Assembly (NCBI GenBank): GCA_019307745.1 | Contig: JAFDJA010000004.1 | Location: forward strand, 1-40,047 | From: Deltaproteobacteria bacterium | GTDB lineage: Bacteria; Desulfobacterota; DSM-4660; Desulfatiglandales; HGW-15 | Length of the DNA: 40,047 nt | Direction: 5' to 3' | Shown here: positions 1-40,047 of the stretch, piece after piece | How positions within the stretch are numbered: the first letter of the stretch is position 1 | Layout of the letters: every line of letters starts with the position of its first letter | Program-made: the position numbers and the translations under genes | The notes under the pieces: generated by a model | What the model saw: the letters and a program-made list of their open reading frames with translations, nothing else | The model's database searches: none | Told to the model about the DNA's origin: nothing

Positions 1-16
1 GAGGGTCACGGATCAA

Positions 17-1729
17 ATGGAAAAACTGGCTGAGGGAGATAGTGAAAAACTCAGACATTTAAGAAAGTCAGCAGGAAAACACTTTGATGAGATAGCAGCA
101 GATTACAATACTGCCTATGTTCAGCTCTTCCGCATTGCCCTGTCCTGGCTCTGGAAAAAAATCTTTGATGGAATTGACATTAATCCAACCGATTCCAGAA
201 AGATCAGGGAATGGGCAAGAAAAGGACCTCTGATCTATATCCCATCCCATAAAAGCCATATTGATTATCTTGTCCTTAACTACGTGCTTTATGACTTCCA
301 TATGCATATTCCCCGAATCGCGGCAGGCCAGAACCTTGCCTTCTGGCCCCTGGGGCATATCTTCAGAAAAGCCGGAGCCTTTTTTATCCGCCGGACCTTC
401 AGAGGAGCAAAGCTCTATTCAGAAGTTTTTGGAAGGTATGTCAAGGCCCTCCTGGAAGAAGGGCACCCGATAGAATTCTATATTGAGGGAGGCCGAAGCC
501 GGAACGGGAAGCTTGTCCCGCCCAAATCGGGATTTCTTTCCATACTTCTGCAGGCACATAATGAAGGATTCTGCAAAGATCTGATATTTGTACCAACATC
601 CATCATCTATGACAGAATAATGGAGGGAACTGCCTACTTGAAAGAGATCAGCGGCGGTAAAAAGACAAAAGAAAATTTCAGGCAGGTCGTAAGTGCCAGA
701 CAGTTTTTGAAGAAAAAATACGGAAAAATCTATATCCGTTTTAATGAACCATTCTCCCTTAATGAGTACCTTTCTCAAAAAAACAATGAGGACAATAACA
801 CCCCCAAAGAACTGGCGTTCCACCTGATCAAATCTATTAATGAAGTATCATTGGTTACTCCACTTTCCCTTGTAGGAACTGCTATTCTCGCAAACCACCG
901 CAGGGGATTTCATATCTCTGACCTGACTGAAACGGTTAATATTCTTGTGGATTTTCTGAAAAGCGAAAATGTCCCAATGGCAGAATCCCTTGAGGATCTT
1001 TCAAAAGCTGTTCATGATACAATATCCCTGTTGATAAACTGGAAGATGGTTGACCTTATGGAAGACGCTTCAGGTGAGGAAGAGACTTTTTTCTTTGTGG
1101 ATGATGATAAAAAACTTGAGCTTGAATTTTATAAGAACTGCATCATTCACTTCTTTATCTACCACTCCTTTATTGCACTGTCTTTGCTCACAGGAACTGA
1201 GGCAGAAAAAACAGAAGAGTCCATAATCTCTGACTATTGTTATCTGAAGGACATTTTCGACAATGAATTCATCTTTGAATCGGATAACCTGAAGGAAAAG
1301 ATCAGGTCTAGAATCCAATATTTTCTGAATATAAAATTCATTGCTGAATCAGAATCGGGCGAGGCATACAAGATAACAAAATTGGGATTCGACAAACTGC
1401 CAATCTGGGCAGCCATGACAAAGACATTCCTTGAATCATACTGGATTGCGGCCAAGACAATGAGCCAGCGCCATGACAGTGGAAAAAAAGGTGAAAGCCT
1501 GTTAAAAGACATGAACTATATGGGAAGGCGTTATCACAAGCTTGGTGTGGTTGATCATATCGGGGCGCTATCTCAGATCAACTTTAAAAACGCTGTCGAC
1601 TATATCAACAAGAATATAATCAATCCGCAAAAAGATTCCGGAGATATGGAAAATCAAGATACACTTAAAGAACTTACACTAATAAGTAAAAAACTGTACG
1701 AGATGTCCCACTACGGACAAATTGGTTAG
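17..1729 (+). CDS. plsB: Glycerol-3-phosphate acyltransferase (PlsB/DHAPAT-type acyltransferase)
   Basis: 570-aa ORF with acyltransferase motifs: IPSHKSHIDYLVL (HxxxxD), AFFIRRTFRG, IEFYIEGGRSRNGK and FVPTSIIYDRIMEG. Confidence 0.85.
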   Translation: MEKLAEGDSEKLRHLRKSAGKHFDEIAADYNTAYVQLFRIALSWLWKKIFDGIDINPTDSRKIREWARKGPLIYIPSHKSHIDYLVLNYVLYDFHMHIPRIAAGQNLAFWPLGHIFRKAGAFFIRRTFRGAKLYSEVFGRYVKALLEEGHPIEFYIEGGRSRNGKLVPPKSGFLSILLQAHNEGFCKDLIFVPTSIIYDRIMEGTAYLKEISGGKKTKENFRQVVSARQFLKKKYGKIYIRFNEPFSLNEYLSQKNNEDNNTPKELAFHLIKSINEVSLVTPLSLVGTAILANHRRGFHISDLTETVNILVDFLKSENVPMAESLEDLSKAVHDTISLLINWKMVDLMEDASGEEETFFFVDDDKKLELEFYKNCIIHFFIYHSFIALSLLTGTEAEKTEESIISDYCYLKDIFDNEFIFESDNLKEKIRSRIQYFLNIKFIAESESGEAYKITKLGFDKLPIWAAMTKTFLESYWIAAKTMSQRHDSGKKGESLLKDMNYMGRRYHKLGVVDHIGALSQINFKNAVDYINKNIINPQKDSGDMENQDTLKELTLISKKLYEMSHYGQIG

Positions 1730-1908
1730 CGCTGTCCACTCTTGTCCTTTTCTCTTGTATATTCAAACAGATATGCGAGAACAAGTAAAATTGCAGCAAA
1801 GCCCAGGACCCGGCCCAGAGGGAGCCAGCCCCAGAAAAGGCGGCTTATTACAGCTGCCAATACAACCGAAAGGACAAAACGTAATATAAAAACATACAAA
1901 TATTTCAT
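1726..1908 (-). CDS. Small predicted membrane protein
   Basis: 60-aa ORF with two hydrophobic segments (YLYVFILRFVLSVVLAAVI, VLGFAAILLVLAYLF). Convergent with the upstream gene, overlapping it by 4 nt. Confidence 0.5.
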   Translation of the reverse strand: MKYLYVFILRFVLSVVLAAVISRLFWGWLPLGRVLGFAAILLVLAYLFEYTREKDKSGQR

Positions 1909-1988
1909 GATCCGAAACCTTGGATTTTGAAAAAACAGATTCGTTCAGTTTGGCAGACCTTTATCAATAAAGGGAGCAGCAATAACAT

Positions 1989-2324
1989 TTATTTCTTTTC
2001 ATCAGCCGGTCTAAAAGGGATCACCTTGGCAGGTCTATGTTCTTTTGTCTTTCCCTGACCATCATCATCCTTCTTGTCCTCATCTAAAGGCAAAATCCCT
2101 TTCACCTCTTCCAATTTGACAGAATTTCCGCCCATAGTAAAGCTAGCCCCGTTAATATATTCCTCCTTCAGAATCCATGTTACCGACTGAGAAGGGATAG
2201 TAAGGAGCAGGAGGCTTACCTGATACCAGTTTTTTTTCATATCCGGCATAATAGATTCAATACGCGCATAAAAAACAGGCTTTTCCTGAAAATACACTAA
2301 TACGACATCTCCTTCTATATTCAT
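1989..2324 (-). CDS. Hypothetical protein
   Basis: 111-aa ORF with a folded-looking N-terminus and a charged low-complexity C-terminus; no family recognised. Confidence 0.6.
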   Translation of the reverse strand: MNIEGDVVLVYFQEKPVFYARIESIMPDMKKNWYQVSLLLLTIPSQSVTWILKEEYINGASFTMGGNSVKLEEVKGILPLDEDKKDDDGQGKTKEHRPAKVIPFRPADEKK

Positions 2325-2510
2325 AATCTATTCCCAATGTATATGAAAAATCACATTTCTCAAAAGATCAATCCAGGTCTTTCGATTAGATCCGGATCAA
2401 ATGCCTATAGCGACTAAGACACAACAAAAGCATTTCCCCCTTAAAAGTGGAGTTGGCAGGATTATTTGACGTGGAAGGCAACTGCCCACAATCTGTAAAA
2501 TTATATACTG

Positions 2511-2708
2511 TCAATAAAACCTCTCTATATAGTTTCTGCACACACTATTCGGAGGCATAGGAACCGCCCTCTCCTCCCAATCAGCCGAGTTATTCTCTCC
2601 ATTTCCATTAAACACACATACATTAGAAACAGAACTGCTCAGGACAGCGGGTTCATTATCCCCCCTAACAATATAATGTTTACAGTTCCAGCAACAATCT
2701 TTGGCCAT
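2511..2708 (-). CDS. Small cysteine-rich hypothetical protein (possible metal binding)
   Basis: 65-aa ORF MAKDCCWNCKHYIV...VCVFNG...VCRNYIERFY with a CxxC near the N-terminus and two further Cys. Confidence 0.5.
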   Translation of the reverse strand: MAKDCCWNCKHYIVRGDNEPAVLSSSVSNVCVFNGNGENNSADWEERAVPMPPNSVCRNYIERFY

Positions 2709-3127
2709 TATAGCACCTTTTTGATATTCAATATAATACTAATCAATCTTAAATATTGAATCGCTTAATCCTCTTATCAGCCCCCTGGAAAATAATCAAG
2801 GTAAACAATAATTGCCACAAATACGGCAGATGATCTCATATTTAATGGACCTCTTTTTCCTTGACACCCATATCATCAATGTGGCATTTACAAACCCAAT
2901 TTATATACTGGAGACATGCACTTATCATTTTCCCAGCCATTTTACGTTCACCTGATATTCGCTTTTAGAATCTCATAACTGGCTGATTTTATTAGACATG
3001 GCAGAAAGCTGTCCTGGATGCAACAGGAAAACTGTTCATAAGGCACAGCATACCAGGATGCTATATCATCCCCTGGACAATACTATGGCGGGGCGGCATC
3101 CACTAGCATAAGAGAGGAGCTGAAACA

Positions 3128-4060
3128 ATGAGCGATCTTAAGTCTGGAAGTAATCTTGAAAAAATTCTGAAGACCGGGCACTTTGCCTTTACTGGCGAAT
3201 GCGGTCCGCCAAAAGGTGGAAATGTTGAACACCTGAAAGAAAAAATGGCCCACCTGAAAGATAAAGTTGATTCTGTAAACATTACGGACAACCAAACAGC
3301 TGTGGTCAGAATGGCAAGCTGGGCAGCCTCAAGCATTATGATACAGGAAGGAATGGAACCAAATTTCCAGATGGTGTGCCGCGACCGTAACCTACTGGCA
3401 ATTATGAGTGATATTCTGGGCACCTATGCCATGGGCGTCAGGAACATGCTCTGCCTTTCTGGAGACCATCAGGGATTTGGCAACCATCCCGAAGCAAAAA
3501 ACGTGTATGACATAGATTCTATGCAGCTTATTGCCCTGGTTAAACACATGAGAGATGAAGGGAAATTCCTCAATGGTGAAGAAATAGACGAACCACCAAA
3601 ATTATTTATCGGGGCTGCGTCCAATCCTTTTGCAGATCCTTATGAATTCAGAGTTCACAGACTTGCCAAAAAAATTGCCGCGGGTGCCGATTTTATCCAG
3701 ACTCAGTGCATCTATAATATGGATAAATTTAGGAATTTCATGAAAAAGGCAGTTGATATGGGCCTCCATGAAAAGGCCTATATTCTTGCGGGCGTCACCC
3801 CCATGAAGAGCGTTGGTATGGCAAGATACATGGCCAAATCAGTACCGGGCATGGATGTCCCAGATTCACTGATTGACAGGCTCAAAGGTGCGGGAAAAGG
3901 CAAAGTTTCTGAAGAAGGTATTAAATTTGCCCTTGAACAGATCCAAGAATTTAAAGAGATGGAAGGTGTTGCCGGGGTACATCTTATGGCCATCGAATGG
4001 GAGCACAAGGTACCTGAAATAGCCGAACGGGCAGGAGTCCTCCCAAGACCACAGGTTTAG
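3128..4060 (+). CDS. metF: Methylenetetrahydrofolate reductase, MetF type
   Basis: 310-aa ORF with MTHFR motifs (FTGECGPPKGGN, DSVNITDNQTAVVRM, NMLCLSGDHQGFGNHPEAKNVYDIDSMQL, GADFIQTQCIYN, ILAGVTPMKS). Followed by hdrCBA-mvhD-metV. Confidence 0.92.
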   Translation: MSDLKSGSNLEKILKTGHFAFTGECGPPKGGNVEHLKEKMAHLKDKVDSVNITDNQTAVVRMASWAASSIMIQEGMEPNFQMVCRDRNLLAIMSDILGTYAMGVRNMLCLSGDHQGFGNHPEAKNVYDIDSMQLIALVKHMRDEGKFLNGEEIDEPPKLFIGAASNPFADPYEFRVHRLAKKIAAGADFIQTQCIYNMDKFRNFMKKAVDMGLHEKAYILAGVTPMKSVGMARYMAKSVPGMDVPDSLIDRLKGAGKGKVSEEGIKFALEQIQEFKEMEGVAGVHLMAIEWEHKVPEIAERAGVLPRPQV

Positions 4061-4113
4061 ACCTGATACATTATCTTAACTTTATATATATATAATAGAT
4101 TTACCAAGAATCA

Positions 4114-4746
4114 ATGATGAGGAGAAAAAACATGACCTCACCTGCAGTAAAATTTGAGCCAGAAAAAGCCAAATCCCTGACAGAACAGGTTATAGAGCTA
4201 TCAGGTCAGAACCTGTTAGCCTGCTATCAATGTAAACGCTGTGCTGCCGGGTGTCCGGTCGCTGAAGAAACAGGTAATTTCACTCCCAATAAACTGATCA
4301 GGATGATTATCTTAGGTGAAGGCGAAAAGGCACTCAATAACGAACTTGTATGGCGGTGTGTATCCTGTTACACCTGCGGTACTCGCTGCCCAAACAATAT
4401 CCATACCGCCCGGATTACCGAAACCCTGAAAAAGATGGCGAAAAAAGGGCATGCAAAAGTGCTCAGGCCCAGGGTGGCAAATTTCCACAAATCATTTATC
4501 GACTCAGCCGTTCGCTGGGGCAGGTTAAATGAAGGAGAATTTGTTGGATGTTATGAATTAAAAAACACGTTCAGTTTTTTAAAGAAACTCGATTTTGTGG
4601 CCCTTTTCAAAGAGCACTTGACCCAGGCAAAGCTTGGAATAAAGATGCTCAAAAAAAAGAGGTTGCATTTTGGTTTTCAATCATCAAAGGGCAGATCTGA
4701 AATCAAAAAGCTTTTAAAAAAGGCTGAAAGAAAGGCAGGACTTTAA
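4114..4746 (+). CDS. hdrC: Heterodisulfide reductase subunit C-like protein (two 4Fe-4S sites)
   Basis: CYQCKRCAAGCPV and CVSCYTCGTRCPNNIH, each CxxCxxxxCP-like; lies directly upstream of hdrB. The start could be the internal Met at 4132. Confidence 0.9.
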   Translation: MMRRKNMTSPAVKFEPEKAKSLTEQVIELSGQNLLACYQCKRCAAGCPVAEETGNFTPNKLIRMIILGEGEKALNNELVWRCVSCYTCGTRCPNNIHTARITETLKKMAKKGHAKVLRPRVANFHKSFIDSAVRWGRLNEGEFVGCYELKNTFSFLKKLDFVALFKEHLTQAKLGIKMLKKKRLHFGFQSSKGRSEIKKLLKKAERKAGL

Positions 4747-4913
4747 AAAAAATCAGGTCTTCTGTTTGAATTCTGGAAATGACTTCCCCTAAACTATTAC
4801 GCAGAGCCATGGAACCCTCTAAAAAGGGTGGGCTCCCACGGAGTGAAAAATTCAGACAAAGAGGTAATTTAAAAAGGAAGCCGAAAAAATACAACTATAT
4901 TTTAGGATAAATC

Positions 4914-5795
4914 ATGACGGAAATAGGATACTACCCTGGATGTTCTCTTAAAGGATCAAGCAAACTCTATGATATTCAGAGCCGTAAGGTATTTAAGGAA
5001 CTGGGAATAGAACTAAGGGAACTGGATGACTGGAACTGCTGTGGTGCCACATCTGCAGCCAAAACAGATGATTTTATGGCTACAGCGATGCCCGCCAGAA
5101 ACCTTGGGATTGCCGAGGCATCAGGCCTGTCTGAAATCATAATCCCCTGTTCTGCCTGCTACAGCAGGATGCTGCTGAGCCAGAATGCCCTTCAGGAAGA
5201 TCAGAACCTGAGAGATGAGATTAATGAAGATCTATTATACAAAGTCGCTGGAAACATCAATATAATGAGTATCCTGGAGCCGCTTTGTAGAACCGTAGAA
5301 TCCGGAGCCATGAAGGAAAAGGTTGTAAAATCCCTGAAAGGGTTAAATCCTGCCTGTTACTATGGATGTCTGCAGACAAGATTTCCCGGGGACATTCCAA
5401 TCCAGGACAGCATTGAAAACCCTCAGGGCATGGAGAACATACTCAAGGTGCTGGGGATAAAAAAGCCTTTGGACTGGGGTTATAAAACAGATTGTTGCGG
5501 GGCATCTTCATCTGTTTGTGATGCTGATGCATCAATTCGCCTCATGTCCGGGATTATGAAGGATGCAGTAGCAAGGAAGGCGAACTGTTTTGTTACAACA
5601 TGCCCATTCTGTCAACTGAACCTTGACGCATACCAGAACCAGTTCTGTGAAAAATACGGCATAGAGGAAAGACTGCCGGTCTTCTTTATCACTGAATTGA
5701 TCGGTATAGCAATGGGCATGAACGCTAAAGAACTGCAGATTGACAGACACTTTATTGACGCAATCAGACTCTTAAAGGAGTTGGAACTAATATGA
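4914..5795 (+). CDS. hdrB: Heterodisulfide reductase subunit B-like protein (two CCG domains)
   Basis: 293-aa ORF with two CCG motifs: NCCGATSAA...PCSACYSRM and DCCGASSSV...TCPFCQLNL. Its stop overlaps the hdrA start by 4 nt. Confidence 0.92.
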   Translation: MTEIGYYPGCSLKGSSKLYDIQSRKVFKELGIELRELDDWNCCGATSAAKTDDFMATAMPARNLGIAEASGLSEIIIPCSACYSRMLLSQNALQEDQNLRDEINEDLLYKVAGNINIMSILEPLCRTVESGAMKEKVVKSLKGLNPACYYGCLQTRFPGDIPIQDSIENPQGMENILKVLGIKKPLDWGYKTDCCGASSSVCDADASIRLMSGIMKDAVARKANCFVTTCPFCQLNLDAYQNQFCEKYGIEERLPVFFITELIGIAMGMNAKELQIDRHFIDAIRLLKELELI

Positions 5796-8700
5796 GTGAT
5801 AATAATAACAACAAAACAGGATCAGTCCTTGTAGTGGGCGCTGGAATAGGCGGTCTGCAGTCTGCCCTTGATCTCGCGGACAGCAGTTTCAAGGTGCATA
5901 TGATTCAGAAGGAATCATCAATAGCCGGAACCATGGCCATGCTGGACAAAACCTTCCCAACTGGCGACTGTGCCATGTGTATGCTCTCGCCGAAACTGGT
6001 TGAGGCAGGACGTCACCCGGACATTGACATACACACAATGGCAGAGATTATTTCCGTTGAAGGGGACCCCGGCAACTATACAGTCAAAGTAAGACAGCAA
6101 CCAAGATTTGTTGATCCTGACAAGTGTACAGGCTGCGGTCTTTGTGAAGAAAAGTGCCCTAAAAAAGTGTCGAGTGAATATGAACAGGGACTAACCAACA
6201 GAAAGGCCATCTTCTCCCTTTTTCCACAGGCATTTCCAAATACAAGGGTCATAGATAAGGAAAACTGTATATTCCTAACAAAAGGCAAGTGCGGGACATG
6301 TGAGAAGGTATGCCCTGCAGGGGCAATAAAGTATGATGACACTGAAAAGGAATTTGAACTCAAGGTAGGGGCCATAATCCTTGCCCCTGGTCTTGACAGA
6401 TATGATGCCAGAGTCCGTGGTGAGCTGGGTCTGGGAAGATGGCCGAATGTGGTCACATCCCTTCAGTTTGAGCGGATACTTTCTGCGTCGGGTCCTTTCA
6501 GCGGAGTTGTTCAGAGACCAAGTGACAACAAACATCCTCAAAAGGTGGCATGGATACAGTGTGTCGGCTCAAGAGACCCACACACTGCTAACCCCTGGTG
6601 CTCATCTGTTTGCTGTATGTATGCCACTAAACAGTCTATTATTGCGAAAGAGCATGACAGTAACGTTGAGCCCACAATCTTTTACATGGAGCTCAGGGCC
6701 TTTGGAAAAGACTTTGATAAATATGTGGACAGAGCAAAAAATGACTACGGTGTTCAGTACAAACGGGCAATGATCTCAGCAGTAAGGGAGGAGCCGGAGA
6801 CAGGCAATCTCATTTTGAGGTATGCGAATGAGCAAGGGGATGTTATCGATGAGACCTTTGATCTGGTCGTCCTTTCTATCGGGTTTGAACCCCATCAAGA
6901 CGCAGTTGATTTTGCAGACACCTTTGGAATTGAACTGAATAATGACAACTTTGCCGCTACTACCCAATTCACCCCTGTTGAGACATCAAGGCCGGGGGTA
7001 TACGTAACAGGCACATTCCAGGGTCCCAAAGATATCCCTGAGACTGTTATGCAGGGGAGTGCTGTGGCAGGTAAGGCAATGTCCCTTATCAGTGATGCCA
7101 GAGGGACAGAGATCACAGTAAGGGAGCTTCCTCCTGAAAAGGAAACTTCCGGTAAAGAAACAAGAACAGGCGTATTTGTCTGCCGCTGCGGAATCAATAT
7201 CTCCCAGACAGTTGATGTTGTAAAGGTAGCTGAAGACGTGAAACAAGAGCCGGGTGTAGTGTATACGGAAGAAATGATGTATGCCTGTGCCCAGGACAGC
7301 CAGGACAAAATCAAGGCAATTGTGAAAGAGCAGGAACTTAATCGCGTGGTAGTTGCTTCATGCACCCCCCGCACCCATGAACCCCTGTTTCAGGAAACCA
7401 TAAGAGACGCGGGCCTTAACAAATATCTGTTTGAACTTGCAGATATTCGCGAACAATGCGCCTGGTGTCACATGGGCCAGAATGAGACAGCCACTGAAAA
7501 GGCTCTTGACCTTGTAAAAATGTCTATTGCCAAGATCAATCTCGGCGAACCCATACAATCTGATTCCGTCTCTGTCACACATGCTGCCCTGATTATAGGC
7601 GGGGGCATGGCAGGAATAACCTCCTCTCTGGCCCTTGCGGACCAAGGATTCGACGTACTTTTGGTGGAACAGGATCAGGAGATTGGCGGTTTATGCAGAA
7701 ATGTGTACAGAACCCTTGATGGCAGTGATGTTCAGACATTCTTAAAAGAAAAAATCAATGAGGTCAAAAATAATCCCAGAATTACTATAAAGACGAATGC
7801 TCAAGTTATAAAGACTGACGGATTTGTCGGAAATTTTCAATCCACACTGAGTGATGAATCCACTTTTGATCACGGGGCTATTATCCTTTCCACAGGCGGA
7901 ATCGAGTATAAGCCTGAAGAGTATCTCTATGGTGACGATGACAGGATCATTACACAAAGAGATCTGGAAAAAAACCTTGAGAAAAAGTCGCCGGAGACAG
8001 GTGAACGATATGTCATGATCCAATGTGTAGGCTCCCGTGAAGAACCCCACAACTACTGCTCAAGAATCTGCTGTCAGGATGCGATTAAGAATGCAATCAC
8101 AATCAAAGAGAAAAACCCTGATGCCCATGTTACAATCCTTTACAGAGACATCAGGACCTATGGGCTGAGAGAAGAATATTATGAAAAGGCTCGAAGCCTT
8201 GGTGTAGCCTTCATACACTTTGAGCCTGAAAAAAAACCGGAAGTTACTACGGGACCAACCGGCCTGAATATCCGGACCTATGATTATGTGATAAATAGGG
8301 ACATTGAATTAAATGCCGATTATATTATTCTGTCCACTGGTCTGAGGCCCCATCCATCCACAGAAAAGGTTGGGTCCATGTACAAGGTAACAAGAAATCA
8401 GGACGGATTTTATCTAGAGGCACATGTCAAGCTGAGACCAGTGGATTTTCCAAGTGAAGGCATCTTTGTTGCAGGCCTTGGTCATGCACCCAAGAACCTT
8501 GATGAGACAATAACACAAGCCCTGGCTGCGGCTGGAAGAGCAGGAGTCCTGCTTTCAAAGGAGCGGTTGGGGGTATCAGGAGTCATCGCAAAGCATGACC
8601 GTAATATCTGTATGTCATGTCTTACTTGCTTAAGACTCTGCCCGTTTGACTCCCCTTATCTAGATGAAGAAGGCAAGATAAGCCACAATGAAGTAAAATG

Positions 8701-8812
8701 TATGGGCTGCGGCATATGTGCCGGAATTTGTCCAGCCAAGGCATTTCAGATCAATAGTTTTAGAGACGAACAGATATTGTCAATGATCGATAAAGCTGTT
8801 GAAATGAACTAA
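5792..8812 (+). CDS. hdrA: HdrA-like FAD/iron-sulfur protein, tandem (double) HdrA architecture
   Basis: 1006-aa ORF with two dinucleotide-binding motifs (VLVVGAGIGGLQSALDLA, ALIIGGGMAGITSSLALA), two WIQCVGSR/MIQCVGSR-CC blocks, internal ferredoxin-type clusters and a C-terminal 2x[4Fe-4S] ferredoxin domain. Confidence 0.93.
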   Translation: MSDNNNNKTGSVLVVGAGIGGLQSALDLADSSFKVHMIQKESSIAGTMAMLDKTFPTGDCAMCMLSPKLVEAGRHPDIDIHTMAEIISVEGDPGNYTVKVRQQPRFVDPDKCTGCGLCEEKCPKKVSSEYEQGLTNRKAIFSLFPQAFPNTRVIDKENCIFLTKGKCGTCEKVCPAGAIKYDDTEKEFELKVGAIILAPGLDRYDARVRGELGLGRWPNVVTSLQFERILSASGPFSGVVQRPSDNKHPQKVAWIQCVGSRDPHTANPWCSSVCCMYATKQSIIAKEHDSNVEPTIFYMELRAFGKDFDKYVDRAKNDYGVQYKRAMISAVREEPETGNLILRYANEQGDVIDETFDLVVLSIGFEPHQDAVDFADTFGIELNNDNFAATTQFTPVETSRPGVYVTGTFQGPKDIPETVMQGSAVAGKAMSLISDARGTEITVRELPPEKETSGKETRTGVFVCRCGINISQTVDVVKVAEDVKQEPGVVYTEEMMYACAQDSQDKIKAIVKEQELNRVVVASCTPRTHEPLFQETIRDAGLNKYLFELADIREQCAWCHMGQNETATEKALDLVKMSIAKINLGEPIQSDSVSVTHAALIIGGGMAGITSSLALADQGFDVLLVEQDQEIGGLCRNVYRTLDGSDVQTFLKEKINEVKNNPRITIKTNAQVIKTDGFVGNFQSTLSDESTFDHGAIILSTGGIEYKPEEYLYGDDDRIITQRDLEKNLEKKSPETGERYVMIQCVGSREEPHNYCSRICCQDAIKNAITIKEKNPDAHVTILYRDIRTYGLREEYYEKARSLGVAFIHFEPEKKPEVTTGPTGLNIRTYDYVINRDIELNADYIILSTGLRPHPSTEKVGSMYKVTRNQDGFYLEAHVKLRPVDFPSEGIFVAGLGHAPKNLDETITQALAAAGRAGVLLSKERLGVSGVIAKHDRNICMSCLTCLRLCPFDSPYLDEEGKISHNEVKCMGCGICAGICPAKAFQINSFRDEQILSMIDKAVEMN

Positions 8813-8961
8813 GGACATCTGTCTATACTATAAAAGGTTTCCCTTCACGGGGCAGAATTGACATCCGGTGTTTCCGATCAGGAAAAATGCCATTTTCAGG
8901 TGAAAATTAACCATTCAAACGGCCTGTAAATACTAATTTATTAATCTCGAGGAGACTGTAG

Positions 8962-9459
8962 ATGAGTCAGGAAGCTGCGGCGGAGAAAATGAAACAAGAT
9001 ACTCCCCGTATTGAAAAACAGCGAGAAACCCCAGCAGACTGGGAGCCGAATATTATTGCATTTGCATGTCACTATTGCGCCTTTGCTGCTGCAAATCTGG
9101 CAGGAGTCATGAGGCTCTCGTACCCTACAAATGTAAAGATAATCAGGCTGCCCTGCACTGGCAAGCTCGATTATATATATCTTCTTCGCGCCTTTGAGCG
9201 AGGTGTTGACGGCATTTTTGTGGCCGGCTGACTGCCTGGTCAATGTCATTTCCTGGAAGGAAATACAAACGCGGCACAGAGAGTTCAACATGTGAAGAGT
9301 CTTTTGACAAAGGTAGAAATTGACCCGGAACGTGTGCATATGTATAATCTTTCCGCGGCAATGGGACCCATGTGGGCGGAGATCTGCACAAAATTTACAG
9401 AAAAAATCAAAAGTATGGGCCCCTCCCCCATTTGGTGGGCGGACAAGGAACGCACTTAA
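8962..9459 (+). CDS. mvhD: Selenocysteine-containing MvhD/VhuD-like iron-sulfur subunit; UGA at 9229-9231 read as Sec (165 aa)
   Basis: The ORF track stops at 9231 (...GVDGIFVAG*). The same frame continues U-LPGQCHFLEGNTNAAQRVQHVKSLLTKVEIDPERVHMYNLSAAMGPMWAEICTKFTEKIKSMGPSPIWWADKERT to TAA at 9457-9459, which is the expected C-terminal part of MvhD. The UGA sits where MvhD normally has Cys (VAGC.PG.CH). Flanked by hdrA and metV. Confidence 0.92.
9229..9264 (+). promoter_or_regulatory. Candidate bacterial SECIS element (UGA plus downstream hairpin)
   Basis: UGA 9229-9231; perfect 6-bp stem ATTTCC (9248-9253) / GGAAAT (9259-9264) around loop TGGAA, with G at loop position 2. There are 22 nt from the UGA to the loop. 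This geometry fits bacterial SECIS elements. Confidence 0.75.
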
Positions 9460-9474
9460 CAGGAGTGATTGACA

Positions 9475-10179
9475 ATGATTGTTGGAAAACAAAAGACCTT
9501 AGAAGAGATATGGGATATTATTAAGGATTGTAAAAAAATCCTGGTTTTTGGATGTAATACCTGTGTTGCAGTGTGTCATGAAGGAGGAAACAAGGAGGCA
9601 GAAGTACTCGGTTCCATCCTTCGAATGAAATCAAAACAGGAAGGATCAGATACAGAGATAACAGACAGCGGCATTGAAAGGCAGTGCGAGCACGAGTATT
9701 TTGAACAGGCTGCAGAGGCCATAGAATCAGCAGATGCTATACTCTCAATTGCCTGCGGCGCTGGCATACAATTTCTGGGGGAAAAATTTCCCCATAAAAT
9801 TATTCTTCCAGGGCTTAATACCACTTTTATTGGAGTTGTAGATGCGCCCGGAGAATTCAGTGAACGCTGCCTTATGTGCGGAGACTGTATTCTCCATCTG
9901 ACAGGTGGAATCTGCCCTATCACACGATGCTCAAAATCTATTATGAATGGCCCTTGCGGGGGAAGTCATGACGGGCTATGTGAAATCGCGCCTGATGTCC
10001 CATGTGCCTGGCATCTGATCTACGAAAGGTTGGAGAAACAGGGAAGGCTTGACCTGATGACTGAATTTATTCCTTTCAAGAACTGGCTGACATCCAGAGA
10101 TGGAGGTCCCCGTAAACAGTCACGTCCTGATATCATGACCGACGATAATACAGCAGGTGAACCGGAACAGACCGGATGA
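9475..10179 (+). CDS. metV: MetV-like zinc/iron-sulfur protein (MTHFR C-terminal-type partner of MetF)
   Basis: NTCVAVCHEGGNKEA, SIACGAGIQ..., CLMCGDCILHLTGGICPITRCSKSIMNGPCGGSHDGLCE. Aggag ribosome-binding site at 9461 before ATG 9475 (an alternative TTG start is at 9469). Confidence 0.87.
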   Translation: MIVGKQKTLEEIWDIIKDCKKILVFGCNTCVAVCHEGGNKEAEVLGSILRMKSKQEGSDTEITDSGIERQCEHEYFEQAAEAIESADAILSIACGAGIQFLGEKFPHKIILPGLNTTFIGVVDAPGEFSERCLMCGDCILHLTGGICPITRCSKSIMNGPCGGSHDGLCEIAPDVPCAWHLIYERLEKQGRLDLMTEFIPFKNWLTSRDGGPRKQSRPDIMTDDNTAGEPEQTG

Positions 10180-10229
10180 GCCACCGCTGTTTTAAATAGC
10201 CTGATTTAACCGGTTAAGATAGTAAAAAA

Positions 10230-10269
10230 AGGGATTGCAGCGCTGATTTTAAAAAGCAATGCAATCCCT
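10230..10269. terminator. Hairpin terminator between metV and tRNA-Leu, possibly bidirectional
   Basis: Perfect AGGGATTGCA (10230-10239) / TGCAATCCCT (10260-10269), preceded by an A-run and followed by a T-rich tract. Confidence 0.7.
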
Positions 10270-10279
10270 TATTTTATTC

Positions 10280-10367
10280 TGGTGCCTGGGACGAGAATCG
10301 AACTCGTACACACAAAATGTGCGAGGGATTTTAAGTCCCTTGCGTCTACCAATTCCGCCACCCAGGC
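10280..10367 (-). tRNA. tRNA-Leu (anticodon UAA), CCA encoded
   Basis: Reverse complement GCCTGGGTGGCGGAATTGGTAGACGCAAGGGACTTAAAATCCCT...GAGTTCGATTCTCGTCCCAGGCACCA: 7-bp acceptor stem, anticodon loop CTTAAAA, variable arm and T arm. Confidence 0.95.
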
Positions 10368-10469
10368 GTAAACAAAGACAGGATTGTCCCGTTCTTTATC
10401 CAGAGAGTTTTTACATATTTATCACTGTAAAATCAAGATAATTAATCGAATATCTTAGTAAAAACAGAA

Positions 10470-10499
10470 AAGCGGTTAAGGACAAATCCTTAACCGCTT
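10470..10499. terminator. Strong perfect hairpin, likely terminator or mRNA-end structure
   Basis: 13-bp perfect stem AAGCGGTTAAGGA / TCCTTAACCGCTT with CAAA loop; A-rich tract upstream, no strong T-run downstream. Confidence 0.5.
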
Positions 10500-10590
10500 A
10501 TTAAACCGAAAGACATCCCTGCCAATATCTCCTAAACATTCCCGAAAGGCAGCAGGTTTCAACGAAGTGGAGAAATATAGGAGGAGAAGA

Positions 10591-10662
10591 ATGTCAAAAC
10601 CTGCCGCCGTTGTTGTCAATAGGGAGAAAAACTATACTTATTGCCAAGGTTGTTTACATTGA
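10591..10662 (+). pseudogene. Short ORF resembling the N-terminus of a 2-oxoacid:ferredoxin oxidoreductase beta subunit (putative relic)
   Basis: aggaggagaagaATG followed by MSKPAAVVVNREKNYTYCQGCLH then TGA TAA. The YCxGCxH signature resembles the YCPGCGH motif of OFOR beta subunits; no continuation was seen. Confidence 0.3.
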
Positions 10663-10803
10663 TAACACAGTAATATGAATTGAAGATGAATTTTTTTAAA
10701 AAAAATAATCTTAATCAGTGGAGGGAGGTTTTCTGCGGGAGAGGAGCTGAAAAGAGGAGGACAAAGGAAAAAAATATTTCCGGGTTGAAAGCAGATAATA
10801 CTA

Positions 10804-13800
10804 TCAGGCCATCCTTTCAATCTCCTCTATCCTCTTTTTCAATCGTTTTTCAGAGACTGGGAAAAAAGTCTTGAGCTCCTGGGCAAACAGGCTGACCCTA
10901 AACTCTTCAAGCATCCATCCAAACTCCTTTACTGCCGCGCGCTTTTCAGATGACGCGTAATTAGATAGCCCTTTATTCATTTCTTTATATATACTTATAT
11001 AAGGCCTTATCTGAGCTGCTTTTGTCCTGTCCTTCTGAGGATCAACGCTTCCTCGCCGCGCCCTTATAAGAAGGGCCTTTATGTACCTAGGAATGTGCTC
11101 AAGCCTGTCAAAAGGGTATTGATCAAAAAAATTCTGAGGAATAAGCAGGTCCAGCTCATTTTGAATTTCCTGTACCAATGAATGGTCTGTGCTGGTTGAC
11201 CTTTTTGCGGATTCCATGGCACCCAGTCCGGATTTTATTTCCATATATGCCTCTATAATCCTGGTACCAAGCAGGAGTGTGTTCTTTTCCCTGCCTACCA
11301 TATCTGATCTTATGTCTGCCTCATGCTCCTTAAACTCCTTTTCAGTCCTAATATTCACATAAAAAAGATGTCTGATACAAGCATCATAAAGTGCTTTCTC
11401 ATATAATTTATGTCCGCCAAAATAGACTGCTGCCCTGTGCAGCTTTTGAGGCAGAACAAGCCCTTTTTTCAAAAACTTGAGATCTTTTTTAAAGGAGACC
11501 TGATACAGGGCCGCCACTCCTTTGGGATGAACATCTTCCGCCTCTTCGAAATTACTGAACAGGCAAATCCTTGCACCCTTTTCCTCTTCAGGGACAAGGG
11601 CGGGATAGGCCTCAAGATAGGCGCCAAGTTCCAATCTTTCAGGAAGATCACCCAGATCCCATTCAAGGATCTTTCCTCTTTCCCATCTCTGGCGGGCCTG
11701 TTTCCATGGATCTGTCTCCTCCACTCCTGTGCTGTCCACAGAAACAGGCCTTCGGAGGGCACTAAGATCCCTTTCCGCCCTGATCTCCTTTCCCCTGTGG
11801 TCTGTGACAGCCACACGCAATCTCAGGTGGTCCTGAATATGCTCAACAGGCCATTCAGAGGCAGGAATATCTACATTGAAGTGCTCATAAATAAATCTGC
11901 CCAGACAGTTGATAAGTGATTTACCAGGACTGGGCGCCATCTCTGCAACGATCCTGTCCACTCTGTCTGACACAGGTACCAGCTGCTTTCTGTACCGCTT
12001 GGGAAGACCTTTAATAAGGGCATATACCTTTTCATAGAAAAGTCCGGGCACGAGCCAGTCCAGCTGCTCAGTTTTTATCCTGGAGATCATTGTGGAAGGG
12101 ACCTTGAGAGTCACACCATCATCATCTCTGCCAGGAGCAAACCTGTATGCAAGGTCAAACTGCCTGCCTCCCATTGTCATCTGACCGGGAAACCTGGACA
12201 GTTCATCAGGATCAGGGGCCAGGGCAATGATGTCATGTTCACACAACTTAAGAAAATCATCACCGCCTTTTTCTCTTATGAGTCTTTTAAGTCCTGCTGA
12301 GTCGCATATGCCTTCAAGCCTTTCAGAGTAAAACTGTTCAATAGCCTCATCATCCACAAGAATACCCCGCCGCCTGATTCGATCTTCCATGTTGCGGATC
12401 TTCTCAATCAGCCTCATATTATGATTCAAAAAGGAAAACCTATCCCTGATATTGCCATCTACCAGGGCAGACAGGATAAATAGTTCGTGTGATACTTTAA
12501 GGTTTATCCTTTTATATTGAACTGACCTTTTCGCGACAATTACAAGCCCATACAGGGAAACCTGCTCACTTGCCATAACCGAGCCCCGGCTCCTGCTCCA
12601 GCGAGGATCTGAATAGCTGTATTTGCACAGCCCTTTTCCCAGAGTTTCAAGCCATTCACAATCTATACGTGCTACTGTTCTTGCAAAAAGTCGAGAAGTC
12701 ATTACCATCTCCGCGCAGACTATCCACCTGGGATGTCTGTTAAACAGGGTAGAGCCCGGAAAAATCATGGCCTCCCGTCCCCTTGCCGCCTGGTACAGGT
12801 TCTTCTCCTTTATCAGGGCTATATTTGATAGATATCCGCACAGTACAGACCTATGGATACGGTCATAAAGGAGACCCGAATTATCTTTACTCTTTCTCCC
12901 GCCTACCCCGATCTTCTGCTCCTTAAGGATCAATGTTATCTGTCTGTGTATATGAATCCACTCGCGCATACGGATATAAGAAAGAAAGTTCTGTCTGCAG
13001 TACTTTCTCATCCGGCTCCGGGTCTTAACATATTCAAGCTGGGAATGAAACCTGTTCCAGATATTCAGGAGGGTGATAAAGTCAGAATCCATATCCTTAA
13101 ATCCAGTATGTTTCTGATCCGCAGCAGCAGTATTTTCAGGAGGTCTAACCCTGGGATCCTGGATACTCAGTACTGACGCAATAACTGCCACCTCATTAAC
13201 ACACGACTCTTTTTCCGCCTCAATTAGCATACGTGAAATCTTAGGGTCCAGGGGCATTCGTGCCATAATTCTTCCCATCCTTGTGAGAAATACCCCTCTG
13301 CCTTTTCGTTCAATCGCACCCAGTTCGGAAAGCAGATCAAAACCGTCCTTTACACTCCTGGGATCAGGCCGGTCCAGGAATGGAAAAGAATGTATATCTC
13401 CAAGCCCCAAGGCAATCATGCGCAGGATGACCTCGGCCAGATTAGCCCTGAGCACTTCAGGAGGGGTGAACTGCTCTCTTGTCTGAAAATCCTCTTCAGG
13501 ATAGAGCCTCACGCATACCCCGTCCTCCAAACGGCCGCACCTTCCCTTTCTCTGGTCTGCGCTGCTTATGGAGACAGGGCTCACAGGCAGACTTGTTATT
13601 CTGGATCTCGGGACATAGCGTGATATCCGGGCAAGGCCTGTGTCTATCACATACCTTATCCCGGGAATGGTAATGGAGGTTTCTGCCACATTAGTGGCCA
13701 CCACAATCTTTTTACCCGGACCGGACAGAAAGACACGAGCCTGTTTATCATAAGGAAGCCTCGCGAAAAGCGGCAGGATAGTAGTGCTTGAAAATTGTCT

Positions 13801-14748
13801 GGCCTCCAGGAGTTCACAGGTATCAAGGATATCCTGCTCCGTGGGCATAAAGACAAGCATATCACCCGGCTTGTCTTTCCTTGCCAACCTTTCAACGGCC
13901 TTTACCGCAGTATCAACGTAGGTAAAATCCCCTCTCTCCACAGATCTGGTATCAGGAGGCATATACCTGACCTCCACAGGGAACATCCTGCCGTGGACCG
14001 TGATGACCGGGGCATTGTCAGATCCCTTAGAGAACTTCTCCGTATCCATTGTGGCGGAGGTTATAATTATCTTGAGATCCCTGCGCTTCTTAATCAACCT
14101 CCTCAGGATGCCCAGGAGAAAATCAATATTAAGGCTCCTCTCATGGGCCTCATCTATGATAATTGTGTCGTAGTCATACAAAAGGGGATCGGCCTGAGTC
14201 TCGCTTAAAAGCATACCATCCGTCATGATCTTGATATAACTGTCGCGGCGAATCCTGTCCTGAAAACGGATCTTGTACCCCACTGACTTTCCAACATCTT
14301 CACCAATCTCTTCAGCAATTCTCCTGGCAATTGTTACGGCGGCTATTCGGCGGGGCTGTGTGCAGCCTATCATACCGGAAACACCCTGCCCTGCCATAAG
14401 GCACATCTTGGGGATCTGTGTGGACTTACCTGAACCTGTGTCGCCCGCAATGATCACAACCTGATTCTCTCTGATAGACTGTGTAATCTCTGCTGCCTTT
14501 TCACTGATTGGAAGGTTGGGAGGAAAATCAATATCCGGAATCAGATCCAGCCGCTTTGCCCTTTGTTTTACAGAGGACTTTGCCCTCTTTTCCAGAGAAA
14601 CCAGTTGCTTTAAAAGAGGGTCCGTGGGATTCTCTTTTTCAGCACTGCGCTGGATATCTTTCAGCCTTTTGGATATCCATGCCTTGTCCTTAAGCATTGC
14701 CCGGGAAAGGAGTGATCTGATATGTTTTATCTGTTCTGAGATAGCCAT
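10804..14748 (-). CDS. hrpA: ATP-dependent RNA helicase HrpA (DEAH box)
   Basis: 1314-aa ORF with VVIIAGDTGSGKSTQIPK, DEAH, ITSATMDTEKF, VVATNVAETSITIPGIRYVIDTGLAR, QRKGRCGR and a long HrpA-type C-terminus. Confidence 0.95.
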   Translation of the reverse strand: MAISEQIKHIRSLLSRAMLKDKAWISKRLKDIQRSAEKENPTDPLLKQLVSLEKRAKSSVKQRAKRLDLIPDIDFPPNLPISEKAAEITQSIRENQVVIIAGDTGSGKSTQIPKMCLMAGQGVSGMIGCTQPRRIAAVTIARRIAEEIGEDVGKSVGYKIRFQDRIRRDSYIKIMTDGMLLSETQADPLLYDYDTIIIDEAHERSLNIDFLLGILRRLIKKRRDLKIIITSATMDTEKFSKGSDNAPVITVHGRMFPVEVRYMPPDTRSVERGDFTYVDTAVKAVERLARKDKPGDMLVFMPTEQDILDTCELLEARQFSSTTILPLFARLPYDKQARVFLSGPGKKIVVATNVAETSITIPGIRYVIDTGLARISRYVPRSRITSLPVSPVSISSADQRKGRCGRLEDGVCVRLYPEEDFQTREQFTPPEVLRANLAEVILRMIALGLGDIHSFPFLDRPDPRSVKDGFDLLSELGAIERKGRGVFLTRMGRIMARMPLDPKISRMLIEAEKESCVNEVAVIASVLSIQDPRVRPPENTAAADQKHTGFKDMDSDFITLLNIWNRFHSQLEYVKTRSRMRKYCRQNFLSYIRMREWIHIHRQITLILKEQKIGVGGRKSKDNSGLLYDRIHRSVLCGYLSNIALIKEKNLYQAARGREAMIFPGSTLFNRHPRWIVCAEMVMTSRLFARTVARIDCEWLETLGKGLCKYSYSDPRWSRSRGSVMASEQVSLYGLVIVAKRSVQYKRINLKVSHELFILSALVDGNIRDRFSFLNHNMRLIEKIRNMEDRIRRRGILVDDEAIEQFYSERLEGICDSAGLKRLIREKGGDDFLKLCEHDIIALAPDPDELSRFPGQMTMGGRQFDLAYRFAPGRDDDGVTLKVPSTMISRIKTEQLDWLVPGLFYEKVYALIKGLPKRYRKQLVPVSDRVDRIVAEMAPSPGKSLINCLGRFIYEHFNVDIPASEWPVEHIQDHLRLRVAVTDHRGKEIRAERDLSALRRPVSVDSTGVEETDPWKQARQRWERGKILEWDLGDLPERLELGAYLEAYPALVPEEEKGARICLFSNFEEAEDVHPKGVAALYQVSFKKDLKFLKKGLVLPQKLHRAAVYFGGHKLYEKALYDACIRHLFYVNIRTEKEFKEHEADIRSDMVGREKNTLLLGTRIIEAYMEIKSGLGAMESAKRSTSTDHSLVQEIQNELDLLIPQNFFDQYPFDRLEHIPRYIKALLIRARRGSVDPQKDRTKAAQIRPYISIYKEMNKGLSNYASSEKRAAVKEFGWMLEEFRVSLFAQELKTFFPVSEKRLKKRIEEIERMA

Positions 14749-14830
14749 TGAAATTTCTTCAATCCTATGGGTTCAATGATCTGATAATTGTGATCAATAG
14801 ATATTATGGTTATACTGGTTTTGTCTACGC

Positions 14831-14859
14831 AAAAAAAATCCCCCGGCAGGACCGGGGGA
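14831..14859 (-). terminator. Rho-independent terminator for the 14.9-21.5 kb minus-strand genes
   Basis: Minus-strand hairpin TCCCCCGG-TCCTG-CCGGGGGA followed by eight T (plus-strand A-run 14831-14838). Confidence 0.85.
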
Positions 14860-14899
14860 CATTGTTTATCAGATTATGGTTGCTGGTACAAGTTTTATA

Positions 14900-16000
14900 T
14901 CATAAATCAAGGACTTCCTTAAGAGAACCAATTGCCTCTTCCAGCCCTATCCTGAAATCACCGTTAATATCATCACCAACAGTAACTCCGCTGGGTGTCA
15001 TTCCCGTGATCACCTGAAGGCTCCTGATAACATCAGCAAGGGCCTCGGCCAGGGGATCTTCCTCAGCATTTCTCACGCACCTGGAATAATAACTTTCTGT
15101 CTTTTCAATGTGACTCACTATTCCCCATTCAAGGGTCATATACCATGCCTGGGTATTGTGATTCCGGTTGGAGGTTGAAGTCCAGTACTCCGCAGTATTA
15201 TTCGGGGATTTAAAATACTGGTCATCAATTGAGGGGCTGTCGTAATCATCATTGTTTATAGAACGGAGTTCCTTGACATTAGGCAGTCTCCAGTCATCAT
15301 GGTTCGCTAAATTCAGGCCCTCGCAGTACTGAAGGCCCCCTTCCCAGTCTGTTGGAGGAGAATTACCATCCTGTTCCCACATAAGACCGGTATTATTATC
15401 TGTAACCGTACCGTTGCCATTGCCGGAAAAGGACATTTCATTCCCAGGCGTACCCCTTACACAGCGAACATAGTGAGCCTTGCTGGAAGCTTCAGTTTTT
15501 GGATGGGCCCCTATCCCGCCTCCCGAATTCACAACCCACACCTTGCTAGAGCCAAAGGCCGGAACCGTGTTTGACCACCAGTACTCCGCCTCGGTACTGC
15601 TCGTGAAATAGGCTGAATCCAGTGGAGGCTTTGCAGTATCGTGATTTACAATGCTGAATAATTCATGGGCGCTGGGAAGGCGCCAATCCTCACTTTCCCC
15701 CAGTGTGAGGTCCGCACAAAAAATAACCGCATCATCCCATGTGGTTGTTGTGCCGCTTTCGCCTTTCTGCCATATGAGCCCTGTCACATTATCGGTCACT
15801 GTGCCATTATCGTGATCGGTGAAATCAGGAGGATTAAAATCATAGTCAGAATCCTCTCCAAAAGTTTCTGTTGAAACAATTGTCTGCCCTGTATCAGGAA
15901 GGGCTGCCATGCTCCATGAAAAAACTTCATTGGAAACAACCAGGCAGAAGATCACGACAAGTACTATTCTGCAGGACATGCCGGTTACTGATTTATTCAT
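14900..16000 (-). CDS. Secreted protein with two tandem DUF1566 (Lcl C-terminal) domains and a C-terminal EF-hand/dockerin-like tail
   Basis: Signal peptide; two NGTVTDNxTGLxWxxxG...DWRLPxxxEL...YxRCVR units; tail LADVIRSLQVITGMTPSGVTVGDDINGDFRIGLEEAIGSLKEVLDL. Confidence 0.8.
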   Translation of the reverse strand: MNKSVTGMSCRIVLVVIFCLVVSNEVFSWSMAALPDTGQTIVSTETFGEDSDYDFNPPDFTDHDNGTVTDNVTGLIWQKGESGTTTTWDDAVIFCADLTLGESEDWRLPSAHELFSIVNHDTAKPPLDSAYFTSSTEAEYWWSNTVPAFGSSKVWVVNSGGGIGAHPKTEASSKAHYVRCVRGTPGNEMSFSGNGNGTVTDNNTGLMWEQDGNSPPTDWEGGLQYCEGLNLANHDDWRLPNVKELRSINNDDYDSPSIDDQYFKSPNNTAEYWTSTSNRNHNTQAWYMTLEWGIVSHIEKTESYYSRCVRNAEEDPLAEALADVIRSLQVITGMTPSGVTVGDDINGDFRIGLEEAIGSLKEVLDL

Positions 16001-16103
16001 GCATAATCTCCATATTTTAATAAGCCTAGTATATTAGATGCATCCGGGATTTTCCGAAGAACCACCTGAACGCATATTTTTTGAATCCTAACAGCTGTCC
16101 GGC

Positions 16104-19100
16104 CTAAAGACCGGCCGCGGACCTGAGATAATAGACCGCCTCTTCCAGCCCGACCCTGGAATCTTCATTGATATCAAGGACACCGGTAACATAGGACGGG
16201 TTCATGCCTGCTGTAACCTGAAGGGCGATGACCACCTTTGTAAGGTCATCCATTGCTTCAGGGAACAGGGCCTTGGGATACCTGTAGGCCCTGTAGACGG
16301 CGTTTGGCAGATTCAGGTTATCTCCCACATAGTCCTTCCGGCCCTTATCAGTATAGGGGCTTATATATTCCCATACTACATCAGGGTAATCTCTGCGCAC
16401 TGATGTGTCGGTCTGATCTGATTCCGCGATATAGGTAATTTCGAAGATATGCCCCATGTCAGAGCTGCATATCAGGGTATTGCCATTGAGTAGACGCTGG
16501 GCACTTCCGCCCATGACACTGAAAAAATTCAGGTTGCCGTCCGCGTAGTACATCCATTCCACCTGGTTGGACAGATCTTTTGTCTGTTTGTGCCTGTCAT
16601 GCTCATCACCGCCCTGGGGCCAGGAGGAATAATCCGCATCCGGAGGGTCTACATAACTGCCGGCCGGTGATCCATTAGATTGGAGATACCCGTTTACCTC
16701 AAAGATATAATTCTGGGGAGTGTACTCAAAAAGATACTGGCCGTTATTAAAAACCAGAAAATTGCCTGCCCCTTCCCTGCTGTCGTCAGGAATCCATGTC
16801 ACATTATGAGTGGCTCCTATCTGCTTGTGTCCTGGCGTTGACTTAGTCCAATCGGTCTCAACTGAAGGAGAGTCACCTGCTCCGTATCTCGCGGGATCAC
16901 CGAATCTGTAGAGAAAATCCCCGTCTAGATCTGATGCCTCTGCGGTTGTGGTGTTGTGATCAATAACATAGAACTCTCCAAGTGAAGAGTTTATGACTAT
17001 CTGATCCTTTGCGGCATTATAGTCGATGGAGTTGCAATCCAGCCAGTTGGCCGCAAGGGGCCTTCCCGGCATATTGATATATATTTTGCCGGCATCAGAC
17101 TGGGTGTTGGAGGCATGGTCAATGAATCGCCATTCCCATATGATATTGCCGCTGCTGTCCACCTCGATAATGACATCCATGGATTCGTCACCTGAAAGGG
17201 AATCTCCTGAATAACCGGCAGCATCGGCCTCTTCCTGTGACACCAGCCTGTTGGCAAGGATAAGTGTAGTGTAGTCACCTAAAGAAGAGTTGTAGATCCT
17301 GGTAAAATCATTATGGAGTTTGTAATCCGAAGGCGCGGTATATATCCATACCGTGTTACCGCTCCAGTCCATTTCATGGATAGCATCAAATTCGCTTATA
17401 TCATCTGTATCAGCAACCAGGATATTGCCTGCATGGCCTGTATAGTCCAGGGCGCGGGGATTGCCTCCTGCCGGCCATGTATTAACAGTATCTCCGTCCA
17501 TATCGACAAGATAACTGGTGTTCCCTGACCCAAACAGGGTATACCCTTCATATGATCTTTCTGAATCCCAGTATTTGCCGCCGGTTGCCCGCTGCAGGGA
17601 TTCATAATCATCACTGCCTTCATACGGAGACGGGGATTTTCCTGTAATGGTGCTGCCCGGAGTCAGGTCCATATTCTCAAGGGCAGGATGGTCTGTGGGA
17701 TAACGATAGGCACGGAAAGCTGAATTGAACATGGCTATATTATCTCCGATAACGGTAACTCCGGAGGTGGAATTGTCCTCTGTGAGGGGAATAATGTATT
17801 CCCAGACAACCCTGCCGTCTGATGTGACCTCCACAATATGGCCTTCTGTCATATTGCAGATAAGGGCGTTTCCATTTGGGAGAATCTGGCAACCTGAACC
17901 TATCTGACTCAGCATGTTAAAATGTGTCTCAGGGGTATAACTCCACACCTGCTGTCTTGATATGTTTCTGGCCATTTTATCAATGCCCGCTGCAGTGTCG
18001 GACAGGTCGTATCCCGCAAGGTGAGGCCAGACAAAATCGCCGGTATCGGTGCGTGAAGAATCAAGAAAGGGGTTGAACACAATGGCGCTGGACTGGTTTG
18101 TCCTTTCAAACATGTACTGGCTGTTATTAAAGATCATCAGGTTATTATCAAGGCCACTGACCGGGCCGGTATAAGCGTTTCCATTCGTAACGGCACTCGC
18201 GCTGTGCCCGAAAAGGTCAGAATAGATAAAGTGGACGTCATGGGAACCGCCGAACTGCTTGTGGCCCGGGCTTGACATTGTCCAGTCGGTCTCAACTGAA
18301 GGGGCGTCACCGGATTCATACCTGGCGGGATCTCCCATGCGGTACAGGAAATCACCCGATACCCCAGAGGCTGCTGCAATACTTCCGAGTGGATCACCAG
18401 CGATAAAGGTGCCGTCATGATCTATCACATAGGACTCACCCTGAACAGAGTTGGTGATAATATAACCTGTTTTTGGGTTATAATCCATGCCATTGCAGTG
18501 CAGCCAGTCATACTTGAGGTTTCTTCCCGGTATATTGATATTAAGCTTTTCCGGAAAGTCGGATATTGTGCCGTAGGGGATAATAAGAGCCTCTGAGTCA
18601 GTATCCTGCACCAGATGGTCCCAGAACCACCACTCCCATATTATGTTTCCTCCACTGTCAATCTCGCAAATTACGTCCATGGTGGCCGGACCCTTGTCAG
18701 TTTCAGTGCAGGAATCACATCCATTGGCCTGTGCGATTGAGCAGTCAACCACCTTATTGGCTATAAACAGAGTGGTGTACTCTCCCAGGGCCTTGTTATA
18801 TATCCTGTCCCAATCATGATGAAGATAGTAATCATCCCAGTCGTAACCTGTATTGGAGTCAAACCCCGAGGCCTCAAAACGCCACACCTCAACATCCGAC
18901 CAATTATATTCAACAAGCCCTTCCGAATTGCTAGGATCCGCTTTTGAGGAATCGAGAACATTACCCACATGGGATGATCCGTCAGCAGGATCAATATAGT
19001 CAAGCAGCCGCGGGTTAGCTCCGGTCTTACTCCATACATTGACGACCCGGCCCTGCATGTCAATCAAATAGCCCTTTTTCATACCAAACAGAGTATAGCC

Positions 19101-19229
19101 ATTGCAGGCAGATTCTTCATCATGGTATAGCACTTCTGTCGGTATCTCTAAAAGATCATAAGCATGAGCTGAACACAGGGTTATCGCGAAAAAACAACTC
19201 ATCATAATGATCGCCAAAATCACTCTCAT
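16104..19229 (-). CDS. Secreted tandem arylsulfotransferase-like (ASST-type beta-propeller) protein with a C-terminal EF-hand/dockerin-like tail
   Basis: Signal peptide. Two homologous halves: NGYTLFG.../EGYTLFG..., NANRLV-type lines, DWLHCNGMDYNPKTGYIITNSVQGESYVIDHDG / NWLDCNSIDYNAAKDQIVINSSLGEFYVIDHN, GGSHDVHFI / GATHNVTWI. Tail LTKVVIALQVTAGMNPSYVTGVLDINEDSRVGLEEAVYYLRSAAGL. Confidence 0.78.
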   Translation of the reverse strand: MRVILAIIMMSCFFAITLCSAHAYDLLEIPTEVLYHDEESACNGYTLFGMKKGYLIDMQGRVVNVWSKTGANPRLLDYIDPADGSSHVGNVLDSSKADPSNSEGLVEYNWSDVEVWRFEASGFDSNTGYDWDDYYLHHDWDRIYNKALGEYTTLFIANKVVDCSIAQANGCDSCTETDKGPATMDVICEIDSGGNIIWEWWFWDHLVQDTDSEALIIPYGTISDFPEKLNINIPGRNLKYDWLHCNGMDYNPKTGYIITNSVQGESYVIDHDGTFIAGDPLGSIAAASGVSGDFLYRMGDPARYESGDAPSVETDWTMSSPGHKQFGGSHDVHFIYSDLFGHSASAVTNGNAYTGPVSGLDNNLMIFNNSQYMFERTNQSSAIVFNPFLDSSRTDTGDFVWPHLAGYDLSDTAAGIDKMARNISRQQVWSYTPETHFNMLSQIGSGCQILPNGNALICNMTEGHIVEVTSDGRVVWEYIIPLTEDNSTSGVTVIGDNIAMFNSAFRAYRYPTDHPALENMDLTPGSTITGKSPSPYEGSDDYESLQRATGGKYWDSERSYEGYTLFGSGNTSYLVDMDGDTVNTWPAGGNPRALDYTGHAGNILVADTDDISEFDAIHEMDWSGNTVWIYTAPSDYKLHNDFTRIYNSSLGDYTTLILANRLVSQEEADAAGYSGDSLSGDESMDVIIEVDSSGNIIWEWRFIDHASNTQSDAGKIYINMPGRPLAANWLDCNSIDYNAAKDQIVINSSLGEFYVIDHNTTTAEASDLDGDFLYRFGDPARYGAGDSPSVETDWTKSTPGHKQIGATHNVTWIPDDSREGAGNFLVFNNGQYLFEYTPQNYIFEVNGYLQSNGSPAGSYVDPPDADYSSWPQGGDEHDRHKQTKDLSNQVEWMYYADGNLNFFSVMGGSAQRLLNGNTLICSSDMGHIFEITYIAESDQTDTSVRRDYPDVVWEYISPYTDKGRKDYVGDNLNLPNAVYRAYRYPKALFPEAMDDLTKVVIALQVTAGMNPSYVTGVLDINEDSRVGLEEAVYYLRSAAGL

Positions 19230-19262
19230 AGCAAATCCTCCGTCTGTTAACTTAACTTATTC

Positions 19263-21485
19263 TCAGTCCAGCCCTGCGGCGCTTTTCATATAGTATATCC
19301 CTTCTTCAAGACCTGCCTTGTTGTCTCCACTGATATCCGGCACAGATCCGCCACCCGCAGGGTCCATTGCGGCAACTACCTGAAGAGAGATAATCGCCCT
19401 TATCAGGTTGTCTTCAGCGTCAATGAAGTTCACAAATCCGCCGCTTACCAGCATCTGTTGGGTATACACCACTGTTTGGGCCGTAATAAACAGGGTCTTT
19501 CCGTCTATTCCGCCAAAACAGAGATTGGTTGGTCGCTCTCCGCCTGTAATGGCAATGGAATCCAGATAGGTACCGTCCGAGGCATAAATATCAACATCAT
19601 CAGGTGTTGTTATATAGACATTCCCATTCTCATCAATGGTCATTCCATCACAGGCCGTGCCGCTGACAAAGGATATCTTGTTCGACAGGGTTCCATTACT
19701 TTCAATATCATATACAAAGATCTCGCTGCCGCCGTGGTCCGCCACATATATCCTTGTACCGTCCGGGTCACCCACAATTCCGTTGGGCCTCGTCATGTCC
19801 GTGATAACCGGGACGGCACTGTCTGAGCCAGGGGCCAGATAAAATACATATTGGCCGGGCTGAGTCTGTGTTCCGCCAAGATTGCTAAAAAAGGGATCGG
19901 AAAAATATATTCCACCTCCAGGAGTTATCCATAGATCATTGGTCTGATTAAATCTTGAGCTGTCATACTCACTGACAATGATGGATACATTCCCGGGGCT
20001 GTTCACATCAATTGAGATAATCCGGCCATTTGTTACATCACAGGCTATGAGATAACCATAGGCATCAATAAACAGACCGTTTGTCTTGTCTGAACCAAGG
20101 TCTTTTAATATTGAAACAGTTTTGCCAGCGGCATCCCATTTATGGATTTTGCTCTCTGTGATATCGGAAAAATAGATATCACCTTGAGAATCAACTGCCG
20201 GGCCTTCGGAAAAGCTGTAACCGCTTGCCACCTGCTCCAGTTCAGAACCAATATCCACCGGGCTCGCGGAATTCAAGACTACCCTTAATCCGATATGATA
20301 CCATTCATGCACAGGGTCATTGGGGCCTCGATAATAGGAGGGATTACGGTTTGCCACCCGTGCATGTCCCCAGTAATTTGAGCCGTTGTACCAGTTTCCG
20401 CTGCGCAGACCGTGATAATAGTTGCTGTCAGGCATTTCGTTGGCAACACCTATGAGCGCATTAGGGTTATCGCATGGGCCACACTGATATATTGACTTGC
20501 TGTAATAATCATTTACCCATTCCCAGACATTGCCGGACATATCATGCAGGCCATAGCTGTTTGAGCCATCCGCTGTGGGGTAGGAGCTCTGACTTCCGGG
20601 CCACCCATAATCCGATTTCTGATGAGTAGAACCATCATAAAAACCCACAGGGGTGGTCTCGGGATAATTACCCTCATAAGGATCACCGGACTCCTGCCAG
20701 TTTGCTCTTGAATCTCCCTCAAACTCATATGCCCCCATCTCTACCGTAGTACCCGTGGGATCCCACTTCAACCCGTCATCGCCCCATGGGAAGGTGTAAG
20801 AATAATCCCCTCCCCGTCCGGCATATTCCCATTCCGCCTCAGTAGGCAGGCGGTAACCATTTTTAGAGAAATCACATATTCCGGTGGAAAGATTATAGCA
20901 TTCCTCAAGTCCTCTTTCCGTACTCAGCCAGTTGCAGTAGGCTACGGCACCTATCCACTGAACATTGGTAACAGGATGGTCATCCCTGTTATCAAGGACA
21001 CTGAAATCGGAACCATTAAATGATATTCTGTTATTTGAGCTGTATCCGCCAGGATAGGCAACAACCCCCTTGGAATTGAGATCGTTATCGTCATAAAGCT
21101 GGGAGCTGGATGTCTCAAAAAGGGGATCATCAGTTGATCCGGTATCATCATATCCGACACCGAAATCCACACGGATCAGGTCGTCAAACAACGCGGCATT
21201 CAAATACTCGCAATACTCCGCATTGGTTACCTCATATCTTCCAATGGCAAACGAATCAACCGTGACCGTATGCAGAGGTTCGTCCGTGGTATGCTCCTTG
21301 CCTCCCAGGGTGTTGTGATCACCGAACCTTTCGCCGGTATGATCCCCCATTACAAATGTCCCGCCTGTTATGGATACAACTTCAGGGACATTTGATACGG
21401 CGGCCGGAGCATCTTGGATGTATAAGGTACAGGTGACAAGGCAGGAAAAAACAGAAACAGTAATAAAAGTCACAATTTTTTGCAT
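19263..21485 (-). CDS. Secreted FGE-sulfatase/SUMF1-like domain fused to an SMP-30/gluconolactonase-like propeller, with the same C-terminal tail
   Basis: Signal peptide; ITGGTFVMGDHTGE, YRLPTEAEWEYAGRGG, YGLHDMSGNVWEWVNDYY; then FSEGPAVDSQGDIYFSDI...NGIVGDPDGTRIYVADHGG. Tail LIRAIISLQVVAAMDPAGGGSVPDISGDNKAGLEEGIYYMKSAAGLD. Confidence 0.82.
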   Translation of the reverse strand: MQKIVTFITVSVFSCLVTCTLYIQDAPAAVSNVPEVVSITGGTFVMGDHTGERFGDHNTLGGKEHTTDEPLHTVTVDSFAIGRYEVTNAEYCEYLNAALFDDLIRVDFGVGYDDTGSTDDPLFETSSSQLYDDNDLNSKGVVAYPGGYSSNNRISFNGSDFSVLDNRDDHPVTNVQWIGAVAYCNWLSTERGLEECYNLSTGICDFSKNGYRLPTEAEWEYAGRGGDYSYTFPWGDDGLKWDPTGTTVEMGAYEFEGDSRANWQESGDPYEGNYPETTPVGFYDGSTHQKSDYGWPGSQSSYPTADGSNSYGLHDMSGNVWEWVNDYYSKSIYQCGPCDNPNALIGVANEMPDSNYYHGLRSGNWYNGSNYWGHARVANRNPSYYRGPNDPVHEWYHIGLRVVLNSASPVDIGSELEQVASGYSFSEGPAVDSQGDIYFSDITESKIHKWDAAGKTVSILKDLGSDKTNGLFIDAYGYLIACDVTNGRIISIDVNSPGNVSIIVSEYDSSRFNQTNDLWITPGGGIYFSDPFFSNLGGTQTQPGQYVFYLAPGSDSAVPVITDMTRPNGIVGDPDGTRIYVADHGGSEIFVYDIESNGTLSNKISFVSGTACDGMTIDENGNVYITTPDDVDIYASDGTYLDSIAITGGERPTNLCFGGIDGKTLFITAQTVVYTQQMLVSGGFVNFIDAEDNLIRAIISLQVVAAMDPAGGGSVPDISGDNKAGLEEGIYYMKSAAGLD

Positions 21486-22027
21486 AATTCACCCTTTTTT
21501 TTTGATTTGACTGCACTCCTCATCTAATACAGACAAGGAAGAACAAAAATAATTGAATGTTTAAATTAGCTTTTTTCCAGGAAAGACTAGCAATTTACCC
21601 CTATCCCCGTTGACATTAAGACAATATTACGGTTTTCAAATTAAAAGTTTAATAATTTAGATTTTATGTGTCCAATGAAAACACCATATATTATGGCATC
21701 AAAACAATCAGGTAATTGTATTTGGTTACACCACCTCTTCACTGCAGAACCCATGCCATAAAGAATGAAGGCATTTAACCCTTTGAAATTCAATAAAATT
21801 CAAAAACAAAGGGCAGATTTTTTTTATGTTGTCACTCTAAATTTGGCAAGATATGTCGAAAGCAGGACATCTGATCCGACATAATTGTTGATGGCAAAAC
21901 GCCATAACACATTGATAAAACAAATAATTACGAAATGGTAATGTTAAAAGTCACAGCTCATTACAGCAAATGCTTTAACCGATACTGATTACAACAGCAC
22001 AGACAAATACCTTATTTTTCCTAAACA

Positions 22028-22064
22028 AAAGGCGGCAAGGGATTTAAAATCCCTTGCCGCCTTT
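22028..22064 (-). terminator. Strong near-perfect hairpin downstream of the djlA-like gene
   Basis: AAAGGCGGCAAGGGATTT / AAATCCCTTGCCGCCTTT, a near-perfect palindrome immediately 3' of the minus-strand gene ending at 22110. Confidence 0.75.
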
Positions 22065-22109
22065 CAATAAACTGCAATCTTTAAAACGAACCGCATGAAG
22101 AAAATAATA

Positions 22110-22856
22110 TCAGAAGTTCCGTTCCTTTCTTATACTCTCATATGCCTCCTGGATCTCCTGAAAACGTTGTGTTGCAAATTGGATAAACTCTTCTGGAAGA
22201 CCTTTGGCCATAATGGTATCAGGGTGAAACTCTTTGACCATATTTTTATAACTCGTTTTTATGTCCTGATCTGAACTTTCATGTGTGCAATTCAGGGTCT
22301 TATAATACTTATCATTATTCTTGAAATGAACAGACTTAATCGCTTCATACTGGGTGTCATTTAAACGAAATATGTTTTTGATCTTCTGAAGGACAGCGCC
22401 TTCTGAAGGGTGCAGCTTTCCATCAGCAGCAGCAAGCTTGAAAAGCACATCCATAAATGAGATCAGGATGGCAGGTCTTGAACGGTTCATCTGATAAAAC
22501 TGGAAGGCAAAATCATCAACAGAATATGCGGAATCCTTTGCCTCATTAAACACTCTCTTTGCAAACTGTTTCTCCTGCACCTGCATATTCATGTGATCAA
22601 TAAATTCCTCTACAACCGCGATCTCATCCTTTGAAACCACACCATCAGCCTTGGCAAGCTTACCCAAAAGAGAAAACACACTGACAAAGTATGCGGCCTG
22701 GGCCTGCTCAGTCTGCCCTATGGGAATTGCCCGCTGAGTAGATTCGGCGTTTTTATCAATCATATGGTGCCCAAGCGCTGCACCGGCTATTGCCCCCAGG
22801 GGCCCGCCAAAAAGCAATCCCATACCTCCAAATGCCAACTTACCAAACCAACCCAT
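22110..22856 (-). CDS. djlA: DjlA-like co-chaperone (TerB-like region plus C-terminal J domain)
   Basis: N-terminal Gly-rich/hydrophobic segment, KLAKADGVVSKDEIAVVEEF and FKLAAADGKLHPSEGAVL TerB-like repeats, C-terminal YYKTLNCTHESSDQDIKTSYKNMVKEFHPDTI (HPD). Confidence 0.85.
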   Translation of the reverse strand: MGWFGKLAFGGMGLLFGGPLGAIAGAALGHHMIDKNAESTQRAIPIGQTEQAQAAYFVSVFSLLGKLAKADGVVSKDEIAVVEEFIDHMNMQVQEKQFAKRVFNEAKDSAYSVDDFAFQFYQMNRSRPAILISFMDVLFKLAAADGKLHPSEGAVLQKIKNIFRLNDTQYEAIKSVHFKNNDKYYKTLNCTHESSDQDIKTSYKNMVKEFHPDTIMAKGLPEEFIQFATQRFQEIQEAYESIRKERNF

Positions 22857-22939
22857 TTTATTTCTCCATCCAGACTGACAGCTTTTTGAAATTCAAATTA
22901 CATAATAAAGGTGAAATAGGGATATTCTCCGGACCCATT

Positions 22940-24814
22940 CTATACTGCCTTTTCCATAATCCTGTTCAGTCTCTTCACGAACTCGGCCGGCTTCTTGAGT
23001 TGGGCGCCTTCAACGAGCATCGCCTGCTCAAACAGGAGATGACTGACATCATCCACAAGATCATTATCCTGACTATCAATAAGCCTTTTTACTATATCAT
23101 GGTCAGGATTTATCTCAAGTATAGGAACAAAATCAGGCACATTATCCTGTCCCATGGCCTTGAGCATATGCTGCATCTGCATTGTGGGATCATTCTCATC
23201 CGCAACAATACATGAAGGGCTGTCGCTCAGGCGGCTGGACGCGATAACATCCTTTACACTTTCGCCAAGGCTCTTTTTGATCTTCTTGAGAAGAGGCTTT
23301 ACCTCTTTCTTCTTCTTTTCATCATCCTGATCCTCAAGGTCCTCTGATGATCCGCTCCTGTTGACTGCCTTTAGTTCAATATCCTTGTAACGGTTTATTG
23401 AAGGCACTACAATCTCATCTATGTCATCGTCCATGATAAGGACCTCAATATCCTTCTTTTTATAGGCTTCAAGCAGGGGAGAATTTCGAAGTGTGTCTTC
23501 ATTACCACCTGTAATATAGTAGATTGCCTTCTGGTCCGGTTTCATCCTGTCCTTGTAGTCGGAAAGACCCGTAAATCCTTCCGCTCCTGTTGACTTAAAA
23601 CGGACAAGCTCAAGAAGAACTTCACGGTTTGCATAATCAGAATAGAGACCTTCTTTAAGGGGACGGTTGTACTGCTCAACAAAATCGCTATAAAGCTTTT
23701 TGTCTTTTTCTGACATCTCCTTGAATTCACCCAGAAGCTTCTTCACAGAGGCAGATATGATATTCGAAATCACCCTGTTCTTCTGAAGGATCTCCCTGCT
23801 GACATTAAGCGGCAGATCTTCTGAATCGATTATCCCCCTTACAAACCTTAAATAGGAAGGAAGGAGTTCTTTGGAGTCATCCATAATAAAGACACGTTTG
23901 ACATAAAGCTTAACACCTGGCCTGTAATCAGCATTAAACATGTCAAAAGGAGCCTTTTTAGGAACAAAAAAGAGGGTAGTATACTCTTGGGTCCCCTCGG
24001 CCTTTGTATGAACATGATACATTGGGTCTTCGTTATCATGAGAGAGCGTCTTGTAGAACTCTTTATAGTCCTCATCCTTGAGCTTAAATTTGGAGCGTGT
24101 CCAGATCGCAGAAGCCGCATTGACCTGATCTACCTTTTTTTCCTTTTTCTCTTTCCGCTCCTTACCCTCTCCTTCATAAGTAGTATCTTCATAGTGGAGA
24201 AATATTGGAAACGGGATATGATCTGAATATTTTTTTATGATAGTTTCAATCTGCCACCTATTTGCGAACTCCTTACCCTCACTGTTCAGGTGGGCAATTA
24301 CCGTTGTCCCGCACCCTTCCCTTTCCGCCTCAGAAATTGTATAACCGTTCTTGCCATCACTTACCCACTTCCAGGCCTGCTCCTCACCTGCTTTTTTGGA
24401 AATGACTTCTACAGAGTCGGCTACCATAAAAGCGGAATAAAACCCCACACCAAATTGACCTATCAAGTTCATATCGCTTTTAGAATCACCTGTAAGCTGG
24501 CTAAAAAAGTTTTTTGTGCCTGATCTGGCGATCGTGCCAAGTTGTGAATTCAAGTCCTCCTTGTTCATACCGATACCTGAATCAGAAACAATCAGAGTTG
24601 CCTCTCCCTCTCCATCAAATGATACATCAACCCTTGGAACAAACTTCTGTTTTTTAAAATTTTCATCACTTAATGTGAGATACTTGAGTTTATCAAGGGC
24701 GTCTGAGGAGTTTGAGATGAGTTCTCTTAAGAATATCTCCTTGTTTGAATAAAGAGAATGGACTATAAGATGAAGTAGTTGATTTACCTCGGTTTTGAAT
24801 TTATGTTTTGACAT
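22940..24814 (-). CDS. htpG: Molecular chaperone HtpG (Hsp90)
   Basis: KFKTEVNQLLHLIVHSLYSNKEIFLRELISNSSDALDKL, DSGIGMNKEDL, IGQFGVGFYSAFMVAD, IDSEDLPLNVSREILQ. Confidence 0.98.
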   Translation of the reverse strand: MSKHKFKTEVNQLLHLIVHSLYSNKEIFLRELISNSSDALDKLKYLTLSDENFKKQKFVPRVDVSFDGEGEATLIVSDSGIGMNKEDLNSQLGTIARSGTKNFFSQLTGDSKSDMNLIGQFGVGFYSAFMVADSVEVISKKAGEEQAWKWVSDGKNGYTISEAEREGCGTTVIAHLNSEGKEFANRWQIETIIKKYSDHIPFPIFLHYEDTTYEGEGKERKEKKEKKVDQVNAASAIWTRSKFKLKDEDYKEFYKTLSHDNEDPMYHVHTKAEGTQEYTTLFFVPKKAPFDMFNADYRPGVKLYVKRVFIMDDSKELLPSYLRFVRGIIDSEDLPLNVSREILQKNRVISNIISASVKKLLGEFKEMSEKDKKLYSDFVEQYNRPLKEGLYSDYANREVLLELVRFKSTGAEGFTGLSDYKDRMKPDQKAIYYITGGNEDTLRNSPLLEAYKKKDIEVLIMDDDIDEIVVPSINRYKDIELKAVNRSGSSEDLEDQDDEKKKKEVKPLLKKIKKSLGESVKDVIASSRLSDSPSCIVADENDPTMQMQHMLKAMGQDNVPDFVPILEINPDHDIVKRLIDSQDNDLVDDVSHLLFEQAMLVEGAQLKKPAEFVKRLNRIMEKAV

Positions 24815-25043
24815 ATTGTCTCCTTAATACTTTGTTTTCAGATTAACGGACCTGCTTTTCGCATAAAAAGATAAATCATCATAGGCCTGTTTTCAACCGG
24901 AAGGACAAAAAAAATAAAAATTTAGAACTTTGAGAAAAATACACGTTAAGGGATCATGGGGATTCCTGGTTTTTCTTTTATGTCAAAGATTCAAGACAGA
25001 ACATCGAATATCATTCAAATACAGACAAAAAAACAGCCGGAAC

Positions 25044-28000
25044 ATGAGACCCAGGACCATAAAAAACAATAATAAGGGAAAAAGGCAGAAAAAACATGCC
25101 AGCCTCTTCAGGATAATAAAAATAACCCTCTGTTTCTCCGGTGCAGCTTTCCTGTTTATAACCGCCTTTATCGCTACTGTCTATTTCCATATATTAGAGG
25201 ACACAGCCAATCGAATCCAAAAAGGTGCTATAAGGGATGTTATCCTCTCAGAAAGCCCCGTATTCTATGATGACGGAGTCACACCTGTGGGTGTATTTTT
25301 TGATCAGATTCACAGCCAATTTATAGAATATAAGGATATTCCTTCGATCTATGTTAAGGCGATTGTAGCGTCAGAGGACGGGAACTTCTTTGATCACCCT
25401 GGTTTTGATATCCAGTCTATTGCAAGGGCATTTTTTGCCAATTTGAAGGCAGGCCGTGTGGTACAGGGCGGGAGCACCATTACCCAGCAGACCGCAAAGA
25501 ATGTGTTTAAGCGGGAAAAAAGAAACTACACTGCCAAGATCAAAGAACTGGCCCAGGCGCTTCTCCTTGAAAGACGATACACCAAGGAGGAAATTCTTGA
25601 GATGTATGTGAACCAGTTTTTTGTCACCGGTTTTGGAAAAGGGCTGAAGATAGCATCAGAATATTTCTTTGATAAAAATGCCGAAGATCTTGACCTTGTT
25701 GAATCTGCTTTTCTTGCAGGAATGGTAAAGGGGCCCTATCTGTATAATCCATTCACCCTGAAGTCGGAAACAGAGAGGATTAATGCCATCAGGCTCTCTA
25801 ATATCAGAAAAAACTATGTACTTAAAAACATGATGAATCTGAACTTCATCACTGAAGAGGAGTATCTTGAAGCAGTTGAAAAGGAGATCCCTTTTAAAGA
25901 AGGAAAAATCACCTACAGGTTGAATGTGATCATGGACCATGTCAGGGAGCAGCTTGAATCAGAATATTTCAGAAACATCCTTCGTGAACAGGGGGTTGAA
26001 AATATTGCCACTTCCGGAATAAAGATCCACACATCCGTCAATCATGAAATTCAGCAGGGGGCCCTTGACAGCATCAGAACCCAGCTGCCGATCCTGGATG
26101 TAAAACTCACCGGTTATGACACTGGAATATACCAGGAAAGATATGTCCGTAGCATTGGCACCCTGCATACAGAGCCGACAAGTGGTCTTCCATTTTTCGG
26201 CCGTATAACAGAAATAGATCCTGACTCGAACAGACCTTCCCTCAGGGTCACATGGGACGATGGAGAGGGAGTCATCGATTATGAAGGAATAAAACCAATC
26301 GCAGAGGCCTGGCTCAAAGGGAATCTGGGTAGCTGGGCCAGCCTTGATAAACGACATGCCTCGGATTTCTTTAAAAACTTCAGTGTTGGTGATCTTGTTC
26401 CAATCCGCCAAATAACAGAGGCGGAAAAAACCAAACTCATATTGTCCGCGATCCCCGAGCTTGATGGCGGGATCATAGTAATCAGAGATGGTATGGTCAA
26501 GGCCATGGTTGGCGGTTTTTTTGACAGATATTTTAACCGGGCTGTTGATGCCAAAAGACAGCTGGGATCAATATTTAAACCAATCGTCTATACAGCAGCG
26601 CTTCAGCTGAAGTGGAACAACCTTGATTCACTGAATAACGCATATGATATGTTTGAATTTGAAAACACATTCTATTTCCCCAACCCGGACCACCAGCCCG
26701 GAAGCGAAAAAACATCCATGGTCTGGGCAGGTGCCAAATCTGAAAATCTTGCAACCGTCTGGCTCCTCTACCATCTCACAGATCACCTGAATATGAATGA
26801 GTTTCGTCAGGTAGTGGAACGACTCGGCCTGCATAGGCTCTCGGATGAATCATACAGCGACTATGTCGAAAGGATCAGGGATAGCCATGGGGTTGTTGTC
26901 AATCAAAATGCCATCATGGAGGCAGCGTTTGAGGAATCAAAAAAAGCAATAGAATCCGACCTTATTTTCAGCGGTCTTGATGATGTACTGGATAACCTTC
27001 ACCGTCTGCATTTCAATATCGACAGCCAGAGACTGGACCCATCCAATGAAAACCATATCCAGATCTCCAGGTTGAGCTTCCAGAGACTCAAGGCACTTGA
27101 TTTTGAGATGCAGAGGCGCTTTCAGAAGCTTTCACAATTTATTGAAACAAACCCTGAAAAGACCTATGCAGAGCCGAACAAGGAACTTTCAGATGCCCTC
27201 CAGCACTTCTATCTCATCAAGGACAGGGAAAATAATATCAGAATAATCTATTCCGAGACAGCGGGAAAGATAAAGCGTAATGGACTGCAGCCCCTTACAC
27301 CTGAACTATTGGAGGACCATAAGGATCAGATGTTTCAAAATGATATATGGATCGATGATCTGCTGACATCAAAGGTGGTCAAGACGATTCAGTCAAGCAT
27401 GAATAAGAGGTATAAGGAGCTGCTTGCCTATAACAGGTATGACCTGGAACTCCTTTTCAGGATAAGGGACTTTAAGACACTTGTTAATCTTTACTATGTC
27501 AGACAGCTTGCAAAAGAGATGGGGATCTCATCAACCCTTGATCCGGTACTCTCCTTTCCCCTTGGCGCAAGTGCAGTTTCCATACTTGATGCGGCCTCTG
27601 CTTATCATACTATAATGACCGGCAGAGATTATTCTGTGGCAGATTCTGCTCGGGATATGGTGCCAATTATCACCCGGATAGTTGACCGTGACAATGAAAT
27701 AATATGGGACTATAATCCCCGGCCCAGACAGGTTTTATCTAAAGAAATATCGGCACCTGTCACTGAAATTCTCAGAATGGCGATGGAAAACGGTACAGGC
27801 ATAAACGCAAGGGATGCGATCCATATGTCTATAAAGTTCAGCAACCAGGAACTGGATATTAGAATCCCATGTTTTGGAAAGACAGGTACAGCTAACCGGT
27901 ATACTAACTCCAGTTTTGTGGGTTTCATTCCTGAGCCGAATAAAAACACGGGAGAATTTGAGCTGAAAAACGGTTATGTTATTGCCAGTTATGTGGGATA

Positions 28001-28355
28001 TGATAATAACCGCCCTATGAAGGGAAAACATATAACCATATATGGTTCATCAGGAGCCCTGCCCCTATGGATCGAGACAGCCAATGCCATCACAAACAGC
28101 ACTACCTACACAAAGCTTGTACAGGCCGCTGATTTAATCTTTGACAGTGGAAATCATCCTGTACTTACTGATAATAAATTATCCCCTGTTAATGTCTCCC
28201 CCCTCACAGGTATCCCACTGGACAGGAGAGCTGAGGTCCCGGTTGACAGTCCACAGGTATATTCATACATTAACAAGGAAAAGACCGGACTGAAATTTCA
28301 GAGGACGTTTGATCCCATTGAAGGAACATATCATGACAAACAGATCAGCGATTAA
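25044..28355 (+). CDS. Class A penicillin-binding protein (transglycosylase/transpeptidase)
   Basis: Transglycosylase EDGNFFDHPGFD, GGSTITQQTAKN, KEILEMYVNQ; transpeptidase SIFKP (SxxK), SEN (SxN), GKTGTANRYTNSSFVGF (KTG). The track ORF starts at TTG 24930; ATG 25044 just before the basic/TM segment is more likely. Confidence 0.9.
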   Translation: MRPRTIKNNNKGKRQKKHASLFRIIKITLCFSGAAFLFITAFIATVYFHILEDTANRIQKGAIRDVILSESPVFYDDGVTPVGVFFDQIHSQFIEYKDIPSIYVKAIVASEDGNFFDHPGFDIQSIARAFFANLKAGRVVQGGSTITQQTAKNVFKREKRNYTAKIKELAQALLLERRYTKEEILEMYVNQFFVTGFGKGLKIASEYFFDKNAEDLDLVESAFLAGMVKGPYLYNPFTLKSETERINAIRLSNIRKNYVLKNMMNLNFITEEEYLEAVEKEIPFKEGKITYRLNVIMDHVREQLESEYFRNILREQGVENIATSGIKIHTSVNHEIQQGALDSIRTQLPILDVKLTGYDTGIYQERYVRSIGTLHTEPTSGLPFFGRITEIDPDSNRPSLRVTWDDGEGVIDYEGIKPIAEAWLKGNLGSWASLDKRHASDFFKNFSVGDLVPIRQITEAEKTKLILSAIPELDGGIIVIRDGMVKAMVGGFFDRYFNRAVDAKRQLGSIFKPIVYTAALQLKWNNLDSLNNAYDMFEFENTFYFPNPDHQPGSEKTSMVWAGAKSENLATVWLLYHLTDHLNMNEFRQVVERLGLHRLSDESYSDYVERIRDSHGVVVNQNAIMEAAFEESKKAIESDLIFSGLDDVLDNLHRLHFNIDSQRLDPSNENHIQISRLSFQRLKALDFEMQRRFQKLSQFIETNPEKTYAEPNKELSDALQHFYLIKDRENNIRIIYSETAGKIKRNGLQPLTPELLEDHKDQMFQNDIWIDDLLTSKVVKTIQSSMNKRYKELLAYNRYDLELLFRIRDFKTLVNLYYVRQLAKEMGISSTLDPVLSFPLGASAVSILDAASAYHTIMTGRDYSVADSARDMVPIITRIVDRDNEIIWDYNPRPRQVLSKEISAPVTEILRMAMENGTGINARDAIHMSIKFSNQELDIRIPCFGKTGTANRYTNSSFVGFIPEPNKNTGEFELKNGYVIASYVGYDNNRPMKGKHITIYGSSGALPLWIETANAITNSTTYTKLVQAADLIFDSGNHPVLTDNKLSPVNVSPLTGIPLDRRAEVPVDSPQVYSYINKEKTGLKFQRTFDPIEGTYHDKQISD

Positions 28356-29724
28356 ACTGATCATTATCTCCATTTTCATTCAATATCTGACAGGTTGCGC
28401 ATCCATGGAAGCGACTCCTGTTCCAACTCCTATGCCGGATCCCGGGATAGAATTAATGTCCACTGATATTGTGGACAGAAAAATAGAACTCCTTGAAAAA
28501 TGGCTGGCAGATGAAAGCCTGACAGAATCAGACAGGCAAACCGCCAGAAAACTGCTGTCTGATTATAAAACCGTTAGGGATACTATAAAGAACAATATGA
28601 CAGATCCTGATTATCTTGAAATAATAGAGATCCTTCTGGACAGCACAGATACTTATGAAAAGATATATCTGCTCCAAAAACCATTTGAGAACCCAGATGA
28701 GTCTTATTCCTTGTCCAGGGCAATTAATGAATTTTCTTCTAAAAAAAGAACAATTCTGGACAGCTACCTGGCAGGAGATTATCAGGGGGTCATATCCCAA
28801 TGCGTTGATCTTGAGTCGACCTTTGGTACAGACTCGCTGACCCCGGAGATCGGCCTGCTGTTTGCAGTATCCCTTGCAGAACAGGGGATGAAACACGAGG
28901 CCGTCAGTATTGGAGAAAGAATAATTAAGGAACTTGAGGGAAAACCTGACCTGGTTTATCTCAGGGCAAACATCATTGAATGGCAGCTTGAAATGGGGAA
29001 CAGGGATAAGGCTCTCCAGACCTATCAAAAGCTGATTGACAACATGGGAGAGATGGAGTCCATATTTGAGAGTGCCAAGCAGAACCTTATTCATGGAGAA
29101 ACAGAGAACGCCTTTCATAAAAAACCTTTAGCGGATAAAAATCTGATGAGCAAAACTGATGAGGCGTCGCCTGACCAGATGACCATCCTCCTCAAAGAGG
29201 TGGATGAGCTGGTCAAACAGGGATCATATACAAACGCAAAACTCCTGCTTATAAAAAAACGTCTCAGGATTGGGGCAGGACCTGACGCAGAGATAATAGA
29301 ACAGGCATTAAAGAGCGTTGAACTGGCCGAAGAGAAATATCAGCAGGGACCTTCCCTGCAGGAAAAGACTAATCAAATCGCCCGAAAGCTCATGGAAGAA
29401 GAGAAATTTGAAGAGGCTCTTGAAAAGCTTGAACAACTAAAAAATGAACAGATTTTAGAGTCAGAAGAAACCAGGACTCTGAAAAACCGTGCAATCGAAG
29501 AGTTGATCAGCAGTGAAAGAGACAGGGCAGCCCAAATATTTCTCATGGCCAGAAACACAAATGATCCCCAGGGGAAAAAAGAGTTGCTCATATCTTCCCG
29601 AAACATACTTCAATCATTGGTTGAAAGATACCCCACATCTAACTTAATTTACAAGCTAAAAAGCAACCTCAAGACCGTCGAAGCTGAACTTGGAAATCTA
29701 AACAATAAAGAACAGGAGCAATGA
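28333..29724 (+). CDS. Lipoprotein with TPR-like helical repeats
   Basis: Lipobox FIQYLTGC after MTNRSAIKLIIISI; helical repeat-like body. Overlaps the end of the PBP gene. Confidence 0.7.
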   Translation: MTNRSAIKLIIISIFIQYLTGCASMEATPVPTPMPDPGIELMSTDIVDRKIELLEKWLADESLTESDRQTARKLLSDYKTVRDTIKNNMTDPDYLEIIEILLDSTDTYEKIYLLQKPFENPDESYSLSRAINEFSSKKRTILDSYLAGDYQGVISQCVDLESTFGTDSLTPEIGLLFAVSLAEQGMKHEAVSIGERIIKELEGKPDLVYLRANIIEWQLEMGNRDKALQTYQKLIDNMGEMESIFESAKQNLIHGETENAFHKKPLADKNLMSKTDEASPDQMTILLKEVDELVKQGSYTNAKLLLIKKRLRIGAGPDAEIIEQALKSVELAEEKYQQGPSLQEKTNQIARKLMEEEKFEEALEKLEQLKNEQILESEETRTLKNRAIEELISSERDRAAQIFLMARNTNDPQGKKELLISSRNILQSLVERYPTSNLIYKLKSNLKTVEAELGNLNNKEQEQ

Positions 29725-29728
29725 GACC

Positions 29729-30121
29729 ATGCTTTTCAAATTATTTCTCGCATTTACTGTTATCCCATTTCTGGAACTTTATTTACTGCTTACTGTTGGA
29801 AAATATCTCGGCCCTCTGAACACTATAATGATCGTTATTATTACAGCCTTTTTTGGTGCCCTGCTCGCCAAAGTCCAGGGGCTGCGCACCATGCTCAGAG
29901 TAAAGGAAAGCATGCTCCAGGGACAGATGCCAGCTGAAGAGCTGATTGATGCCCTGCTGATTTTTGCGGCAGGTGTTGTCCTCCTGACCCCGGGATTTAT
30001 TACTGACCTCGCGGGATTTCTAATCCTTATTCCTTACACACGGTCCCTGTTAAAACGATGGGTCAGGATACGGTTTCAAAACTGGATAAACCAAAACAGG
30101 GTCAATCTCACCTTTTATTAA
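29729..30121 (+). CDS. fxsA: FxsA family membrane protein
   Basis: FLAFTVIPFLELYLLLTVGKYLG...TAFFGALLAKVQGLRTM...AAGVVLLTPGFITDLAGFLILIP. Confidence 0.92.
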   Translation: MLFKLFLAFTVIPFLELYLLLTVGKYLGPLNTIMIVIITAFFGALLAKVQGLRTMLRVKESMLQGQMPAEELIDALLIFAAGVVLLTPGFITDLAGFLILIPYTRSLLKRWVRIRFQNWINQNRVNLTFY

Positions 30122-30262
30122 CTATGCCACTGAATCAGAAACAATGGTTTTAATTCAACCAGAAAGATACCCCGGACCAACTACCTGAACTAACATTATT
30201 CTTTTTTTAAAAAAATTATTAAAGTTTTGAATGAAACTACCGATTCATTCAGTAACAATTAA

Positions 30263-30291
30263 TAGACGGCTCTTTTAAAATTTAGTATAAT
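30263..30291 (+). promoter_or_regulatory. Candidate sigma70-type promoter
   Basis: TAGACG (30263-30268; 4/6 match to TTGACA), 17-bp spacer, perfect TATAAT (30286-30291), in an ORF-free region. Confidence 0.55.
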
Positions 30292-30297
30292 GTATAT

Positions 30298-30644
30298 GAA
30301 ATTTAGTGCTGCCCGGCTTCAATATTGATATCTGACCACCGGCAGGCCAATGATCTTTACGGTCAAAGACTCCAACGGTTAAAAACTAAAAAAAGGAAGT
30401 AAAGGGCGGGACTATTTCAGGCTTCTCGGATGTGCGTGCATCTTTTCTGTCAGCGATTCTGTAAAAAACTCTTCAGTTAAGAGATTCGCGCTGGAGGGAA
30501 TAACGGCATCAATGGAAGCCAATGCTTTACAATTGTAACTGATCGCAACTTATCAGCCAAACCTATAGCTTAAAGGTTTTATTGTAAAAGTAGACTTTTC
30601 ATATAACTAAGAACCCGCAGACCGAATGGTCTGCGGGTTTTTTT
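30298..30644 (+). ncRNA. Candidate orphan structured ncRNA
   Basis: ORF-free interval between the promoter above and a strong terminator. Nested complementary segments GTAAAG/CTTTAC, GGCTTC/GAAGCC, CAGCG/CGCTG and CTCTT/AAGAG lie between 30399 and 30530. The start is inferred from the -10. Confidence 0.45.
30612..30644 (+). terminator. Rho-independent terminator
   Basis: AACCCGCAGACC-GAAT-GGTCTGCGGGTT followed by a T-run. Confidence 0.9.
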
Positions 30645-30947
30645 ATAGACATATCAATATCTGTATGAATTTCAGCACGGATTATCTCCCGTGTTATCAT
30701 GGCAGGACAGCATAGATATTCTTTGTCACTCCCGATACTCAGACTCGTGCTTTAAAGCCGGGTTCCCTATATAAAGCCACAATAAATATTTTCTGAATTT
30801 TGCAATGACCAACAAGATACCCGATATATCTAGATAAATTGCTTTGTAACCGTTTTAATAAATTACTTTATAATAACCTTCAATATTATTTATCCAAGAT
30901 TCATGTAATAATTCACAATCAGGATTTCTCCTCCAATGTTAAGAACA

Positions 30948-32132
30948 TTACAAGAGTCCTCCTTTGCTGATTGATTTCCGGCCAAATCGCTCCTGGATAC
31001 TGTCCATTGTCTCTTCTGCAACCTCCCAAATATCATGTTCTGACCCTGTTTTATCAAATAATCCCAACTGATCGGTCAGGTGCATGTCAGGATCTAATAT
31101 ATTTATATTTGAAACGCTTATTCCAATCAGACGGACACGCTTATCCATGTTGATCGAATCAAACAGTCTGATCCCATGTTCATAAATCATTTTTGAAGAA
31201 CAAACAGGCCTGTTAAGGGTCACTCTCCTTGTCACACACTTGAAATCAGCCCATTTCAACTTCAAGCTTATGGTCATTCCTTTAATGCCTTTACTCCTCA
31301 ACCTCCTACCAACGATCTCCGACTGTGTAAGGAGATACTTTATTAAGATCTCCCTGTCCTTGGTGTCCTCAGGGAGTGTAGCTTCACTGCTGACCGACTT
31401 TACCCTCTTTGTAGGAACAATCGCTGTGTTGTCTCTGCCCAGGGCCAGTTTTTCAAGTCTTTCTCCGAACTTCCCCACACAGTCCAGAAGAAGCTGCTCA
31501 TTTATGCCTCTTATATCACCAAGCTTGTATGCCCCCAAATGCCTGAGTATTTTCAGGTTTTTTTCTCCTACCCCCGGCACTTTTTCAAGAGGAAGCTTAG
31601 CAATAAAACCAGGCACATCCCCTGGCAAGATCATTTTAAGGCCATTAGGTTTCTCCATATCTGAGGCAATCTTTGCCAGGAACCTGTTAGGAGCAATTCC
31701 TATGGAACAGGTTATGGAGCATTTAGACATGATACTATCCTTTATCATCTCCCCTACTTTCCAAGGAGGGCCCAGAAGCCTGCTGGTCCCAGACATGTCC
31801 ATATACGCCTCATCAATGGAGGCCTGTTCAATAACAGGAGAATAGCCTGCCAGAATCTCCATAATATTACGTGAAACCTCTTTATACCTGGCCATCCGCA
31901 CAGGCACAAATACACCATCCGGGCATCTCTGTTTTGCCTGAAAAACCGGCATGGCGGAATGTACCATCTGTTTTCTGGCCTCATAACTGGCCGCTGATAC
32001 CACTCCTCTTCCGGACATACCTCCTACTATCACAGCCCTCCCTTTGAGATCGGGATTGTCTGACTGCTCCACTGACGCGAAGAACGCATCCATATCAATA
32101 TGAAAGATGACCCTTTCCATAAACTTGGACAT
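30948..32132 (-). CDS. dinB: DNA polymerase IV (DinB, Y-family)
   Basis: VIFHIDMDAFFASVEQ, VVSAASYEARKQMVHSAMP, QASIDEAYMDMSGT, CSIGIAPNRFLAKIASDMEKPNGL, LEKVPGVGEKNLKIL. Confidence 0.96.
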   Translation of the reverse strand: MSKFMERVIFHIDMDAFFASVEQSDNPDLKGRAVIVGGMSGRGVVSAASYEARKQMVHSAMPVFQAKQRCPDGVFVPVRMARYKEVSRNIMEILAGYSPVIEQASIDEAYMDMSGTSRLLGPPWKVGEMIKDSIMSKCSITCSIGIAPNRFLAKIASDMEKPNGLKMILPGDVPGFIAKLPLEKVPGVGEKNLKILRHLGAYKLGDIRGINEQLLLDCVGKFGERLEKLALGRDNTAIVPTKRVKSVSSEATLPEDTKDREILIKYLLTQSEIVGRRLRSKGIKGMTISLKLKWADFKCVTRRVTLNRPVCSSKMIYEHGIRLFDSINMDKRVRLIGISVSNINILDPDMHLTDQLGLFDKTGSEHDIWEVAEETMDSIQERFGRKSISKGGLL

Positions 32133-32321
32133 ACCCCTTTCGGGCTCAAATCAATAATCTTAGAGCAGCTATAATTGAGGCTCTACGTACCTTGTTACCA
32201 CACCATGACGTGGTTGAAAAAATGGTGTGTAAAAATATAATATTCCGTATTTAAATTATATTATCTATTCAATACATCTGCAGTATATTACCTGAGCCTG
32301 GATAGAATTTTGAGATATTTA

Positions 32322-33065
32322 TTATTTCAATGGCAGAAGTTTCTTCTTCATCATAATGTAGCCTCTCTCCATCAGTGGTTCAAGATTCACAATATCTGCC
32401 GTATTGTACTGAATCAGAAGGTCAAGGCTGGCCTGATCTCCATGTTGGTATGCTCGCCAGAGCCGTATGGCCTCATAGCCATCCATACCGTTAATCTCAG
32501 AATCACGCGCAAGATGAAATTCCTTTTCAACAGCCTTTAGTCCTCCTCTGAAACCCAGTCTGTTCAGAAAAAAACGTAGATCAATATGGGCACACGGTAA
32601 AGAGATATTTCGAAATCTTCGCTTTATAAAAGGCAGGTCAAAACTGCTTCCGTTAAAGGTAATAACAAGGTCATAATCGCAAATAGCGGTCTCAAAATCC
32701 TCAAGGTTCAGGCCATCCACAAAGGTTTGGACCTCATTCCCGTCATAAAGGCCTATAACCGTTATTTCGTCCATCCCAATATAACCACCGTTTGTCTCAA
32801 TATCCAGATAAACAGCCCTGCCCCTGAACCTGTCAAATAATCTCCACATATCAGATGAAGAAAATCTATCTGAAAAGAACTGGATATTGTCACGGTTTTC
32901 AAGGGTCTCCTTAATATTCATACGCACAAGTTTATCACGGCCATTTGACAGTACCGGGCCCTCTGCCCCCAAATAATCCTCCCAGGTCAGGATACCCTTT
33001 TCCCAGAGAGCCTGCTCTGTCTTTATTCCGATCCCCTGGATGTGAACAAATGAATGCTCCAGCAT
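32322..33065 (-). CDS. RNase H-like / YprB-type exonuclease domain protein
   Basis: HhH-like IQGIGIKTEQALWEKGILTWEDYL; YLDIETNG (DxE), DLVITFNGSSFDLPFIKRRF, LLIQYNTADIVNLEPL (YNxxDIxxL). Confidence 0.85.
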   Translation of the reverse strand: MLEHSFVHIQGIGIKTEQALWEKGILTWEDYLGAEGPVLSNGRDKLVRMNIKETLENRDNIQFFSDRFSSSDMWRLFDRFRGRAVYLDIETNGGYIGMDEITVIGLYDGNEVQTFVDGLNLEDFETAICDYDLVITFNGSSFDLPFIKRRFRNISLPCAHIDLRFFLNRLGFRGGLKAVEKEFHLARDSEINGMDGYEAIRLWRAYQHGDQASLDLLIQYNTADIVNLEPLMERGYIMMKKKLLPLK

Positions 33066-33189
33066 GATAACAACTCATTTTTTAATGATGTAAATTATTA
33101 ACTCAGTCGGACATAAGGTGAAAAAATCAGCCATACGTACCGCTCCAATCGTGCTACATGGAAAAAATGTCTGAAATATAGAGTCACTA

Positions 33190-34389
33190 TCAATACTTGA
33201 ACATGCCATTTTCATATATAATTTTCTTTTTTCCTGAAATCAAGTGAGCAGTGACCGTCTTCTTTTCGGTATTAACAAGATCCCAGTGCAGTGCAGAATC
33301 GTTAAAACCAAGCTCTGTCTTCCGTTTACCTGTGAGCTTTGAGGGATCACCATCATAGGTATCTGAATAGGATGACCCAACAGCCAAATGACAATTACCG
33401 TATCGACCACCAAAGTTTTCATCATACAGGGTATTCGCCATAAATCTGTTGATTTTAGAAAATCTCTTATCTGTTAGAGAAAACTCCCCGATCCTTGCAG
33501 CTCCTTCATCCATGGTCAGCTGTTTTCGGAGAAAATTCTCACCTGTCTTGGCATTTATCCCAACTGCTCTACCTTTCTTAAACTCCAGCATAACATTTTC
33601 TACATAGTTCCCATTTCTATAAGATGGCTGATCCGCAAAATAAAAACCTGTTGTCCCTCTCCAGTCTGGAGAGATAAAAAGCTCAAAACTTGGAATATTA
33701 TGGCCTGAAATCCCAATCCACTTCCTTTTTTTACCTGGCGTGATCATCAGGTCCGTATTACTGGATTCAACGATAAAATGTCTTACATCCATACTGTTAA
33801 TCCATTTTTTTATGGATATGGCATTCCTAAAGATCGTCTTCCATTCACTGACAGGATCTTTTTTATTCAGATAACAGGCCTTGACAACCTGTGATGTATA
33901 CTGCTTCATAGTAAGTCCGGCCTGTCTGGCCGGTTCTGGGGTTGGAAGCATACAAAGGGTCCAGCCGAATTGCCCTCTCTCCTCCCGCTTAAACAATAAA
34001 TCCTTCATTGGTTTCCTTGCAATAGCTGTTTTGCTAATCCTCTTGGGATCTATATGACCTAGATGCGTAAGAGAATCCGGGGCATTAAGATATATACTGC
34101 CATTAAGATTTTTATAAAATTCCTCTTCACCTGGTGGATGAAAAACAAGCTGTCTGTTATTTGCCAGTTCAAAAAAATTCAGATCCATCTGAACAGTAGA
34201 AGTGACCCTTAGCACAGGATTCAATCCCATATTCAGAATCTTTGCTTGCAGGATCTCGGCCAGATTTAAGGCTGCAGGATCATATCTCATCAGTATCACA
34301 TCATTTTTTTTATACCTCTTAGTTCGCGCTGCCTTAAGCCCCCATATCAGGACATCCGCATATCTTTCCATTTGTATCCTAGTAAACAT
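33190..34389 (-). CDS. Aminopeptidase, M29 (thermophilic aminopeptidase T-like) family
   Basis: YADVLIWGLKAARTKRYKKNDVILMRYDPAALNLAEILQ, TDLMITPGKKRKWIGISGHNIPSFELFISPDWRGTTGF, GYGNCHLAVGSSYSDTY-like line, FNDSALHWDLV. The ORF extends to 34434; start uncertain. Confidence 0.82.
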   Translation of the reverse strand: MFTRIQMERYADVLIWGLKAARTKRYKKNDVILMRYDPAALNLAEILQAKILNMGLNPVLRVTSTVQMDLNFFELANNRQLVFHPPGEEEFYKNLNGSIYLNAPDSLTHLGHIDPKRISKTAIARKPMKDLLFKREERGQFGWTLCMLPTPEPARQAGLTMKQYTSQVVKACYLNKKDPVSEWKTIFRNAISIKKWINSMDVRHFIVESSNTDLMITPGKKRKWIGISGHNIPSFELFISPDWRGTTGFYFADQPSYRNGNYVENVMLEFKKGRAVGINAKTGENFLRKQLTMDEGAARIGEFSLTDKRFSKINRFMANTLYDENFGGRYGNCHLAVGSSYSDTYDGDPSKLTGKRKTELGFNDSALHWDLVNTEKKTVTAHLISGKKKIIYENGMFKY

Positions 34390-34880
34390 CAATGTCTTGC
34401 CTCCGTACTGATCATAGAACTTCTTCCTCAACACAATACATATCCAAAGAAATCTGATTGAATTAAACAGATCCCGACACTAGCACACAAAAAATCACAG
34501 GTCCAGAGAGCTCTGCAAACAGATAAAGAAGTAAGGAGTATCTGCGCAAAAAAGTCTTTAAAACAGGCTAAAATTTTGAGCAATCGTGTCAAAATCCTGA
34601 CACACAAACAAATCCTTAACATCCATTTTTATATTTCATGAGTCTACTTTTCAGACTAATACCATTATCTTCCTCTAAAATAGATTATTTTAAGACGAAG
34701 CTATTGCCACAATGAGGATAATAGATAGAAATTTTCAAAAAAATAACATTGGCATGAATCACGCTGATCTAATATGAAAAAGGGTAGAAAAAGTATACAC
34801 CCTGATTATATATTCTTTATGCACTCTAACCTGATTTAAAGAAACAGATCAATATCTGTTTGTAAGGAAACAGGAAATAA

Positions 34881-37800
34881 ATGGCAGCAACAGTCAAAAT
34901 AAAAAATATTGTCCCCTTGACACTTTCTATCATTATAATTCTGACCCTATGCTTTATGTGCTTTCTGGGGTGGCATGATTACAATGAAGTTAAAAACACT
35001 ATGGTCTATAATAAACAGAAAGAGTCCCTTGCAAATGCCAAGATCGCGGCAAGAGGGATTGAAGCATACATACGAAACATAGTCCCTGACCTGTACAGAC
35101 TTTCCGAGTGGAAAGAAATAGACAACCAAAACCCTAGAAGGCTTCAAAACGAGTTAATGAGAAAATATTCCTCTGGCAATGACTCCTCTGCCTATATTAC
35201 TGATCTGGGGTGGGAGCGAAATTATAGATTGAAATATTTTGGAATAATTAATGGCAATGGAATCCTGGAGGCTGGTGTAAACACCGCCAAAAAAGGAAAC
35301 CCGCTTAATTTTGGTGAAGATTTCATAAATAACCCTGATCCTATAAAAAGGCAATTATTCAGCATACCAACAACAACAGGTAAATTTTATATTTCTGGAA
35401 TGGATGACGATACTTCAGGATACCAATTCTGGATGAGCATGCCGAGTCAAAGTAACTCCGTTAAGACCGCTTCAGGTGTGATAATCGCATGTATTGATCC
35501 TAATGAGATTTTTTCCAGATTTATTAAAATAATTAAATCAGAAGAAACCAATTATACCTGGATACTTGATGAAAGCGGGAAAATATTAATCCATCCGATA
35601 ATGGACCTCATTGGTAAAAACATCGTGGATGTCCTGATGGAAACCACTATTACTGAAGAAGCCAATATTGAAATAGGCAATATCCTGGAAAAGATGACCA
35701 CAGATCAGGAAGGTATTGCTATCTACCATCCTCCCTGGAGACCCGATGAAAGAGAGATCATCGCCTTTGCCCCTGTTCATATCGGGGTTCAACGATGGAC
35801 AGTGGCAGTTTCCACTGATTATTCCAATACAGCACTAATAATTGATAAACACTCAAGGAATATATTTGGGATAGCAGGATTTGTTCTTCTGATATTAGGT
35901 GGAATCACTTTCTATACAATCAAGTCAAGAAAGGAGACAGCAAATTTTAAGGCAAAGGCCGAGTACCTGAAACAGCTGGCAGACTCATCAAACGCCCTTC
36001 GCGAGAGTGAAGAGAGATCCCGTATGATCTTTGATCATGCGGGATTTGCCATTTCCCTTACTGATGCAACAACAGGTAAAATAATCTCATTCAATAAAAA
36101 AGCCCATGAAATCCTGGGATATACCCATGAGGAATATTCACGGCTTATATTAGAAGAGATTCAATACAAAGAAAATCTCGAAGAGCGCAAAGTACATATA
36201 AAAAAGATAACAGAAAAGGGATCGGATACCTTTGAGACACAGTTCAAGACGAAGACGGGAAAATTAAAGGATATTCTTATCAGTACCGTGCCCGTAAAAA
36301 TAGATGGCAAAGATTATCTTCAAGACATCTACATTGATATAACACACCGAAAAAGACTTGAAAATGAATTCATTAAATCCAAAGAAGAGGCAGATAAGGC
36401 AAAAGAGGAGGCAATAAAGGCCAGAATGGAGGCAGAGTCCGCAAACCTTGCGAAGGGTTCATTCCTTGCTAATATGAGCCATGAAATCAGAACACCAATG
36501 AACGGGGTACTTGGTTTTACAGAGGCCCTGTTTGATACAAAGCTAAATGATATACAGCTTGATTATGTAAAAATAATAAAACAGAGCGGTCAGGTATTGC
36601 TTTCCCTGATAGATGATATCCTTGATATATCGAAAATTGAGGCCGAACAGTTTAATCTTGAATCCATTGAATTTGATCCTGAGCTAATAGCATATGATGT
36701 ATGCAATCTGATTCGTCCCAAAATTATCAATGAAGACGTTGAACTGCTCTGCCGTATAGATCCGGAAATCCCATCCTTTGTGATAGGAGATCCCCACAGG
36801 GTGAGACAAGTGCTGTTTAATCTGATGGGTAATGCCGCTAAATTCACAACAGATGGTGAAATTGTACTTTCAATTGATCTCGAACGTGAAGAAAATAATA
36901 GAGTGAAATTTCATATACAGATCAAAGACACTGGCATTGGAATACCGGAAGACAAGCTGGAGCACATATTTGAACTCTTTACACAAAGCGATGCCTCCAC
37001 TACGAGAAAATTTGGTGGTACAGGACTGGGACTCTCCATTTGCAAACAGATAGCAGGGCTCATGGATGGTGATGTGTGGGCTGAGAGAAATGTAAATCGT
37101 GGATACCCAAGAGAAAATAATTCAGAGGCTAATTCAATTAGACCAGGGAGTATATTTCATTTCACTGCCTGGTTTACAAAAACAGAAAATAAAGAGCATA
37201 ATAAAACAGCAGAGTCTGTCTCATTAAGAGACAAAAGTGCTCTTATTGTAGATGACAACCTGACCAACCTGAAAATCATCACTCAAATCTTAGAAGGGGT
37301 TGGAATGAAGACTACTGCCCTCCTGCAGCCAGATAAGGCAATCCCGGCATTAAAAGAGGCTGCTGAAACAGGGAAAAGTTTTGATATAGCTATACTGGAT
37401 ATTCTGATGCCGGTTGTCAGTGGATATGACTTGGCAAAAGAGATCCGAGGCAAAGAGTCGCCTTTTTCCTCAATACCCTTGCTCGCTTTTTCAGCATCAA
37501 TTGAACGCAATGTGCAGAAATCACAGAAAGCGGGATTTAACGGGTTCCTACCCAAACCTGTTCCCAGAAAGAAGCTTCTCAACATGATAGAAGAACTGAT
37601 TAGTGAAAAAAAAGAAAAAAAAGAGAAAAACATTCGGGAATCCATTATAACCCAGCATTCTATCAGAGAAAAAGCAAAACATTCTATCCGCATACTCCTG
37701 GCTGAGGACAATGTAGTAAACCAAAAACTGGCAACAATGATGCTGAAAAAAGCTGGATATATTGTAAAAATTGCCAATGACGGTAAAGAGGCCCTGGATA

Positions 37801-38066
37801 TATACACATTATCACCTGCAAATTATGACCTGATCCTGATGGATGTCCAGATGCCTGTAATGGATGGAATGGAATCAACAAAAACAATAAGGCAATGGGA
37901 AACAAATTCCGGCAAGAAATCAATAAGGATACCTATAATTGCAATGACAGCACATGCCATGAAAGGCGATAAGGATAAATGCCTTGAGGTTGGTATGGAT
38001 GATTATATTACAAAACCTATCAAACGTGAGATAGTCTATTCAGTTCTTGAAAAATGGGTCCTTTGA
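34881..38066 (+). CDS. Hybrid sensor histidine kinase: TM/Cache-like sensor, PAS, HisKA-HATPase, two receiver domains
   Basis: N- and mid-TM segments flanking a periplasmic sensor; PAS MIFDHAGFAISLTDATTGKIISFNKKAHEILGY; H-box MSHEIRTPMNG; N/G boxes NLMGNAAKFT, FGGTGLGLSICKQ; RECs ALIVDDNLTNLKI...DILMPVVSG and ILLAEDNVVNQKLA...DVQMPVMDG. Confidence 0.95.
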   Translation: MAATVKIKNIVPLTLSIIIILTLCFMCFLGWHDYNEVKNTMVYNKQKESLANAKIAARGIEAYIRNIVPDLYRLSEWKEIDNQNPRRLQNELMRKYSSGNDSSAYITDLGWERNYRLKYFGIINGNGILEAGVNTAKKGNPLNFGEDFINNPDPIKRQLFSIPTTTGKFYISGMDDDTSGYQFWMSMPSQSNSVKTASGVIIACIDPNEIFSRFIKIIKSEETNYTWILDESGKILIHPIMDLIGKNIVDVLMETTITEEANIEIGNILEKMTTDQEGIAIYHPPWRPDEREIIAFAPVHIGVQRWTVAVSTDYSNTALIIDKHSRNIFGIAGFVLLILGGITFYTIKSRKETANFKAKAEYLKQLADSSNALRESEERSRMIFDHAGFAISLTDATTGKIISFNKKAHEILGYTHEEYSRLILEEIQYKENLEERKVHIKKITEKGSDTFETQFKTKTGKLKDILISTVPVKIDGKDYLQDIYIDITHRKRLENEFIKSKEEADKAKEEAIKARMEAESANLAKGSFLANMSHEIRTPMNGVLGFTEALFDTKLNDIQLDYVKIIKQSGQVLLSLIDDILDISKIEAEQFNLESIEFDPELIAYDVCNLIRPKIINEDVELLCRIDPEIPSFVIGDPHRVRQVLFNLMGNAAKFTTDGEIVLSIDLEREENNRVKFHIQIKDTGIGIPEDKLEHIFELFTQSDASTTRKFGGTGLGLSICKQIAGLMDGDVWAERNVNRGYPRENNSEANSIRPGSIFHFTAWFTKTENKEHNKTAESVSLRDKSALIVDDNLTNLKIITQILEGVGMKTTALLQPDKAIPALKEAAETGKSFDIAILDILMPVVSGYDLAKEIRGKESPFSSIPLLAFSASIERNVQKSQKAGFNGFLPKPVPRKKLLNMIEELISEKKEKKEKNIRESIITQHSIREKAKHSIRILLAEDNVVNQKLATMMLKKAGYIVKIANDGKEALDIYTLSPANYDLILMDVQMPVMDGMESTKTIRQWETNSGKKSIRIPIIAMTAHAMKGDKDKCLEVGMDDYITKPIKREIVYSVLEKWVL

Positions 38067-38310
38067 GGAGTTTCAAATAAAATACTAATAGCTGACCTTT
38101 CAGTTCTTTTTTTCTGCTATTATGCGTCTCTCTTTCTATCATCACAATTGACAAAATTTATCATTTTCTATAATTTACAGATTCTTTCATATAGTTTTCT
38201 AATGTGACGCAGATATCCTCAACTGGTCCAGGGAAAACCGTTCCACAAATCCTCAAGAGGATAGAAAACTCTTACATAACCCTAAATCCAGACATAAAAG
38301 CAGGCATAAT

Positions 38311-39717
38311 ATGAAAAAGATATCCAGAATATGGGTCATGATTATCACTTCTGCCTTATTTTTATCATTAACTGCGTGTCAAACCTTGCTTGGCCACAAA
38401 GAACCCATTCCTGACTGGGTTAATAATAGGCCTGTTGATGATTCCTATTATACTGGAATAGGAGGATCCTCCACAAACGACAGGGCAGTAGATATGATAA
38501 CGGCAAAGTCACGGGCAAAAAGGGATCTTGCATCATCAATATCATCAAAAGTGCAAAGTGAACTCTCCATAATTGCCCAGGAGATAACAGAGAAATCCGC
38601 ATCCGCGGGTAATAATGCCATCTCTTTCTCCACTAAGTCAGTTGAACATGTAATATTTGAGACTGTTGAACAAAACCTGAAAAACATCGAAACAGTAAGT
38701 GATTTTTATTCAGAAAAAGATGGTTACTGGATCTTTCTCCGTCTAAACAAGGCAGAATGGGCTCTGATACAACGGAAGGAAATGGCTGCCCTGCAGGACA
38801 GAGTTAATATGATTATTGGAGATGCTGCCACAAATTCATCTCAGAGTATTGCAAAAAGACTTTCTGTACTAAGTAAAGCGCTTAACCTCCTTTCAGAATC
38901 CCCTTATAAGATTATGCTCGAGGGAGAGATCGATGGAAGGCGTGGCCGCCTTTTTGACATTATTGAAAACATGATCATTGACCTGACAAGCAGCCTTTCA
39001 ATTATTATTTCCGACTCAAAGCTGGTGATAGAATCAGGCAGGAGTGCAAAATTCTCAGTCAATATTAGAACGAATATGGCTTGCGAACCAGGCCCTTTAC
39101 CTGCAGTACTGATTGAAAAAGAGAGTGGAAAAAGACTACTCAAGCTAAATACAGATAATATGGGCAATTATTCCGGGGAGATAAGTTTTAAAGACCTGCC
39201 ACTTGGAAAAAACGGGCTCATTGTTATGCTGGATATGTATGGACTGGGGATTGATGAAGAGCAGATGCTTAATCAGATACCCCACGAACAGCAGGAATTA
39301 ATAATTGATAATCAGCAGATAAACACAAAATTGAGTATTAAGGTTACCGGAGATCTGTTTTCAGAGCTTGATGAAGAAAGGGTCTACAGCATTATGAAGG
39401 CACTGCTTATGAAAAAAATCCCTGTTATTAAGATCTCAGAAGCTGATGAAAAAATTACATTTATTATCAATGTTGAACTGGGCCTGCGTGGCATTGCACC
39501 TAATGATATGAACCCTTTCTATTTTCTGCATGAAACAGCCAGAATCTCTGTCATAAGAAACAACCGAACCATATTCACATACCAGAGTTCAGAACATCGT
39601 GACGGAGGACTCCACTGGACACAGGCCCATAACAAGGCAATGGAAATGGTTTTTCAGGAGATTGAAATTGATCAGAACTTTATTAACGGCATTACTAGTG
39701 TGTTCACTTTTGAATAG
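38311..39717 (+). CDS. LPP20-like lipoprotein
   Basis: Lipobox LSLTAC; PDWVNNRPVDDSYYTGIGGSS...AKSRAKRDLASSISSKVQSEL, typical of LPP20-family lipoproteins. Confidence 0.8.
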   Translation: MKKISRIWVMIITSALFLSLTACQTLLGHKEPIPDWVNNRPVDDSYYTGIGGSSTNDRAVDMITAKSRAKRDLASSISSKVQSELSIIAQEITEKSASAGNNAISFSTKSVEHVIFETVEQNLKNIETVSDFYSEKDGYWIFLRLNKAEWALIQRKEMAALQDRVNMIIGDAATNSSQSIAKRLSVLSKALNLLSESPYKIMLEGEIDGRRGRLFDIIENMIIDLTSSLSIIISDSKLVIESGRSAKFSVNIRTNMACEPGPLPAVLIEKESGKRLLKLNTDNMGNYSGEISFKDLPLGKNGLIVMLDMYGLGIDEEQMLNQIPHEQQELIIDNQQINTKLSIKVTGDLFSELDEERVYSIMKALLMKKIPVIKISEADEKITFIINVELGLRGIAPNDMNPFYFLHETARISVIRNNRTIFTYQSSEHRDGGLHWTQAHNKAMEMVFQEIEIDQNFINGITSVFTFE

Positions 39718-39935
39718 ATGATATGTACAAAATTTACTCTATGAAACCCATCTAAAATGTGATATGCAGAACCACTAAATTATTGATAATTTCAAGGAAG
39801 GCTTCAAATATCCATACATCAAAATACTCAAAATCATCCTGTTTTCATAGGTTGGCCATACTGAAAACCGGGTTTATTACTAATTCAATTCAATTTTACC
39901 AAAACAGATATCAACAAATTTCAAGGAGCTAAAAG

Positions 39936-40047
39936 ATGGTAAAGGATAATTCAAAATCAAAAAAAAGGATTTTCATTTTGATAACTGCCACAGTACTGCT
40001 TATTGCGGGCAGTCTCATAACAATTGCCGGGCTTGGTGAAGACGAGT
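39936..40047 (+). CDS. N-terminus of a membrane-anchored or exported protein (truncated by window end)
   Basis: aaggagct ribosome-binding site, then ATG: MVKDNSKSKKRIFILITATVLLIAGSLITIAGLGEDE..., a basic N-terminus plus hydrophobic segment; runs off the window. Confidence 0.6.
   Translation, partial: MVKDNSKSKKRIFILITATVLLIAGSLITIAGLGEDE

Follow-up and report, generated by a model that had tools for sequence, protein, structure and literature searches.

The DNA analyzed here (the window) is a stretch of 40,047 nucleotides. It contains an mvhD gene which, with a probability of about 95%, is a real bacterial selenoprotein gene of a MetFV-HdrABC-MvhD complex, in which the UGA at 9229-9231 would be decoded as selenocysteine (Sec90) by way of a hairpin. 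The features on which this reading depends are the following.

8962-9459, plus strand: mvhD, 165 aa with Sec90, identified by PF02662, PDB homologues and an AlphaFold model
9229-9231, plus strand: UGA, the presumed Sec90 codon; TGA in 82/82 subfamily genes, Cys in the aligned Cys homologues, purifying selection 3' of the UGA
9248-9264, plus strand: bacterial SECIS hairpin; supported by its fold, by covariation and frozen silent sites, and by its fit to the bSECIS model

The mvhD reading frame

The mvhD frame opens with the ATG at 8962, behind a ribosome-binding site (AGGAG, 8950-8954), runs into the in-frame TGA at 9229-9231 and continues for 75 further codons up to the TAA at 9457-9459. The original prediction held that ORF calling hides this gene at the UGA. 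This is the case: under table 11 no plus-strand ORF of at least 100 aa is called at mvhD, and the output of the caller at this place is an antisense ORF of 183 aa (8941-9492). The claim that the frame past the TGA encodes the C-terminal half of MvhD was also borne out. With the TGA read through, the product gives a whole-profile match to PF02662 (positions 1-123, E 9e-47; 158.6 bits versus a gathering score of 22.3), and solved MvhD chains from the PDB match it on either side of the TGA. A full-length MvhD is only obtained when the TGA is translated. The AlphaFold model of this product has a mean pLDDT of 87 and agrees with 7bkb_F and 5odc_D with an rmsd of 0.9-1.3 A and a TM to target of 0.93-0.95. 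All five conserved Cys/Sec positions of MvhD are present and a [2Fe-2S] cluster is predicted for the protein. The UGA occupies, as had been proposed, a position at which the aligned Cys homologues have Cys.

We estimated the selection on both sides of the TGA by pairwise comparison of the window with orthologues in two family relatives, and of these two orthologues with each other. Over 68 codons 3' of the TGA pN was 0.08-0.16 versus a pS of 0.59-0.78. The pN over 62 codons on the 5' side was similar (0.06-0.09), and in the other two frames the pN/pS pattern was reversed. These data bear on the idea that the TGA arose by a sequencing error or by a mutation that turned mvhD into a pseudogene, so that the gene would be broken or in reality a Cys gene. 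The source of the window, a fragmented metagenome assembly, gives some reason for such a concern. However, the codons behind the TGA are under purifying selection, the genome contains Sec machinery, and the identical TGA occurs in 80 independent contigs; on the last ground we reject this explanation, the probability of which is negligible.

Readthrough at Sec codons in general competes with termination. The UGA could therefore serve as a regulated stop, with a deliberate 89-aa form made under low selenium and the full form being just one of two products. In the model, however, the 89-aa form is devoid of Cys95 and of the last strand and last helices of the fold, and we consider a regulated stop very improbable. 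We infer instead that the UGA is translated as Sec90.

The hairpin and the selenocysteine machinery

The hairpin begins 16 nt past the UGA and has a G-containing loop, in agreement with the original prediction. It consists of a stem of 7 bp (9248-9254 with 9258-9264) and the loop GGA (9255-9257); the folding z-score for 9241-9273 is -2.6. The bSECIS model, as quoted in PMC13188914, comprises a loop of 3-9 nt with a G in the first two loop positions, an upper stem of 4-16 bp and a spacing of 16-37 nt from UGA to loop. The mvhD hairpin fits this model with a 3-nt GGA loop, 7 bp and 23 nt from UGA to loop. A search of Rfam returned no family at the gathering score.

The hairpin overlaps the codons for the conserved peptide H-F-L-E-G-N, and conservation of the protein is hence a possible confounder. 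On the comparison with Cys homologues we reject the idea that the hairpin is a side effect of this peptide, since Cys90 homologues which keep CH[FY]xxGN choose their synonymous codons freely; their Gly codon is mostly GGC. Only 2-6 of the 7 stem positions are paired in Cys90 homologues (n = 77), whereas all seven are paired in 81/83 Sec90 genes, which in the stem region use the codons CAT, CTG, GAA and AAT nearly without exception. Furthermore, in the middle pair of the stem one partner is the second base of the Phe/Tyr codon (TTC/TAC) and the other is the third, silent base of the Gly codon (GGA/GGT). Across 104 Sec90 genes, drawn from several MvhD subfamilies, this pair is T-A in 64 cases and A-T in the other 40, and it is mismatched in none. 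Relatedness accounts for much of this count of 104/104, because a tree built without the stem-coded residues contains only about three switches, and the figure obtained by shuffling can for that reason not be read as a probability. Relatedness does not explain, however, that the silent site tracks its partner at each switch.

The Sec machinery that the original prediction implies was found in the assembly with one exception. A tRNA-Sec (73 bits; called as tRNA-SeC by ARAGORN), selB and a selA that is broken off at a contig end are present; for selD there was no match over the cut-off in this assembly, which is 92% complete with 5.5% contamination. The presence of selD thus has to be deduced from relatives: a selD with an in-frame TGA is found in nine of the nine family relatives searched, and for this reason an assembly gap is the likely cause of the missing gene. 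In 18 of 20 genomes that carry an mvhD of the Sec90 subfamily a tRNA-Sec scored over the cut-off. Note that a tRNA-Leu (anticodon taa; 10283-10367, minus strand), which lies just downstream of metV on the opposite strand, yields a spurious tRNA-Sec signal below the cut-off. With these components the hairpin at 9248-9264 would recruit SelB and the Sec-tRNA, and decoding of the UGA at 9229-9231 as Sec90 would yield a [2Fe-2S] subunit of 165 aa.

The Sec90 clade and two alternative Sec positions

Relatives were found by scanning one genome per species with the patterns DW[EKS]PNI[IL]A and FACHYCAF. The scan resulted in 103 relatives, and we retained the 80 that ranked highest. Among these best 80 of 103, all from other genomes, codon 90 is TGA in 80/80 and Cys in none, while Cys occurs at 36, 39, 65 and 95 in every one. 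A Cys form ought to reach a score no lower than that of a TGA form, which makes the lack of one among the best 80 informative. The 80 best relatives have TGA rather than TGC or TGT at this codon and, as the original prediction required, none of the close homologues seen terminates there; the closest matches from the same family (genomes G012 and G004) have TGA at the identical codon. Altogether, TGA is found at codon 90 in 82/82 distinct subfamily genes, the window included, which is far beyond chance. In addition, 345 genomes of the phylum were drawn independently of the patterns; five matches reached E <= 1e-60 in them, the window and G004 included. Each of the five has one TGA, and in the three new matches it is likewise at codon 90.

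The relatives come from Desulfofustis, Desulfopila, Desulforhopalus, Desulfobacterales and many Nitrospirota MAGs; the subfamily spans the two phyla Desulfobacterota and Nitrospirota. In the MvhD tree it forms a single clade (82 rows, SH-aLRT 99 by a quick method), which is weakly resolved inside. Judged from these sequences, the MetFV-linked Sec90 MvhD is a conserved and apparently obligate selenium form. The absence of a Cys alternative among the relatives suggests that the MetFV complex of this clade depends on selenium.

A different distribution emerged among 74 MetV-linked MvhDs in the window's order. These were chosen by similarity to the MetV and MvhD of the window, and the counts are not population frequencies: 48 have Sec39 (CxxU), 19 no Sec and four Sec90, namely the window and three relatives; one of the rest has Ser at 39 and in two the start is incomplete. 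The Ser in place of Cys or Sec is found in L098 of genome G046. Many MvhDs from other subfamilies likewise carry their Sec at residue 90. A second mvhD in the same genome as the window (contig C112, 8687-9055; L060 8681-9079, minus strand) has TGA at codon 90, adjoins another hdrA and has A-T as the variable pair of its SECIS stem. A family relative, genome G014, has two MvhD genes (L237 and L243) with TGA at codons 39 and 90 both, and L237 adjoins metV. MvhD has in this way two alternative Sec sites, 39 mostly in the MetV-linked MvhDs of the window's order and, in this clade, 90 only.

The operon, electron transfer and known systems

Six genes lie together at 3128-10179 in the order metF-hdrC-hdrB-hdrA-mvhD-metV, which confirms the MetFV-type setting proposed for mvhD. 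The partners of mvhD are:

3128-4060, plus strand: metF, methylenetetrahydrofolate reductase (PF02219, 7.6e-42)
4114-4746, plus strand: hdrC-like gene (NCBIfam HdrC models, 2.9e-17, below cut-off)
4914-5795, plus strand: hdrB-like gene (PF02754 CCG, two domains; CoB_CoM_SS_B 2.1e-46, below cut-off)
5792-8812, plus strand: hdrA with two flavin-binding halves, 1006 aa (HdrA2 model, 6.9e-290)
9475-10179, plus strand: metV (PF12225, 1.3e-36; translation)

HdrA has FAD/NAD-binding matches at about 9-435 and 595-860, and its gene contains no in-frame TGA. The metV ORF is listed from the TTG at 9469; the ATG at 9475 is the likelier start. While metF heads the operon in the window, it comes after metV in most Sec90 relatives. 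Elsewhere in the window, 16104-19229 on the minus strand encodes a protein of 1041 aa whose second half has a distant match to arylsulfotransferase (PF05935); an Lcl_C-domain protein (14900-16000) lies next to it. No phage match was found.

The MvhD homologues of methanogens serve Mvh, Fdh and Elp modules (PMC12350162), and the same genome has further MvhD copies. The protein could on these grounds be a selenoprotein that serves a different Hdr complex. This is improbable in view of the HdrA-MvhD-MetV order, which is kept in nearly all Sec90 subfamily loci, and of the fact that the subfamily is one clade. We favor the reading that the subunit would join the MetFV-HdrABC-MvhD methylenetetrahydrofolate reductase complex and, by homology, move electrons between the iron-sulfur chain and the HdrA flavin.

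In the model, residues 36, 39, 65, 90 and 95 are at or just past the carboxy ends of strands 31-36, 58-63 and 84-90. Sec90 lies together with Cys36, Cys39, Cys65 and Cys95 at the pole where the cluster is expected. Since there are five Cys/Sec residues and the cluster takes four ligands, at least one of them may do redox chemistry. Sec90 is probably either a cluster ligand or a redox partner of Cys39 that tunes the potential or rate, and it could in this way tune or relay electron transfer from one to the other of the MvhD cluster and the flavin of HdrA. In methanogen Hdr complexes electrons first cross the clusters of HdrA, then reach the [2Fe-2S] cluster in MvhD/ElpC and from there the bifurcating flavin; this last distance is about 25 A, and the mechanism is described as unknown (PMC12350162). 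As alternative sites of Sec, residues 39 and 90 are the two of interest for this unexplained electron step between MvhD and the HdrA flavin. A speculative and rather unlikely extension is that residues 39 and 90 form a redox-active selenenylsulfide/dithiol relay by the [2Fe-2S] cluster, with Sec at one or both by lineage, which aids the step of about 25 A. If true, the relay in the MetFV-linked Sec90 clade would be obligately selenium-based.

Standard ORF calling halves MvhD or replaces it by an antisense ORF, so that sulfate reducers and Nitrospirota may seem to lack part of the MetFV-HdrABC-MvhD complex. The literature searched contained no account of a MetFV-linked MvhD clade with Sec90 only and no Cys form. 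MvhD proteins with Sec as such have long been known, as the original prediction stated for methanogens and some Deltaproteobacteria. Sec FrhD/MvhD proteins were described in 2006 with 19 bacterial examples, of which Syntrophobacter fumaroxidans accounted for eight (PMC1794560), and a report of 2009 gave four for Desulfobacterium autotrophicum HRM2 (PMC2702500); they occur in Deltaproteobacteria and in Clostridia, including Moorella thermoacetica (PMC1794560, PMC2702500). The mvhD of the window has PF02662, the recoding of UGA to Sec and a neighboring hdrA in common with these genes. The described Sec FrhD operons are mainly of the hydrogenase type hdrA-frhD-frhG-frhA, whereas its partners here are MetF and MetV. 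The archaeal VhuD family, with CxxU, has two Sec (PMC13188914), and in 9sfi_K (PDB 9sfi/9t1s) a non-standard residue (X) stands at each of the two positions that align with 39 and 90. While archaeal VhuD can hold two Sec, the MvhD of the window has Sec at 90 only and Cys at 39; its hairpin also differs from the archaeal system in that it lies within the coding sequence just past the UGA, as in bacteria. Because both sites are Sec in other MvhDs and non-standard in 9sfi_K, Sec at either of them is not new to the family. The MetFV-HdrABC-MvhD complex of Moorella thermoacetica (Mock et al. 2014, as reported in PMC5861303) has the same six gene types as the complex predicted here and an HdrA with two flavin domains; the operon in the window differs in that metF comes first. 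Together, these comparisons identify mvhD as a well-supported addition to the known Sec MvhD/FrhD proteins, and the modest new point is which Sec site is used where.
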